This document shows positions 1 through 64,000 of a stretch of DNA of 64,000 bases, one piece after another. Numbering within the stretch: position 1 is the stretch's first letter; each line of letters begins with the position of its first letter. Made by a program: the position numbers and the translations under genes. This stretch comes from Phycisphaerae bacterium RAS2 (lineage in GTDB: Bacteria > Planctomycetota > Phycisphaerae > UBA1845 > UTPLA1). The notes below the pieces were generated by a model. That model was not told where the DNA came from and ran no database searches. It worked only from the letters and a program-made list of their open reading frames with translations. Location of the stretch: positions 1,798,001-1,862,000 of the forward strand of contig CP036352.1 of assembly GCA_007753915.1 (NCBI GenBank), read 5' to 3'.

Positions 1-232
1 CGGCTAAAAGCGGTCGCTCCGTGTGTACTGGCTATTTGGCCACAAAATGACTATGACTAAACTTTCGGGTCTTTGGATTGCCGTTGGAGGTGGTTCACTG
101 GCCGAGGCGTTCAAGAGGAGCATCGAAGAACAAGACCAGTTCTCGACCACGGCTACGACTCGCGATGTCAAGCTGCGAAATTCAGAGCTTGCAGCCGTGT
201 AGTTTCTTCTCAATTCTGGCAGGGTAAGTCTC
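1..232. other. Window-edge segment without a convincing gene
   Basis: No recognisable protein lies here. A plus-strand reading frame of 51 codons runs from an ATG at 47 to a TAG at 200-202. It has no clear ribosome binding site and no family resemblance I can name, and an antisense frame covers the same bases. I see no terminator for the minus-strand cytochrome gene that ends at 233. Confidence 0.3.
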
Positions 233-2335
233 TCAAAACCGCCCCGGGTCGTCGTCGAGCGCGAGCAGGAATGCGATCAGGTCGGCCTGTTGGGCATGCG
301 TGAAGCCGGCGGCCGGGTCCACGAAGAATTCATGCCCGCTGCCTTCGATGTTGGCGCGGGCCAGTTGAGCATTGGCGCGATTGTTGGCTACGAGAATGGC
401 GCGCAGGTCGCGGTCGAGCAGGGCGCGGAGCGAATTGGCCGCGCTGACGGGCCGGGGGATCAAGGTCGTGCCGGGGACGCCTACCGCAGCGGCATCGGCG
501 ACTTGGAAACTACCGTCTTCGAGAATGTTCAGGGCGTCGACGCCGACAGCCACGCCGCCGTCATGCAGGTAGGGCGGTTTGAAATACGCGCCGCGCAGCG
601 AAATGATCTTGTACCCGCCGGGGTCCTGGTCGAGGCCCGGAGGGAGTGACGTGTTGCTGGCACTGTTCGGTTCGGCCGGCAGCGTGAGGTAGTTCGGCAC
701 CGGCGGCAGGGGCACGGGTTGATCGAAGCTGGGCAAGACGGGCGTCCGCAGGAGGCCGTCGAGTACACGGCGATTGCTGGCGCGGGCGTTGTTTGCCTTC
801 ACCACCGCGTTGGAGGTGATCCCGCCGGTCGTGAAGAAAGGCGCCGGATGGCACTCGGCGCAGCCTGCCGCAAGAAACACCTCGGCCCCGCGCACGACCG
901 ACCCGTCGAGCAGGGCGATCAGATTCTCCGGCGACTGATTCGGCGGGATGTTCAGGCTCTGTTGAAAGGCCGACAGCGCCAGCACATCGCGCATGAACGA
1001 CTTGCCCGGCGGGCTGAAGACCAGCCCATTAAGCGAGAAAAGAGACGGGTCCGGGTAGGTCGGCAGCACGACGTGCGACTCGCGCTCCGCCTGCGGCCGG
1101 ACTTGGGCAAGCCATTGCGACGGGATGACCCCATCGGGGATGCGAATGGACGGATCGGAAGCGTTCTGAAGGACGATGCCGAGGTAGACTTCCGAGTCGA
1201 TCCCGCCGGCGCGCTCGCTGAAGTTGGCGGGCGTGAGGAGATTGATTTCAAACGAGTGCACGGCGTTGGAAAAGGCGGCGACGCCTGCGAACGGCCCGAC
1301 GCCGAAGCCGCCGTCCCAGCCCATGCCGCCCTCGCCGAAGGTGAACGCATCGGGAATCTTGGTGACGGATGTGATTCCATCGGGCGCGGCTTCAAATCCG
1401 CCGAAGGGGCTGGCGTCAAAGAGGAAATCGTCGATCGCTCTCTCAAACGCGACCGGATCGGGCAGCGTCACTTCGTTGCCGTGGCTGTCGAGAATGGTAC
1501 GGCCGGTGCGGGGAAAGCCGGGATCGAGTGGGCTGATGTCGTCCTGCGTGAGTCGAAGAAAAACGGACGCCGTGTTCGATGCGAGCGTGATGAACAGGTT
1601 GATGTTCAGGTCGTTGTTGGGCCGGCCGGCGACAGTTCGGCCTGTTTGCGGGTCGACGGAGGCGTGGCACAGCGCGCAGGTGATGGTGCCGGATTCCAGC
1701 CCGACGGGGATCAATTCGCCCTCGGCGACATCGAGACCAGTGTCGAGAATCGTACCGGCGGGTATGATCCGCGAGCCGATGTGCAGGTCGTTGGTGAGTC
1801 GCACGCGCAGATTGGTCACCGGACCTCCGCCGCGCGTCAGCGAAGTAATGAAAACTTCTCGCACGAAGGCGAGGGCGCCGGACGGGTCCTTCGAGGGGTC
1901 GAAGGAATCAAGGGCCAGTTCGAGAATGCCGCGGTCGAAGATTCCCAGAAGGCCGAGGATGTTGTTCAGGGTGAACGGGTCGCCGATTTGTTGTTTGAAG
2001 AACAGGTCGCGCCCTTCGGCGATCAATTCAGGGGTGATATGGACGAGTCCGATGCGCGCGTAATGGCCCGGGTGCTGCGGGTCGAGACCGGCCGCGGCGA
2101 CCATCTCGCGCGCCTCGGCGGATGACTTGAGGGACCCGAAGTAGTCGTAATCACCGATGGGGAGGCCGGGAGCGGGTTGCAGGAGTGCTGCGACGTTCGG
2201 GGGGAGATTGGCGAGATCGAGGGGTGACGTTGTACACATCATTCCCGATGTAACGAGGACGATGCCGGTCAGAAGACAGAGCGAGCCAGTGATCGGTGAC
2301 GCAATGGAACGAGTCGAGTCTGGTCGGGTAATCAC
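233..2335 (-). CDS. Secreted di-heme cytochrome c protein
   Basis: About 700 residues. Two CxxCH heme c sites are visible, CALCH at about residues 220-224 and CAECH at about 492-496, so this is a periplasmic di-heme c-type cytochrome. It is probably a redox enzyme or electron carrier, loosely like the di-heme peroxidase/MauG or DHOR groups. The roughly 270 residues between hemes are more than in classical CcpA, so the subfamily is left open. I chose the GTG start at 2335 because a GGAGA sits 8-9 nt upstream and the product then opens with a short arginine-containing segment and a hydrophobic stretch (GSLCLLTGIVLVTSG), a Sec signal. A longer open frame continues to 2677 but would overlap the upstream kinase gene and lacks this logic. 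A Cys just after the hydrophobic core might make it a lipoprotein, but the lipobox is poor. Confidence 0.8.
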   Translation of the reverse strand: MITRPDSTRSIASPITGSLCLLTGIVLVTSGMMCTTSPLDLANLPPNVAALLQPAPGLPIGDYDYFGSLKSSAEAREMVAAAGLDPQHPGHYARIGLVHITPELIAEGRDLFFKQQIGDPFTLNNILGLLGIFDRGILELALDSFDPSKDPSGALAFVREVFITSLTRGGGPVTNLRVRLTNDLHIGSRIIPAGTILDTGLDVAEGELIPVGLESGTITCALCHASVDPQTGRTVAGRPNNDLNINLFITLASNTASVFLRLTQDDISPLDPGFPRTGRTILDSHGNEVTLPDPVAFERAIDDFLFDASPFGGFEAAPDGITSVTKIPDAFTFGEGGMGWDGGFGVGPFAGVAAFSNAVHSFEINLLTPANFSERAGGIDSEVYLGIVLQNASDPSIRIPDGVIPSQWLAQVRPQAERESHVVLPTYPDPSLFSLNGLVFSPPGKSFMRDVLALSAFQQSLNIPPNQSPENLIALLDGSVVRGAEVFLAAGCAECHPAPFFTTGGITSNAVVKANNARASNRRVLDGLLRTPVLPSFDQPVPLPPVPNYLTLPAEPNSASNTSLPPGLDQDPGGYKIISLRGAYFKPPYLHDGGVAVGVDALNILEDGSFQVADAAAVGVPGTTLIPRPVSAANSLRALLDRDLRAILVANNRANAQLARANIEGSGHEFFVDPAAGFTHAQQADLIAFLLALDDDPGRF

Positions 2336-2603
2336 AAGAGTGTCTCCGTTTGGTTGCGTCCGATAAGCGTCGAAGTCAATTGTACGCGACAAAGCAAAAC
2401 GGACGCAAGAGATCCGCAGGCCGCTCAATCGGGAGAAGCGTCCGCACGAGTGCGAATGAGACAAATGGCTTGAATCCGAGTGCGCAGGCGAAGCGCGCAT
2501 CGCACGATCGCGTTTGGCATTCTTTTGCACGCGATCATCGCGGGTCCGGGAGGCCGGGCGCAATTGCATCGAAGGGCACCCGCGACAAGGCAGGCCTGAC
2601 CCG
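2336..2603. other. Intergenic stretch, no gene seen
   Basis: This is the spacer between two co-directional minus-strand genes. The cytochrome frame extends into it without a stop, but codon content and the signal peptide argue that the gene begins at 2335. No terminator-like hairpin was seen. Confidence 0.4.
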
Positions 2604-3410
2604 TCAGTCGATGACAAACGATTGGGGGTCGATGGTCGACTGCGGAAAGCGCAAGTCCATGGATTCCAGCGTTTCAACCAGGGCGCGCGCGATTAGCAGA
2701 TCGCGATACCATCGAATCTCCGCAGGGATGACGTACCAGGGCGCGCGTTCGGTCGAGCATCGCGCGAGCGCCTTTTCATATGCCGATTGATAATCGTCCC
2801 ATCGCTTGCGCTCCTCGAGATCGCCGGGGTCGAACTTCCAGTGCTTGCTAGGGTTGTCGAGGCGCTTCTGCAAACGCCGCTTCTGATAGTCCTTGGAGAT
2901 GTGGAGGAAGAACTTGACGATGTGCACGCCTTCGTCCGAAAGCATCTCTTCGAAGTCATTGATGTGCTTGTAGCGCCGTTTCCAGCGCGCCTTGGGCACG
3001 AGTTCCCGCACACGCGCAATCAAAACGTCCTCGTAATGTGAGCGGTTGAAGACCACAATCTGCCCGAGGCGCGGCGCCCGCTGGTGAACGCGCCAGAGGA
3101 AATCGTGCAATCGCTCCGATTCGTTGGGTGCCTTGAAGTTTGCAACGCGGCAGCCCGCGGGATTGAAACCGGTGAAGACCGAGCGGATCGTGCTGTCCTT
3201 GCCGCCGGTGTCCATCGCTTGGAGCACGACCAGCAGCGCGTGTTGGCATTGCGCATAAAGCACTTCCTGCAAATCCTCCATGCGCTTCTTGAGTTGCTCG
3301 AATTGCGCGCGGGCGTCCGACTCATCCATGCCGCCGTCGTCCGCGGTGGCAAAGTCTTTCAGGCTCACGCTTGACCCGGCGTTGATACGATAATGCTTGA
3401 GGTCTTTCAT
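2604..3410 (-). CDS. ppk2: Polyphosphate kinase 2 family protein
   Basis: A 268-residue cytoplasmic enzyme of the PPK2 family, which moves phosphate between polyphosphate and nucleotides. The P-loop-like Walker A is MDTGGKDS (residues 66-73). The Walker B region is VFNRSHYEDVL (about 120-130), followed by the basic lid segment KARWKRRYKHINDFE. The single-domain length and the EDVL and RRYKHINDFE segments fit the group that phosphorylates NMP or NDP for energy salvage. Which nucleotide it prefers cannot be read from sequence. It starts at ATG 3410, facing away from the sugar gene at 3500, with about 90 bp of shared upstream DNA. It may be co-transcribed with the cytochrome gene downstream. Confidence 0.9.
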   Translation of the reverse strand: MKDLKHYRINAGSSVSLKDFATADDGGMDESDARAQFEQLKKRMEDLQEVLYAQCQHALLVVLQAMDTGGKDSTIRSVFTGFNPAGCRVANFKAPNESERLHDFLWRVHQRAPRLGQIVVFNRSHYEDVLIARVRELVPKARWKRRYKHINDFEEMLSDEGVHIVKFFLHISKDYQKRRLQKRLDNPSKHWKFDPGDLEERKRWDDYQSAYEKALARCSTERAPWYVIPAEIRWYRDLLIARALVETLESMDLRFPQSTIDPQSFVID

Positions 3411-3439
3411 GGAGCGACTCCTTGCTGCGGCATCGATGA

Positions 3440-3469
3440 TTGCGAATGCCCGGGATCACGTCTTAGACT
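3440..3469 (+). promoter_or_regulatory. Candidate sigma-70-type promoter for the fucose synthase gene
   Basis: TTGCGA (3440-3445), an 18-nt spacer and TAGACT (3464-3469) stand 30 bp before the ATG at 3500. This is read by eye only. Confidence 0.35.
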
Positions 3470-3499
3470 GTACCGACCTTCAAGGCGAGTGGGTACTGC

Positions 3500-4447
3500 A
3501 TGAACCTGAATCAACATCGCATCGTTGTGACGGGTGGAGCGGGGTTCCTGGGCCGGTGCGTTCAGAAGGAATTACTGCAACAGGGGGTCGCGCGCGAACA
3601 GATGTTCATCCCGCGCCGGCGAGACTACGATCTCACATCACCCGAAGCTGTTCGTCGCATGTACGACGACATGCAACCGGGGGTGGTGATTCACCTCGCG
3701 GCGGAAGTAGGTGGAATCGGCGCGAATCGCGCGCAGCCCGGGCGGTACTTTTATTCCAACCTTGCAATGGGGATGAACCTCATCGAAGAGGCCCGCTTGC
3801 GCGGCATTGAAAAGTTCGTGCAGGTGGGAACCGTTTGCTCGTATCCAAAGTTCACGCCTGTTCCATTTCGGGAGGAAGATCTATGGAATGGTTACCCTGA
3901 AGAGACCAATGCTCCGTACGGCATCGCCAAGAAGGCGCTGCTGGTCATGCTTCAAGCGTACCGGCAGCAGCATGGGCTCAATGGAATCTACCTCATCCCG
4001 GTCAATCTTTACGGCCCCGGCGATAACTTCGATCTGCAGACGAGTCACGTCATCCCGGCGATGATTCGAAAGTTCATCGAAGCGAAGCGCCAGGGTTCGC
4101 CGCGCGTTGAATTGTGGGGAACGGGCGCAGCCAGCCGAGAATTTCTGTATGTGGACGACGCCGCGCGGGGAATCGTCCTTGCACTGATGCATTACGACGG
4201 CGCGGAGCCAGTCAACCTCGGCACCGGCAAGGAAATTGAGATTCGGGCCCTGGCGGAGAGGATTAAACAGATCGTGGGCTACAATGGCGCTGTGGTGTGG
4301 GATGCAACCAGGCCCGATGGTCAGCCGCGGCGATGTCTGGATGTGACCCGCGCGAAACAACTGTTTGGCTTTGAATCGCTCGTTTTTCTCGACGAGGGGC
4401 TTCAACGTACGATTGCCTCGTACTCGTTGCATCGTCAGCAGGAATAG
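3500..4447 (+). CDS. fcl: GDP-L-fucose synthase / NAD-dependent epimerase-reductase
   Basis: A 315-residue extended short-chain dehydrogenase. The NAD(P)-binding glycine motif TGGAGFLG is at residues 11-18. The catalytic triad is visible as Ser114 (GTVCSYP) and Tyr140-x3-Lys144 (YGIAKK). The GTVCSYP and GIGANRAQP segments are typical of GDP-L-fucose synthase, which epimerises and reduces GDP-4-keto-6-deoxymannose. No GMD dehydratase gene is in the window, so the substrate would have to be made elsewhere. Its neighbours are an anchored SGNH hydrolase and a NusG paralogue with almost no gaps, which makes it the first gene of a small operon linked in theme to the exopolysaccharide cluster. A related nucleotide-sugar 3,5-epimerase/reductase is the main alternative. 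Confidence 0.85.
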
Positions 4448-4450
4448 CCA

Positions 4451-5728
4451 ATGGACCGTGGTAAGACGGAACATTCGAATACCCAATCAGGAGTGCCTGA
4501 CGGGGAGCGAGAAGGCGGCCACGCAAAGCAGCCCATTGCACGGCCGCGGCGATGGAATGGATGGTTCAAGCTCTTGGCGGTCGGCTCGGCGTTGTGCATC
4601 GCGCTGGTGTGTTCGGATGTTGCACTTCGATTTCTCGTCAACGTGACCGATGTTGCGTTCATGATTTGGGATCCCCTCATTGGTCCGAGGCGGGCGCCCA
4701 ACCAGAGCGGCACGTTCTATGTAGGGCTGGAGGCCCATGGCCGGTACACGATCAACGCGCACGGGTGGAACAACATTCACCGCACTTATTCCGCCGTGAA
4801 GAAAGCGGGAGCTCGACGAGTATGCCTGATCGGCGACTCGATGGTCGAAGCCATGCACGTCAACGTGGAGGATTCGATGGCCAGCGTCGCCGAACGGGCG
4901 ATGAGCCGGCCTGATCGCCCGGTTGACTGGTACACGTTTGCAAACTCGGGCTTTGGAACGACTCATGAATACCTTCTGATTCATCACTATGCGCTGGACT
5001 ATCGCCCGGATGTCGTCGTGATGCTGTTCATTGCCAACGATCCCGTCGATTGTTCGGTGTATTTGGCGCCGCAGGAGCCCTGGATGGCGCGGATGCTTCT
5101 CGGCGATAGCGACGACTTGGTTTATGTTGCCCCCGAGCAATATGTCCCATCGACCATGAAGCGAGTCTTCGCAAAGTCCGCCTTGGTGCGCTACTTGTTC
5201 ATCCAAAAGCGGCTTTTCGAGGGTCAAGCCGCTCGACTGGCGCCGGGCCAAATGCCGGTCCGCGAGCAGACGATGGCAACACTCGTCGCATCTAGCTCAA
5301 AGGCGGACACGCTGGACGAGCGCGTCGCGCGAACGTGGGAGTTGATAGAGCGCGTATTGAAACAAACCAAGCAGGAGTGCAATGCCCGCGGTGCCGAGTT
5401 CCTGCTGGTCTACCAGGGCCACAGGTTCGAGATGGAGGCCGCAGCCGAGAGAAAGATCTACAAGTCTCCCCCTCGTGAGGTGGACCCGCTTTGTATCTGG
5501 GAGCGGCTGAACGAGATGGGCCGGGATTATTTGGAGCCGGTCGCGCGCCGACAGGGGATTCACTACCTGGATTTGACGGAGGCCATTTCGGAAGCGTGCC
5601 GGTCTTCGCGAGCGAGATTCAATTTCGTTGACGACGGACACTTTAATACATTTGGGCATCGCGTGGCGGGCGAGGCGATGGCGGCCAAAGTCGAGGAGAT
5701 TCTGGTGGGTGAGCGAGGTAGGCCGTGA
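4451..5728 (+). CDS. Membrane-anchored SGNH/GDSL-type hydrolase
   Basis: 425 residues. A charged N-terminus of about 38 residues precedes one transmembrane segment (LLAVGSALCIALVCSDVALRFLV, about 41-63), so the catalytic part is probably outside the cytoplasm. Block I is LIGDS (Ser130) and the C-terminal D-x-x-H block is DDGHF with Asp394 and His397, as in SGNH esterases. A FANSGFGTTHEY stretch fits the Gly block and VVVMLFIANDP resembles the Asn block. In polysaccharide loci such proteins usually add or remove O-acetyl groups. That role is inferred from family and context. The gene starts 3 nt after the epimerase stop and its stop overlaps the GTG of the next gene. Confidence 0.75.
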   Translation: MDRGKTEHSNTQSGVPDGEREGGHAKQPIARPRRWNGWFKLLAVGSALCIALVCSDVALRFLVNVTDVAFMIWDPLIGPRRAPNQSGTFYVGLEAHGRYTINAHGWNNIHRTYSAVKKAGARRVCLIGDSMVEAMHVNVEDSMASVAERAMSRPDRPVDWYTFANSGFGTTHEYLLIHHYALDYRPDVVVMLFIANDPVDCSVYLAPQEPWMARMLLGDSDDLVYVAPEQYVPSTMKRVFAKSALVRYLFIQKRLFEGQAARLAPGQMPVREQTMATLVASSSKADTLDERVARTWELIERVLKQTKQECNARGAEFLLVYQGHRFEMEAAAERKIYKSPPREVDPLCIWERLNEMGRDYLEPVARRQGIHYLDLTEAISEACRSSRARFNFVDDGHFNTFGHRVAGEAMAAKVEEILVGERGRP

Positions 5729-6297
5729 TTGCAGGGCGTGTGCATCCGATGGAGAATTCCGACATCCCGCAATTGCGCGAAGGAACTTCCTGGTGGGTGG
5801 CTCATACAAAGCCGCGGCAGGAGAAGGCGCTCGCGGAGGATCTTCAGACGCTGGCCCTGCCATTTTATCTCCCGCTCTATGAACGTGTGATGCGAAGTCG
5901 AAGGAACGGTCGGACGTCTCGCTCGCTGGTACCTGTTTTTTCGAGTTATGTGTTCGTCGTGGTGTCACTGGAAGATCGCCAGCGTGTGTTGCGAACCCAG
6001 CGGGTGGCTCAATTGCTGGTGGTTCGTGATCAAGCCCGGCTTGAAACCGAGCTGCAGCAGATTCAGCGAGTTCTTGCCAATCCCGTCGATTTCCGCATTC
6101 ATCGTGGGTTGAAGACCGGCGCGCCGGCTCGGGTTATCAGCGGGCCGTTGCTTGGAACCGAGGGGATTGTGCAGAAGCGGCTTTCGCACACGCGACTGAT
6201 CCTGAACGTAGAAATGCTCGGGCAGAGCATCAGCGTTGAGATTCTGGAAGACATGCTCGAAGCGATTGCAGTATCTCATGCTGCCCGTGCCAGGTGA
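5725..6297 (+). CDS. NusG-family transcription antitermination protein (RfaH/LoaP-like)
   Basis: 190 residues. The N-terminal NGN domain begins WWVAHTKPRQEKALAEDL, the usual opening of NusG paralogues, and continues with YLPLYERV and VFSSYVFV. The C-terminal KOW domain contains the ARVISGPLLGTEG core. Housekeeping NusG normally sits with secE and rplK, so this copy is probably a specialised elongation factor for a long operon. The nearest candidate is the exopolysaccharide operon that begins about 1.3 kb downstream. That target is inferred. The GTG start at 5725 overlaps the preceding TGA. An ATG at 5749 is an alternative that removes eight residues and leaves the NGN domain intact. Confidence 0.85.
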   Translation: MIAGRVHPMENSDIPQLREGTSWWVAHTKPRQEKALAEDLQTLALPFYLPLYERVMRSRRNGRTSRSLVPVFSSYVFVVVSLEDRQRVLRTQRVAQLLVVRDQARLETELQQIQRVLANPVDFRIHRGLKTGAPARVISGPLLGTEGIVQKRLSHTRLILNVEMLGQSISVEILEDMLEAIAVSHAARAR

Positions 6298-6322
6298 GGG
6301 GGCGCGGCGCGGCGAAAGTCGG

Positions 6323-7150
6323 TCAGGGCCGTTTATACATGATGATGAAATCCCCGACCTGGGTCAGGGCGAGCGCTCGCACCCATGCGAATTTCTGGAT
6401 CAGCTTGTTCGCCACGCGGCGGACCAGCGACCGCTGGACGCTTGGATCGCTGGGGCGAACCAAATCGATCAGTGAATAGAATTGGGCGAATCCTGCGTAG
6501 CGCCCCAGCCGGCAAAGCTCGCTGTACGTAAACCAGTGAACCGCCGGACGCAGGGAATAATTCGCCAGGTGTGGCCGGACATGTAAATGGTGAAAAACAT
6601 AGGATTCCTTCACCGATGCCGGAAACCAGTTATAAAAGGGAAGGCGGTACTCACCGTTTTCACCCGTAATGCGGAACCGGTGGCGGTTGGTGGTTGAAAC
6701 TACGGCAATTCCCCCGGGTGAGGTAACACGAAAGACCTCCTTCAGCGAGTCCTCGGGACTTTCTACATGCTCAAGGACGGCTTCGAACAGGACGAGGTCC
6801 TGCGAAGCGTCCGGCAGGTTGATGCGCTCCGCCGCGCCTTCCATGACAAGCGGGGCGCCGAGAAACGCGTTCGCAAATTCTACGAATGACTTAATCGGTT
6901 CGACGCCACAGGCTTCGTAGCCCATGCCGCGGAGGCAGGCGATGGGCTGCGGTTTTGGCCCGCAGCCCAGAACGAGCACTTTCTTGATGCGGTCGCGGCC
7001 GACGAGGCGGTGGAGGTATTCCATCACTCGCTGGATGCGCTCGTCTTCCTGGGATCTGCTGGCTACGGAATGCTCAAACGTTTCGTGGTAGCGTCGGGCA
7101 AGGTCGGGATGACCACTCACCAGGGGGCGATCATTCGGGTCTTCGGTCAT
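6323..7150 (-). CDS. Class I SAM-dependent methyltransferase
   Basis: 275 residues with a Rossmann-like SAM fold. Motif I is VLVLGCGPKPQP (about residues 58-69), the acidic ribose-binding position lies in ACGVEP, and the central strand is LPDASQDLVLFEAVLEHVE, followed by FRVTSPGGIAVVSTTN. This is the Methyltransf_11/23 type, and the substrate cannot be told. A hydrophobic aromatic patch after residue 165 could contact a lipid or glycan acceptor. The gene converges on the NusG-like gene (25-bp gap) and diverges from the exopolysaccharide operon, so a role in glycan methylation is plausible but not shown. Confidence 0.8.
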   Translation of the reverse strand: MTEDPNDRPLVSGHPDLARRYHETFEHSVASRSQEDERIQRVMEYLHRLVGRDRIKKVLVLGCGPKPQPIACLRGMGYEACGVEPIKSFVEFANAFLGAPLVMEGAAERINLPDASQDLVLFEAVLEHVESPEDSLKEVFRVTSPGGIAVVSTTNRHRFRITGENGEYRLPFYNWFPASVKESYVFHHLHVRPHLANYSLRPAVHWFTYSELCRLGRYAGFAQFYSLIDLVRPSDPSVQRSLVRRVANKLIQKFAWVRALALTQVGDFIIMYKRP

Positions 7151-7596
7151 GAACGGAACCCGGCAAGAAGAGGTGTTTCAGTCCCAGGCAGTAGCGCCGT
7201 GACATCGACCGCATCGGTATTGCGATTCAGTTTAGGTTGCAAGGGTTTTTGAGGCAAACAGTTCCGTGCGAACAGAACTTCCAAGCAGGTTGGGGTGTCG
7301 TTCCGGCCCAAGAGTTATTGGTCCAAGCGACGATTCTCTTGGAACATGAGTAGCAAATGCCCAGGCCGGCGGTTGCCCGGCCCCGAACTCACTTCGCTCG
7401 TTTGCGTACCTAATCGCATGCCCGAACAGCGAGACATTTGAACAGGCGCGGTGTTGGGCATGTGTGAGCGGTTGCCGATAGTATATGAGTGATCAGGTTG
7501 CCGACAGGATGTCTGTAACTATGGATTCTGCAGTGAGTTGCATTCGATTCGGCCCGGCGGCTGACGGGGACGGAGTCTGCCCGCGGGTCGCAAAAC
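7151..7596 (+). promoter_or_regulatory. Divergent control region of the exopolysaccharide operon
   Basis: 446 bp without a gene between the divergent methyltransferase and flippase genes. It holds an inverted repeat, CCAAGAG at 7308-7314 and CTCTTGG at 7336-7342, with a nested 9-bp palindrome TTGGTCCAA at 7318-7326. This could be an operator or an RNA hairpin. AT-richer steps such as TAGTAT near 7479 could be a -10 box, but no well-spaced -35/-10 pair stands out. This is the only large non-coding gap before about 20 kb of close-packed genes, so the main promoter is expected here. Confidence 0.45.
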
Positions 7597-9237
7597 ATGA
7601 CTTCGACTGAAATGTCAAGGGAAGACCCGAGTCGGAACACGACCGAGGCGGCAAGCCAGGGTGAATCCCAGGTTGCGTCGGAATTACCCGTCGGCTTCGA
7701 CCACGCTTCCGCCGGAGATCGCTCGGTGCAATCCGGGCGCGGCGCGGCCCGCGAAGCGACCGGCAAAATCATGATGGTTGTGACGTCGCGCCTTCTCGCG
7801 ATGGGCGTGTCTGTGGTCGGACTGTATTTCTATACTCGTATATTAGACAAATCGGACTGGGCGGCGGGATTGATCATGGCATTGATCGGCGAGACGGCCT
7901 TTGCGATGCTTGACATGGGATTGGGTCTGTGTCTGGAACGCAGACTACCCGAAATACTGGCCCGGGAGCATCGCGAGGGGCTGACGTTGATTGGCGTTTT
8001 TGTTGTCGTGGTGGTTGCAAGCGCAGTGATCGTCGCGATCGCGCTGTATGGCTATTGCGACCCGCTTGCTCGCGCGTTGCTGAAAGACCCTCTCAAGGGC
8101 TGGGTCGTCCTGTGGGGAATTCCATTTTCCATGGCCATCATATGGCGCAGCGCGCTGTTTTGCATGATGCGAGGCACCAATTGCTTTGGTCGTCTAAGCG
8201 TTCTGTCACTGTCCAGCCAGATCCTGTTTGTGGCGGGAACCGTCAGTGGCTATCTGCTTTTGGGGCTGCGAGGGTTCCTGCTTGGAGCAGCCATCGCTTA
8301 CGGGTTGCCGTGTGCCTATGAAACCTGGAAGCTTCGGCGTTATTTTGCGGTGGTTCCTGCTTTTCGGGATGTCACGCGATACCTCAAGTACTCTCGTTCG
8401 ATGTTGGGCGAGCGGGTTGTGAATGCCGGCTATTCCTTCGCGGATCAATGGGTCATCGGTCTTGTGCTCCCGGCAGCCTCTTTGGCCACGTACAACGTTC
8501 CTCGCAGCTTCTTCGATCGGTTTCAAACGCTCGTCGAGGGAATTTGGATGGTGCCGACAACCCTGTTGTCGCGCGAATCGGCTCGTGGGCCGGAAGCGGT
8601 GCGCGCCGCCATGCGCCGATTGAGGCGTGTCTTCACCTATCTTTTTGTCCCACTCGGCGTCGGGCTTCTGGCATCGAGCTACTTTCTCGTGGACATCCTG
8701 GGTGGAAGCAAGTACCACGACGCCGTTGAGCCATTCGCCATTCTTGCGATTCATTACCTTGTAATGGGGCTTGCCGCCGCTAATGCCATCATCGGAATCA
8801 GTACGATCGCACCACCGGGGGACCGCCTTCGGGCGATTGTATTCAAGAATCTGGCTTACTTGATTTCGCTTCCTCTCTTGGCGCACTGGTTTGAACTTAA
8901 TGGCGTCGTCGGAGCGAAGCTGTTGGCAACTGTTGTTGAAGCCATTGTGGCGGCGGTCTTAATGCGGCGCGTTCTGCAGGTGAAATGGGAGTGGGATTCG
9001 CTTCGAGCCATTGCCATGCCGGCGGCCTTGCTCTTTGTCGTGGTCGCTGGCGGCCATTTCTTCTTCTACAGCCGATTCCTGGCTCTGCTCTTTATGGCAA
9101 CGGGCGCCGTGATTTACCTCTTCCTCTTCTTTCGTCGCGTCGCGGAGGAAGATCTCATGTTCTTGGAACACATTCTTCCGATTCGCCTTCGGCCGTTGGT
9201 GGCGCTGGGTCGCAGATGCCGTCCGGTGGCAGCTTAA
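7597..9237 (+). CDS. Polysaccharide flippase (Wzx/MATE-like oligosaccharide transporter)
   Basis: 546 residues and about a dozen hydrophobic segments after a polar N-terminus of some 55 residues. The first helix region (IMMVVTSRLLAMGVSVVGLYFYTRIL) with the following TRILDKSDWAAGLI is typical of the polysaccharide transporter family, which flips lipid-linked repeat units across the inner membrane. It is the first gene of the operon, next to glycosyltransferases and a polymerase-like gene, so Wzx function in a Wzx/Wzy pathway is the simplest reading. The start is uncertain: no clear ribosome binding site precedes ATG 7597, and ATG 7612 or a later one near 7771 would keep all membrane helices. 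Confidence 0.8.
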   Translation: MTSTEMSREDPSRNTTEAASQGESQVASELPVGFDHASAGDRSVQSGRGAAREATGKIMMVVTSRLLAMGVSVVGLYFYTRILDKSDWAAGLIMALIGETAFAMLDMGLGLCLERRLPEILAREHREGLTLIGVFVVVVVASAVIVAIALYGYCDPLARALLKDPLKGWVVLWGIPFSMAIIWRSALFCMMRGTNCFGRLSVLSLSSQILFVAGTVSGYLLLGLRGFLLGAAIAYGLPCAYETWKLRRYFAVVPAFRDVTRYLKYSRSMLGERVVNAGYSFADQWVIGLVLPAASLATYNVPRSFFDRFQTLVEGIWMVPTTLLSRESARGPEAVRAAMRRLRRVFTYLFVPLGVGLLASSYFLVDILGGSKYHDAVEPFAILAIHYLVMGLAAANAIIGISTIAPPGDRLRAIVFKNLAYLISLPLLAHWFELNGVVGAKLLATVVEAIVAAVLMRRVLQVKWEWDSLRAIAMPAALLFVVVAGGHFFFYSRFLALLFMATGAVIYLFLFFRRVAEEDLMFLEHILPIRLRPLVALGRRCRPVAA

Positions 9238-9253
9238 GGGAGTGGATTAATCC

Positions 9254-11164
9254 ATGTGCGGCATTTTGGGCGTGGTGACATTTCGAGGAGCGCATCCCAG
9301 CGAGCAATCGTTTGATTGCGCGCTGGGGCTGCTGGATCATCGTGGTCCGGATGATCGCGGCGCGCTCCATGATTCGCTGCCATCGGGCGGTCGCATTTCG
9401 CTCGGCCAGACGCGTTTAAGCATCCTCGACTTGTCGCCGGCGGGCCATCAGCCGATGGTCAGCGAGCGGACCGGCACGGCCATCGTCTTCAACGGGGAGG
9501 CGTACAATTTCCGGGAAGTGCGCGCAGGCCTGCAAGCCGCCGGCGTGTCGTTTCACAGCGAGTGCGACACGGAGGTGCTGCTCGCCGCGTACGACCAGCG
9601 GCAGGATGATTTCATCGAGTCATTTCGCGGGATGTTCGCGATCGGGCTTTGGGATCGCGCGCGAAACCGCCTGCTGCTCGTTCGTGACCGGCTGGGCATC
9701 AAGCCGCTCTACTACTATTGGGACGGTCGAACGCTTGCATTCGCTTCGGAGTTGACGGCCATCGCGGCGCTGCCGGGTCTTCAGCTTGACGTATGTCAGG
9801 ATGCGATGCGGCAGTATCTTTGGCGTGGTTTCATTCCGTTTCCCTTGTCTATTTACAAGCAGATCCGGAAATTGCCGGCGGGATATCGGTTGAGTATCAA
9901 TCTCGCGGACCCGCGGCCGGAAGCGGCTCCTTACTGGGATGCTCTGGACTATTATTCGTCTCCGAAGTCGTATGCCGGCCCGATCGAGGCCGTGGATGCG
10001 ATTGAAGAGGTGTTGAGCGAGGCCGTTCGGCTGCGTCTCATCAGCGATGTGCCGCTGGGGGCCTTTTTGAGCGGAGGCATCGACTCGTCGCTCGTCGTCG
10101 CACTAATGCGAAAGGTGCATTCGGGTACCGTTCGAACATTTTCGATCGGCTTTGATGAAGACCGCTGGAACGAAGCGCCGGCGGCCAAACGCATCGCCGA
10201 ACACCTAGGCACGCAGCACGAAGAAATGTACATTTCGCGCGAGAATCTGCTCGAGCAGGTTCCGTGCGTCAGCCGGCACTATGACGAACCCTTTGCGGAC
10301 TCGTCCGCCATTCCGACCCTGGCGTTGGCGAAACTGACGCGGCGTCACGTAACGGTGGCGTTGTCCGGCGATGGCGGGGATGAGTTGTTCTGGGGATACG
10401 ACCAGTACTCGGCGAAGTCGAACGCTATTTTTCCATGGGTGCAGTGGATTCCCGGTGCAGTGCGAAAGTCAATCGGCGCCGGTCTCCGTGCTTTTCGCGG
10501 AAGCTCCCTGGAACGGTGGGGACACCTGATTGCCTTCGACGACTTCGCCCAGTTTTATGCCCGAACCGACCATTGGCATCCCTGGACGTTTGCCGGGCTG
10601 CACCGTGCAACTGTCAGCATGCATCGGCAGTTGGAGATTGGACGGGAAGTCGCTGCTCGACTCGGTGATCAGGATCGAGATCGCCACATGAGCGCAGCGG
10701 ACCTCAAGAGCTATCTCGTCGATGACATTCTCACGAAGGTCGATCGTGCGACGATGGCGGTCGCGTTGGAGGCGCGAGTCCCGATCCTGGACCACAAAGT
10801 CGTTGAACTGGCTGCAGGGATTCCATATTCAATCAAGAAACATGGAAACGAAAAAAAACACCTGCTCAAGGCGCTGCTCGCGCGACATGTGCCTCGACCG
10901 CTCTGGGATCGACCCAAGATGGGCTTTGGTGTTCCGTTGGTTCATTACTTCCGCGGACCGCTTCGGGATTGGGCACGCGATGAATTGTTCAGTCATGACC
11001 ATTCTCTTTCGGAATGGCTGAACATGAACGTCGTGCAACAGGTTTATGACGAACACGTGAGTGGGCGGCGAGATTGCGCGAGCTTGCTCTGGGCGTGTCT
11101 GCAGCTAGCTGGTTGGGATCGGCGGATGCGCGGAATTCGCCAGGAGGCGACATTGACATGTTAA
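9254..11164 (+). CDS. asnB: Asparagine synthase-type amidotransferase, copy 1
   Basis: 636 residues with the full two-domain layout of glutamine-hydrolysing asparagine synthases. The N-terminal Cys2 nucleophile (MCGILGVV) opens the class II glutaminase domain, with LDHRGPDD and VFNGEAYNF. The C-terminal ATP-pyrophosphatase domain has its PPi loop LSGGIDSS at 272-279 and SGDGGDELFWGYD. All key residues are present, so it should be active. In exopolysaccharide loci such enzymes are thought to amidate a sugar acid or a precursor rather than make free asparagine. That is inference from context. GGGAG about 10 nt before the ATG supports the start. It is one of three divergent copies in this operon. 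Confidence 0.9.
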   Translation: MCGILGVVTFRGAHPSEQSFDCALGLLDHRGPDDRGALHDSLPSGGRISLGQTRLSILDLSPAGHQPMVSERTGTAIVFNGEAYNFREVRAGLQAAGVSFHSECDTEVLLAAYDQRQDDFIESFRGMFAIGLWDRARNRLLLVRDRLGIKPLYYYWDGRTLAFASELTAIAALPGLQLDVCQDAMRQYLWRGFIPFPLSIYKQIRKLPAGYRLSINLADPRPEAAPYWDALDYYSSPKSYAGPIEAVDAIEEVLSEAVRLRLISDVPLGAFLSGGIDSSLVVALMRKVHSGTVRTFSIGFDEDRWNEAPAAKRIAEHLGTQHEEMYISRENLLEQVPCVSRHYDEPFADSSAIPTLALAKLTRRHVTVALSGDGGDELFWGYDQYSAKSNAIFPWVQWIPGAVRKSIGAGLRAFRGSSLERWGHLIAFDDFAQFYARTDHWHPWTFAGLHRATVSMHRQLEIGREVAARLGDQDRDRHMSAADLKSYLVDDILTKVDRATMAVALEARVPILDHKVVELAAGIPYSIKKHGNEKKHLLKALLARHVPRPLWDRPKMGFGVPLVHYFRGPLRDWARDELFSHDHSLSEWLNMNVVQQVYDEHVSGRRDCASLLWACLQLAGWDRRMRGIRQEATLTC

Positions 11165-11240
11165 AACAATTACGTCCGCCATCACGAAGATTGGGTCCGA
11201 CCGGACAGGTGCCGCGATCCGGGCGGCCGAGGATCATGTC
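11165..11240. other. Short spacer within the exopolysaccharide operon
   Basis: 76 bp between the first amidotransferase gene and the epimerase gene. No promoter or terminator is evident. GAGGAT about 10 nt before the ATG at 11241 is the likely ribosome binding site. Confidence 0.3.
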
Positions 11241-12191
11241 ATGAATTCAGCACTCGTAACCGGCGCTGCGGGATTCATTGGCTCGCACTTGTGCGAATCG
11301 CTGCTGCACGATGGCTGGCGCGTGCTGGGCGTCGACTGCTTTGACGATTTCTATGATCCGGCCGCCAAACATCGCAACATCGCGGGCTTTGCCTCTCATT
11401 CGCAGTTCGAGTTGATCAAGGCGGACATCCGCGATGAGGATGCGATGAAGGAGGTGTTGGGCCGGGATGTTAACGTGGTTGTGCATCTTGCCGCGCGCGC
11501 CGGAGTTCGACCGTCGATCGAGCGACCGTTGCTCTATCAGGACGTGAACGTTCGCGGAACGAACGTCATGCTGGAAGCGGCGCGGCAAAATGGTCTTAAG
11601 CAATTCGTGTTTGCAAGCAGTTCAAGCGTCTATGGCAACAGCCCGAAGGTGCCGTTCAGCGAATCGGATCGCGTGGATTGTCCCATCTCGCCCTATGCGG
11701 CCACCAAGAAAGCCGGCGAACTGCTTTGCCACACCTATCATCATTTGTTCGGAATGAACATCACGTGCCTGCGGTTTTTCACGGTGTATGGAGCGCGGCA
11801 GCGGCCGGACCTGGCGATTCACAAGTTCACGCGCCTGATCGAATCGGGCAAGCCGATTCCAGTGTTCGGTGACGGTAGCATGATGAGAGACCACACTTAT
11901 GTGGATGACATCATTGCCGGGGTCCGGTCGGCCATGGATCGCTGCGCCGGGTTTCATATTTACAACCTCGGTGAGTCGCGTCCGGTGTCGTTGTCAGACT
12001 TGATCGCCGCGATTGAAGGCGCCTTGGGGAAGAAGGCAATCATCGAGCGATTGCCGCCGCAACCGGGCGACGTGGACCGGACTTACGCGGATGTAACGCT
12101 GGCCATGCGCGAACTGGGCTACGAACCTCGCACTGAATTGTCGGACGGCTTGACGAAGTTCGTGGAGTGGTATCGATCCGCGCGGGGCTGA
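11241..12191 (+). CDS. NAD-dependent nucleotide-sugar epimerase, UDP-glucuronate 4-epimerase-like
   Basis: 316-residue extended short-chain dehydrogenase. The glycine motif TGAAGFIG is at residues 7-14, with VDCFDDFYDP, HLAARAGVRPS, SSSSVYG and the catalytic Tyr152-x3-Lys156 (YAATKK). The NDFYDP-like and ARAGVR segments, and FFTVYGARQRPD with the MRDHTYVDD stretch, are typical of UDP-glucuronate 4-epimerases, which make UDP-galacturonate. A UDP-sugar acid would be a sensible substrate for the neighbouring amidotransferases. That link is inference. UDP-glucose 4-epimerase is a less likely alternative. Confidence 0.85.
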   Translation: MNSALVTGAAGFIGSHLCESLLHDGWRVLGVDCFDDFYDPAAKHRNIAGFASHSQFELIKADIRDEDAMKEVLGRDVNVVVHLAARAGVRPSIERPLLYQDVNVRGTNVMLEAARQNGLKQFVFASSSSVYGNSPKVPFSESDRVDCPISPYAATKKAGELLCHTYHHLFGMNITCLRFFTVYGARQRPDLAIHKFTRLIESGKPIPVFGDGSMMRDHTYVDDIIAGVRSAMDRCAGFHIYNLGESRPVSLSDLIAAIEGALGKKAIIERLPPQPGDVDRTYADVTLAMRELGYEPRTELSDGLTKFVEWYRSARG

Positions 12192-12232
12192 TGCACCGTC
12201 CAGACACTCGGTTCACCATGCCGGTCGATTGA

Positions 12233-13465
12233 ATGATGCGAATCGCCCATGTGAGTGCTACGTTTCTTCCGATCGTCGGCGGCGTCGAATGGAAAGTACA
12301 CTACTTGTCACAAGAATACGCGCAGCGTGGCCATCGCGTGACCGTTTTCACGTTGCGCTTGCCAAGCGGAATACCTGAAACGGCCTTGCCGTCCGCGCCG
12401 CTGTATGACGTTGTTCGGTGTGGCTTTCCTTTTCGTGGTGCAGGCCGATTGGGTGTGAATAGTTGGCTCTTGGCGCGGGCGATTACCTCCGCTCATCGCC
12501 GCGAGCCGTTCGATATCATTCACTGTCATCAGCTGGGACAGATGGCGGCATGCTCGGCGAACGTGCGACAAAAAACGGGATTGCCTGTCGTGGTGACAAC
12601 CAGCGGTGATGACGTCAACACGATTCCCGCCGTGGGCTATGGCATTCGATGTGCACCGCGCCTGGATCGGATGGTGCGTGCGAACGTGCGCCGCGTCGAC
12701 GTGATCGGCAGCGTCAGCCGCGGCATCCGCGCCGAACTGGAGGCGATCGGCACGACCGCAAGGATTGTGGACATACCGAACGGCGTGCCGTGGGAGGAAT
12801 TTCAAACCGGCCCGAGCCGACTTCTTCGGGACAGGCTTCGCCTAAGCGACGACACGGTTGTTGTTTTGTCCGTCGGTCGAAACTTCAGCCTGAAGCGCTA
12901 CGATCTTGGGATCGAGGCATTTGCCCGTGTGGTAAAGGGGGCAGATCGATCTGGGCCGGGCGATCGGTCATCACGAGTGAAGGCTCACTATGTGCTGATT
13001 GGCCGCGAATTGGACTCGCTGCGACCGCTCGTTGATCGACTTGGGGTGTCGAGTCACGTTTCGTTCATCAATCAAATGCCGATTTCGGAGTTGCCGGCTG
13101 TTTACCATTCTGCCGACATCTTTTTCAATCCGTCGGAGACGGAAGGATTCGCCCAGGTGAATGCCCAAGCCTTGGCGTGTGGACTGCCTCTAGTGGTCAC
13201 CGACGCGTCCGGCAATGTTGATGCCGCGGATCATGGCGGGGCACTCGTAGCGCGATGCAACGATGTGGCGTCCATGGCGCAATGCCTCGAACAACTGATC
13301 GTCGACGAGCCCGGGCGGCGTGAACTGGGAGTCGTCGCGCATCGAGCGAGCCGCCATTATGCCTGGTCGAAAATTGCAGAGCACTACCTGGCTGAGTTTG
13401 AGTCCGTTCGATCTTCCGGGAGGCAGCGCTTGTCCGTTGCGGCGACTGAAGGCCCCGGTAGTTGA
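12233..13465 (+). CDS. Family 4 glycosyltransferase
   Basis: 410 residues, GT-B fold. The N-terminus has the glycine-rich loop of GT4 enzymes (FLPIVGGVEW) and DIIHCHQLG. The C-terminal nucleotide-sugar domain has SVGRNFSLKRYDLGIEAF, then ADIFFNPSETEGFAQVNAQALACGLP, which carries the conserved acidic and small residues of the donor site. It builds one linkage of the repeat unit on the cytoplasmic face. Donor and acceptor cannot be read. ATG 12233 and ATG 12236 are equivalent start choices. Confidence 0.85.
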   Translation: MMRIAHVSATFLPIVGGVEWKVHYLSQEYAQRGHRVTVFTLRLPSGIPETALPSAPLYDVVRCGFPFRGAGRLGVNSWLLARAITSAHRREPFDIIHCHQLGQMAACSANVRQKTGLPVVVTTSGDDVNTIPAVGYGIRCAPRLDRMVRANVRRVDVIGSVSRGIRAELEAIGTTARIVDIPNGVPWEEFQTGPSRLLRDRLRLSDDTVVVLSVGRNFSLKRYDLGIEAFARVVKGADRSGPGDRSSRVKAHYVLIGRELDSLRPLVDRLGVSSHVSFINQMPISELPAVYHSADIFFNPSETEGFAQVNAQALACGLPLVVTDASGNVDAADHGGALVARCNDVASMAQCLEQLIVDEPGRRELGVVAHRASRHYAWSKIAEHYLAEFESVRSSGRQRLSVAATEGPGS

Positions 13466-13525
13466 TACGCGATCCCAGAGGCTGCAACGCTCAACGAATC
13501 GAGAAGTGAACACGCGGGAGCGACT

Positions 13526-13819
13526 GTGGCGCAGCTGGTGACACCGTATGCAGAGTTGTCTGATGAACAGCAACGTAAGGAGCAGACAACTGGCAATTCC
13601 CGCAAATTCGACGGTGACTGCCGCTACAATGCAATGGAAACGGCGTGGCGCTTCGGATCGATGAAATCGAGTTGGCGTCCAAGCGACTTGCCGGTAGCGA
13701 TGAGCGAATGCCCTTTCACAGTGCTTCAAAGCGGCCGTTCGACGAGGCCTGGCGAAATCGTTCAACTCGGTCGGGTGGTAGGTTCGATGATTAGGTTGGA
13801 TAGAAGCTCGCAACAATGA
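13526..13819 (+). CDS. Possible small protein encoded before the polymerase gene
   Basis: 97 codons opening with GTG 13526, preceded by GGGAG at a 5-6 nt distance, and ending in a TGA that overlaps the ATG of the polymerase-like gene (ATGA), the coupling style used elsewhere in this operon. The product is soluble and polar with no motif I recognise. Third-position GC is only moderate and an antisense frame of over 200 codons covers it, so it may be spurious. If it is not coding, 13466-13815 is a 350-bp gap with no other feature. Confidence 0.35.
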   Translation: MAQLVTPYAELSDEQQRKEQTTGNSRKFDGDCRYNAMETAWRFGSMKSSWRPSDLPVAMSECPFTVLQSGRSTRPGEIVQLGRVVGSMIRLDRSSQQ

Positions 13820-15165
13820 GTATAGGAACCTTCAACTACACGACGGCCCGTTCCGAGGGTTGGTCTGCGGACTCTGCCCTAGGGCCGATTCCGGTTCAGG
13901 TTGATGAGCCGCCATCGGTCCTGCGAAAATTCGTCGAAGTGCTCGTCTATGTTCCGGTGATTGTCAGCGCCTTTCTGAGTGTATGGGGCCTGCATCAGGT
14001 GCGCTTCTTTGGCGGTGGAGTTTCATTCTTTACGACATTGCTCACGATTGCCGCCGTGTTCTTGTCAGGGCAACGGCTGCCTCTTTCGGTATCGTTCGGC
14101 GTCGTCATCTGGATAGCGGCAAATATCTCCCAGTCAATCGGAAACGGTCAGGCACCCATCACGGGGCCTGGTTTGCCGATGCTCCTGTTTCATATCGGTA
14201 CGCTCCTGGGGATGTGGCATGTAGTCCAGAATCGCGCGGCGGAGCGCCGCATGATTTTCTTTTATGTCGTGCTCATGATCTACCTGGCCTTCGTAGGGGG
14301 GCAGTACATGCGCGGCCATGCATCCGTTGAGCGGTTGGAGCTGGAGGGCGTCGGCGGCCTGATGGCAAACGCAAACTCGATCGCGTACATGACCGGCATC
14401 TTCTCTATTGCACTGTTATTTCGATCGCTTCGTGAGCCTGCAGCGCTCAAGCCGATCTTATGGATTCTGGCGTTCGCGATGTTCGTTCTCCTCATGCGAA
14501 CCGTTTCGCGAACCGGGCTGGTGTTGTTCGCAGTCGGATTCATGGCGTTCCTGGTGGCTGCACTGGGCGGCCGCGGTGTGCGAATCAGTGGGTTGGTATT
14601 CATTTGCGTCGTGGTGTTGCTTGCGACGCAGTTTGCGTACCTTGTTGCGGATCAGGTTTTGTCCTATCAAAGGCGCGTCGAAGTTGACACGGAGGGTCGG
14701 TTTGGAGTCTTCTCGATCACAACGGTGACCGATTTGATGAGTACGCTTGTGTTTGGAAGGGGCACGGACCGGGCGATTTCGTCAGCAACGGGAATTACCC
14801 CGCACAACACATTCCTGTATCTCCATTTTGCGTTCGGCGGCATTACAGCCTGGCCGTACTTCGCGTGGTTGGCGATCCTCGGGATTCGCGTGCTGCGCAT
14901 GTTGCGGGCGAGCGACTTTCCGCTGGACATCAAGGCATTCGTGGTAGCTATGTATTTGATGGCCGTTGGCGGCGAGGGGACGAACAACATCAACTTCACG
15001 ATCTATTCCAGCGTGTACGCGTGGGCGATCATCGAGAAATACACTTCGATTTATAGTCTCCGAAACATGGCACAGCGAGCGGAGTCCGCGGCGCCGCTTT
15101 ACGAACCTTACTCCGCGTCAATGACGCCGATCGTTCCGGCTCGTCGACGTGCTCGTCCTGTTTGA
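13816..15165 (+). CDS. O-antigen polymerase/ligase-like membrane protein (Wzy-type)
   Basis: 449 residues with about ten to twelve hydrophobic segments and one larger polar loop around residues 270-330. The segment ITPHNTFLYLHFAFGG matches the signature of the O-antigen ligase/Wzy_C family, in which a periplasmic His-bearing loop precedes the last helices. RTVSRTGLVLF is also typical, with an Arg near a membrane edge. It probably polymerises lipid-linked repeat units in the periplasm, partnering the flippase at the start of the operon. Polymerase and ligase cannot be told apart from sequence. Its ATG overlaps the stop of the small frame upstream. Confidence 0.8.
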   Translation: MSIGTFNYTTARSEGWSADSALGPIPVQVDEPPSVLRKFVEVLVYVPVIVSAFLSVWGLHQVRFFGGGVSFFTTLLTIAAVFLSGQRLPLSVSFGVVIWIAANISQSIGNGQAPITGPGLPMLLFHIGTLLGMWHVVQNRAAERRMIFFYVVLMIYLAFVGGQYMRGHASVERLELEGVGGLMANANSIAYMTGIFSIALLFRSLREPAALKPILWILAFAMFVLLMRTVSRTGLVLFAVGFMAFLVAALGGRGVRISGLVFICVVVLLATQFAYLVADQVLSYQRRVEVDTEGRFGVFSITTVTDLMSTLVFGRGTDRAISSATGITPHNTFLYLHFAFGGITAWPYFAWLAILGIRVLRMLRASDFPLDIKAFVVAMYLMAVGGEGTNNINFTIYSSVYAWAIIEKYTSIYSLRNMAQRAESAAPLYEPYSASMTPIVPARRRARPV

Positions 15166-15186
15166 ACAAGTCTCCGGTTTGTCTGA

Positions 15187-16344
15187 ATGAAAGTGGTCAT
15201 CCTTGTCGACTCGCTCATTCGGGGCGGCGCCGAACGCCAGGCCCTCCTGACGCTTCGTGAACTTGTGCGGCGCGGGGTCGATGCCCGGCTCATTCGGTAT
15301 TATGAAACGCCGGATGGATACGACTGGCCCGCTGAACTGAATTCACGCATCGTTCTTTTGGAGAAAAAGCGGCGAACGCTGCGCTTTGTGTGGCGGCTCC
15401 ATCGCTATCTCCGGCGCGAGCGGGTTGACGTCGTGCATGGTTTCAAGGACGTGCCAGGTATCTATGCCTGCGTCTGCGGCTGGATGGCCGGCGTGCCGGT
15501 GCGAATCATCGGCCATCGGTCGCTGTCTCTGCCCACCGGGCTGCTTCGAAAGGCGTACCGACTCATGCGGTTCTTCGCGACGGCCTGGATCGGAAACGCG
15601 CAGGCTGTAACGGATGTCTTGAACAGCGAACTGGACGTGCCGGCCAGCCGGTTGTGTGTCGTGCTCAACGGAATCGAAACGGACCGCTTTCGGATCAGCC
15701 TTGACCGCAAAACGGCTCGGGAGCGCTTGCAGATCGCTCCGGGCGCCGACGTCGTGACGATGGTCGCCGTGATGCGGGAGGGGAAGAACCATCGCATGTT
15801 TGTTCGGATGGCGGCTCGCGTGCGGGAACGGCGCCCGGACACGGTTTTTCTCCTTGTGGGGGATTCTGACCCGCTTGAACCGAATTGCCTCGAGGACGTA
15901 CAGAGGGAAGTGCAGCGCGCGGGGCTGACGGACTCGGTTCGGTTTCTTGGAATGCGGGCGGATGTGCCGGAGATTCTCCAAGCGACCGACGTCGCGGTGC
16001 TGACCACGCGGTTTGAGGGTATGTCCAACGCGCTGCTGGAAGCAATGTCGGCGGGTGTCAGCATTGTGACAACCGATTACGTCGGCGCGCGCGAGCTGGT
16101 TCAGGACGGCATCGAGGGATTCCTCGTACCTTTGGACGATGCCGAGGCCATGGCCGAGCGCGTTTCGCAACTGCTGGCAGATCCAGAGATGCGCACCCGT
16201 ATGGGGCAGGCGGGCGTGGAGCGGATCGATCGTCAGTTCAGTATGCAAGCCATGGGGGACCGGTTGGTTGACGTGTATTCCGCATTCCTGGCCGGACGGG
16301 GTGACATTCCGCAAGAAGCGTCCGGCGTCAGCTCGGCCCGATGA
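15187..16344 (+). CDS. Family 4 glycosyltransferase
   Basis: 385 residues, GT-B. The N-terminus VVILVDSLIRGGAERQ carries the GGAE loop typical of GT4. The donor domain includes VAVMREGKNHRMFVRMA, VRFLGMRADVPEIL and TTRFEGMSNALLEAMSAG with the E-x7-E type acidic pair. It transfers one sugar to the growing lipid-linked chain. The TGA at 16342-16344 is in the same reading frame as the next amidotransferase gene, whose coding sequence opens only 36 nt later without another stop between. Confidence 0.85.
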   Translation: MKVVILVDSLIRGGAERQALLTLRELVRRGVDARLIRYYETPDGYDWPAELNSRIVLLEKKRRTLRFVWRLHRYLRRERVDVVHGFKDVPGIYACVCGWMAGVPVRIIGHRSLSLPTGLLRKAYRLMRFFATAWIGNAQAVTDVLNSELDVPASRLCVVLNGIETDRFRISLDRKTARERLQIAPGADVVTMVAVMREGKNHRMFVRMAARVRERRPDTVFLLVGDSDPLEPNCLEDVQREVQRAGLTDSVRFLGMRADVPEILQATDVAVLTTRFEGMSNALLEAMSAGVSIVTTDYVGARELVQDGIEGFLVPLDDAEAMAERVSQLLADPEMRTRMGQAGVERIDRQFSMQAMGDRLVDVYSAFLAGRGDIPQEASGVSSAR

Positions 16345-16380
16345 GCCATCCCCATCGCATTAAATTCCGGGAGACCTGCC

Positions 16381-18297
16381 ATTTGCGGCATCTGCGGCAT
16401 TGTTGATTTCGCATCGCCCGTCGCGCAGGCGGACGTCGAGCGGATGGCGGTCTCGATCCGCCATCGTGGACCGGACGACTGCGGCGTTTACGCGAGCGGG
16501 CCGGTTGGGCTGGGGCACGCGCGGTTGAGCATCATCGATTTGTCACCCACCGGGCGACAGCCGATGTCGACACAGGATGGTATGTACACGATTGTATTCA
16601 ATGGCGAGGTGTACAATTTCCCGTCGTTGCGACGCCTGCTGGAGGAGCGAGGCATTGCGTTTCGCAGTACGTCGGACACCGAAGTCGTCTTGCACGCCTT
16701 CGCCCAATGGGGGGTGGACGCCTTTGCCCGGTTCAATGGGATGTTCGCACTGGCGATCTGGGATGCCGCGGCCCGGCGACTGACCCTGGCGCGAGATCGA
16801 TTCGGCATCAAGCCCTTGTATTTGCACGAATCGGATCGTTCGCTGGTGTTCGGCTCGGAAATGAAAGCACTGCTTTGCAGCGGCCGTGTCGACCGGCGGA
16901 TGAACTGGGCGGCGCTTCATGAGTACCTCTATTATGGCTATCCCATTGGCGCGAACACGTTTTACCGGGGTATTCGTGAATTGTCGCCCGGATCGTATGC
17001 GACGTTTGACGCCTCCGGATTGAAAGAGACACGATATTGGCACATCGAGCAAACACCGACCGTGTCCGATGGATTGCAGCCGGCCGCCCGGCGTGTGGCG
17101 GACTTGCTCGACAAGGCGGTGCAGTCCCACCTTATCAGCGACGTGCCGGTGGGCGTGTTCCTTAGCGGAGGCGTCGATTCTTCCGCCATCACGGCGCTGG
17201 CCAGTCGCCATTACGCCGGTCGGCTCAAGACCTATTCCGCGAGTTTTGACTTCGACAGGGGGGTGGATGAGCGACCCAAGGCGCGCCTCATCGCCCAGCG
17301 CTTCGGCACCGAGCACCACGAAGTTCGCGTGGAAGGGCGGAGGATGCCCGACGTGATCGAGGCGCTCGTGCGGTGCCACGATGAACCATTTGGCGACGCG
17401 GCGGACATCCCGTTGTACCTCCTGTGTGAGCAGCTTCGCGGCAGCGTGAAGGTAATCCTCCAGGGCGACGGCGGCGATGAGATCTTCGCGGGGTATCGCC
17501 GATACAACGTTCTCTCGTTTAACCCGCTGTGGCAGGTGATGGCCCGATTTCGCGGATTGTTGTCCACGATGCCGCGCGGGCCGTTGCAACAGCGCGCGAC
17601 TCGCTTCTTTCGGGCAATTGGCCATGAAGATCCCGCGCTGCAGATGGCGCTGTATCTGACGCAGGAGGATTTTCTCAATCCGCCGACACGTCTGTTTGGC
17701 ACAGACGCCAGGCAACAACTCGCCGCGCACGATCCTTTTGCCGCCTACCATGCCGCATACTCCCGGCTTCGGGATTTCGATACCGTTCAGCGCGCGCTGT
17801 ACACGGACTGCCTCATTCTTTTGCCGGACATGTTTCTCGAGAAGGTGGACAAGTCCACCATGGCCCACGGCATCGAAGTGCGCGTGCCGTTCCTGGATAC
17901 CGACTTGACCGACTACGCGTTGGGGTTGCCGTCAGGAATCAAGGTCAAATACGGTCAGAAGAAGCGAATCCTGCGGATGGCCTTGCGCGGCATCGTTCCC
18001 GATGAAATACTCGATGCTCCCAAGGAAGGATTCGGCGTGCCTTATCAATACTGGCTTCGCGAGCCTCTGGCGGAATACCTCCGGTCTGTATTGCTGGATG
18101 ATTCGGTTCAGCAATGGGGCCTATTCGATCGTGCCGCGTTGGAAGGCGCGATCCATGAGCATACCTCGGGTCAGCGCAACCACGGCTTCTTGCTCTGGAA
18201 GCTTTTGAATCTCGGATTGTGGTATCGGATGTATCTGCAGGGCGGCGCAACGCCTGATGTGCCGCATTCAAAGGTTGAAAGCGCCAGCCGCGCATGA
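16381..18297 (+). CDS. asnB: Asparagine synthase-type amidotransferase, copy 2, with an ATT start codon
   Basis: 638 residues if translation begins at ATT 16381. The bases read ATT-TGC-GGC-ATC-TGC-GGC, so the start codon directly precedes the Cys that must be the N-terminal nucleophile of the class II glutaminase domain. GGGAG at 16369-16373 sits 7 nt upstream, an ideal ribosome-binding distance. The first ATG in frame is at 16444 and would remove 21 residues including the Cys. The rest is intact: IRHRGPDD, VFNGEVYNF, the PPi loop LSGGVDSS (261-268) and QGDGGDEIFAGYRRY. Either AUU initiation is used, as known for infC, or this is an ATG-to-ATT change that lowers expression, or a sequence error. 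Its TGA overlaps the next ATG. Confidence 0.85.
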   Translation: MCGICGIVDFASPVAQADVERMAVSIRHRGPDDCGVYASGPVGLGHARLSIIDLSPTGRQPMSTQDGMYTIVFNGEVYNFPSLRRLLEERGIAFRSTSDTEVVLHAFAQWGVDAFARFNGMFALAIWDAAARRLTLARDRFGIKPLYLHESDRSLVFGSEMKALLCSGRVDRRMNWAALHEYLYYGYPIGANTFYRGIRELSPGSYATFDASGLKETRYWHIEQTPTVSDGLQPAARRVADLLDKAVQSHLISDVPVGVFLSGGVDSSAITALASRHYAGRLKTYSASFDFDRGVDERPKARLIAQRFGTEHHEVRVEGRRMPDVIEALVRCHDEPFGDAADIPLYLLCEQLRGSVKVILQGDGGDEIFAGYRRYNVLSFNPLWQVMARFRGLLSTMPRGPLQQRATRFFRAIGHEDPALQMALYLTQEDFLNPPTRLFGTDARQQLAAHDPFAAYHAAYSRLRDFDTVQRALYTDCLILLPDMFLEKVDKSTMAHGIEVRVPFLDTDLTDYALGLPSGIKVKYGQKKRILRMALRGIVPDEILDAPKEGFGVPYQYWLREPLAEYLRSVLLDDSVQQWGLFDRAALEGAIHEHTSGQRNHGFLLWKLLNLGLWYRMYLQGGATPDVPHSKVESASRA

Positions 18298-19439
18298 GCG
18301 AAAACTCACCGCCGCCCATATCGCCTGTCCGCGTGATGATCATCGGCACGCTGCCTCCTCCGGTGGGCGGTGCCGGGGTGTCGCTGCAACATCTGGTGAA
18401 TCTGCTCGGCGAGCGTGGCGATGTCCGCGTGACGATGGTGAACACCTCCGGCGTTCGCGGTCGGCTCGTGACGGCGCCCTTTCGCTTCGCGCGGATCGTC
18501 TGGCGCATGATGTGGGGCGCGCTTAGGGTCGACGTCGTCAGCCTGCAGTCCATGCCAAGTGGCATCCCGTTCATCGGCCCGTTTGCCTGGCTGGCCGCAC
18601 GGCTGGGAGGCCGACCATTCATGATTCGAATGTTCGGCGGCGAGAGTTTCCTCGAAGGGAGCGGGTTTGGAGCCGCGATCGTCCGCTGGATCGTACGCAA
18701 GAGCGATCTTTACCTGGCGCAAACAAAGCAACTTGTAGCCGAGGCACAGGCCGCCGGGCTGCGGCGCGTCGAATGGTATGCGACCAGTCGGCCGATGTCT
18801 GACGCGGCTCCCGCGGCTGACTTACAAAAGCCATGTCGCAAGTTCGTGTTTCTCGGTCACGTCAAACCCCTCAAGGGGATTGAAGAACTCATCGCGGCTG
18901 GTGAGCGCCTGGGAGAGGGTGTTTCAATCGACGTGTACGGTCCGTTGATGGACGGCATGACGGAGGCACGCTTTGCGGGGCTGACGCGTGTGCGGTATCG
19001 CGGCACGATACCCGCCGGGACCGGCGTTCGAGTTTTGCAGGATTATGACGCGATGGTCTTCCCGACCTACTGGCCGGGTGAGGGGTATCCGGGCGTCGTC
19101 ATCGAGGCGTTCGCGGCGGGGCTGCCGGTGATCGCGACGCGCTGGCGGAACATCCCGGAGATTATTGATGAGACGTGCGGCATGTTGATCGAGCCGCGCA
19201 ATGTGGACGCGCTGTTCGACGCATTGCAGAAACTTGTGCAAGACGATGGGCTTTTCCATCGCCTGCGGCACGGCGCGCTGCGGCAACGCGATTTCTTTGA
19301 CTCGCGGCGGTGGGTGGAGAAGTTCGTGGTCTGGTGTCGAGAGCTGGTGAACCCGTCAAGTCGCGCGGGTGAGGCACTCCAATCGACTGACACGCGGGCG
19401 GCCGTGGCTCACGATCGCACATCAGAGAGACGGAACTAG
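18294..19439 (+). CDS. Family 4 glycosyltransferase
   Basis: 381 residues, GT-B. The opening VMIIGTLPPPVGGAGVSLQHL carries the GGAG loop seen in a GT4 subset, followed by VDVVSLQS. The donor half contains FVFLGHVKPLKGIEELI and PTYWPGEGYPGVVIEAFAAGLP with its acidic pair. The start overlaps the upstream stop (ATGA), so it is translationally coupled to the ATT-start amidotransferase. If that gene is poorly initiated, expression of this enzyme could drop too. Substrate unknown. Confidence 0.85.
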   Translation: MSENSPPPISPVRVMIIGTLPPPVGGAGVSLQHLVNLLGERGDVRVTMVNTSGVRGRLVTAPFRFARIVWRMMWGALRVDVVSLQSMPSGIPFIGPFAWLAARLGGRPFMIRMFGGESFLEGSGFGAAIVRWIVRKSDLYLAQTKQLVAEAQAAGLRRVEWYATSRPMSDAAPAADLQKPCRKFVFLGHVKPLKGIEELIAAGERLGEGVSIDVYGPLMDGMTEARFAGLTRVRYRGTIPAGTGVRVLQDYDAMVFPTYWPGEGYPGVVIEAFAAGLPVIATRWRNIPEIIDETCGMLIEPRNVDALFDALQKLVQDDGLFHRLRHGALRQRDFFDSRRWVEKFVVWCRELVNPSSRAGEALQSTDTRAAVAHDRTSERRN

Positions 19440-19440
19440 T

Positions 19441-21384
19441 ATGTGCGGCATTTGCGGATATGTCGGCGATCATCGCCCCGAGCTGTTGGAGCCGATGTGC
19501 TTGGCCATGCGCCATCGAGGACCGGATGACTCCGGCGTGTGGCACGATGCCGCGGCGCGCGTGGGGCTGGGTCATCGTCGGCTTTCGATCATTGACCTAA
19601 GCCCGGCGGGGCATCAGCCGATGTCGACGCCGGATGGTCGAATTCAGATCGTCTTTAACGGCGAGATTTACAATTTTGAGGAGCATCGAGAGCGGCTGAA
19701 GGCGAAGGGACGGACGTTTCGCGGACACAGCGACACCGAAGTGCTGCTCTACCTGTATGAAGAGATGGGTGCGGACTTTCTTCACGCGCTCAACGGTATC
19801 TTTGCGCTGGCGATCTGGGACGCCCGCGATCGGTCGCTGCTGCTGGCGCGCGATCATGCCGGCATCAAACCGCTCTACTACTGGCTCGATGGCGAGCGGT
19901 TGTTTTTCGCATCGGAGATCAAAGCGCTGCTGCGAATTCCGGGCGTGCCGCGCGAGATCAATCTTGACCGTCTGCCGGATTACCTCACGTTTCTGTGGGT
20001 GCCGGGGGAAGAGACGATGCTCAAGTCGGTTCGCAAGCTCGAGCCGGGCCACGCGATGCGATGGCGCGACGGGCGGGTGCAATCGTGGAAATGGTTCACA
20101 CTGACCTACGAGCCGGATGAAGGGCCGAGCGAATCCGAGTGGATCGAGCGTGTGCATGACACCTTCATGGCAGCCACGCGGCGGCAGATGATGTCCGATG
20201 TACCGCTGGGCGCGTTGCTTTCAGGTGGGACGGACTCGACCGCCATCGCGGCGTGCATGAGGCATTCGTTTCCCGACCGCGAAATTCGCTGCTACACGTT
20301 CGAGACACCGCCGGAAGACATGGCCCGCGATCAGTTCGAGGCCGATCACCCGTTCGCCGTGCGCGTGGCGAAGCACCTGAACATCACGCTGCGAAGCTGC
20401 CTGCTCCGGCCGAACGTCATCGAGTTGCTGCCCAAGATGGTCTATCACAACGACGAGCCGGACGCTGACCCGACGGTGTTTCCGTCGTACCTGCTCTCGA
20501 AAATGGCCCGCGACGACGGGACGACGGTGCTGCTGTCCGGCATGGGCGGTGACGAGATGTTCTTCGGCTATCGCAGCCACCAGGCGCTTCGGCGGCTGGA
20601 GCAATTCGGATGGATCCCGCGTTGGCTGCTGGCGCCGGCGCTGGCGTCGGCGTGCGGGGCGGCGTCGGCCGTGATGGGGGCGCAGAGCGCGTTGCCCCGG
20701 CGATTGCGAAAGTTTCGAAAGGCGCTACTGGGTGACGGCGTGGAGCGATTCGAAGCGCTTTCGGACTGGTCGAGCGCGGCGACGCGCGAGCGATTGTTCG
20801 GCCCCGCGCCGGCCACGGCAACTGCGAACGGCGGCGCGGGGCGGGGGCGCTCGGCGATTCTGAAGTATTACAATGAGTTCTCCGGCCGCGGGGAATTGAA
20901 CCGTCGCTCGCACATCCTGATTCAGACCTTCCTCGCGGCGCACAACTTCATGTACACGGATAAATCGAGCATGGCGACATCGGTGGAAGTGCGCGTGCCG
21001 TTCCTCGATGTGGAGTTGATGCGATTGTGCGCGCGCATCCCCGAGCGTCACAAGCTAAAAGGCATGACGACCAAGTACCTTCTCAAGGAGTCCATGGCGC
21101 GATACATCCCGCGCGACATTCTGTATCGCAGCAAGACCGGCTTCGGCCCGCCCCTAAGGAAGTGGATGGCGGAGGACTTCGGAGGCATCACCAACGACTT
21201 GCTGGGCGAGCGTGTCCTACGCCAGCGAGGATTGTTCGACCCGGCTGCCGTCGCAGCCGTCGTTCGTGAGAATGCAGCCAACACAGCCGATCATGCTTAC
21301 TTGTTGTTCGCGCTGCTCACTCTGGAAGTGTGGATGCAGACATTCATTGACCGCCCCGGCGAGGAAGCGACGCTGACTGCGTGA
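19441..21384 (+). CDS. asnB: Asparagine synthase-type amidotransferase, copy 3
   Basis: 647 residues from ATG 19441, the codon before the nucleophilic Cys2 (MCGICGYVG). The same frame is open upstream to 19369, but that would bury the Cys. The glutaminase domain has MRHRGPDD and VFNGEIYNF. The synthetase domain has the PPi loop LSGGTDST (260-267) and LSGMGGDEMFFGY, where Met replaces the more usual Asp of SGDGGDE, a variation that may affect the substrate. It is clearly divergent from the other two copies, so a recent tandem duplication is unlikely. Its TGA overlaps the GTG of the next gene. Confidence 0.9.
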   Translation: MCGICGYVGDHRPELLEPMCLAMRHRGPDDSGVWHDAAARVGLGHRRLSIIDLSPAGHQPMSTPDGRIQIVFNGEIYNFEEHRERLKAKGRTFRGHSDTEVLLYLYEEMGADFLHALNGIFALAIWDARDRSLLLARDHAGIKPLYYWLDGERLFFASEIKALLRIPGVPREINLDRLPDYLTFLWVPGEETMLKSVRKLEPGHAMRWRDGRVQSWKWFTLTYEPDEGPSESEWIERVHDTFMAATRRQMMSDVPLGALLSGGTDSTAIAACMRHSFPDREIRCYTFETPPEDMARDQFEADHPFAVRVAKHLNITLRSCLLRPNVIELLPKMVYHNDEPDADPTVFPSYLLSKMARDDGTTVLLSGMGGDEMFFGYRSHQALRRLEQFGWIPRWLLAPALASACGAASAVMGAQSALPRRLRKFRKALLGDGVERFEALSDWSSAATRERLFGPAPATATANGGAGRGRSAILKYYNEFSGRGELNRRSHILIQTFLAAHNFMYTDKSSMATSVEVRVPFLDVELMRLCARIPERHKLKGMTTKYLLKESMARYIPRDILYRSKTGFGPPLRKWMAEDFGGITNDLLGERVLRQRGLFDPAAVAAVVRENAANTADHAYLLFALLTLEVWMQTFIDRPGEEATLTA

Positions 21385-22481
21385 GCTCCGAATCCCATAT
21401 TGTTAGGCCCGATGCCAGCGCGCCCGCCGTGTCGCTTCGGCTGCGCCATTCCACGACCGGCCGTGCCCTGCGCGTGACGCGGGATGGAACGATGTACCTC
21501 GGTCGCAATTATTCGCTCTATCGTTCGCAAGATGACGGCGCGACCTGGACATTCGTGACCCGGATGCCTTCGACCGGAGTTCGGCGCTGGGCGGGTTGGT
21601 CGCGCATGGCCTCGCGTCTGCTTCGGCATGAAGTTCGCGCCATGAATGTGACGCCGGATGGAACGGTGGTCGCGTCGAATCGCGAGTGCGTGTATTTCGC
21701 TTCGCCGGGCGAGCCGGACATGCGCCGCGCACAGGTGAACACGGGGTCGCAGCCGCTCGCCCCACCGATGACGATGACGGTGGGGCCGGATGGCCGCGTC
21801 ATGTGGGGCGAATACGATTCGACAACCAGACACGGAAAGCCGGTGCGGCTGTTCGTGTCGTCGGACGGCGGGAGAAGCTATGAGGTCGCTCGTGTCTTCG
21901 AGGGCGGAAGCATCCTCCACCTGCACAACATCGTTTGGGACGCGAGCCGCGGGCATTACTGGGTGCTGGCCGGTGATCATGACGACGAGCCCGGAATCGG
22001 GGTGTTGTCCGCGGATCTGAAGTCATTTGATTGGCTCGTCAAAGGGAAACAGTTGTACCGTGCGGTCGAGGTCTTTGACGGAGGTGACCGGCTGATCTAC
22101 GTGATGGATTCCGAGAAGGAGCGTAATTACCTCGTCCATCTCAATAAATCGTCGGGCAAGGCCGAGACCACCGCGGAGTTTGAAGGCAGTTGCATCTACG
22201 CCTGCCGATTCGGCGAGTGGCTGGCGTTTACCACGACCGTGGAGCCGTCGAAGGTCAATCCCGCGCGGCACGCTTCGCTGTATGTCTCGCGTGACGGCGC
22301 GACCTGGTCGCACGTGCTTCGCGCAGAGAAGGACGCGTATCACCCTGTCTATTTCCAATACGGGTCGATCATTCTGCCGCGGGGCGAGAGCGATCGTGAT
22401 ACGCTCTTCTTCAGCGGTCAGGCCGTGCGAGAATGGGACGGCCGCGCCGCGACGGCGACCCTGGAGGCCGGCGGCGCATGA
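21381..22481 (+). CDS. Asp-box (BNR) repeat beta-propeller protein
   Basis: 366 residues. At least three Asp-box-like repeats are visible: SQDDGATWT, SSDGGRSYE and SRDGATWSH. They mark a sialidase-like propeller. The catalytic Arg triad and the Tyr/Glu pair of true sialidases were not identified, and no signal peptide is obvious. It may bind or process the glycan, or be a structural factor. The GTG start overlaps the preceding TGA, and its own TGA overlaps the ATG of the lyase gene, so it is part of the same coupled string. Confidence 0.7.
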   Translation: MSSESHIVRPDASAPAVSLRLRHSTTGRALRVTRDGTMYLGRNYSLYRSQDDGATWTFVTRMPSTGVRRWAGWSRMASRLLRHEVRAMNVTPDGTVVASNRECVYFASPGEPDMRRAQVNTGSQPLAPPMTMTVGPDGRVMWGEYDSTTRHGKPVRLFVSSDGGRSYEVARVFEGGSILHLHNIVWDASRGHYWVLAGDHDDEPGIGVLSADLKSFDWLVKGKQLYRAVEVFDGGDRLIYVMDSEKERNYLVHLNKSSGKAETTAEFEGSCIYACRFGEWLAFTTTVEPSKVNPARHASLYVSRDGATWSHVLRAEKDAYHPVYFQYGSIILPRGESDRDTLFFSGQAVREWDGRAATATLEAGGA

Positions 22482-24520
22482 GTGGAGTGATGCGCAAAGT
22501 CGAAGCGATCCGCCGGATGGGCTGGGGATGGGGGCTGTGGCGCGCGGGATACGAGTTGCGGCGGCGCAGCGGCTGGCTCAAGTGTCAGTTTCCGACGCCG
22601 GAATGGGGTGATGTATCGCTTCGAGCGCTCCTGCGCGACGGCGTTCCGGCGGATGCGGTGGCCTACCGATCGCACCGTGAGCAATCCGCGGCGAAGTTCT
22701 TCTTCGGACTCGGTGCGCTTCCCTCGCGCGAATGCCTTTCGCAAATCGCCGGCGCGGACGGCGTCCGACGCACGGTGCAGGTAGCGAATGATTACTGCGC
22801 CGGAAAGTTTCTCTATTTCAGTCGGCATGTGTTTGATCTGGGGTCACCGGTCGACTGGCGGCGTAATCCATTCCTGAACACGCGACTGGCCAGTGACGCT
22901 CATTGGTGCGATTGGACGGCCTTCTCGCCGCAGCAGGGCGATATCAAGGATGTCTGGGAGCCATCGCGGTTTGGTTGTGCATATTGGCTTGTACGTGCCT
23001 ACGCGATGACGGGAGACGAAAAGTATTCGCTTGCATTCTGGCGGCTCTTTGAATCGTGGTGCGAACAGAATCCGCCGAACCGCGGACCGAACTGGCGGTG
23101 CGGGCAGGAAACGGCCTTTCGCATCATGGCATGGTGTTTTGCGTTGTGGGGATTCTGGAAAAGTTCCGCGACGACGCCGCAGCGTGTGGCTGCAATGGTC
23201 ACTGCGTTGGCGGTCAGCGCCGCGCGAATCGAGCCGAACATCGACTACGCCGTTTCGCAGAAAAACAACCACGCCATCAGTGAGGCGCTGGGGATGTTCA
23301 CGGTCGGCACTCTGTTCCCAGAGCTGCGCGATGCAGACCGATGGCAGCGGGAAGGTCGCCGAATCCTCGAGCGCGAAGTGCTGCGTCAGATCTACGCGGA
23401 CGGCAGCTATGTGCAGCAGTCGATGACCTATCACCGCGTCATGCTTCACGACTGTTTGTGGGCGTGGCGGCTTGCGGAGTTAAACGGAACGCCACTTTCG
23501 TCGGCGGTGCGGGCGCGCATCGGCGCCGCGGCGGAGTTTCTGCTCGAAATGATGGACGAGCCCAGTGGCGACGTGCCGAACTACGGAGCGAACGATGGCG
23601 CTCTGGTGTTGCCCCTTTCGAGCGGTGGGTATCGGGATTTCCGTGACACGATCGGCGCGGCAATGTTCACCACGGCGCGCAAGCGTGTGCTTCCGGCCGG
23701 TCCGTGGGATGAGACGATGGTTTGGTTGTACGGCGTGGACGCCATGGAGGTCGCGCCATCGATCCGGCATCCGTCCGCGATGCGGTTTGATGTCGGCGGG
23801 TATTACACGCTGCGGGCGGACCGAACCTGGGCCATGATCCGTTGCCATCGTTACCTTGACCGACCGGGCCACGTCGACATGCTCCACATGGATCTTTGGC
23901 ATGACGGCGTGAACATCCTGCGCGACAGTGGGACGTACAGGTACTACGCGCCGCGCGAACCGGCGATGGATAAGTATTTCAAGGACATCGCCGCGCACAA
24001 TACTGTGCAGGTCGGCGAAAGGGGCCCGTTGGAATTGGTGTCGCGCTTCATCTGGCTGCCGTGGCCGGGCGGCCGGTGTACACGGCACAGCGCGGACAGC
24101 TTTGTCGGCGAACACGATGCCTATGCGCGGCCGCCGTGGAATGTGCTTCATCGGCGAAGCGTGGACGCGTCCCATCCGCGGCGCTGGATCGTCACCGATG
24201 AGTTGATCGGCAATGGTGCGCAGTTGCTGACAATGCGATGGCATCTGGCGGATGCGCCGTATGCTTTGGAGTCGACCGGTGACGCCTTGACTTTGCGACT
24301 GACCGGCGGAGTTGTTCGAATTGCAGTCAACGGCCCGGACGGGACCCGCCTGCAGGTAATGCGTGGCGTGGAGCGAGAAGGTGAGATCGCCGGGTGGGTA
24401 TCGGAGTATTACGGCGAACGAAAGCCGGCGCCGGTGTTGGAGGCAACCTGCCGCGCGGCGCTTCCGGCCAAGTTCGTGACGACGATTGAATTGCCCGGCG
24501 GCGGGGGAGCAGCCGCGTGA
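22478..24520 (+). CDS. Heparinase II/III family polysaccharide lyase
   Basis: 680 residues from ATG 22478, which overlaps the upstream TGA. The N-terminal half is helical, an alpha/alpha toroid typical of the family (SLAFWRLFESWCEQNPPNRGPNW, and KNNHAISEALGMF with an Asn-His pair near the expected active site). The C-terminal half is a beta-sandwich with GHVDMLHMDLW, DSGTYRYYAP and AAHNTVQVGERG, matching Heparinase_II_C. Members cleave uronate-containing glycans by beta-elimination. Within a biosynthetic operon it may trim or release polymer. No signal peptide is evident, which is odd for an enzyme expected in the periplasm. Confidence 0.85.
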   Translation: MSGVMRKVEAIRRMGWGWGLWRAGYELRRRSGWLKCQFPTPEWGDVSLRALLRDGVPADAVAYRSHREQSAAKFFFGLGALPSRECLSQIAGADGVRRTVQVANDYCAGKFLYFSRHVFDLGSPVDWRRNPFLNTRLASDAHWCDWTAFSPQQGDIKDVWEPSRFGCAYWLVRAYAMTGDEKYSLAFWRLFESWCEQNPPNRGPNWRCGQETAFRIMAWCFALWGFWKSSATTPQRVAAMVTALAVSAARIEPNIDYAVSQKNNHAISEALGMFTVGTLFPELRDADRWQREGRRILEREVLRQIYADGSYVQQSMTYHRVMLHDCLWAWRLAELNGTPLSSAVRARIGAAAEFLLEMMDEPSGDVPNYGANDGALVLPLSSGGYRDFRDTIGAAMFTTARKRVLPAGPWDETMVWLYGVDAMEVAPSIRHPSAMRFDVGGYYTLRADRTWAMIRCHRYLDRPGHVDMLHMDLWHDGVNILRDSGTYRYYAPREPAMDKYFKDIAAHNTVQVGERGPLELVSRFIWLPWPGGRCTRHSADSFVGEHDAYARPPWNVLHRRSVDASHPRRWIVTDELIGNGAQLLTMRWHLADAPYALESTGDALTLRLTGGVVRIAVNGPDGTRLQVMRGVEREGEIAGWVSEYYGERKPAPVLEATCRAALPAKFVTTIELPGGGGAAA

Positions 24521-25734
24521 AGTTAATCTACATACACGAATACTTCGTGACCAATGAGGGCACGAGCGGCACGCGAAGCTATGACGTGAGCCGCCACCTG
24601 GTCGCAATGGGCCACGATGTGACGGTTATCACGGGGCTGCACGATCAGAGCGGCCTGCCTTCGATGTCGCGCTGGCGACTATTTCGCACGCACGAAATCG
24701 ACGGTATCAAAGTCGTCGTGTGCAACGCCTATTACAGCAATAAGCTGCGTGTCGTGGCGCGACTCTGGTGCTGGGCGAAGTTTGCGATGCTGGCGCTTTG
24801 GGTCTGCTTACGAGAAAAGCGGCCGGACCTCATCTTCGCCACGAGCACACCGCTGACGGTCGGCATTCCCGGTCGACTCGGCGCGGCGCTGAAGCGCGTT
24901 CCGTATGTGTTTGAAGTGCGCGACCTGTGGCCCGAGGACTTGCTGGATGCCGGGCGCATCAAACCCGGCCTGCAATATTGGCTTTGGGAGCGGCTGGAGA
25001 AGTTCTGCTACGCCGGGGCGCGGAAGATTCTCCTCGTGTCGCAGGGCTTTCACAATCGCCTGCTGGAGCGAGGCTTTGACCCGGCGCGATTGCAGACCAT
25101 CCTGCTGGGAGCAGATGGAAGTATCTTCGCGGATGCGCAGCCGGATCACGCATTCATGCAACAACAGGGTCTGGGCGACAAGACGATCGCCATTTACACC
25201 GGCGCGCACGGCGATGCGAATGGGTTGTTCCAATTGCTCGACGCAGCGGAGCGGTTAAAGGACCGGCCCGACATTGCCATTGTATTGATGGGCGAGGGGA
25301 AGATGAAAGAGTCGCTGCGCACCGCGGCGCGGGAGCGCGGCCTGGAAAACGTGCACTTAATCGACCCCGTTCCCAAGCATCGCCTGCCCGGCGTGCTGCG
25401 GGCGGCCCACATCGGCTTGATGATCCTCAAGCAGATTACCCGGCCGCGCTGGGTCACGCCGAATAAGATATTCGACTACATGTTCGCGGGCATTCCGAGC
25501 ATTGTGAACTTCGCCGGCACGACGGCGGAGATGATCGAAGCCGACGGTGCAGGCCATGCAGCCAAACCCGGCAACGCCGACGACCTCGCCGCGAAGATTC
25601 GCCATTGGGCCGACCATCCCGCCGAGCGGGAGGCCGTCGGCCGTCGCGCGCGCGAAGTCGCTTTCGCCCGATATGACCGGCGCATGATCGCCCGGCAGCT
25701 CGCGGAGGTCTTCGAGGTCGCGGCGCGCCGTTGA
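24517..25734 (+). CDS. Family 4 glycosyltransferase (WbuB/WcaI-like)
   Basis: 405 residues. The opening IYIHEYFVTNEGTSGTRSYD and the following VFEVRDLWPEDLLDAG are the hallmark of the WbuB-type GT4 enzymes that transfer N-acetylated sugars such as L-FucNAc. The donor site has IYTGAHGDANGLFQLLDAA and VTPNKIFDYMFAGIP. The GTG start at 24517 overlaps the lyase stop (GTGA). The possible sugar specificity is inferred from subfamily resemblance only. Confidence 0.85.
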   Translation: MKLIYIHEYFVTNEGTSGTRSYDVSRHLVAMGHDVTVITGLHDQSGLPSMSRWRLFRTHEIDGIKVVVCNAYYSNKLRVVARLWCWAKFAMLALWVCLREKRPDLIFATSTPLTVGIPGRLGAALKRVPYVFEVRDLWPEDLLDAGRIKPGLQYWLWERLEKFCYAGARKILLVSQGFHNRLLERGFDPARLQTILLGADGSIFADAQPDHAFMQQQGLGDKTIAIYTGAHGDANGLFQLLDAAERLKDRPDIAIVLMGEGKMKESLRTAARERGLENVHLIDPVPKHRLPGVLRAAHIGLMILKQITRPRWVTPNKIFDYMFAGIPSIVNFAGTTAEMIEADGAGHAAKPGNADDLAAKIRHWADHPAEREAVGRRAREVAFARYDRRMIARQLAEVFEVAARR

Positions 25735-25735
25735 T

Positions 25736-26878
25736 GTGCGGTGGTCGCCGTCCGCATTGACGAGTGCAACGCGACGCTTCTCCATCGCTGACCCGATTCC
25801 TTCTACCTTGTCACACCAGTACTGGTCAATTCGACTTGCCGAAGCCGCGGAACTGGAATCGCTGCTCGCGCTCGTGCGCTCGCTGCCCGGCGAGCGCTAT
25901 CAGGGTGCATCAAGCAATTATTGGCAATGGCGATACCTTAACGATGCCGGCTTCGGCGCGGCAGTCGTCGCGGCCGTGCATGACGGGCAATTGATCGGCG
26001 TGCAACCCGTGTCGTTCTTCGACTGGCGATGGGGGGAGGCAAGTCTGACCGGCGCGATGTATACCGGCGTATTAACTCATCCCGACCACCGGCGCAAGGG
26101 AGTCTTTCGCTCTCTGATTGATGCGTCGAATGAGTTGGCGACGCAGCGCGGGGCGCACTTCTGCATGACGCTTCCGAACGATGCTTCGCTGCCGGGATTT
26201 CTCAAATTCGGCGACTGGGTGTATCCCGGCTGCATTCCCACGTGGCTGAAAGTGCTCGACGGCGGCAAACTGCTGGCCGCGAAAATCGGACCGATGGGCC
26301 GGCTCGTAGGCTGGATCCCCAATCTGCTCTTTGCGAAGCAAAGTCGGCCGCGCAACAACGGCGGCGTTATTGAAATCGAGGCGGTTTCGCGCGTTCCGGC
26401 GGACCTCGACGGCATAAGCGACCAATTCGCCCGGCTCGCCGGCGGTTGCATGATTCGCAGGACCGCCGCCTACTGGAACTGGCGACACTCGGGACCGCTT
26501 TCAGCATATCGAACGCTCATCGCAAAAAAAAGCGGCCGGCTCGTCGGTGCGATCTGTACGACCAGTCAGCCGCGCATGGGTGTGGAAGTCGGGTTGATCG
26601 TCGATGTCGTCGCCGAAGAGCCGCACGAATTGCGGTCCCTGATTGCCGCCGCCGAGATCGATTTCACGCGACAGGGATGTGCCGTTACGACGTGCCAGTC
26701 GACAAGCCTCGTCCTGAACGAGGCCCTGCGTGCCGAGGGCTACCGGCTTCCGCCCCGCGCGATCATGCCCAAGCAGTTTCATTTTGTCTATCGACCGACC
26801 GGCGTCCCCGGATGGTCGCGCGAGCCCGCCGCGATGAATGACTGGCACCTGACCTTTGGCGACTCGGACAATGTCTAA
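25736..26878 (+). CDS. GNAT-family N-acetyltransferase
   Basis: About 380 residues, with two GNAT-like lobes. The acetyl-CoA-binding motif is GVLTHPDHRRKGVFRSLIDAS in the first half. The second half has AYWNWRHSG followed by KKSGRLVGAICTT and VDVVAEEPHELRSLI, as seen in duplicated GNAT proteins of polysaccharide clusters. It may acetylate an amino sugar or an amino-acid substituent. The start is uncertain: GTG 25736 sits right after the upstream stop, and a later TTG near 25808 is possible. It overlaps the ATP-grasp gene by 8 nt. Confidence 0.75.
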   Translation: MRWSPSALTSATRRFSIADPIPSTLSHQYWSIRLAEAAELESLLALVRSLPGERYQGASSNYWQWRYLNDAGFGAAVVAAVHDGQLIGVQPVSFFDWRWGEASLTGAMYTGVLTHPDHRRKGVFRSLIDASNELATQRGAHFCMTLPNDASLPGFLKFGDWVYPGCIPTWLKVLDGGKLLAAKIGPMGRLVGWIPNLLFAKQSRPRNNGGVIEIEAVSRVPADLDGISDQFARLAGGCMIRRTAAYWNWRHSGPLSAYRTLIAKKSGRLVGAICTTSQPRMGVEVGLIVDVVAEEPHELRSLIAAAEIDFTRQGCAVTTCQSTSLVLNEALRAEGYRLPPRAIMPKQFHFVYRPTGVPGWSREPAAMNDWHLTFGDSDNV

Positions 26879-28139
26879 CACTTCGCAGCGCGATCCGCGA
26901 TTGGTTCCACGGCACACCGCGCCGGTGCGGCCGACCGTGTTTGTGATGGAATCGCAGACCAAGGCATCGCTGCCGGTGATTGAATCCATGGCTCGGGCCG
27001 GCGTGCGCGTGGCATGCGGCAGCGAGAAGCGCTTCAACAGCGGATTCATGAGCAGGCATTGCCGGGAGCGGCATGTCTATCCGTCGCCGCGCGATCGCAA
27101 GCGTGAGTTTCAGGAATGGCTGCTCGCCCTGTGCGAGCGGCGGCGATTTGAAATGCTCTTTGCCGTGGGGCACTACGGCGCGCTGGCGGTTTGCGAGATT
27201 CAGGACGCGCTGCGGCAGTTCACGAAGCTGCTGATTCCGCCGCTGCCGCAGTTCCGCGACGCGTACGAGAAGATCCCCACGATGAAGGCGGCCCTGCGCG
27301 CGAGCGTGCCGATTCCTGATTCATGGTTCCCGGAAGACGATGGGGGGATCGAGGCCGTCATCCCGCGCATCGAGCGCTGGCCTGTGCTCGTCAAGCCGAG
27401 CGTGGGCGTCGGCGCGCGGGGGATCACTTGGTGCTACAACGCGGACGAATTGCGCACGAACTACTCGCGGATCAGCGCCGAGCAGGGCGTCTGCTACGTG
27501 CAGGATTTCGTTCCGCCCGGCGGCATGCAGTACAAGGTGGACATGCTCGTGGATGACGGGCAACGCGCGCTCGCCGGTGTCGTCTATGGCAAGACGCGCA
27601 TGTATCCGCCCGATGGCGGCAGCAGCGTACTGAATTTCTCCGCCGACCGGCCGGACATTCTGGATCTGTCGCGGCGCATGCTGGTTGAGCTGAAGTGGAC
27701 GGGCTTTTGCGACTTCGATTTCGTCGACGACCCGCGCGACAACGTCGCGAAGCTGATGGAGATCAACCCGCGCTTTCCCGAGAGCTTCAACATGGGTTGC
27801 TCGATTGGAATCGACTTCCCGGGAATGATGCTTCGCCTCGCGCGAGGTGAGGCGGTCCACCCCGTCACTGACTACCCGAAGAATCGGTTTCTCCGATTTC
27901 TGCCGGGCGACTTTCTCTGGTTCCTGCGCGTCTCGAACAAGCAGCGCTTCTCCACGTGGCCAAGCTGGTTTCGATTCTTCGGCCGCGACACGGCTTATCA
28001 GCTAATCCGCGCAGACGATCCCGGTCCGATCCTGGGCTACGCGCTGGAGAACCTCGCCGCGCTGTTTGATCGCCGAACGCGCCGCGAGCGGTTGCGCCTG
28101 CAAAGCGGCGCGCGGCAATCGACTCGCAATCCACGGTAG
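26871..28139 (+). CDS. ATP-grasp carboxylate-amine ligase
   Basis: 422 residues from ATG 26871, inside the end of the GNAT gene. A pre-ATP-grasp region is followed by the phosphate-binding strand WPVLVKPSVGVGARGI with its Lys, the hinge CYVQDFVPPG, and the metal-ligand block LMEINPRFPESFN near 300, where Glu and Asn hold the two magnesium ions. This is the carbamoyl-phosphate-synthetase-like group that joins a carboxylate to an amine through an acyl-phosphate. As last gene of the exopolysaccharide operon it could attach an amino acid to a uronic acid or make such a precursor. That is inference from context. Confidence 0.85.
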   Translation: MSNTSQRDPRLVPRHTAPVRPTVFVMESQTKASLPVIESMARAGVRVACGSEKRFNSGFMSRHCRERHVYPSPRDRKREFQEWLLALCERRRFEMLFAVGHYGALAVCEIQDALRQFTKLLIPPLPQFRDAYEKIPTMKAALRASVPIPDSWFPEDDGGIEAVIPRIERWPVLVKPSVGVGARGITWCYNADELRTNYSRISAEQGVCYVQDFVPPGGMQYKVDMLVDDGQRALAGVVYGKTRMYPPDGGSSVLNFSADRPDILDLSRRMLVELKWTGFCDFDFVDDPRDNVAKLMEINPRFPESFNMGCSIGIDFPGMMLRLARGEAVHPVTDYPKNRFLRFLPGDFLWFLRVSNKQRFSTWPSWFRFFGRDTAYQLIRADDPGPILGYALENLAALFDRRTRRERLRLQSGARQSTRNPR

Positions 28140-28326
28140 TTCGTCCCATCTCAAGGGCATTTCTGCCCGTCCGAAGCCGGCTCCCGGCTTTTGGTTCCCG
28201 CACCAAAATCGCTGACAGGACGGTTTTCCACCGCTCCATTTACAATGGACCGGCGTCGCTTATGGCCCTGCTTCTCTTGACCTGCGCCGTATTTTGCGAA
28301 TGATGGTGCGGCGTGAGGGTTCGGCC
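28140..28326. other. Spacer between the exopolysaccharide operon and the next gene
   Basis: It contains the terminator at 28174-28192. GAGGG about 8 nt before ATG 28327 is the ribosome binding site of the following gene. A TACAAT at 28241-28246 could be a -10 box, but no -35 stands at a proper distance. Confidence 0.35.
28174..28192 (+). terminator. Rho-independent terminator after the exopolysaccharide operon
   Basis: The arms AAGCCGG (28174-28180) and CCGGCTT (28184-28190) pair fully around a 3-nt loop and run into a short T stretch. It lies 35 bp past the ATP-grasp stop. Confidence 0.6.
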
Positions 28327-29067
28327 ATGAAGAAAGCGCTCATCCTCGGCTATGGCCTCGTCAGCTACCTGTTCTTCTTCGTGACATTCGTATATCTCGC
28401 CGCCTTCATCGGCGACCTGGGCGTCCCCAAGTCCATCAACCGCGGCGCGCCGGCCGCGGGCGCGGCGGACATTCTTCTCAATGCGCTGTTCCCCATCCTG
28501 TTCGCCGTTCAACACACCGTCATGGCGCGACCGCGGTTCAAGGCCTGGTTCACGCGAATCATCCCCGTCGCGGCCGAACGCGCGACGTTTGTCCTGATCG
28601 CCAGCCTGATCCTCGCGGCCATGATGTGGCAGTGGAAGGTGATGCCGACCGTCCTCTGGGACGCCGGCCCGATCGCCCTGCGGTGGATCCTGCAGGCCGT
28701 CTTTTTCCTCGGCTGGCTCATGGTCCTTTATTCGTCGTTCCTGATCGATCACTTCGACCTGTTCGGCCTGCGGCAGGTCTGGCTGAACTTCCGCGGCGCT
28801 CCCTACCATCACCATCCGTTCATTGAACGCTCGCTGTATCGCGTTGTGCGTCATCCGCTCATGCTCGGCTTCCTGCTGGCGCTGTGGGCCGCGCCGACCA
28901 TGACGACCGGCCGACTGTTGCTTTCTTCGCTTCTGACGATCTACATCGTTTTCGGCACGCACGTCGAAGAGCGCGACCTGCTGCAACTGCTCGGACAGCC
29001 CTACGCCGACTATCGCCGGCGCACGCCGATGTTGCTGCCGGGCGCGCGAAGAGGGGGGAAGCAGTGA
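28327..29067 (+). CDS. Integral membrane methyltransferase, MddA/NnrU-like
   Basis: 246 residues with about six hydrophobic helices. The C-terminal block RVVRHPLMLGFLLALWAAPTMT with the following EERDLL and YADYRRRTPMLLP is the SAM-binding core of the isoprenylcysteine methyltransferase-like superfamily. The AAPTMT and PMLLP details resemble methanethiol S-methyltransferase MddA, which makes dimethylsulfide. NnrU-type proteins share the same fold, so the substrate is a guess. I chose ATG 28327, which follows GAGGG and gives a short basic N-terminus before the first helix. It stands alone between the terminator and the MoxR gene. Confidence 0.7.
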   Translation: MKKALILGYGLVSYLFFFVTFVYLAAFIGDLGVPKSINRGAPAAGAADILLNALFPILFAVQHTVMARPRFKAWFTRIIPVAAERATFVLIASLILAAMMWQWKVMPTVLWDAGPIALRWILQAVFFLGWLMVLYSSFLIDHFDLFGLRQVWLNFRGAPYHHHPFIERSLYRVVRHPLMLGFLLALWAAPTMTTGRLLLSSLLTIYIVFGTHVEERDLLQLLGQPYADYRRRTPMLLPGARRGGKQ

Positions 29068-29390
29068 CTCGTGCAGCCGCTCGCTCCGGCCGCCGCGTGC
29101 GTCGGGGCCCCGGAACCAGCGTGGTTCAATAGGAAAACCCAAGTCGCGTGAGTGGCCCGTCGACATTCCCTCCGCAGCTTTGGGTCACGTTCCAGCGACC
29201 CCCGGGGCCTTGATCGACGCGCCTTCTCAATTCCCCCTAAAACCGTCAGAATCCACCATGACGAAGTGATGGATGGCCGGAGGGCGCGAAGGACTCTTCG
29301 AACGATTGCCATCCGGTGGCAAGACGGTCGAACGACTCGGCTATCCGCTGATCGCCGCCACGGGCGACCGATCGCGTCGGGAGAACCTGC
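29068..29390. other. Non-coding gap of 323 bp
   Basis: No gene is supported. Open frames here are continuations of out-of-frame reading from the MoxR gene. No convincing promoter pair or terminator was found. GGGAG about 7 nt before ATG 29391 is the ribosome binding site of the next gene. Confidence 0.35.
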
Positions 29391-30410
<1,020 letters not shown>

Positions 30411-30581
30411 GCCGCGCCCAATCCCGACCGACGCACGCTAAGCAAGTCATGCAGGCCTTCCAAGCCGAGCCGCCGCTTCCGGGCCGCGCAATCCGAGCCG
30501 CCGCAGTCATGCGACGGAAACCAATGTCGCGGGGAGACCTTCATTCGCGGCGGAAACTACAATCGTAACAGCAACGACAAG

Positions 30582-30635
30582 TTTCGTAGGGTGGGTCAGT
30601 TTCGTACGGTGGGTCAGTCTCGTAGGGTGGGTCAG
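30582..30635 (+). repeat. 18-bp tandem repeat, three units
   Basis: Units at 30582-30599, 30600-30617 and 30618-30635 read TTTCGTAGGGTGGGTCAG with one or two changes each. The third unit is the left tip of the longer element, so the array looks like a repeated element end. Coordinates may be off by one base. Confidence 0.8.
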
Positions 30636-30853
30636 TCGCATCGACCCACCAATAGATGTGCCTGCGGCCGTCGCTCAAATCGGCGGGACGGATTCTCCAG
30701 CGTACGATTCCCCGAGTGCGAACCGGTATGCAGGAATCCGTCGCATTGCATTCACGGCAGCTGCTTGCGTACAATGGATTTCGGTGATGTAACAGCCGTT
30801 ATTCGAGAATGAAATCGGTAGGTCGAAACGACTGACCCACCCTACACGACTTG
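30618..30853 (+). repeat. MITE-like repeat element, copy 1
   Basis: About 236 bp, with near-identical sister copies at 31738-31972 and 31990-32225. The ends are inverted relative to each other: the left end reads TCGTAGGGTGGGTCAG and the right end, read on the other strand, TCGTGTAGGGTGGGTCAG. Each end also folds on itself through GGTGGGTC and GACCCACC. No transposase gene is inside, so it would have to be moved in trans. No clear target-site duplication was seen. Confidence 0.75.
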
Positions 30854-31005
30854 TAAATTGCGTTCAAGACGCGCAACAATCGAATGCGCATGAATGGGCG
30901 GAATGCAATTATGATTTCGCAGTCTGTAATGGGATTTGTTACGGAATTCTGGCACTTTGTTTGTTATCTGGATGACATCGCCCGGCATCCCCCCGGACTA
31001 GAGAG

Positions 31006-31932
31006 ATGAGCGATCAGGTCCCACAGAGGGTGAGTTTGTGGCGCAAGAGGTGGTTGGGAATTCAGGCAGTCTTCCTTGTCTGCACCTGGGGTAGTCTACT
31101 AGCCTTGTCGGTCGAAACGGGATCGCGGGGCAGGTCATTGGTCTATCTCAATGAAAGCGACACTTGGTTGTCGATTCGAATTGCGAAGGGGTATGCAACG
31201 ATTGCCTATTCAAGCGACGTAGCCCCCAACCCAGCATGCCTCCCCAGCAATCAGGGAGCTACATCACTTTATGCTACGTCGTTGGCACATCATCGAACGC
31301 TCGACAAGCTGTCTGAATCGCCCCCAGCGTCCTACGAGCATTCGTATGACGACGAGCATCGCAGGATCGGACTTGACATGGCAAAACGATTACTCGGAGG
31401 ACAACACAAGGTGGTGCCGATTACTTATCCACAATCAAGGCAAGGTCTTCGAGTACTGATTGATACGGCACTGCACGACCGATCCTTCTATTGGAAATGC
31501 GTGAATCAGCCAAACGTCTCCATAATAACTCGATTTCCTCTGGCCTTGATATATGGAATGCTCATTGTGCTCACTGCCCGCGTTTCATGGCGGGGGTGGC
31601 AAGTAATGCGTCAGAGCTCTTGGCAATGCGAGATTTGCCACTATGATCTGCGCGGAAACGCAAGCAAAATCTGCCCCGAATGCGGCACGGTCGTTCCCGA
31701 AAAGCAGCTCGCGCGGCTGAGGTTAGTGGGCGCAAAGTCTCGTAGGGTGGGTCAGTCGCATCGACCCACCAATAGATGTGCCTGCGGCCGTCGCTCAAAT
31801 CGGCGGGACGGATTCTCCGGCATGCGATCGCACGAGTGCGAACCGGTATGCAGTAATCCGTCGCATTGCTCCAGTGGCGGTTGCTGGCTTACAATGGATT
31901 TCGATAATGTTGCGGTGGCTATTCGAGACTGA
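31006..31932 (+). CDS. Membrane protein with C-terminal zinc ribbon, tail supplied by a repeat
   Basis: 308 residues. A transmembrane segment lies near residues 15-35 (WLGIQAVFLVCTWGSLLAL) and a second near 175-195 (FPLALIYGMLIVLTARV), so about 140 residues between them are probably periplasmic. A zinc ribbon follows with Cys208/Cys211 and Cys223/Cys226 (CEIC...CPEC), facing the cytoplasm. The CPECGT form is common in planctomycete proteins. From about residue 245 the coding sequence runs through repeat copy 2, so the last 64 residues (RRVGQSHRPTNRCACG onward) are repeat-encoded and probably not ancestral. It is similar in plan to the gene at 33173. Function unknown. Confidence 0.7.
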   Translation: MSDQVPQRVSLWRKRWLGIQAVFLVCTWGSLLALSVETGSRGRSLVYLNESDTWLSIRIAKGYATIAYSSDVAPNPACLPSNQGATSLYATSLAHHRTLDKLSESPPASYEHSYDDEHRRIGLDMAKRLLGGQHKVVPITYPQSRQGLRVLIDTALHDRSFYWKCVNQPNVSIITRFPLALIYGMLIVLTARVSWRGWQVMRQSSWQCEICHYDLRGNASKICPECGTVVPEKQLARLRLVGAKSRRVGQSHRPTNRCACGRRSNRRDGFSGMRSHECEPVCSNPSHCSSGGCWLTMDFDNVAVAIRD

Positions 31933-31972
31933 AATCGGTGGGTCGAATCGACTGACCCACCCTGCACGACTT
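31738..31972 (+). repeat. MITE-like repeat element, copy 2
   Basis: 235 bp, overlapping the 3' end of the zinc-ribbon gene upstream. It has the same inverted ends as copy 1 and a few internal differences, for example around 31820-31830 and 31870-31890. The end on the right carries GGTGGGTCGAATCGACTGAC before the final CCACCC. It lies in direct orientation to copies 1 and 3, only 17 bp before copy 3. Confidence 0.8.
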
Positions 31973-31989
31973 ATTAAGAAATGATGGAG

Positions 31990-32225
31990 TCTCGTAGGGT
32001 GGGTCAGTCGCATCGACCCACCAATAGATGTGCCTGCGGCCGTCGCTCAAATCGGCGGGACGGATTCTCCGGCGTACGTTTCCCCGAGTGCGAACCGGTA
32101 TGCAGCAATCCGTCGCATTGCATTCACGGCAGCCGCTTGCGTACAATGGATTTCGGTGATGTTGCAGCCGTTATTCGAGACTGAAATCGGTGGGTCGAAA
32201 CAATGGACCCACCCTGCACGACTTG
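31990..32225 (+). repeat. MITE-like repeat element, copy 3
   Basis: 236 bp, same orientation as copies 1 and 2 and closest in sequence to copy 1. The right inverted end is partly eroded (GACTGACCC has become CAATGGACCC). It fills nearly the whole gap between the zinc-ribbon gene and the lipoprotein gene and may carry that gene's upstream region. Confidence 0.8.
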
Positions 32226-32270
32226 TACATGTTTCTATAACAATCCCGGGAATGTATGAGAGAGGGCAGA

Positions 32271-32885
32271 ATGGCCTCAATACGCTTGTCAGTAAAGGTG
32301 ATCGTTAATGCGTTAGCCGCACTCATTGCGACTTCCATCAATGGTTGTTGCTACATGTTTCCTCCCTGCGAAGTCGATGAACAGCTCGTCGGCGTGGACA
32401 TGACCAAAACACCATCAGTGTCTGACCAGGTCATTGAAGGCTGCTACAGCGCTCTCGTTGAGCGGGTCTTTGGCGACGAGAATGAACGTCAGTTGATCCT
32501 CCGCGCCGAAGCGCTGCCCTCGACCATCGGGCCGCAGTGGCAAAGCCAGTCGAGAACATCGAGCTTCGGCTACGCGTTTCCCGATGCGCTGACGGACGAG
32601 GCGCTGGCGTTTTATGCAAGTCGTATCCGATCGTTCCAAACGGGAGAAGGAGACCTGCCATGCCGGGCATCTGTATACTATCGGGCCCGAGTGATTCCGC
32701 AGGAGGGCTCGTCGTCTGGCGATCCTGGCAACAGAAAAACAGTGCGCCTGGAAATTGCGCACGATGAGATTCGAGGTCCCACGGCTGCTAGCGGGATTGT
32801 GGCCTGGCGAGAGGTGGATTTCGATGCCACCGGTGAGGTTGTAGACGTCCGTGGTGATGGAGAGGCGACTGAAGCCATTTCCTAA
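32271..32885 (+). CDS. Predicted lipoprotein of unknown function
   Basis: 204 residues from ATG 32271. A basic start is followed by a hydrophobic stretch (VIVNALAALIATSINGC), with Cys26 in a lipobox-like INGC, so it is probably lipid-anchored. The rest is soluble with no motif I recognise. GAGGG sits 4-5 nt before this ATG. ATG 32256 is an alternative that adds five residues. It lies directly after repeat copy 3 within the lower-GC patch, next to the zinc-ribbon proteins. Confidence 0.55.
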   Translation: MASIRLSVKVIVNALAALIATSINGCCYMFPPCEVDEQLVGVDMTKTPSVSDQVIEGCYSALVERVFGDENERQLILRAEALPSTIGPQWQSQSRTSSFGYAFPDALTDEALAFYASRIRSFQTGEGDLPCRASVYYRARVIPQEGSSSGDPGNRKTVRLEIAHDEIRGPTAASGIVAWREVDFDATGEVVDVRGDGEATEAIS

Positions 32886-32989
32886 ACTGAAATACCAAGT
32901 CAGAGTGCGATGAGACATCCGTATTCGATTTCCCTGCCGGCGGCGATTCGGTGGGATGCGCTTTCCTGCTGGCTCGATCCCGCGAACCG

Positions 32990-33165
32990 CAGCGCGTTCG
33001 TGTCGCTGTGGCTGCCGCTCGAATCGGCTGGGCGGATTCTTCAGCATGCGACTGCAGGACAACGAGGCTAGATATAGCAAGCAGTCGCATTCCTGTATGG
33101 ACGAATGTCGGTGTACAATGTACGGTGATGAGCTTGCAGCGGCGGCTCAAGAATGAAGTCGAGGC
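32990..33165 (+). repeat. Degenerate copy of the MITE-like repeat core
   Basis: The internal part of the element can be followed here with many changes, for example AATCGGCTGGGCGGATTCTT against AATCGGCGGGACGGATTCTC, then a later GTACAATG and GGTGATG with the matching order and spacing. The GGGTGGGTCAG ends are gone. It is an old copy in the same orientation, between the lipoprotein gene and the second zinc-ribbon gene. Confidence 0.5.
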
Positions 33166-33172
33166 GTAGTCA

Positions 33173-34090
33173 GTGGCAAGGAACTCGAGAAGAAAAGTTG
33201 CGCCCCCGTTTGCTTTCCGAATTACCAATGTACCCCCTATGCACCACAGGATCGCTTGGTGGCTATATGTCTCAGTTCTCTGGTTAAGTGTCGCCGTAAT
33301 CTTCGTAGCACTTTATGTGACTTGGCAGATGACGGGAACCTACACATTGTCATTCCCCCCAAGCCCATTCTGCGTAATCCAAGTAAATAGTAAGCAGGTG
33401 GCCTTGTTCTATGTGGGTTTACCACTAAGTAATTCGCAGACCCCTCAAGCCGCAAATTCGCTACCAATGGTAGAAGAGTTTAGATCACTTTACAGAGACC
33501 TTGGTCATTCAGAAGCATGCGTCAAAGTCCTACAGAATCAATTGGACCAGGCGGAACATGCTAATGAAAATAGCGCGACTACCACGGGCGAGATTGTGTT
33601 AGAGTTGAGAAGTCGGGAAGCGAAAAGGGCATTTGAAGAGATTTTACTGAAAAATAGTGTCCCATACACCGCTAACGCACTCTTCTCTCATGCTGCAAAC
33701 CGCGCCGCAATGGGATGTTTCTTGTCCTTACGATTCGAAGGCGGGTTTGTTGGCCTAGTTCAGATTCCAATGCCCGTATTCATATTGCCATGCCTACTTC
33801 TTGTTCTATTCCACGTCGCTACAAGGGGACGACGTTGCTACAGACATAGAGTACGAAATGGATTGTGCACAAATTGCGGATATTGCCTCTCTGGCTTGGT
33901 ATCAGGAGTGTGCCCCGAGTGCGGCACAGTGATACCCGACGAGCAGTGCGCGCGGCTAGGGCTAGCAACTGGTACCAAAAGCAATGCAAATGTTGATGCT
34001 GACACCGGCGGGAATGATAGAGCCGGGGTCGCGTCGAGTGCCGCTGTCGCACCGTCAACGGCAACAGATCCCCCGACGTCTATCACCTGA
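33173..34090 (+). CDS. Membrane protein with zinc ribbon, second of its type
   Basis: 305 residues from GTG 33173, which follows GAGG by about 9 nt. ATG 33239 is an alternative that drops 22 basic residues. The plan matches the gene at 31006: an N-terminal helix (WWLYVSVLWLSVAVIFVALYV), a predicted external region of about 150 residues, a second helix (PVFILPCLLLVLFHVA), then Cys232/Cys235 and Cys247/Cys250 (CTNC...CPEC) and a Thr/Ala/Ser-rich tail. GC content is visibly lower than in neighbouring housekeeping genes. Function unknown. With the gene at 31006 it may be a paralogous pair or a transferred set. Confidence 0.65.
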   Translation: MARNSRRKVAPPFAFRITNVPPMHHRIAWWLYVSVLWLSVAVIFVALYVTWQMTGTYTLSFPPSPFCVIQVNSKQVALFYVGLPLSNSQTPQAANSLPMVEEFRSLYRDLGHSEACVKVLQNQLDQAEHANENSATTTGEIVLELRSREAKRAFEEILLKNSVPYTANALFSHAANRAAMGCFLSLRFEGGFVGLVQIPMPVFILPCLLLVLFHVATRGRRCYRHRVRNGLCTNCGYCLSGLVSGVCPECGTVIPDEQCARLGLATGTKSNANVDADTGGNDRAGVASSAAVAPSTATDPPTSIT

Positions 34091-34111
34091 CGGAGCGATT
34101 GAAGAGCGGCG

Positions 34112-34154
34112 CGAGTCTCGCTGGGGTGGGTCAGCCGCATCGACCCACCAATAG
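34112..34154 (+). repeat. Isolated end of the MITE-like repeat
   Basis: Only the left inverted end is kept: CTGGGGTGGGTCAGCCGCAT followed by CGACCCACCAATAG. The GGTGGGTC/GACCCACC hairpin is intact while the element body is missing. It could have a role of its own, for example as a transcript hairpin after the zinc-ribbon gene, or be a remnant. Confidence 0.6.
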
Positions 34155-34520
34155 TTCAGCGAGCGGCTGCCACGGCCGCGCAGATATTGCGCGTCTGGTG
34201 TCGCGGATCGGCCGAAGTGGTCGATTGATTCTGCTGGCTCGGCGGCGGCTCCGATTGGTCGGGCGGCCGGACCCAACCCCGCAAAAAATTGTAAAAAATT
34301 TCCCCGGATTCTTCTGGAACACCCCGGGGGATGGAGGTATATTTCCCCCGCCGCAAGAGTTTCAAGGAGGAATTGCTCGAACTCTTTCATTCCTCGGCAA
34401 GGATGCCGAGGCTCGAATCTGCACCCACACTGTTGACTACACCGGTCAGTTCACGGACGGACCGTGCGCGCGCACTTCCTCCTCGGGTTCGCGCGCTGTG
34501 CCAGCAACGGAGTGTGAGGC
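34155..34520 (+). promoter_or_regulatory. Leader region of the sigma factor gene with hairpins
   Basis: 366 bp before the FliA/WhiG-like gene. An AT-rich stretch (about 34280-34302) is followed by GGGGGA...TTCCCCC arms (about 34325-34350) and then a perfect 8-bp hairpin, CCTCGGCA and TGCCGAGG with loop AGGA (34392-34411). No T-run follows either hairpin, so they are not simple terminators. A control function in the leader RNA is possible. No other gene is seen here. Confidence 0.4.
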
Positions 34521-35294
34521 ATGAAATCCTCTCGCGGCGACGTCAACGGGCTTTGGAAGAAGTACTTGAGCAGCCGAGCGATCAAGATTCGCAATCTGCT
34601 CGTCGAGCACTACCGCCCGCTGGTGCACATGCAGGCCGCCCGGCTTGCCCAGAAGCTCCCGGCACAGGTCAGCTACGACGAAATCTGTTCCGCCGGTTAC
34701 GACGGGCTGATGGAAGCCGTCCAGGCCTACGACCCCAAACACAAGGCCAAGTTCGAAACGTTCTGCCAGCAGCGCATCCACGGCGCCGTCATGGACTGGC
34801 TCCGCGCGCTCGACGGCCAGTCGCGCACCGTGCGCAGCTTTGAAAAGCAGCGGATGCTGCACAAGGAAGTCCTCGACTCCGAGCTGGGCCGGCCGCCGAC
34901 CGAAACGGAGCTCTCGGCACACATGGGGATCAGCCACGAGCGCTTCGCCGAATTGGCGCGGCTGAGCCGACTGGGGCACGAGGTGCATCTGTCGGCCGTT
35001 CAATCCGATGACGACAGTCATCGCGGCTCGCCCAGCGGCTGGGACGTGTCGGACGTTCACGCGGTCGATCCCTCGCAGCGGATCTCGCGGCAGATGCTGA
35101 CCGACTACATCACGCGCGGGCTGAACCGGGAAGAGCGGCTTGTCCTCGTGCTTTATTACACCGAGGGTCTGACGATGGCCGAGATCGGCCTCGTGCTGGA
35201 CCTGTCCGAATCGCGGGTCAGCCAGATTCACAAGGATGTCATCGCCCGGCTGCGCCGCCGTTTTAAGGACGAGGTGGCCGAGCTTGTGGCTTGA
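34521..35294 (+). CDS. FliA/WhiG-type sigma-70 family RNA polymerase sigma factor
   Basis: 257 residues with region 2 (LVEHYRPLVHMQAARLAQKLP, then EICSAGYDGLMEAVQAYDP and FCQQRIHGAVMDWLRALD), region 3 (SELGRPPTETELSAHMGI) and region 4 with a helix-turn-helix (LTMAEIGLVLDLSESRVSQIH). The region 2 wording RIHGAVMDWLRALD is typical of group 3 sigma factors of the FliA/WhiG kind, which serve flagellar or developmental genes. No flagellar gene or FlgM-like anti-sigma factor is adjacent, so the regulon cannot be named. GGAG 8 nt before the ATG supports the start. Confidence 0.88.
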   Translation: MKSSRGDVNGLWKKYLSSRAIKIRNLLVEHYRPLVHMQAARLAQKLPAQVSYDEICSAGYDGLMEAVQAYDPKHKAKFETFCQQRIHGAVMDWLRALDGQSRTVRSFEKQRMLHKEVLDSELGRPPTETELSAHMGISHERFAELARLSRLGHEVHLSAVQSDDDSHRGSPSGWDVSDVHAVDPSQRISRQMLTDYITRGLNREERLVLVLYYTEGLTMAEIGLVLDLSESRVSQIHKDVIARLRRRFKDEVAELVA

Positions 35295-35333
35295 TCGACT
35301 GCCTTGCGGAGAGGGAAAGCCAGGTTTCTGATT

Positions 35334-35363
35334 CCGACGGGTCTTCGTCGGCCGGGGTGTTTT
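35334..35363 (+). terminator. Weak terminator candidate after the sigma factor gene
   Basis: CCGACG (35334-35339) and CGTCGG (35346-35351) pair around a 6-nt loop. A TTTT follows only after eight bases, so termination may be weak. Confidence 0.35.
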
Positions 35364-35663
35364 CTTGTTTTCGGGGGGTCGGGGCATCCTTGCGCCTCGT
35401 GATTCGTCGCGTCCGTGTAATGCATCCGTGCAGTGCGTGCGTACGATGTCGCGGTGCCTGGCGGCCGGTGGCCTGCTCTTCCAGCCGCGTGTCTTGATGT
35501 GCTACGCCGGCGGGTCGGACGCGGTTCGCAAGAATTTCACAGGCTAACTGAGCGGCATCAGCGCGAGGGGAACCTGGCCCGTTTGGCAGGAAGCTGCCCG
35601 ATTCCAGACTTCGCAAATCGAATGAATCCCCCACTGCAGCATCGGTAGCGCCTCCTTTGAAAT
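35364..35663. other. Non-coding gap of 300 bp
   Basis: Short frames occur on both strands but none has a ribosome binding site or family resemblance. It separates the sigma factor from the converging PEP-CTERM gene. Confidence 0.35.
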
Positions 35664-36506
35664 TTATCGCCGAGCCGAGGCGCGCGGGCGGCGCTTTGCG
35701 AAGAGCGCGAGGCCCATCGCCATCAGTGAGAGCGTGCCCGGTTCGGGAATCGCCTTGATGAACGCGACGGAAAGCCCCAACTCAAAAACATATCCGGGCG
35801 ACGCGGGGTTGTGGCTGAAGAAGCCGTTGTGAACCTGCGAGCCGGCCGGTCCGGGGTTGACCATGTTGGCCCAGGTGACGGAAGCGGGCGAGCCGATGGT
35901 CGACGAGAACTGATACGGATTGGCGGTGCCGTCGAGGTAGAACTGGCCGGGCACCTGGATATCGAGGACGCCGTGGCCGTACGAATTGGCCGCGTTGGCG
36001 TTGGGCAGGTGATAGAACTTGCCCTCGATGTCGCGCATGTAAGAGACGAAATAGCTGTTGTTGTTCTCCACGCGCGGCTCGACGAAGCCGCCGCCGTTGA
36101 AGATCACATTGGTGAGCGTAACCGTGATTGGGTCGGACTTGAGCGGGTCGAAGAGCGAGACGGGGCCGGGAGAGTCGATGTTGGCGAGGCTGACGGGCGC
36201 AAGAATGTAGGCGTGCAGGATGCGATAGAGGGCGTCATCCTCGGTCACCACCTTGAGGATGATCGGGCCGCCGCCGGGGAGCGTGCCGATCTGGGTGTAG
36301 CTTTCCGGCGTGCCGTCGGAGATTTTGATGTCGGGCAGGTCCATGCCGGGGCCGATCGTCACCGCCTTGTTGGCGACGTTGGTCGCGCCGTGTTGAATGT
36401 TGATCGTGAAACCCAGGGGTTCGCTGACGCCGACGGCATGGGCCGCGGGAGCCGAGCAAAGGGAATAGACAATTGTAGAAACACTGATTAGACCGTAAAC
36501 ACGCAT
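35664..36506 (-). CDS. PEP-CTERM sorting-domain protein
   Basis: 280 residues. An N-terminal signal peptide (VSTIVYSLCSAPAAHAVG, cleavage after AHA) and a C-terminal sorting tail starting at about residue 253, IPEPGTLSLMAMGLALFAKRR, make up the PEP-CTERM layout: the PEP motif, a hydrophobic span and a basic end. Such proteins are cut by an exosortase and exported, often to the cell surface or an exopolysaccharide matrix. The middle is beta-rich and has no named domain. No exosortase gene is in the window. It probably acts with the polysaccharide made by the large operon, but that is inference. Confidence 0.85.
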   Translation of the reverse strand: MRVYGLISVSTIVYSLCSAPAAHAVGVSEPLGFTINIQHGATNVANKAVTIGPGMDLPDIKISDGTPESYTQIGTLPGGGPIILKVVTEDDALYRILHAYILAPVSLANIDSPGPVSLFDPLKSDPITVTLTNVIFNGGGFVEPRVENNNSYFVSYMRDIEGKFYHLPNANAANSYGHGVLDIQVPGQFYLDGTANPYQFSSTIGSPASVTWANMVNPGPAGSQVHNGFFSHNPASPGYVFELGLSVAFIKAIPEPGTLSLMAMGLALFAKRRPRASARR

Positions 36507-37028
36507 GACGCACTCCCGCAGGAATCGGCCTTGAGACCCCTCCGCCGCGTTGATGGGACTTCACCGGTCCGTCGCGCAGCCGGGCTTCGCAGGCCCCTCG
36601 CTCTCCTGCCAAGCTGAAAAACGCCGCCAACTCCTTTGGCGACTACCGGATTATACCCAGTCCGGAAGCGGTTGGCACGTAACTTTCTATGAGTATTACT
36701 CTTATGGCAGGTCGGAATTGTTGTGCATCACTTTTTGAACGCGGCCGCATCCGGTAGGCTGGTCGGGAGGCCGGCATGGATTGCATCCGTTGCGATGTTT
36801 CGTGAATGGATGAAGCGATTGTTGGTACAGCATCGATAAGGATTTACATGAGGCGGCTTTATTCGGAGGCCAGATCGGGTTAGAATACCCTGCAAGGATC
36901 GGTCCCGAATATCGTTCAGTTGGATATGGGGCCTTTGCGGTGCGTGCCCGTCCGCTTTGCAACGCGGTTTGCAGGTCAGGTCGGCCGGGCGACGCGAGCG
37001 GGCGGTAATTCACAAGGGCGTTTCCGAG
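36507..37028. promoter_or_regulatory. Divergent intergenic region
   Basis: 522 bp between the divergent PEP-CTERM and prepilin-like genes, so it must carry the promoters of both. A TTGGCACG at 36672-36679 resembles the -24 element of a sigma-54 promoter on the plus strand, but the -12 GC is TC, so I do not call it. Several AT-rich steps near 36690-36720 and 36840-36880 could hold -10 boxes. No gene seen. Confidence 0.35.
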
Positions 37029-37946
37029 ATGAAGCGCAATCGGCAGGCGAAGTTCGGCTTCACGCTGATCGAGTTGCTGGTCGTCATCGCGATGATCGCG
37101 GTGTTGATCAGTATTCTCGTTCCGGCGCTGGTCGCCTCGCGGGCCGAGGGGCAGAAGGTGCGATGCCTTGCAAACCTGCGCGAAGTGACGAGCGCGGCGT
37201 TTGCCTATTCGTCGGACGACCCCAACGGCATCATCGGGCCGGTGCATTCGAATGCAAAAGTCTTTTTAGCGGGCACGGGCTACGCCGAGTACGGCGGTGG
37301 GCCGGGCCTGGCGCCGTATCAAGGCTGGTACGACTACTTCGATCCGCGGACGCGCCCCCTGAACAATCTGATCTACGGGCCGCGCGGTGTCGCCGCTGGG
37401 TCCGCGCCGGGCGACCGCTCGAACTTCCAGGCCTTTCAATGCCCCGGTGAAGAGCGCGGGTGGCAGGAGTGGCCCGGTTTCGGCGGCATGGCCGTTGAAG
37501 TGGAGAATCCCTACTTCGCGGCGAACGGCACATCATTCCGCATGAACAACCTTGCGTTCAATGATGGAACGGTGACCGGGGTTTATGGCCGCTCGCACAC
37601 GCGCATCCCCGACACGTCGATCACGCTCGCGTTTCTTGAGGCGCGGGTCTATCAGACGCTTTGGACGAACGAAGTCACGGGCACGCTGACGGCCGGTGAG
37701 TTGACCGGCTACCACAAGAAGCTCGGGTTCTTCAACGTCTCGTATGCCGACGGCCATGCAGGGTTTGTCGATTTCGGCCGCGGCACCTACTACGACCACC
37801 TTCCTCAATACGGCGGCAAGGATGCCCGCGGCACCTGGGGCCGAATGGATACGTTCCCGCAGGAGCTGTTCAATCCGCATCGCCCGGCTGGGACATCCCC
37901 GCCCGGCGCCACGCAGCTGCCCCCGCCGCCGCCGCCCGCCTCCTGA
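37029..37946 (+). CDS. Prepilin-like protein with N-terminal cleavage/methylation motif
   Basis: 305 residues from ATG 37029. The type IV prepilin signal KFGFTLIELLVVIAMIAVL gives cleavage before Phe and a methylated N-terminal helix. The C-terminal part has NVSYADGHAGFVDFG, a variant of the H-x9-DG ending common in the large planctomycete families of such proteins. The product is probably a pseudopilin or a surface protein exported through a type II/type IV pilus-like path. Substrates and partners are unknown. It ends in a proline-rich tail (PPPPPPAS). The same frame is open from 36957, but the earlier part lacks a signal and is rejected as the start. Confidence 0.85.
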   Translation: MKRNRQAKFGFTLIELLVVIAMIAVLISILVPALVASRAEGQKVRCLANLREVTSAAFAYSSDDPNGIIGPVHSNAKVFLAGTGYAEYGGGPGLAPYQGWYDYFDPRTRPLNNLIYGPRGVAAGSAPGDRSNFQAFQCPGEERGWQEWPGFGGMAVEVENPYFAANGTSFRMNNLAFNDGTVTGVYGRSHTRIPDTSITLAFLEARVYQTLWTNEVTGTLTAGELTGYHKKLGFFNVSYADGHAGFVDFGRGTYYDHLPQYGGKDARGTWGRMDTFPQELFNPHRPAGTSPPGATQLPPPPPPAS

Positions 37947-38050
37947 CGCACGTTCGGTTGATACCGGCCGGTCGGATTCGCCTTGACGACAGAGCGGGCA
38001 CAATCAAAATCGTCCACGCCGTTGTCGTCGCAGGATCGAGGAATCAATTC

Positions 38051-38503
38051 GTGCCACAATCACGTCACCGCTATGAGCTTCAGAGCGACGACAACGGGGG
38101 CGCGACTCGCGGACGCAGCACGGCACTTGGAGGTCGAAGCGGCCTGAAAAGGATCGCCACGATCACGGTGCTGGCGGCCGGCGTGTGCATCGCCGCGTAT
38201 TACGGGTGGACGGCAGGGGATGCCGAAGTGGACTCCGGCGTTTCGGCCATGCAGATCGAGTACCACTGTTCACGATGCGGACACGACTTTGAAATGTCCG
38301 TGGCGAAGTCGGCCCAGGTGCGACGCGACCGGGGTGATGTTGTCTGCCCGAAATGCGAGGCTGCCGGGGCGACGAAGAAGGATGTCTCCGTCGTCGTTTC
38401 CGGGGAGGAGGCTCCCACCTCACACGAACGCGCCGGCGAAACCGACGAAACCGAAGACACGGCGCGGGGCGCGCGGCCGACAGCGACGCGGACCGGGGGC
38501 TAA
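38051..38503 (+). CDS. Small single-pass membrane protein with zinc-ribbon
   Basis: 150 residues from GTG 38051, preceded by GAGGA at 8-9 nt. One transmembrane segment (ITVLAAGVCIAAYYGWTA) follows a polar N-terminus, then a CxxC...CxxC zinc ribbon (YHCSRCGHDFE and VVCPKCEAAG), and an acidic, Thr-rich tail. It is probably metal-binding with the ribbon outside or inside depending on topology. No enzymatic motif is seen. It ends 4 nt into the converging oxidoreductase gene. Confidence 0.55.
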   Translation: MPQSRHRYELQSDDNGGATRGRSTALGGRSGLKRIATITVLAAGVCIAAYYGWTAGDAEVDSGVSAMQIEYHCSRCGHDFEMSVAKSAQVRRDRGDVVCPKCEAAGATKKDVSVVVSGEEAPTSHERAGETDETEDTARGARPTATRTGG

Positions 38504-39507
38504 GTCCGCGCGGCATTCGAGAGTGGCCGCGCCATGCGATAAAGCGAATCCACGTTTTCCATGACCGCCAGGGCGTCGTCGAGAGAAACACGCGGAGGTC
38601 GCCCTTCGAGAAGGGCGGCCGAAAAATCCTGAACCGCCAATTCGAAGCAGTCGACGGTCGCAGCCCGCTCGTCGATCTCCATTTCGTCGCCGGCCTTGCG
38701 AAGCATCGTGCGATAACGCGGCGCGGCCTGCATCGTTCCATCGGCGATGTACGACGCTCGGTCGCCGTACGCCTCAATCCGGCCGCCGTAGGCATGGGCG
38801 CAATAAGACGTTTCGACTGTGCCGACCGCACCGCTTTCGAAGGCGATTTCCGCGCGGGCGTCATCCTCGACCGGATAGTCGAAGCACAGATTGCGTACAC
38901 GACCCCCGATGACGCGTAGCGGTCCGCCGCATTGGAGCATCATGTCCAGCGCGTGCGGCGCGAGATCCATCCAGGCGCCGCCGCCGGATCGCGCCGGGTC
39001 AAGCCGCCACAAGTCGCCGGGCGGATAGAAAAACCCGATGTGAATGCGAATGGAGAGCAATCGCCCCAGCGCGCCCGTCCGAATGAGTTCCAACAGCCGC
39101 TGGTTGGCCGGGTGAAATCGCTGCTGGTGAAGCACCGAGAGCGTCCGACCCGCTTTTCGCGCCGCACCGGCCATCGCCCGCGCCTCGTCCGCGGATAATG
39201 CCAGCGGTTTGTCACACAGGACGTGCTTGCCGGCGGCGAGGCAGCGCATGGCGGTCGGCGCGTGCAGGACATTGGGCAGCGCGACATAAACGGCATCGAC
39301 GTCGCGATCGGCGAGGAGATCATCGAGCGAACCGTGGGCCGCCGGCGCGCCGAATTGGCCGGCGAACTCGCGAGCGCGGGCCGCGTCGCGCGAACAGAAG
39401 GCGTGCAGGATTGCGCCCTCAAGTCGCGCGAAGACCGGCGCGACCCGCCTCTGTGCGACCCGGCCGCAACCGACGATGGCCCACCGGACTGGAATCGCAC
39501 TGGGCAT
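38500..39507 (-). CDS. Gfo/Idh/MocA family oxidoreductase
   Basis: 335 residues. The NAD(P)-binding Rossmann motif is WAIVGCGRVAQRRV (about 9-22). The catalytic EKP-like element is CDKPLAL (98-104), with Lys100 and Asp instead of Glu. A C-terminal substrate domain follows with GGGAWMDLAPHALDMML, whose D-x3-H pair is typical of sugar oxidoreductases. It oxidises or reduces a hydroxyl of a sugar or inositol-type compound. The substrate is unknown. It converges on the zinc-ribbon gene and follows gpsA in the same direction after a 144-bp gap. Confidence 0.88.
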   Translation of the reverse strand: MPSAIPVRWAIVGCGRVAQRRVAPVFARLEGAILHAFCSRDAARAREFAGQFGAPAAHGSLDDLLADRDVDAVYVALPNVLHAPTAMRCLAAGKHVLCDKPLALSADEARAMAGAARKAGRTLSVLHQQRFHPANQRLLELIRTGALGRLLSIRIHIGFFYPPGDLWRLDPARSGGGAWMDLAPHALDMMLQCGGPLRVIGGRVRNLCFDYPVEDDARAEIAFESGAVGTVETSYCAHAYGGRIEAYGDRASYIADGTMQAAPRYRTMLRKAGDEMEIDERAATVDCFELAVQDFSAALLEGRPPRVSLDDALAVMENVDSLYRMARPLSNAART

Positions 39508-39651
39508 GTTCGCTCAATCGTCCTTTTTTGGGGGGTGACTCGTCGTGTGTCGTGGGAGTTGGGGCCGGCTCGCCCGCCGGCATTCGTCTGCCCTTTCGAG
39601 GTGCAGCGCGCGATCGTCTCGATTTGCTGCGGCGCCATTCGGCGCGCGCGG

Positions 39652-40650
39652 TCATGCCTCGCCCTTAAGCCGGCGCGTCATCAATTCGCTTAGGGTCGCA
39701 ATCACATCCTTGCCTTCGAACAGCACGCCATAGACGGCTTCGGTGATCGGCATCTCCACGTTGTGCTGCCGTGCCAGTTGATAGACGCTGCGCGTCGTTG
39801 GGATGCCCTCGATGACCGACGGCGTCGCGGCGATGACTTCTTCGTATTTGCTTCCCCGGCCGAACATCTCGCCCGCGGTGCGGTTGCGGCCGTGCGGGCT
39901 GACGCACGTGGTCACCAGGTCGCCCAGTCCGGCGAGGCCGCCAAACGTCTCGCGCTTGGCCCCCAGGGCGACGCCCAATCGCGTGATCTCGACCAGGCCG
40001 CGGGTCAGGAGGGCGGCCTTGGCGTTGTCGCCGGCCTTGAGGCCGTCCACGATGCCGGCGGCAATGGCGATGACGTTCTTGGTCGCGCCGGCCAGCTCGA
40101 CACCCAGTAAATCGTCATTGGTATAAACTCGGAACCACTGGGACGAGAAGGTCTCCTGCACGCCCGTCGCGAGGTCGGCATCTTCGCTGGCGGCCACGAT
40201 CGTCGCCGGCAGGCACCGGGCCAGTTCCATCGCGATGTTCGGCCCGGAGAGCGCCGCCACCGGGCACGGGCCGACGACATCCTGAATGATCTGCGTGGGG
40301 CGCAGCAGCGTGTCGTTCTCGATGCCCTTGGAGACGCTTGCCACCGGAAGCCCGGCCGGATGCGCCGGCGCAAGCTGCTTCCAGACCGAGCGGACATACT
40401 GACAGGGCACGGCCGACACCACGAGGTCGGCGTTGCGAAAGACGGCGGCGGGGTCGGTCGTGAACGACACGCGCTCGGGGATGCGCAGGCCCGGCAGGTA
40501 GCGCGTGTTCTCGCGCGTGGTCTTGAGCGCCTCGATGTGATCGCGGTTCACGCCCCACATGCGCACGTGGATGCCCCGGTCGGCCAGCATCACGCTGCAG
40601 ACCGTGGCCATCTGCCCGTCGCCGATCATCGCCACCTGTTCGAAGGCCAT
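39652..40650 (-). CDS. gpsA: Glycerol-3-phosphate dehydrogenase [NAD(P)+]
   Basis: 332 residues from the ATG at 40650. The frame stays open upstream to 40932, but the family begins at the glycine motif that opens VAMIGDGQMATVCSVML, so the later start is right. In this protein the usual GxGxxG reads GDGQMA. Other family blocks are VSKGIEN, ALSGPNIAMELA, VELAGATKNVIAIAAGI with the catalytic Lys, and GLAGLGDLVTTC followed by GRNRTAGE. It reduces dihydroxyacetone phosphate to sn-glycerol-3-phosphate for phospholipid synthesis. It stands apart from other lipid genes. Confidence 0.92.
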   Translation of the reverse strand: MAFEQVAMIGDGQMATVCSVMLADRGIHVRMWGVNRDHIEALKTTRENTRYLPGLRIPERVSFTTDPAAVFRNADLVVSAVPCQYVRSVWKQLAPAHPAGLPVASVSKGIENDTLLRPTQIIQDVVGPCPVAALSGPNIAMELARCLPATIVAASEDADLATGVQETFSSQWFRVYTNDDLLGVELAGATKNVIAIAAGIVDGLKAGDNAKAALLTRGLVEITRLGVALGAKRETFGGLAGLGDLVTTCVSPHGRNRTAGEMFGRGSKYEEVIAATPSVIEGIPTTRSVYQLARQHNVEMPITEAVYGVLFEGKDVIATLSELMTRRLKGEA

Positions 40651-40880
40651 GAGCGTATTACACCGGGCAGGGAAGTCTGTGGCAACAAATGGGACTGTTG
40701 GCCAATGAACCGAGCGGCGTGTGTCATCTGGCGGGTTCATCGAATCAGCCAACCGCGACCCGCTGGGCAATGATCGACCTTGAAATCGCGGAGCGAAGTG
40801 ATGGGACGCGGTTTGGATTGGAACGCACTCGCCTACTTCAACCCGAGCCTGATTGGATGGGATACTCCTGCACGCCGGAA

Positions 40881-41017
40881 GCATGCTGCTCTGGTTTCGC
40901 TCAACGCGGCACCACTTCATCCGCAGGTTCATCGATCAGAAACTACCTCCGAAGTCGAAAGGGAAGCCCTCCGACATTCTGGACCCGCTCTAGCGGACCC
41001 GCGCGGCCTCGTCTAGT
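40881..41017 (+). repeat. Duplicated segment, copy A
   Basis: About 137 bp, roughly 80% identical by eye to 41921-42057. Both share GTTTCGCTCAAC, ATCGATCAGAA and GGACCCGCTCT at matching spacing. It ends at the stop codon of the minus-strand gene at 41013-41840, so it covers that gene's last bases and downstream flank. It contains a short palindrome, CCGCTCTAGCGG. The bases 40651-40880 before it carry the gpsA upstream region and no other gene. Confidence 0.7.
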
Positions 41018-41840
41018 CATCCGAATCGTTTGATTTTTTCGCTGGTTCATGCAAGATTTTACTTGTTGCTACATCAAAAGCTGACAATGGAATTGGCCGG
41101 CCCACAACCCAATTCTTGTAAACTTGCACTTGCCTCAAGTTATCCCCTTTTCTCTTGGGGGAAACGACCAACTTGCACAGCATGCCCGGATCTTCGGCTT
41201 CAAGCCACGCGTCTAACAGGCTAGACTCATTTTCGCTACGCACATGCACGCACTCAATGCCATCAATAGACTCATGATTGACAAAAATCGGAACTCCAAA
41301 GTCATGTAAGAATGATTCTTGCGGGTCGCCCTCGACTAGCCCCCAGAGCAATAACGGCGAACCGCGCATAACAGACGAGGCCCGTTCTCCGATCATTCTT
41401 GCTGTTGTAATCCCACTTAATTGATCGGGGGCCTTTATGTCAACTTCAGCGTTCCGATGCGGTAGGGAAGAAAAGAGTAAACGAGTGCCGTCACATATGA
41501 TCATCGGGCCGCCTACCCCGCGCGTAACGGATAGGTTCACACGATTAGGCCTTAATACCGCCAACTCATATTCCACAACCGCTTGAAATCCTGTTGAGTC
41601 TACTATGTTGGTCACCATAACAGTTACCTGATACATCTTCGATTCGCGCAGCACATCGCAAAACCTTTGCACAGTATGCAATGCGTCGCACGCCTGATTA
41701 AATGCATCCTTTTTATCAGTTCTCCCTGGATCCTTTTTCTTGGCCTCGCATCCAAACGGAACTGTCAAGGATCCAGCACCCGCGAAAAGACAGACCAGTC
41801 GAATGGCTTTTTGTGTCGTCACGGTTGTTAGATCCTTCAT
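41013..41840 (-). CDS. Secreted or lipid-anchored protein, LolA/DUF2092-like fold
   Basis: 275 residues. A signal sequence is present (AIRLVCLFAGAGSLTVPFGC), ending in a Cys that could be lipidated though the lipobox is imperfect. The body alternates beta strands of the type seen in LolA/LppX-like and DUF2092 proteins (VEYELAVLRPNRVNLSVT, then a turn with ICDGTRLLFSSL). Such proteins bind lipids or carry hydrophobic cargo, but that role is inferred from a weak fold resemblance. GC is lower than in flanking housekeeping genes, and the 3' end is part of the duplicated segment. Confidence 0.55.
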   Translation of the reverse strand: MKDLTTVTTQKAIRLVCLFAGAGSLTVPFGCEAKKKDPGRTDKKDAFNQACDALHTVQRFCDVLRESKMYQVTVMVTNIVDSTGFQAVVEYELAVLRPNRVNLSVTRGVGGPMIICDGTRLLFSSLPHRNAEVDIKAPDQLSGITTARMIGERASSVMRGSPLLLWGLVEGDPQESFLHDFGVPIFVNHESIDGIECVHVRSENESSLLDAWLEAEDPGMLCKLVVSPKRKGDNLRQVQVYKNWVVGRPIPLSAFDVATSKILHEPAKKSNDSDD

Positions 41841-42053
41841 TCCGTCGGCGCCGACTGTTACAGATCTTCACCGGGGGAAAATCTAAAGGGACGCAGCTCT
41901 CTTTCGCGCCAGCGCCGATCGCATGCTCTCTTAGTTTCGCTCAACTCGTCACCATTTCACGCGCAGGCTCATCGATCAGAATCTACCTCACGAAGCCGAA
42001 AGGGAAGTCCTCCGGCATTTTGGACCCGCTCTGGCGGAGCCGCGCGAGTCCCG
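41841..42053. other. Spacer with duplicated segment and short motif
   Basis: It holds copy B of the duplicated segment and, at 41878-41896, AAAATCTAAAGGGACGCAG, a motif met again in altered form near 42419-42450. No gene seen. It contains the upstream region of the 41840 gene. Confidence 0.45.
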
Positions 42054-42057
42054 CTAG
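41921..42057 (+). repeat. Duplicated segment, copy B
   Basis: Partner of 40881-41017 in the same orientation. Like copy A, it ends at the stop codon of a minus-strand gene (42054-42365). The two genes themselves are not clearly homologous, so only the 3' flank is shared. Confidence 0.7.
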
Positions 42058-42365
42058 CCCTCTTTGCCCACATCTTCAGGAATCAAACTCGATCGATCAG
42101 GCAAAGTCTCAATAGTCTGATTGATAATCTTCGCAAGATCTTCAATGGTCACAATGTCTTGAAGAGGGTATCCCATGTCGCTCAGGATACGATGAATGAC
42201 TGGTTTGAATCTTGCCACGTGCTCTCGCTCTCTAAGCTCACAAATGACTTGCACTTGCTCTGCCACAATGGCAGTCTGACGCAGCTTCATATCGATAACC
42301 AATGCAAGGGAAATGACACAAGTCAACACGCAGACTGCCGCGCTCTTCTGTGATGGGTTTTTCAT
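42054..42365 (-). CDS. Small membrane-anchored protein of unknown function
   Basis: 103 residues. One N-terminal hydrophobic segment (AAVCVLTCVISLALVIDM) is followed by a charged, probably helical region (VAEQVQVICELREREHVARF) and a short polar tail. No family is recognised. Weak ribosome binding signals precede ATG 42365. It lies in the lower-GC patch behind the LolA-like gene and shares its type of 3' flank. Confidence 0.45.
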   Translation of the reverse strand: MKNPSQKSAAVCVLTCVISLALVIDMKLRQTAIVAEQVQVICELREREHVARFKPVIHRILSDMGYPLQDIVTIEDLAKIINQTIETLPDRSSLIPEDVGKEG

Positions 42366-42466
42366 GGGCCATTGCCTCCGGGTTGAGAACTAACAGTCTA
42401 CGGTGAACGGCAGGGATGAAAATCTAAGGGAATCTAAGGGGGCACAGCTTTTTTTCGCGATTCTTT

Positions 42467-42570
42467 TTATAACACCGCTACTGCAGCATCGCCACATTTC
42501 ATTGTACGCCGCCAGTTGCCACAAACGCTATGCGACGGATTGCTCGATCCGACTTCGCAGGCCTGCGATG
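42467..42570 (-). repeat. Degenerate inverted copy of the MITE-like repeat
   Basis: Read on the minus strand, it matches the later half of the element at 31738-32225 with many changes: CGCATAGCG, then a block ending TACAATGAAATGTGGCGATG against the element's TACAATGGATTTCGATAATG. Translated, AATCCGTCGCAT-type blocks give NPSHS against NPSHC in the other copies. It shows the family was once more widely spread, about 10 kb from the main group. Confidence 0.4.
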
Positions 42571-42806
42571 GCGAGTTCAAACATCCACTTCGATATTTCG
42601 AGCAGTGGCCGCTCGACAAATTGGCGGCGATTGGCGGCGAGCCGTTGCGACTGGCGCACCCTTCAGAACATGATCCCTTGAACGAATGCCGGCCGCCCGC
42701 CGGCGCGCTTTCAATAGTGCGTGTGTCCGCGTGGACTGTGTGACCATGGCGGATTGTGGGCAAGATTGCCCGGAAGTGCGTTAAACCGGCCTGGATTCAA
42801 GGGTTG

Positions 42807-42834
42807 TTGAAAGTCCGGGCCGATCGGTTAAACT
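42807..42834 (+). promoter_or_regulatory. Candidate sigma-70-type promoter
   Basis: TTGAAA (42807-42812), a 16-nt spacer and TAAACT (42829-42834) lie about 77 bp before GTG 42911. Confidence 0.4.
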
Positions 42835-42910
42835 CTTGCGAACAGGAAACGGGGGCGTGCGTAAGACTTTCGCCGTCGCATGTTCGGCCCCCGGAAGAAG
42901 GCAGGAAGCC

Positions 42911-44011
42911 GTGGCATACAAGAGACGAGGACCAACCCTCTTTGAGGTGTTGAACAAGCGCAACGTGGGCGGTTCGCGGTCGCCGGCGGTCCCCGTGCGG
43001 GGCGCGGGGCATCACAACGATGCGGCCGGGTTTCGTAAACCGGCATCGGTCGGCCCGCTGGGAGAGTTGAAGACGCCGGTAGCCGGTGTGGCTCAACCCA
43101 TCTCCGAGGAAGAGGCCGCGGCCGAACTGGCGGCGGTTCGACAGGCCGCAGAACAGGCACGCCAGGAAGCGGAGGCGGCGGAGTTATCGCGCCGGGCACG
43201 GCTTGAAGCACGTCGCGCCGAGAAGGAAGAACTTCGTCGGGCGCGCCAGGCGGCCAAGGTCGCTCGGCTCGAGGCCAAGCGCATCGAGGCGGAACGTCGC
43301 GCGGCGAATCCTGCGGCCTATCCGTCGCGGCGAATTCCGCTGACCTCGGCAACTGTGCTGCTGTTTGCCGGGGCGGCTGTGGCGGTCGGCGTGGTGGGTT
43401 ACTCGCTTGGTCGCGGTCGGGGCGACGGCAAGCCCGAACTGGCGACGGTTGCAGCGGTGACGGAATCGGCGCCGGGCGCGTCGCATCGATCGCCGCTGGG
43501 CAAGAGCAAGGTGGCGACGCCGGAAGTCAAGACGGCTGTCGCGCGAGAGGTGGCCGGCGGCAAGAACGCGGACCTCGAGCACATGCTGCAATCGGCGGCC
43601 CCGAAGGGCGAGGCGGCCCATGTGGCGTTGAACAAGGCGGCCGGCGTTGAGCCGGCGGGCGCGGCTTCGGCGGCGGCAGCGCTGCCGGAGAATTTGAATT
43701 ACCTGCAGATTGAATCGTTTCGCGTGACGCGCGAGCGAGACAGTGAACAACTGGCCAGGGACGTGGCCGATGCAAAGGGATTTCTGTTGCAGCGCGGGAT
43801 TCGGACGTTCGCGCGGCGAAAGAGCAATGGGTTTGTGTTGTTTGCCGAGCAGGGCTACCCGCCAAGCAAGGAACACGCGGCGTCGCGCGAGGCGTTCCGC
43901 CGGGAAATCGAATCGCTGGGTCTGGAGTACCGAAAGCAGGGCGGGCAGTACCAGTTCAAGGGCTGCCTGTTCGTGAGCTACGGCGTGACCCAGTCCGGCG
44001 AGCCGATGTAA
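42911..44011 (+). CDS. Single-pass membrane protein with coiled coil
   Basis: 366 residues from GTG 42911, with AGGAAG just upstream. The N-terminus reads AYKRRGPTLFEVLN. A long, charged helical segment rich in Glu/Ala/Arg (about 80-140) predicts a coiled coil. One transmembrane helix follows (ATVLLFAGAAVAVGVVGYSLG). The C-terminal 90 residues (YLQIESFRVTRERDSEQLARDVADAKGFLLQRGI...) look like a small SPOR-like alpha/beta domain, which in that family binds glycan strands of the cell wall. That match is tentative. The frame is open back to 42836, but no good start is there. It is followed by the small basic protein 27 bp later, perhaps in one operon. Confidence 0.6.
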   Translation: MAYKRRGPTLFEVLNKRNVGGSRSPAVPVRGAGHHNDAAGFRKPASVGPLGELKTPVAGVAQPISEEEAAAELAAVRQAAEQARQEAEAAELSRRARLEARRAEKEELRRARQAAKVARLEAKRIEAERRAANPAAYPSRRIPLTSATVLLFAGAAVAVGVVGYSLGRGRGDGKPELATVAAVTESAPGASHRSPLGKSKVATPEVKTAVAREVAGGKNADLEHMLQSAAPKGEAAHVALNKAAGVEPAGAASAAAALPENLNYLQIESFRVTRERDSEQLARDVADAKGFLLQRGIRTFARRKSNGFVLFAEQGYPPSKEHAASREAFRREIESLGLEYRKQGGQYQFKGCLFVSYGVTQSGEPM

Positions 44012-44038
44012 GACGAATAGCGAGGAGTGTTTGACATC

Positions 44039-44320
44039 ATGAGCATGGATCGATCCCTCAAGAGCAAGGCGTCTCTGTCGCGTCATCGCAATGTGTTGAC
44101 GCGGACGGAGCGCATCAAGGCGCTTCAGGACCTCGAAGAGTTCAAGCCGGGTCAGAGCCGCCCGACCGGGCTCCGCAAAGTTGCGCATCGCAAGGCAGCC
44201 GTCGCCGCCAAGGTCAAGAAGGCGAAGGACGAAGCTGCGGGCGCCGCGGCCGGAGCTGCCGCACCGGCGGCTGGGGCTGCGCCGGCGAAGGACGCCAAGA
44301 AGGACGCAGGCAAGAAGTAA
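44039..44320 (+). CDS. Small basic protein of the PVC-restricted family (TIGR04137-like), with long Lys/Ala tail
   Basis: 93 residues from ATG 44039, with GAGGAG ahead of it. The core MSMDRSLKSKASLSRHRN and VLTRTERIKALQDLEEF is the conserved signature of a short basic protein found in Planctomycetes, Verrucomicrobia and Chlamydiae. Family members as I know them are about 50-70 residues. Here the core is followed by some 35 residues of Ala and Lys (KKAKDEAAGAAAG...KDAKKDAGKK) resembling the tails of histone H1-like DNA-binding proteins. Function is unknown, possibly nucleic-acid or ribosome binding. It supports the lineage call. Confidence 0.85.
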   Translation: MSMDRSLKSKASLSRHRNVLTRTERIKALQDLEEFKPGQSRPTGLRKVAHRKAAVAAKVKKAKDEAAGAAAGAAAPAAGAAPAKDAKKDAGKK

Positions 44321-44326
44321 CGCGCG

Positions 44327-45445
44327 ATGGACTACAGCCGGCGACTGGCTGATCGAACGCGACGGGTGGAATTCTCCGGCATTCGCAAGTTTTTTGAACT
44401 GGCGGGCCGGTTGAAGGATCCGTGCGACCTGTCGATCGGCATGCCGGACTACGACGCGCCCGACGCGGTGAAGGAGGCCGCGATCGCGGCGATCCGCGCG
44501 GGGAAGAATCGCTACACGCCCAGCAGCGGGCTGCCGGAGTTGCGCGAGCGGCTGATCGCCGACGTGAAAGAGACATCCGGCGTGGATGCGGCGGTGTTGA
44601 TCACCTCCGGCGTGTCGGGCGGGCTGACGCTGGCGCTCCTGGCGATGACCGATCCCGGCGACGAGATCATCTTTCTCGACCCGTACTTCGTCTCGTATGT
44701 GCATTTGGTGAACATGCTGGGCGGCCGGCCCGTGCCGGTGTCGTCGTATCCGGACTTTGCGTTCTCCGTCCAGCGCGTTCGTGCGGCGATTACTCCGCGC
44801 ACGAAGGCCATCCTGATCAACTCGCCGGGCAACCCGACGGGTCGCGTCATGAGTCTCGCCGAAGTGCAGGCGGCGGCTGATCTGGCGCGCGACCACGATC
44901 TGCTGCTTATCTCCGACGAAATCTACGACAAGCTTTGTTACGACGGGGAGAACGTCAGTCCGCTGGCGCTCGCGCCCGAGAACACCGTGGTCCTACGCGG
45001 CTTCGGCAAGACCTACGGCATGACCGGCTGGCGCATGGGGTACGCCGCCGGGCCGAAGGCGGTCATCGACGAGATGACCAAGCTTCATCAATATACGTAT
45101 GTCTGCGCGCCGTCGATGGCTCAGGTGGCAACGCTGGCGGCCCTGGATGCGGACGTCTCGCACCACCAGCGCGACTATGCGAAGAAGCGCGATCTGGTCT
45201 GCTCGTTGCTGGAGCCGAGCTTTGAGATCGTGCGGCCTGGCGGGGGGTTCTATGTTTTCCCCCGTGTGCCGCGCCGTTTCGCCAACGGAACGTCCTTCGC
45301 CGAAGCCGCGGCCGCGGAAAATGTGCTCGTTATTCCCGGCGGCATATTCTCCGCACAGGACACGCACTTTCGCATCAGTTACGCCACGACGGACGCAATG
45401 ATCCGACGTGGGTGCGAGGTGATGTGCCGTTTGGCGCGAGGATGA
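44327..45445 (+). CDS. Pyridoxal phosphate-dependent aminotransferase, class I/II
   Basis: 372 residues of fold type I. The PLP-binding Lys228 lies in RGFGKTYGMTGWRMGY. Other blocks are SIGMPDYDAPDAV, RYTPSSGLPELR, NSPGNPTGRV (the conserved Asn) and LLISDEIYDKL with the Asp that contacts the PLP nitrogen. The C-terminal substrate Arg is in FRISYATT. It transfers an amino group between an amino acid and a 2-oxo acid, in the aspartate/alanine aminotransferase style. The exact pair is open. It begins 6 nt after the small basic protein and probably shares its transcript. Confidence 0.9.
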   Translation: MDYSRRLADRTRRVEFSGIRKFFELAGRLKDPCDLSIGMPDYDAPDAVKEAAIAAIRAGKNRYTPSSGLPELRERLIADVKETSGVDAAVLITSGVSGGLTLALLAMTDPGDEIIFLDPYFVSYVHLVNMLGGRPVPVSSYPDFAFSVQRVRAAITPRTKAILINSPGNPTGRVMSLAEVQAAADLARDHDLLLISDEIYDKLCYDGENVSPLALAPENTVVLRGFGKTYGMTGWRMGYAAGPKAVIDEMTKLHQYTYVCAPSMAQVATLAALDADVSHHQRDYAKKRDLVCSLLEPSFEIVRPGGGFYVFPRVPRRFANGTSFAEAAAAENVLVIPGGIFSAQDTHFRISYATTDAMIRRGCEVMCRLARG

Positions 45446-45456
45446 CCCTGCTCCGT

Positions 45457-45485
45457 TTGACCATCGCGGGGGCGAGTCATAAAGT
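45457..45485 (+). promoter_or_regulatory. Candidate promoter giving a leaderless or near-leaderless transcript
   Basis: TTGACC (45457-45462), a 17-nt spacer and TAAAGT (45480-45485). Transcription would start near 45492, only a few bases before ATG 45495, and no ribosome binding site is present. Confidence 0.45.
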
Positions 45486-45494
45486 CTGATTAGC

Positions 45495-46466
45495 ATGTTC
45501 TCGCACACGCCGCCCGACTTCGTCTCACCTGCCGCTCGCCGATTCTTTTTTCTATTCCTGATTGCTTCTTGCGCGTTGACCGCCGGATGCGGCGGCTTGG
45601 GCAGGTCGACATCGCCCAATGAGGCCGGAGGGGGCGCCGAAACGCAGCAATTGCGATCCACGGCTGACGGTTCTTCCTTGCAAGCACAGGACGACGGCGA
45701 TGGGGCTTCGATCTTCAACCGTCGTCCGGAGCGGCGCGTTGTGGAAGTCAAGGTTCATCGGATTTCCGCCCCGCGCGGGACGTTCACTCAACAGGATGCA
45801 ATCTGGAAACTCGTTTCCGGGCGGCTCCCCAGCGCGGCTTCGGCGTTGCATCTTTCGGACAACGGCTTTCGCGCGGCGATCGGTTTGGAGGCGCATCGAC
45901 AAACGTTGCTCGCCGAATTGCAGGCATTGCCCGACCTGCGCATCGCGGTTGATCAGGTCGTGCCCGACACGCAGCGTACGATTGAATTGGAGATCGGATC
46001 GTGCGGCGAACACGAGGTCGTTTTCTATCTTGACCGCGCGGGGGGGCTGCACGGATTGGATTTCGTGGAGGCAAAGGCGCGATTGCGGCTGACGCTGGAA
46101 TGGCGCTCGCTGAACCCGGACGAGCTGTGGTTGCGATTGACGCCCGAATTGGAAGAGCCGCCCGGCCCGATCCGCTGGGAGATGACACCCAACGGTCCGC
46201 AGATGGCCCCCGAACGCCGCACGCGGGCGTTTGATGAGTTGGCGTTCGACGCGGCCATTCCGCCCGGCGGGTTTCTGCTTTTGGGCCCGACGGCGACCGT
46301 GTATGATCGGCCGCTGCTGGCCCGGCCGTTCTTCATCGAATCGCGGCCCGCGAGTCCGCAGGCGACGCCGGACCAACGCGAGAACCTGTTCGTCGTCAGT
46401 CCGGTTCTTCGTGTTGTGAAGCCCGAGCCGCCGCTGGGCAACGGCGCCAGCGCACGGGGAGAGTGA
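45495..46466 (+). CDS. Predicted lipoprotein of unknown function
   Basis: 323 residues. A signal peptide (RRFFFLFLIASCALTAGC) ends in a good lipobox, LTAGC, so the mature protein should be lipid-anchored at Cys32. A low-complexity linker follows. The rest is beta-rich with no motif I recognise (VEVKVHRISAPRGTFTQQDAIWKLV and LEIGSCGEHEVVFYLDRAGG). Its stop overlaps the GTG that could open the kinase gene. It may be an envelope protein in the same transcript as the kinase. Confidence 0.6.
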   Translation: MFSHTPPDFVSPAARRFFFLFLIASCALTAGCGGLGRSTSPNEAGGGAETQQLRSTADGSSLQAQDDGDGASIFNRRPERRVVEVKVHRISAPRGTFTQQDAIWKLVSGRLPSAASALHLSDNGFRAAIGLEAHRQTLLAELQALPDLRIAVDQVVPDTQRTIELEIGSCGEHEVVFYLDRAGGLHGLDFVEAKARLRLTLEWRSLNPDELWLRLTPELEEPPGPIRWEMTPNGPQMAPERRTRAFDELAFDAAIPPGGFLLLGPTATVYDRPLLARPFFIESRPASPQATPDQRENLFVVSPVLRVVKPEPPLGNGASARGE

Positions 46467-46471
46467 CCGAC

Positions 46472-47578
46472 ATGGAGGCATCGTCGGACCGCTATTTCGA
46501 ATCCGCCTGCCGGCATCTCGCGTTCGTCTTCATCACGGTCGATGAGCAATTGCGCGTGCAGTTCTGGAACGAAACCGCCACCCGGCAGTTCGAGCGAACC
46601 GCCGATCAGATGCGAGGCCGGCCGATTCTGGAGATTCTTCCGGAAGAACAGCATGCGACCGTCCAGGAGTCGATCTCGCGCGCGATCACAACCGGCGAGG
46701 CGGCGGACATCGAGATCAAGCTTCCGGGGGCGGAGCACTCGGTCGCGCTGGTGATGATTGTTTCGCCGATCGTGGACGGGCAGGGGCGCGCGATCGGGGC
46801 TTCGCTGGGCATGCGCGACATCACGGAGCGCAAGCGCCTGTCCCAGGAAGTTGCCCGGACACGGCGGATGGCGGCGCTGGGACGCGTCGCCGGAAGCGTG
46901 GCGCATCATTTCAACAACATCTTCGGTGGTATCAGCATCAGGATCGACACGGTGCTCGGGAGCAACAGCCCGATGGAAATGCGGCGCGCATTGCGCGGTC
47001 TCGCGGAGTCCATCGGGCAGGCTGCGCGGATAACTAATCAATTGGCGGCGTTTGCGGAATCGGAGAACACGACGTTCGCGATGGTCGAGTTGAACCCGCT
47101 GCTGACGAAGTTCATCGAGGAGCTTCGTCGTCGTGCCAAGCCTCTTCGAATCGAGATCGTGACCAGCATCGACGACGTGGCGTCGCAACCGTTCGAGGCA
47201 ACGCGCCTGATGCCGGTCCTGGAGAGCATTTCGCAGAACGCCATCGATGCGATGCCAAGCGGGGGCACGTTGACGATCGAGATGAAGCGATTGGGGGATG
47301 ACGCGGAAATTGCCATTCGCGATACGGGCGTCGGAATGTCGCCGGAGATGTTGGAGCGCCTGTTTGAGCCTTTCTTCACGACCAAGTCAGGCGAGGAAGT
47401 CAGCAGCGGTAAGAAGATCGGTCTGGGTCTTGCAGCGGTGCATGGACTTGTCTCGGAAATGGGCGGCACGATCTCCATTCAAAGCAAGGAAGGCATGGGG
47501 ACGACAGTTCGATTGCTCCTCCCATTGAAAGGTAGCCCCGGAATGGAATTGGAACCGACCGGGCAGAAATCGGGATGA
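46472..47578 (+). CDS. PAS-domain sensor histidine kinase (orphan)
   Basis: 368 residues, soluble, no membrane helix. A PAS domain covers about 12-120 (ITVDEQLRVQFWNETATRQF and MRDITERK at its end). The HisKA dimer domain has AGSVAHHFNNIFGG with the likely phospho-acceptor His145. The HATPase domain has the N box ESISQNAIDAM, the G1 box DTGVGM, the F box LFEPFFTTK and a G2 box GLGLAAVHG. It should autophosphorylate in response to a cytoplasmic signal. No response regulator is adjacent. ATG 46472 has GGGGAG about 10 nt upstream. GTG 46463 overlaps the upstream stop but lacks spacing. Domains and catalysis are intact. Confidence 0.88.
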   Translation: MEASSDRYFESACRHLAFVFITVDEQLRVQFWNETATRQFERTADQMRGRPILEILPEEQHATVQESISRAITTGEAADIEIKLPGAEHSVALVMIVSPIVDGQGRAIGASLGMRDITERKRLSQEVARTRRMAALGRVAGSVAHHFNNIFGGISIRIDTVLGSNSPMEMRRALRGLAESIGQAARITNQLAAFAESENTTFAMVELNPLLTKFIEELRRRAKPLRIEIVTSIDDVASQPFEATRLMPVLESISQNAIDAMPSGGTLTIEMKRLGDDAEIAIRDTGVGMSPEMLERLFEPFFTTKSGEEVSSGKKIGLGLAAVHGLVSEMGGTISIQSKEGMGTTVRLLLPLKGSPGMELEPTGQKSG

Positions 47579-47651
47579 CGCGCCCATTGCTTCGACGTAA
47601 CACGTTGAAAACAATCAGCTTATGAGCGATTGGTTTAGTGTCGAAATGCCG

Positions 47652-47667
47652 TTGGCACACGTCTTGC
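47652..47667 (+). promoter_or_regulatory. Sigma-54-like -24/-12 element before rpoB
   Basis: TTGGCACACGTCTTGC matches the sigma-54 consensus, with the invariant GG (47654-47655) and GC (47666-47667) exactly 10 nt apart. It overlaps the -35 of the sigma-70-type candidate. Confidence 0.4.
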
Positions 47668-47691
47668 GGTGGCACGCGGTTTCCCTATACT
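47664..47691 (+). promoter_or_regulatory. Candidate sigma-70-type promoter of rpoB
   Basis: TTGCGG (47664-47669), a 16-nt spacer and TATACT (47686-47691). The -10 is near consensus, and the predicted leader to ATG 47989 is about 290 nt. Confidence 0.5.
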
Positions 47692-47988
47692 AATTGGTCT
47701 CTCCGCACCAGGGGCGGAACTAGCGCGATCGGGAGCGGGACTGGTCGCTGCTTCTTGAATGGCCTCTGGCGTGGGAAGTCCCCACGGATTATTCGGCTCG
47801 GGTAAAAGAATACTTTTGTCGATTAGTGGCTGGGTCGATCGCCGGTGTTTTCCCCTGGATTCTGTTCGGGGTTGCGGTGCGCGCTGCGCGCGACGCCGCG
47901 CCGCCAGGGGTGACTCGCCGACGCATCGACCGGTGAACCTCGACACGTCTTGGGGCGCGGCCGATTCGGCGCGCCGTCTTCAGGGTGA

Positions 47989-52470
<4,482 letters not shown>

Positions 52471-52520
52471 ACAAGCGATCCTGGGCGGCGCGAGCGGGCA
52501 AGTGCCGGGAGGTTGCGAGC

Positions 52521-52994
52521 ATGACCGGAATCAAGTGTGAAGTGGTGCAGAAGTTGGACGTCGCGGAACTAAAAGGGTTTTACGACGCGCAGGGCTGCAT
52601 GATGCCTCAATCGGTGGACAAGCTCTCGAAGCTGGTCGACAACTCGGTGTGTTTCGTGACGGCGCGCGACGCATCGGGCCGGTTGATGGGCATTGCTCGC
52701 GGCCTGGCGGACGGGGTGCGCGGCTACCTGACCGAGTGCAAGCTGGACCCGTCGATGCAGGGTCCGGCGGCGGTCACGCACATCGACGGTCGCATTGAAC
52801 ACGACCAGTACGGCATCGCGCGACAGATGGCGGAGCTGGTGATCGGAGCGTTGGCAAAGCTGGGCTGCGAGCGGATCGACGCGGCGGCCTACGGGACGGA
52901 GGTCGATTTCTGCGAGGAGATCGGCTTCAAGCGCGCACCGGGAATCGTGCCCATGTCGCTGGACGTGCGGGCGCAGGTCGGCGCGACGGCTTGA
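52521..52994 (+). CDS. GNAT-like acetyltransferase between rpoB and rpoC
   Basis: 157 residues, single domain. The layout beta-alpha-beta of GNAT enzymes is recognisable: LKGFYDAQGCMM, VCFVTARDASGRLMGIARGLADG (the central strands), a DQYGIARQMAELVI helix at the place of the acetyl-CoA loop and IDAAAYGTEVDFCEEIGFKRAP at the end. The loop matches the Q/RxxGxG/A motif only partly, so binding of acetyl-CoA is likely but not certain. GGGAGG lies before ATG 52521. Placement within the rpoB-rpoC transcript means it is co-expressed with the polymerase, which is unusual. A role in acetylating polymerase or ribosomal protein is only a guess. Confidence 0.7.
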   Translation: MTGIKCEVVQKLDVAELKGFYDAQGCMMPQSVDKLSKLVDNSVCFVTARDASGRLMGIARGLADGVRGYLTECKLDPSMQGPAAVTHIDGRIEHDQYGIARQMAELVIGALAKLGCERIDAAAYGTEVDFCEEIGFKRAPGIVPMSLDVRAQVGATA

Positions 52995-53109
52995 GCGGTG
53001 TGCCGGCGGAACTGGCGAAACACAGCGCGGTCAGGGATGAGCGTGCAGGACAGATAAACCCATCGGTCCGCGACATCGCGGGCCGGAGCCTACTCGAGGA
53101 CGATGACTC

Positions 53110-57552
<4,443 letters not shown>

Positions 57553-57714
57553 TATCGATTTGACAAGGGTTTGCCGTCGCCGGGAGCCGGGCGCTCTTTG
57601 CGGGTTTGGTTGACCGAGTTTGGGATCCGGCCTTACAATGCGGGGCTTTCCCCGCCGGATGGCCGGGTGTGAATCGCAAGTGCCGGCTCGGCCGGTAGTG
57701 AGACAGAGGTAGCA
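57553..57714 (+). promoter_or_regulatory. rpsL leader region with hairpin
   Basis: 162 bp between rpoC and rpsL. It carries the promoter candidate (57610-57639) and right after it a hairpin GCGGGG/CCCCGC with a CTTT loop (57640-57655), at the predicted 5' end of the transcript. No terminator follows rpoC, so rpsL may also be reached by read-through. Confidence 0.5.
57610..57639 (+). promoter_or_regulatory. Strong sigma-70-type promoter candidate for rpsL-rpsG
   Basis: TTGACC (57610-57615), an 18-nt spacer and TACAAT (57634-57639). The predicted transcript starts about 70 nt before ATG 57715. Confidence 0.55.
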
Positions 57715-58107
57715 ATGCCAACGATTAACCAGTTGTGTGCGAACCCCCGGCGAGCGGAAACACGCAAGAGCAAATCGCGCGATTTGGAGAACTCGCCGCA
57801 GCGGCGAGGCGTGTGCCTGATCGTCAAAACAATGACGCCCAAGAAGCCGAACTCGGCTTTGCGGAAGGTCGCTCGTGTCCGCCTGTCCAACGGGCGCGAA
57901 GTGACGGCCTACATCCCGGGCATCGGGCACAACCTGCAGGAGCACTCCATCGTGCTGGTGCGCGGCGGCCGCGTGCGCGATCTGCCGGGCATTCGGTATC
58001 ACATCCTTCGCGGCGTGCTCGACTGCGCCAGCGTCGAGGATCAGGACAAGTTCGGTGTGCGACGGAACAAGTCGCGCAGCAAGTACGGCACCAAGCGTAA
58101 GAAGTAA
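57715..58107 (+). CDS. rpsL: 30S ribosomal protein S12
   Basis: 130 residues. [20 protein letters not shown] and the near-invariant [20 protein letters not shown] and [17 protein letters not shown] identify it. The second Lys of TPKKPNS matches the streptomycin-sensitive wild type. A short extension before the end ([20 protein letters not shown]) makes it slightly longer than the E. coli protein. GAGGT is near the ATG. Followed by rpsG after 121 bp, as in the str operon, but elongation factor genes do not follow. Confidence 0.97.
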
Positions 58108-58228
58108 GCGGGCGAAAGCTCCGCAATCAAGAATGCGGTCGGGTGTGCCGGCCGAGTATGGGGCCTGACGATCATTCGTCGGCGACGTGTGCGGGATCGC
58201 CCCGCACCCCAGAAAAACAGGAGAGAAC

Positions 58229-58705
58229 ATGGCGTTCAAGAAGTGGACTCGTTCGGGGGAGCAGCTCAAAGGCGATCCGAAATACAACAGCCGTCTGGCC
58301 TCCAAATTCATCAATTGCATGATGTGGAGCGGCAAGAAGTCGGTCGCGCAGAAGATTTTCTATGACGCGCTGGACCGCGTCAGCGAAAAGATCAAGGACA
58401 CGCCGCCGATTCAGATCTTCGAACAGGCGATCCAGAACGTCCGCCCCAACATCCAGATTCGCAGCAAGCGCGTCGGCGGCAGCAACTACCAGGTTCCGAT
58501 GGCCGTCAATCCGCGACGCAGCCAGTCGCTGGCCATTCGCTGGATTCTCGATGCGGCCCGCGGCAAGAAGGGCCGGCCGATGCACGAAAAGCTCGCGGCC
58601 GAATTCCTCGACGCCTTCAATCGCACCGGCGCCGCCATCACGACGCGCGAAAACGTGCACAAAATGGCTGACGCCAACAAAGCCTTTGCCCACTTTGCGT
58701 GGTAA
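58229..58705 (+). CDS. rpsG: 30S ribosomal protein S7
   Basis: 158 residues from ATG 58229 with GGAGAG just ahead. Typical blocks are [44 protein letters not shown] and [21 protein letters not shown]. It binds the 3' major domain of 16S rRNA and starts assembly of the head of the small subunit. The str operon is cut short here: a terminator follows, and fusA and tuf are not in the window. The frame extends to 58187, but the RBS and family start fix 58229. Confidence 0.97.
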
Positions 58706-58749
58706 GGCCGGCGCGACGCCAACCCGTTCATTGGTTCGAATATTCCCAG

Positions 58750-58779
58750 GCCCGCGGTCGAAAGACGGCGGGCTTTTTT
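58750..58779 (+). terminator. Rho-independent terminator of rpsL-rpsG
   Basis: GCCCGC (58750-58755) pairs with GCGGGC (58768-58773), an inner GTC/GAC stem closes a GAAA tetraloop, and six T follow (58774-58779). Confidence 0.9.
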
Positions 58780-58929
58780 CATGCGCGGCGATTTCGCCTC
58801 ACACGACTAAGATTCATGGAATGTTGCCGCAGACTGGACGGTATAGAGATTGCGTGCGCGAAGCCCAGCCCGGTTTGCATTCGAGAATGCGGCGGCCATC
58901 GCGACAGTCCAGGGCGGAGAACACCAAAC

Positions 58930-59529
58930 GTGGCGAGGAACATGGCGATTGTGGACAGCGGCGATTGGATTCACTATGTGTTGATCGGCGCGGCGGCATT
59001 GGTTGGGTGTGATGCGAAGTCGCCGCCGACGCCCGTCGGCCAACCGGTCGCCGAGCAGACCAGCGGGAGGATGGAAATGGAAAAAGACGCGGGGCGCGAC
59101 ACGATGCCCGAAACCGGCAAGCAGGCCACCGGGGCCGACCCCATCAACAAGTCTGATGAGCAGTGGAAAGCGTCGCTGACCCCGGAGCAGTACTACGTCA
59201 CTCGGCAGAAGGGGACGGAGCGGGCGTTCACCGGGCAATATTGGAATCATCATGAGAAGGGCGTCTATCGCTGCGTCTGCTGCGGCGAGATGCTTTTCCA
59301 GTCGAACGACAAGTTTGATTCCGGTTGCGGTTGGCCGAGCTTTGATGCTCCGGCCGAAGCGAAAGTGATCCTCGAAGCGGAGGATCGCACTCACGGCATG
59401 GTTCGGACCGAGGTGATGTGCAAGAAGTGCGGGGCGCACCTCGGGCACTTGTTCGATGACGGTCCGACCGAAACCGGCATGCGTTATTGCATCAATTCGG
59501 CGTCGCTGAAGTTCGAAGGAAAGAAGTAG
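58930..59529 (+). CDS. msrB: Peptide-methionine (R)-S-oxide reductase with lipoprotein signal
   Basis: 199 residues from GTG 58930, placed 9 nt after GGAGA. ATG 58942 is an alternative. The N-terminus has a hydrophobic stretch ending in LVGC, a lipobox, so the enzyme is probably lipid-anchored in the periplasm or outer membrane. The catalytic domain has the two zinc CxxC pairs (Cys115/118 and Cys164/167), [23 protein letters not shown] and the catalytic Cys187. It repairs oxidised methionine in envelope proteins. The 50-residue acidic linker between anchor and domain is unusual. Confidence 0.92.
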
Positions 59530-59579
59530 GGCGCCGGGGGAATTGCGCGGCGTAGTTGGAATGCGATTCAACGCAAGAA

Positions 59580-59605
59580 GCCCCAGGCAGGTGCCTGGGG
59601 CTTTT
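59580..59605 (+). terminator. Rho-independent terminator after msrB
   Basis: GCCCCAGGCA (59580-59589) and TGCCTGGGGC (59592-59601) form a perfect stem with a tight loop, then four T. It also lies past the converging secretin-like gene, whose stop is at 59695, and could act from that side weakly. Confidence 0.85.
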
Positions 59606-59694
59606 GAATTGGAGCGATGCGGGTGGTGGTGCGATTCGAGAATCCCGAATCCCTGTGCGAGAAAGGAAATCTCATTCCCGCGACCAACAGCGGG

Positions 59695-60672
59695 TCACCA
59701 CGACGCACGGACGACCAGCACAAGCGATGAGCCGACGTGCGCCCCGGCGGGTGCGATTCCCACGGCAAGGTCCTGATTGGGCGTGAGCTTCAACGTGGTC
59801 TGAAGATTGTAGACACCAGATTGAATGGGGCCCACCGGCGGTTGCGCGAGTTTCGATGGATCAGCCGGAACCGACCGAAAGTGAACCGCCGCGGCTTCGA
59901 TTTCCGCGATGGCCCCACTGGCATCACATGAATTGACCCGGCCCTTGATACGAATGTTGAATTTCTCTGCGATCATCCCCTCCATTTCGAATCGTTGATT
60001 GGGCGTCGCGATCGTCTTGAGTCGCCCCATCAGCTTGATCGTTCCAAAGCGATTGAGTTCCCGCCCGATCTCCGCAAGATCATCGGGAAGCGGCAAGCCC
60101 GCGTCGGGTTTGTCAGGGCCGGCCGTCAGGAATGAAAACTCAAGCGAGATGTTCTGGGCCGGGGCGCTGGGCGGAGCGACATCGAGCTGCTGGATGATGG
60201 CCTCTACCGCATCGAGGATGCCGATCGGTCCCCGGACGACCAGCGCATTCTGCGATGCGTCGGGGACGATCGTGACAGGACTTTGCGCGAACACGACGCG
60301 CAGTTGGTTGGAGAGATTGGGGGCGCTGGAGAGTTTCAGCGGGATGACCTTGATCTCGGCTTCGCCGGTTCGGCTGTTTTGCTGCAGGACCTTTTCAACC
60401 AGCGCGCGAGCCTGGCTTACTTCTTGGTCCATCCCGCGCAAGATCAGAACAGGGCTGTCGTCCAGCGCGCTGATCAGCAAACCGGGGAAGACCTCCCCCA
60501 GCATTCGCGCCAGCGCGTGGGAATTGCCGTTTGCTACGTTGACAACAACCGGGTCCGTCTGCGCAGCGTTGGTTGCGTCGCGGGCCTGTGTCGGCTCGGA
60601 TGTTTGAGATTGCGCGATCAACGGGACGCTTGTGGACAATGCGATTGCCAAAGCCAGGAAATAACTGCTCAT
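59695..60672 (-). CDS. Secreted protein with secretin N-domain repeats
   Basis: 325 residues. A signal peptide (YFLALAIALSTSVPLIAQ) leads to two secretin_N/NolW-like units: VVNVANGNSHALARMLGEVFPGLLISALDDSPVLILRG and IPLKLSSAPNLSNQLRVVFA with SQNALVVRGP following. These small KH-like domains form the periplasmic ring of type II/III secretins. The beta-barrel channel part is missing, and the C-terminal half is a soluble beta-rich region. So it is not a full secretin and may bind a partner. It is the last gene of the sigma/anti-sigma operon, 44 bp after the anti-sigma gene. Confidence 0.7.
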   Translation of the reverse strand: MSSYFLALAIALSTSVPLIAQSQTSEPTQARDATNAAQTDPVVVNVANGNSHALARMLGEVFPGLLISALDDSPVLILRGMDQEVSQARALVEKVLQQNSRTGEAEIKVIPLKLSSAPNLSNQLRVVFAQSPVTIVPDASQNALVVRGPIGILDAVEAIIQQLDVAPPSAPAQNISLEFSFLTAGPDKPDAGLPLPDDLAEIGRELNRFGTIKLMGRLKTIATPNQRFEMEGMIAEKFNIRIKGRVNSCDASGAIAEIEAAAVHFRSVPADPSKLAQPPVGPIQSGVYNLQTTLKLTPNQDLAVGIAPAGAHVGSSLVLVVRASW

Positions 60673-60716
60673 GGTCGATTCCTTTCATATGTTGCAAGCT
60701 GGGTACTTGGGACTCA

Positions 60717-61271
60717 TCAGGCTCCGGGTGCCGTGGTCGCGGCAGGACTCTCATTTTGAGGAGTCGGTTCGTACAACCAGATCACCTGTACGCTTGGTCG
60801 ATTCGTGGCATATTGAACGGCCAACCCATGCGACGGGTGCCGCAAGACAATCCCCTCCGCGTCGGCCACCACGTATGCCGCTTTCCCTTCCGAATCTGCA
60901 TGAACCGGCGTATGCGAGTGCGACTCTATCGGAGCGACGGAAGGGCGTCCGCCGAATTCTCGCGTCGCAAGGGCAATCGTCGTCGCCAGCGCTACGGCGG
61001 CAGCGATGCGCCATACCCATGTCCGGCTCGTCGGGTGATTCTGTCGTTTGAATTCTTGCGTGACGCGCGACGCGGGCTTATCCGAAACGATTCGCTCGGC
61101 GGCGGCGGCGAGTTGATCGAAATCGCGCTGCAAAGCGCGGGCGGCAACCCAGGCGCGACGGCACGCGTCGCACGCCGCGCAATGGTCCGTCAATCGCGCG
61201 TCATCTTCAGCGCTCAACTCATTGTCGAGCCACGCATCAATCCATTGTGTCGTCTGTTCGCAGGGAGTCAT
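60717..61271 (-). CDS. Zinc-finger anti-sigma factor
   Basis: 184 residues. The N-terminal zinc-binding motif HCAACDACRRAW (His-x3-Cys-x2-Cys, at about 30-41) is that of ZAS anti-sigma factors that hold ECF sigma factors. One transmembrane helix follows (WRIAAAVALATTIALAT), so the C-terminal domain lies outside the cytoplasm and should receive the signal. Its ATG overlaps the sigma factor stop by 4 nt. Together they form a standard sigma/anti-sigma pair, released by an envelope signal that cannot be named. Confidence 0.88.
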   Translation of the reverse strand: MTPCEQTTQWIDAWLDNELSAEDDARLTDHCAACDACRRAWVAARALQRDFDQLAAAAERIVSDKPASRVTQEFKRQNHPTSRTWVWRIAAAVALATTIALATREFGGRPSVAPIESHSHTPVHADSEGKAAYVVADAEGIVLRHPSHGLAVQYATNRPSVQVIWLYEPTPQNESPAATTAPGA

Positions 61272-61882
61272 GGACGATACTCCTTCAGCGATTCGGCAAG
61301 GGCCTTTCTTGCAAGATGAACGTGCGTGCGCACCGCTGCGACGGACAGCTCCATGACGCGTGCCGCTTCTTCATACGTAAGCTCTTCCAGCATGCGCAGC
61401 GTGATCGCCAGTCGCTGCTGGCTCGGCAACTCCGCGATTCGGTCGCGCAAGGCGCCAAGCCGCTCCGCCGTCAGGATTCTGTCCGCCGGTTGCTCGTTTG
61501 AGTCGTGTTCGAGATGGTTGTCTAACGGCTCAAGGCGCCGCCGCCGCCGGTGGTTCAATCCAAGATTCGCCACGGTTCGCATCAGCCACGGCATCGAGCC
61601 CGGGTCGGCCGCGTCAAGCCCGTTTGTAATCGCGAGACGGAAGGCTTCTTGCACGATCTCCTCCGCGTCGTGTCGATTCCAGATCAGCTTCACAGCAAAG
61701 GCCTCAAGACGGCGACGGATGCCATTCCAATCCGGTTCAGCCGAGTCCGGCCTGGTCCCCGGGCGTGGAGGTTCGTCGCGCCGGAGATGGGGCGGCCGGG
61801 TTGCTCCAAGTTCTGGCTCGTTTCCCGCGGTCGGCATAAGGCCTCGGGGCGGCGCGTCAGCCGCGATAGGGATATGTCTCAA
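61268..61882 (-). CDS. ECF-type RNA polymerase sigma factor
   Basis: 204 residues. Region 2 holds AFAVKLIWNRHDAEEIVQEAFRLAI and region 4 has LPSQQRLAITLRMLEELTYEEAARVMELSVAAVRTHVHLARKAL with its helix-turn-helix. No region 3 is present, as expected of ECF factors. A Pro/Arg-rich N-terminus of about 50 residues is extra. A later start at the Met of MPTAGNEPEL (residue 16) is possible. It controls a set of genes likely including its own operon. The next gene upstream (62072) lies on the opposite strand with a 189-bp shared region. Confidence 0.88.
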   Translation of the reverse strand: MRHIPIAADAPPRGLMPTAGNEPELGATRPPHLRRDEPPRPGTRPDSAEPDWNGIRRRLEAFAVKLIWNRHDAEEIVQEAFRLAITNGLDAADPGSMPWLMRTVANLGLNHRRRRRLEPLDNHLEHDSNEQPADRILTAERLGALRDRIAELPSQQRLAITLRMLEELTYEEAARVMELSVAAVRTHVHLARKALAESLKEYRP

Positions 61883-62071
61883 GGCAGCCCGATGTTTAAT
61901 CTACCACCGGATTCATTTTCAGTTTCAAAGCCTCGCTAAAAGGCGGTGGCTGGGAGACTCTCGATTCGGCGGCTATCCTCCCGCATGGTGGGCGGTTAGA
62001 GAGATGGCCTGCGTTTATAGTGGTATGGTCCGGAAGCGGAACATTACAATAGTTAAGGCAAGGCGGCAGGA
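61883..62071. promoter_or_regulatory. Divergent promoter region of the sigma factor and zinc-ribbon genes
   Basis: 189 bp. TATAGT near 62016-62021 and TACAAT at 62045-62050 are possible -10 boxes on the plus strand, but no -35 partner is well placed. The sigma factor promoter faces the other way and its consensus is unknown. GGCAGGA 5 bases before ATG 62072 is the ribosome binding site. Confidence 0.35.
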
Positions 62072-62566
62072 ATGGTGAGTTCGGACAAGCCCTTGGACCA
62101 GCAACGAAGCGACGGCCCGTATTGCGAAGGGTGCAAGGAATCGGCTCGGCCGGGCGCGATGTACTGCCCTCGTTGCGGAGAACCGCTGAAGCTGGCCGGC
62201 ATGGCGGATTCGTCGGTGGCCCAGAAGCCGGCGCACAGCGGTCTGAAGGCGAAATCGCCCAATTGGCAGGCCTGCGACAACGCTGCGGACGTGCAGTATC
62301 GCTGGGGCTCGGCCTGGGGTGGGCCGCGGCTGCTGGGAACGGAGAACATCGAGGTGGCGATTGTGAACCGGGGTCGCCCCCTTCGGTCGGTGGTGCTGGA
62401 GGTTCGCGGGCGGTCGGCCAACGGGTTGCCGCCGGTGCGGATGTTTCAGGAGATCGAGGAATTGCCGCCCAACCGAGAGGTGCGATTCGAACTGGCGTCG
62501 TACGAGATGCCGGACGAGATCGAAGAATTAAGCCTGTCGATTGTTTCATCGACAGCGGTAGAATAG
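62072..62566 (+). CDS. Zinc-ribbon protein of unknown function
   Basis: 164 residues, soluble. The N-terminal double CxxC zinc ribbon reads YCEGCKESARPGAMYCPRCGEPL. The C-terminal 100 residues are beta-rich (VQYRWGSAWGGPRLLGTENIEVAIVNRG and VVLEVRGRS), a possible Ig-like or C2-like domain. The SPFH gene follows at 36 bp with its own ribosome binding site, so the two may form an operon. No catalytic motif is seen. Confidence 0.65.
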   Translation: MVSSDKPLDQQRSDGPYCEGCKESARPGAMYCPRCGEPLKLAGMADSSVAQKPAHSGLKAKSPNWQACDNAADVQYRWGSAWGGPRLLGTENIEVAIVNRGRPLRSVVLEVRGRSANGLPPVRMFQEIEELPPNREVRFELASYEMPDEIEELSLSIVSSTAVE

Positions 62567-62602
62567 CCAACGCCCCGCGCCGCGGGAGAAAGGAAGGCTG
62601 CC

Positions 62603-63592
62603 ATGCCAATGCTGATCTTTATGGGCGCCGCCGCCCTGTTCTTCTTGCTGATCCTCCTGAGCGGGTTTTTCACCGTGGAGCAGCAGACGCATGCGATCGT
62701 CGAGCGCATGGGCAAGTTCAATCGGATCGCGCGGCCGGGCCTGAACTGGCGGATTCCGATCTTTGATCGCGTGGCAGGGCGAATTACGCACCGTGTGCGC
62801 GAGCTGGAGGTCAAGGTTGAGTCGAAGACAAAGGACGACGTGTTTGTCGATCTGCTCATCGCCGTGCAGTATTTCGTGAACGAAGTGGACGAGGCGATCT
62901 ACGCGGCCAACTACAAGTTGAGCAATCCGGCGCAGCAGATTAGTTCGTATGTGTTCGACACGGTTCGCGCCTTGGTGCCCGACATGCTGGTGGACAACGT
63001 CTTCGCGGAGAAGGAGAAGATCGCCGTCGCGGTGAAGGAGCGTCTGGATGTTGTGATGGACCAGTTCGGCTTCACCATTCTCCAGGCGCTGGTCAATGAC
63101 ATCCAGCCCGACCAGGCGGTCAAGTCCGCCATGAACCAAGTCAATGCGACGGCCCGCATGCGCGAGGCGGCGAAGAACGAGGCCGAGGCGAAAAAGATCC
63201 GCGTGATTGCCGAGGCCGAAGCCGAGGCTCGCGCGAAGGAACTGCAGGGCGTGGGCATCGCCCGGCAGCGGTTGGCGATCGCGCGCGGTTTGAAAGACTC
63301 GGTCGACGCGTGCAGCGAAGCGGGCATCAGCCCCGAGGAAGCGACCAAGATGGTGCTGCTGACCCAGCATTACGACACGGTCGCGGCGGTCGGGGGTCGC
63401 AGCAAGGCGACGATCATGATGATTCCTTACACGCCGACCGGCATGACGCAGGTCAGCGATCAGATCATGCAGGCGCTGATGACCACCGGCGAAGCGCAGA
63501 GCGGCGACAGCACAACGCCGCAACCCCCCTCGACCCGCGAGGCCAGGCATCACACGCCCAGCCTTGGAGGCGGCACGGACTTCGGAGCCTGA
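62603..63592 (+). CDS. SPFH-domain protein (stomatin/prohibitin-like)
   Basis: 329 residues. One N-terminal transmembrane helix (LIFMGAAALFFLLILLSGFF) is followed by the SPFH/band 7 domain (VEQQTHAIVERMGKFNRIARPGLNWRIPIFDRV), a coiled-coil flotillin-like segment (AAKNEAEAKKIRVIAEAEAEARAKELQ) and a C-terminal variable tail. Such proteins assemble into membrane rings, organise microdomains and guard proteases. AGGAAGG near the ATG supports the start. No NfeD-like partner is adjacent; the upstream neighbour is a zinc-ribbon gene. Confidence 0.9.
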   Translation: MPMLIFMGAAALFFLLILLSGFFTVEQQTHAIVERMGKFNRIARPGLNWRIPIFDRVAGRITHRVRELEVKVESKTKDDVFVDLLIAVQYFVNEVDEAIYAANYKLSNPAQQISSYVFDTVRALVPDMLVDNVFAEKEKIAVAVKERLDVVMDQFGFTILQALVNDIQPDQAVKSAMNQVNATARMREAAKNEAEAKKIRVIAEAEAEARAKELQGVGIARQRLAIARGLKDSVDACSEAGISPEEATKMVLLTQHYDTVAAVGGRSKATIMMIPYTPTGMTQVSDQIMQALMTTGEAQSGDSTTPQPPSTREARHHTPSLGGGTDFGA

Positions 63593-63627
63593 CGGCTCTG
63601 CCGATGGCCGCGCAGACTGGTGATTCC

Positions 63628-63664
63628 GGCATGGCCGTCTTTCGGGGCGGTCATGCCTTTTTTT
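63628..63664 (+). terminator. Rho-independent terminator after the SPFH gene
   Basis: GGCATGGCCG (63628-63637) and CGGTCATGCC (63648-63657) pair through ten base pairs with one G-T, followed by seven T (63658-63664). Confidence 0.9.
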
Positions 63665-63759
63665 GTGCCGGGCAACGCCGAACGTCGCCATTGGAAATCT
63701 GAATACGGCGCTCAAAAATCGGTAGCTGCGCACTTGGGTCAAGCTCTAAACTCTGCGGC

Positions 63760-64000
63760 ATGGTTGCGAATCATTCACCACGGGAATCGACGATGCAGCA
63801 GGCGCTTCCTCGACCAGGCATCATGCGGCGAGCCATTGAACGGCGCGACCGGGAATACGACGGAGCGTTTTTCTTCGCCGTTCGAACGACCGGCGTGTTC
63901 TGCAATCCATCCTGCTCGGCGCGGAAGCCGCTGGCGCGCAATTGCATCTACTTTCGTACGCCTCTCGAGGCGGTTCGCGCGGGCTTTCGCCCGTGCAAGC
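63760..64000 (+). CDS. ada: Ada-type methylphosphotriester-sensing protein, N-terminus (cut by window end)
   Basis: Open from ATG 63760 to the window end, 80 codons, with no stop. ATG 63793 is an alternative start. The visible part is the Ada zinc-binding domain: YDGAFFFAVRTTGVFCNPSC, then ARNCIYF and AGFRPCK. The Cys pair of CNPSC and the following Cys-x2-Cys (only the first is inside the window) bind zinc, and one accepts the methyl group from phosphotriesters. Full Ada continues with an AraC-type DNA-binding domain and an alkyltransferase. Whether they follow is unknown, so it may also be an AdaA-like regulator. Confidence 0.85.
   Translation, partial: MVANHSPRESTMQQALPRPGIMRRAIERRDREYDGAFFFAVRTTGVFCNPSCSARKPLARNCIYFRTPLEAVRAGFRPCK

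Follow-up and report, generated by a model that had tools for sequence, protein, structure and literature searches.

The amidotransferase gene downstream of a glycosyltransferase gene in the window (the whole stretch of DNA analyzed here, 64,000 nucleotides from Phycisphaerae bacterium RAS2) raises the question of where its translation begins, as the codon directly ahead of the catalytic cysteine is ATT. The nucleophile must stay at residue 2, and translation from ATT is the only reading that keeps it there. Judging from the sequence comparisons described below, we are highly confident that the amidotransferase is translated from AUU.

The start region and the encoded enzyme

The amidotransferase frame opens at 16345, just past the TGA of the glycosyltransferase, ends at 18297, and translates from its first codon as A-I-P-I-A-L-N-S-G-R-P-A-I-C-G-I-C-G-I-V-D-F. 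No ATG, GTG or TTG occurs in frame between the preceding stop and the Cys codon of the window gene. A read-out of the window gave ATT followed immediately by TGC (Table 1) and agreed with the initial annotation, which had reported an ATT before the catalytic Cys with a well-spaced GGGAG. The 16S end of the window genome contains GGATCACCTCCTTT, so that GGAG represents a normal partial Shine-Dalgarno match. The annotation had also stated that the nearest in-frame ATG would cost the enzyme its nucleophile, and this codon was indeed found to lie downstream of Cys2. RNA folding around the start revealed nothing unusual. At window 16341-16406, a frame of 21 codons runs across the ATT, its ATG sharing bases with the stop of the glycosyltransferase gene (ATGA). 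Short open reading frames in the spacer were dropped as candidates, as the nearest relative has a different, 7-codon frame that ends in TGATT at its ATT, and the frames are not conserved.

The product of the ATT gene matched PF13537 (155 bits), PF13522 (153 bits) and PF00733 (329 bits), and passed TIGR01536 with 480 bits against a cut-off of 267. Its score for TIGR03108, the XrtA/PEP-CTERM system amidotransferase, was 510 bits, below the curated cut-off of 816.9, which places it outside that family. Alignment to 7ylz and 1ct9 showed that the glutamine-pocket motifs (RLS, NGE and SDTE, with R48, N74 and D99) and the PPi loop SGGVDS at 262 are present; with ATT as the start, the Cys directly follows the initiator residue. 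The domains, Cys2 and SGGVDS are common to this protein and the AsnB-type asparagine synthases and class II amidotransferases (PF13537 plus PF00733; TIGR01536), nearly all of which, unlike the window gene, have NTG at the Cys. The Cys codon is preceded by ATG in both sister genes in the window (9254 and 19441), as had been noted, and also in two further asparagine-synthase-like genes elsewhere in the window genome. The neighbors encode glycosyltransferases, two more amidotransferases, a heparinase-like protein, an acetyltransferase and an ATP-grasp protein, a set suggestive of a polysaccharide-type cluster.

Table 1. Features of the amidotransferase locus (window positions)
Feature	Position	Strand	Remarks
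Sister amidotransferase, ATG start	9254..11164	+	ATG before Cys
Family 4 glycosyltransferase, upstream	15187..16344	+	36 nt from its TGA to the ATT; syntenic at each of the seven orthologous loci
Shine-Dalgarno-like GGGAG, 7 nt from ATT	16369..16373	+	GGAG-7nt-ATT retained in G001
Putative initiation codon ATT of the amidotransferase gene	16381..16383	+	Directly before Cys; also ATT in G001 and G009
Asparagine-synthase-like class II amidotransferase, 638 aa, glutaminase and Asn_synthase domains	16381..18297	+	PF13537, PF13522, PF00733; TIGR01536
TGC, catalytic Cys codon, residue 2	16384..16386	+	Aligns with Cys2 of the solved hydroxyamidotransferase 7ylz
First canonical in-frame ATG, internal Met22	16444..16446	+	Start here would lose the nucleophile
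Glycosyltransferase, downstream	18294..19439	+	Start and ATT-gene stop codons overlap (ATGA)
Sister amidotransferase, ATG before Cys	19441..21384	+	ORF open from GTG 19369

Conservation of ATT among orthologues

Orthologues were present in 7 of the 17 genomes of the family sample, which includes the window genome (G000); the next matches dropped to about 40% identity. The initial annotation had proposed a comparison with close relatives for the codon at this site, and this comparison revealed ATT at the Cys not only in the window genome but also in its nearest relative (G001, same genus, 87% identical) and in a member of another genus of the family (G009, 62%). The remaining four orthologues carry a canonical codon at exactly the same position, ATG in G008, G015 and G002 and GTG in G013. 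All seven lie directly behind an orthologue of the same glycosyltransferase and have further neighbors in common. ATC and ATA also came up in four further genomes of the family, but these hits proved to be either fortuitous or due to an unrelated carbamoyl-phosphate-synthase-like protein, and a single-protein search of the genome contigs returned no match.

The element CGGGAG-7nt-ATT is retained in G000 and G001, whose spacers have otherwise diverged; in G009 the upstream element is GGA only, at 9 nt. No canonical in-frame start was found in the open stretch upstream of the Cys in G000 (12 codons) or G001 (8 codons), and the sole one in G009 sits 31 codons upstream, inside the preceding gene. 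Between G000 and G001, codons 2-21 gave a dN of 0.07 and a dS of 0.53, as compared with 0.08 and 0.91 for the whole gene; in the ten codons that follow the start, all differences between G000 and G009 are silent and at third positions. As judged by these substitutions, codons 2-21 are under purifying selection. The locus thus shows the features by which a near-cognate start is recognized, namely the absence of a plausible canonical start and the conservation of the codon, with a coding signal from there on.

A concatenated tree of the cluster genes and infC split G000, G001 and G009 from the other four genomes (93.5/91), which fits one origin of ATT. In a gene tree with outgroups, G009 fell among the other orthologues with low support. 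A single gain, a gain followed by reversal, or two gains of ATT are possible histories on these trees.

Near-cognate codons in other amidotransferases and in infC

When some 85,000 species genomes were scanned for the CGI-x-G...HRGPD signature with ATT in front of it, 13 sites matched. Six were MCG-ICGIAG/ICGICG proteins whose ordinary ATG lies three codons upstream, and another was rejected as out of frame. The six credible matches came from Gemmatimonadales, Bacillota, Caulobacteraceae, Chitinophaga (a match cut by the sequence end) and Sphingomonas (two matches, which have an ATG in frame 14 and 20 codons farther upstream). The first three of these (L072, L075 and L079, respectively) are isolated full-length genes with ATT before the Cys and no canonical in-frame start nearby. 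In 397 genomes of the class, HTH codons (ATT, ATC, ATA and others) preceded the signature three times, always in orthologues of the window gene, whereas NTG was counted before it at 62 sites in 16 genomes of the family and at 145 sites in 82 further genomes of the order. The restriction of HTH to three orthologues, against such frequent NTG, indicates that the ATT is not due to chance.

The two Sphingomonas amidotransferases are 59% identical to each other, and a polysaccharide flippase-like gene adjoins one of them (L080). Of 151 Sphingomonas genomes scanned, 19 had ATC or ATT before the Cys, and the 26 Sphingomonas orthologues of this related amidotransferase (L130-L155) carried ATC in 23 cases, ATT in two and ATG in one (G499). 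Several have no canonical in-frame start at all, the frame in G422 being closed 5 codons upstream, and GGAG or better was found 6-9 nt upstream in many of them. In the tree, the ATG gene of G499 was basal and the ATC/ATT genes formed one group (93/89), while the window's family formed a separate clade with its own ATG and GTG members. The near-cognate starts of the two groups therefore most likely arose independently. No match was found in any other genome of a sample of 385 alphaproteobacteria. The Sphingomonas sequences show that the window gene, with its predicted AUU start, is not unique in having a conserved near-cognate start.

The AUU codon of infC is the classical start under IF3 control. 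In the window genome, an ATT occupies the start position of infC (L083, G000:C1:4093578-4093781, minus strand) and is preceded by an extended AGGTGATC Shine-Dalgarno sequence; most of the family (L085, L090 and others) shows the same arrangement, ATT also being found in G001 and G009, and G004 (L097) has ATC at this position. The infC of the window organism thus appears to start with ATT and would provide an internal precedent, so that the likeness to infC drawn in the initial annotation was apt. As in the window gene, a near-cognate start (AUU, AUC or AUA) is conserved across species in infC, but infC is subject to autoregulation by IF3 itself and has the extended AGGTGATC, whereas the amidotransferase has GGAG only and no known link to IF3.

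Outside infC, conserved near-cognate starts like that of the window gene have been described in Staphylococcus aureus for cvfC1 (AUU) and ccpN (AUA), which encode a small protein and a regulator behind extended Shine-Dalgarno sequences, in contrast to the metabolic enzyme and short GGAG of the window gene; AUU and AUA starts of conserved genes in this organism gave about 10% of the AUG yield in poor medium (PMC13009471). The AUU start of E. coli pcnB is, according to the account in PMC13009471, reported to limit translation (Binns and Masters 2002); as in the window gene, the AUU belongs to an enzyme, but an unrelated one, and the start was by that account proven by experiment, as opposed to the sequence evidence presented here. 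Our literature search, of incomplete coverage, returned no report of non-canonical starts in such amidotransferases, nor of the clade-wide start in Sphingomonas. On the grounds of its conserved, putative AUU codon, the amidotransferase is a further member of the small known class comprising infC, pcnB, cvfC1 and ccpN.

Interpretation of the ATT start

Among the alternatives, the one that survives best accepts ATT as the start and regards it as a nearly neutral relic, which arose once, still functions adequately and plays no part in regulation. The existence of ATG and GTG orthologues, the restriction of ATT to three genomes and the single base change that would yield ATG all speak in its favor. 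We nevertheless consider it rather unlikely, as ATT has persisted within the genus over a dS of about 0.9 and, at 62% protein identity, between genera, and an independent clade in Sphingomonas keeps ATC or ATT in 25 of 26 orthologues.

Three further explanations are very improbable. The initial annotation had suggested that a point mutation in the start codon silenced the gene, and ATT is generally a poor start; this is contradicted by two other genomes, in which the ATT precedes an intact frame of 620-640 codons, and by purifying selection on the whole gene, codons 2-21 included. There is likewise very little to be said for readthrough of the glycosyltransferase stop, or for an upstream start followed by cleavage of a propeptide to free the Cys, a maturation known from some PurF enzymes. 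The glycosyltransferase and amidotransferase genes share a frame in G000, where 36 nt separate them, and in G001, where the distance is 24 nt, but they lie 32 nt apart and in different frames in G009. The open stretches in G000 and G001 contain no canonical start, and the residues upstream of the Cys are not conserved. A start at ATG 16444, yielding a protein without the glutaminase nucleophile, is what programs restricted to ATG, GTG and TTG would presumably pick; however, purifying selection on codons 2-21 implies that this region is translated, which makes the downstream start untenable, and these codons keep CGICGIVDF, while all orthologues that have a canonical start codon carry it at the Cys. 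The least likely explanation is the sequencing or assembly error at base 16383 that had also been suggested, for although our data are assemblies and not reads, ATT is carried by three separate assemblies, with G001 and G009 contradicting an error.

We regard it as probable, from the pattern of conservation, that the AUU start has been kept as a weak and probably IF3-sensitive throttle on one enzyme of a polysaccharide operon. Initiator tRNA is able to read AUU as fMet, as it would at 16381, with the GGAG 7 nt upstream helping initiation, and ribosomes ending translation of the glycosyltransferase (stop 24-36 nt upstream) may aid the process through translational coupling. A Met before Cys is removed, and removal of the fMet would expose Cys2 as the N-terminal nucleophile. 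The weak codon would most likely hold the amidotransferase below its operon neighbors. IF3 discriminates against near-cognate starts such as AUU, and synthesis of the amidotransferase may be made dependent on IF3, as for infC. Since ATG and GTG orthologues exist, the weak start is not a requirement for such an enzyme.

To our knowledge, few bacterial genes outside infC have an AUU or AUC start. Gene finders that accept only ATG, GTG and TTG would truncate the enzyme of the window and remove its nucleophile. We tentatively propose that polysaccharide amidotransferases gained and kept AUU or AUC on at least two occasions, one in the window's family and one in Sphingomonas, as a selected throttle sensed through IF3. 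Because the Cys of class II amidotransferases marks the true start without proteomics, near-cognate starts can be counted from sequence; such counting gave two separate conserved cases, and selection on weak starts becomes directly testable. If the proposal is correct, the start fixed by the Cys would make this amidotransferase family a marker for hidden near-cognate starts in any genome.
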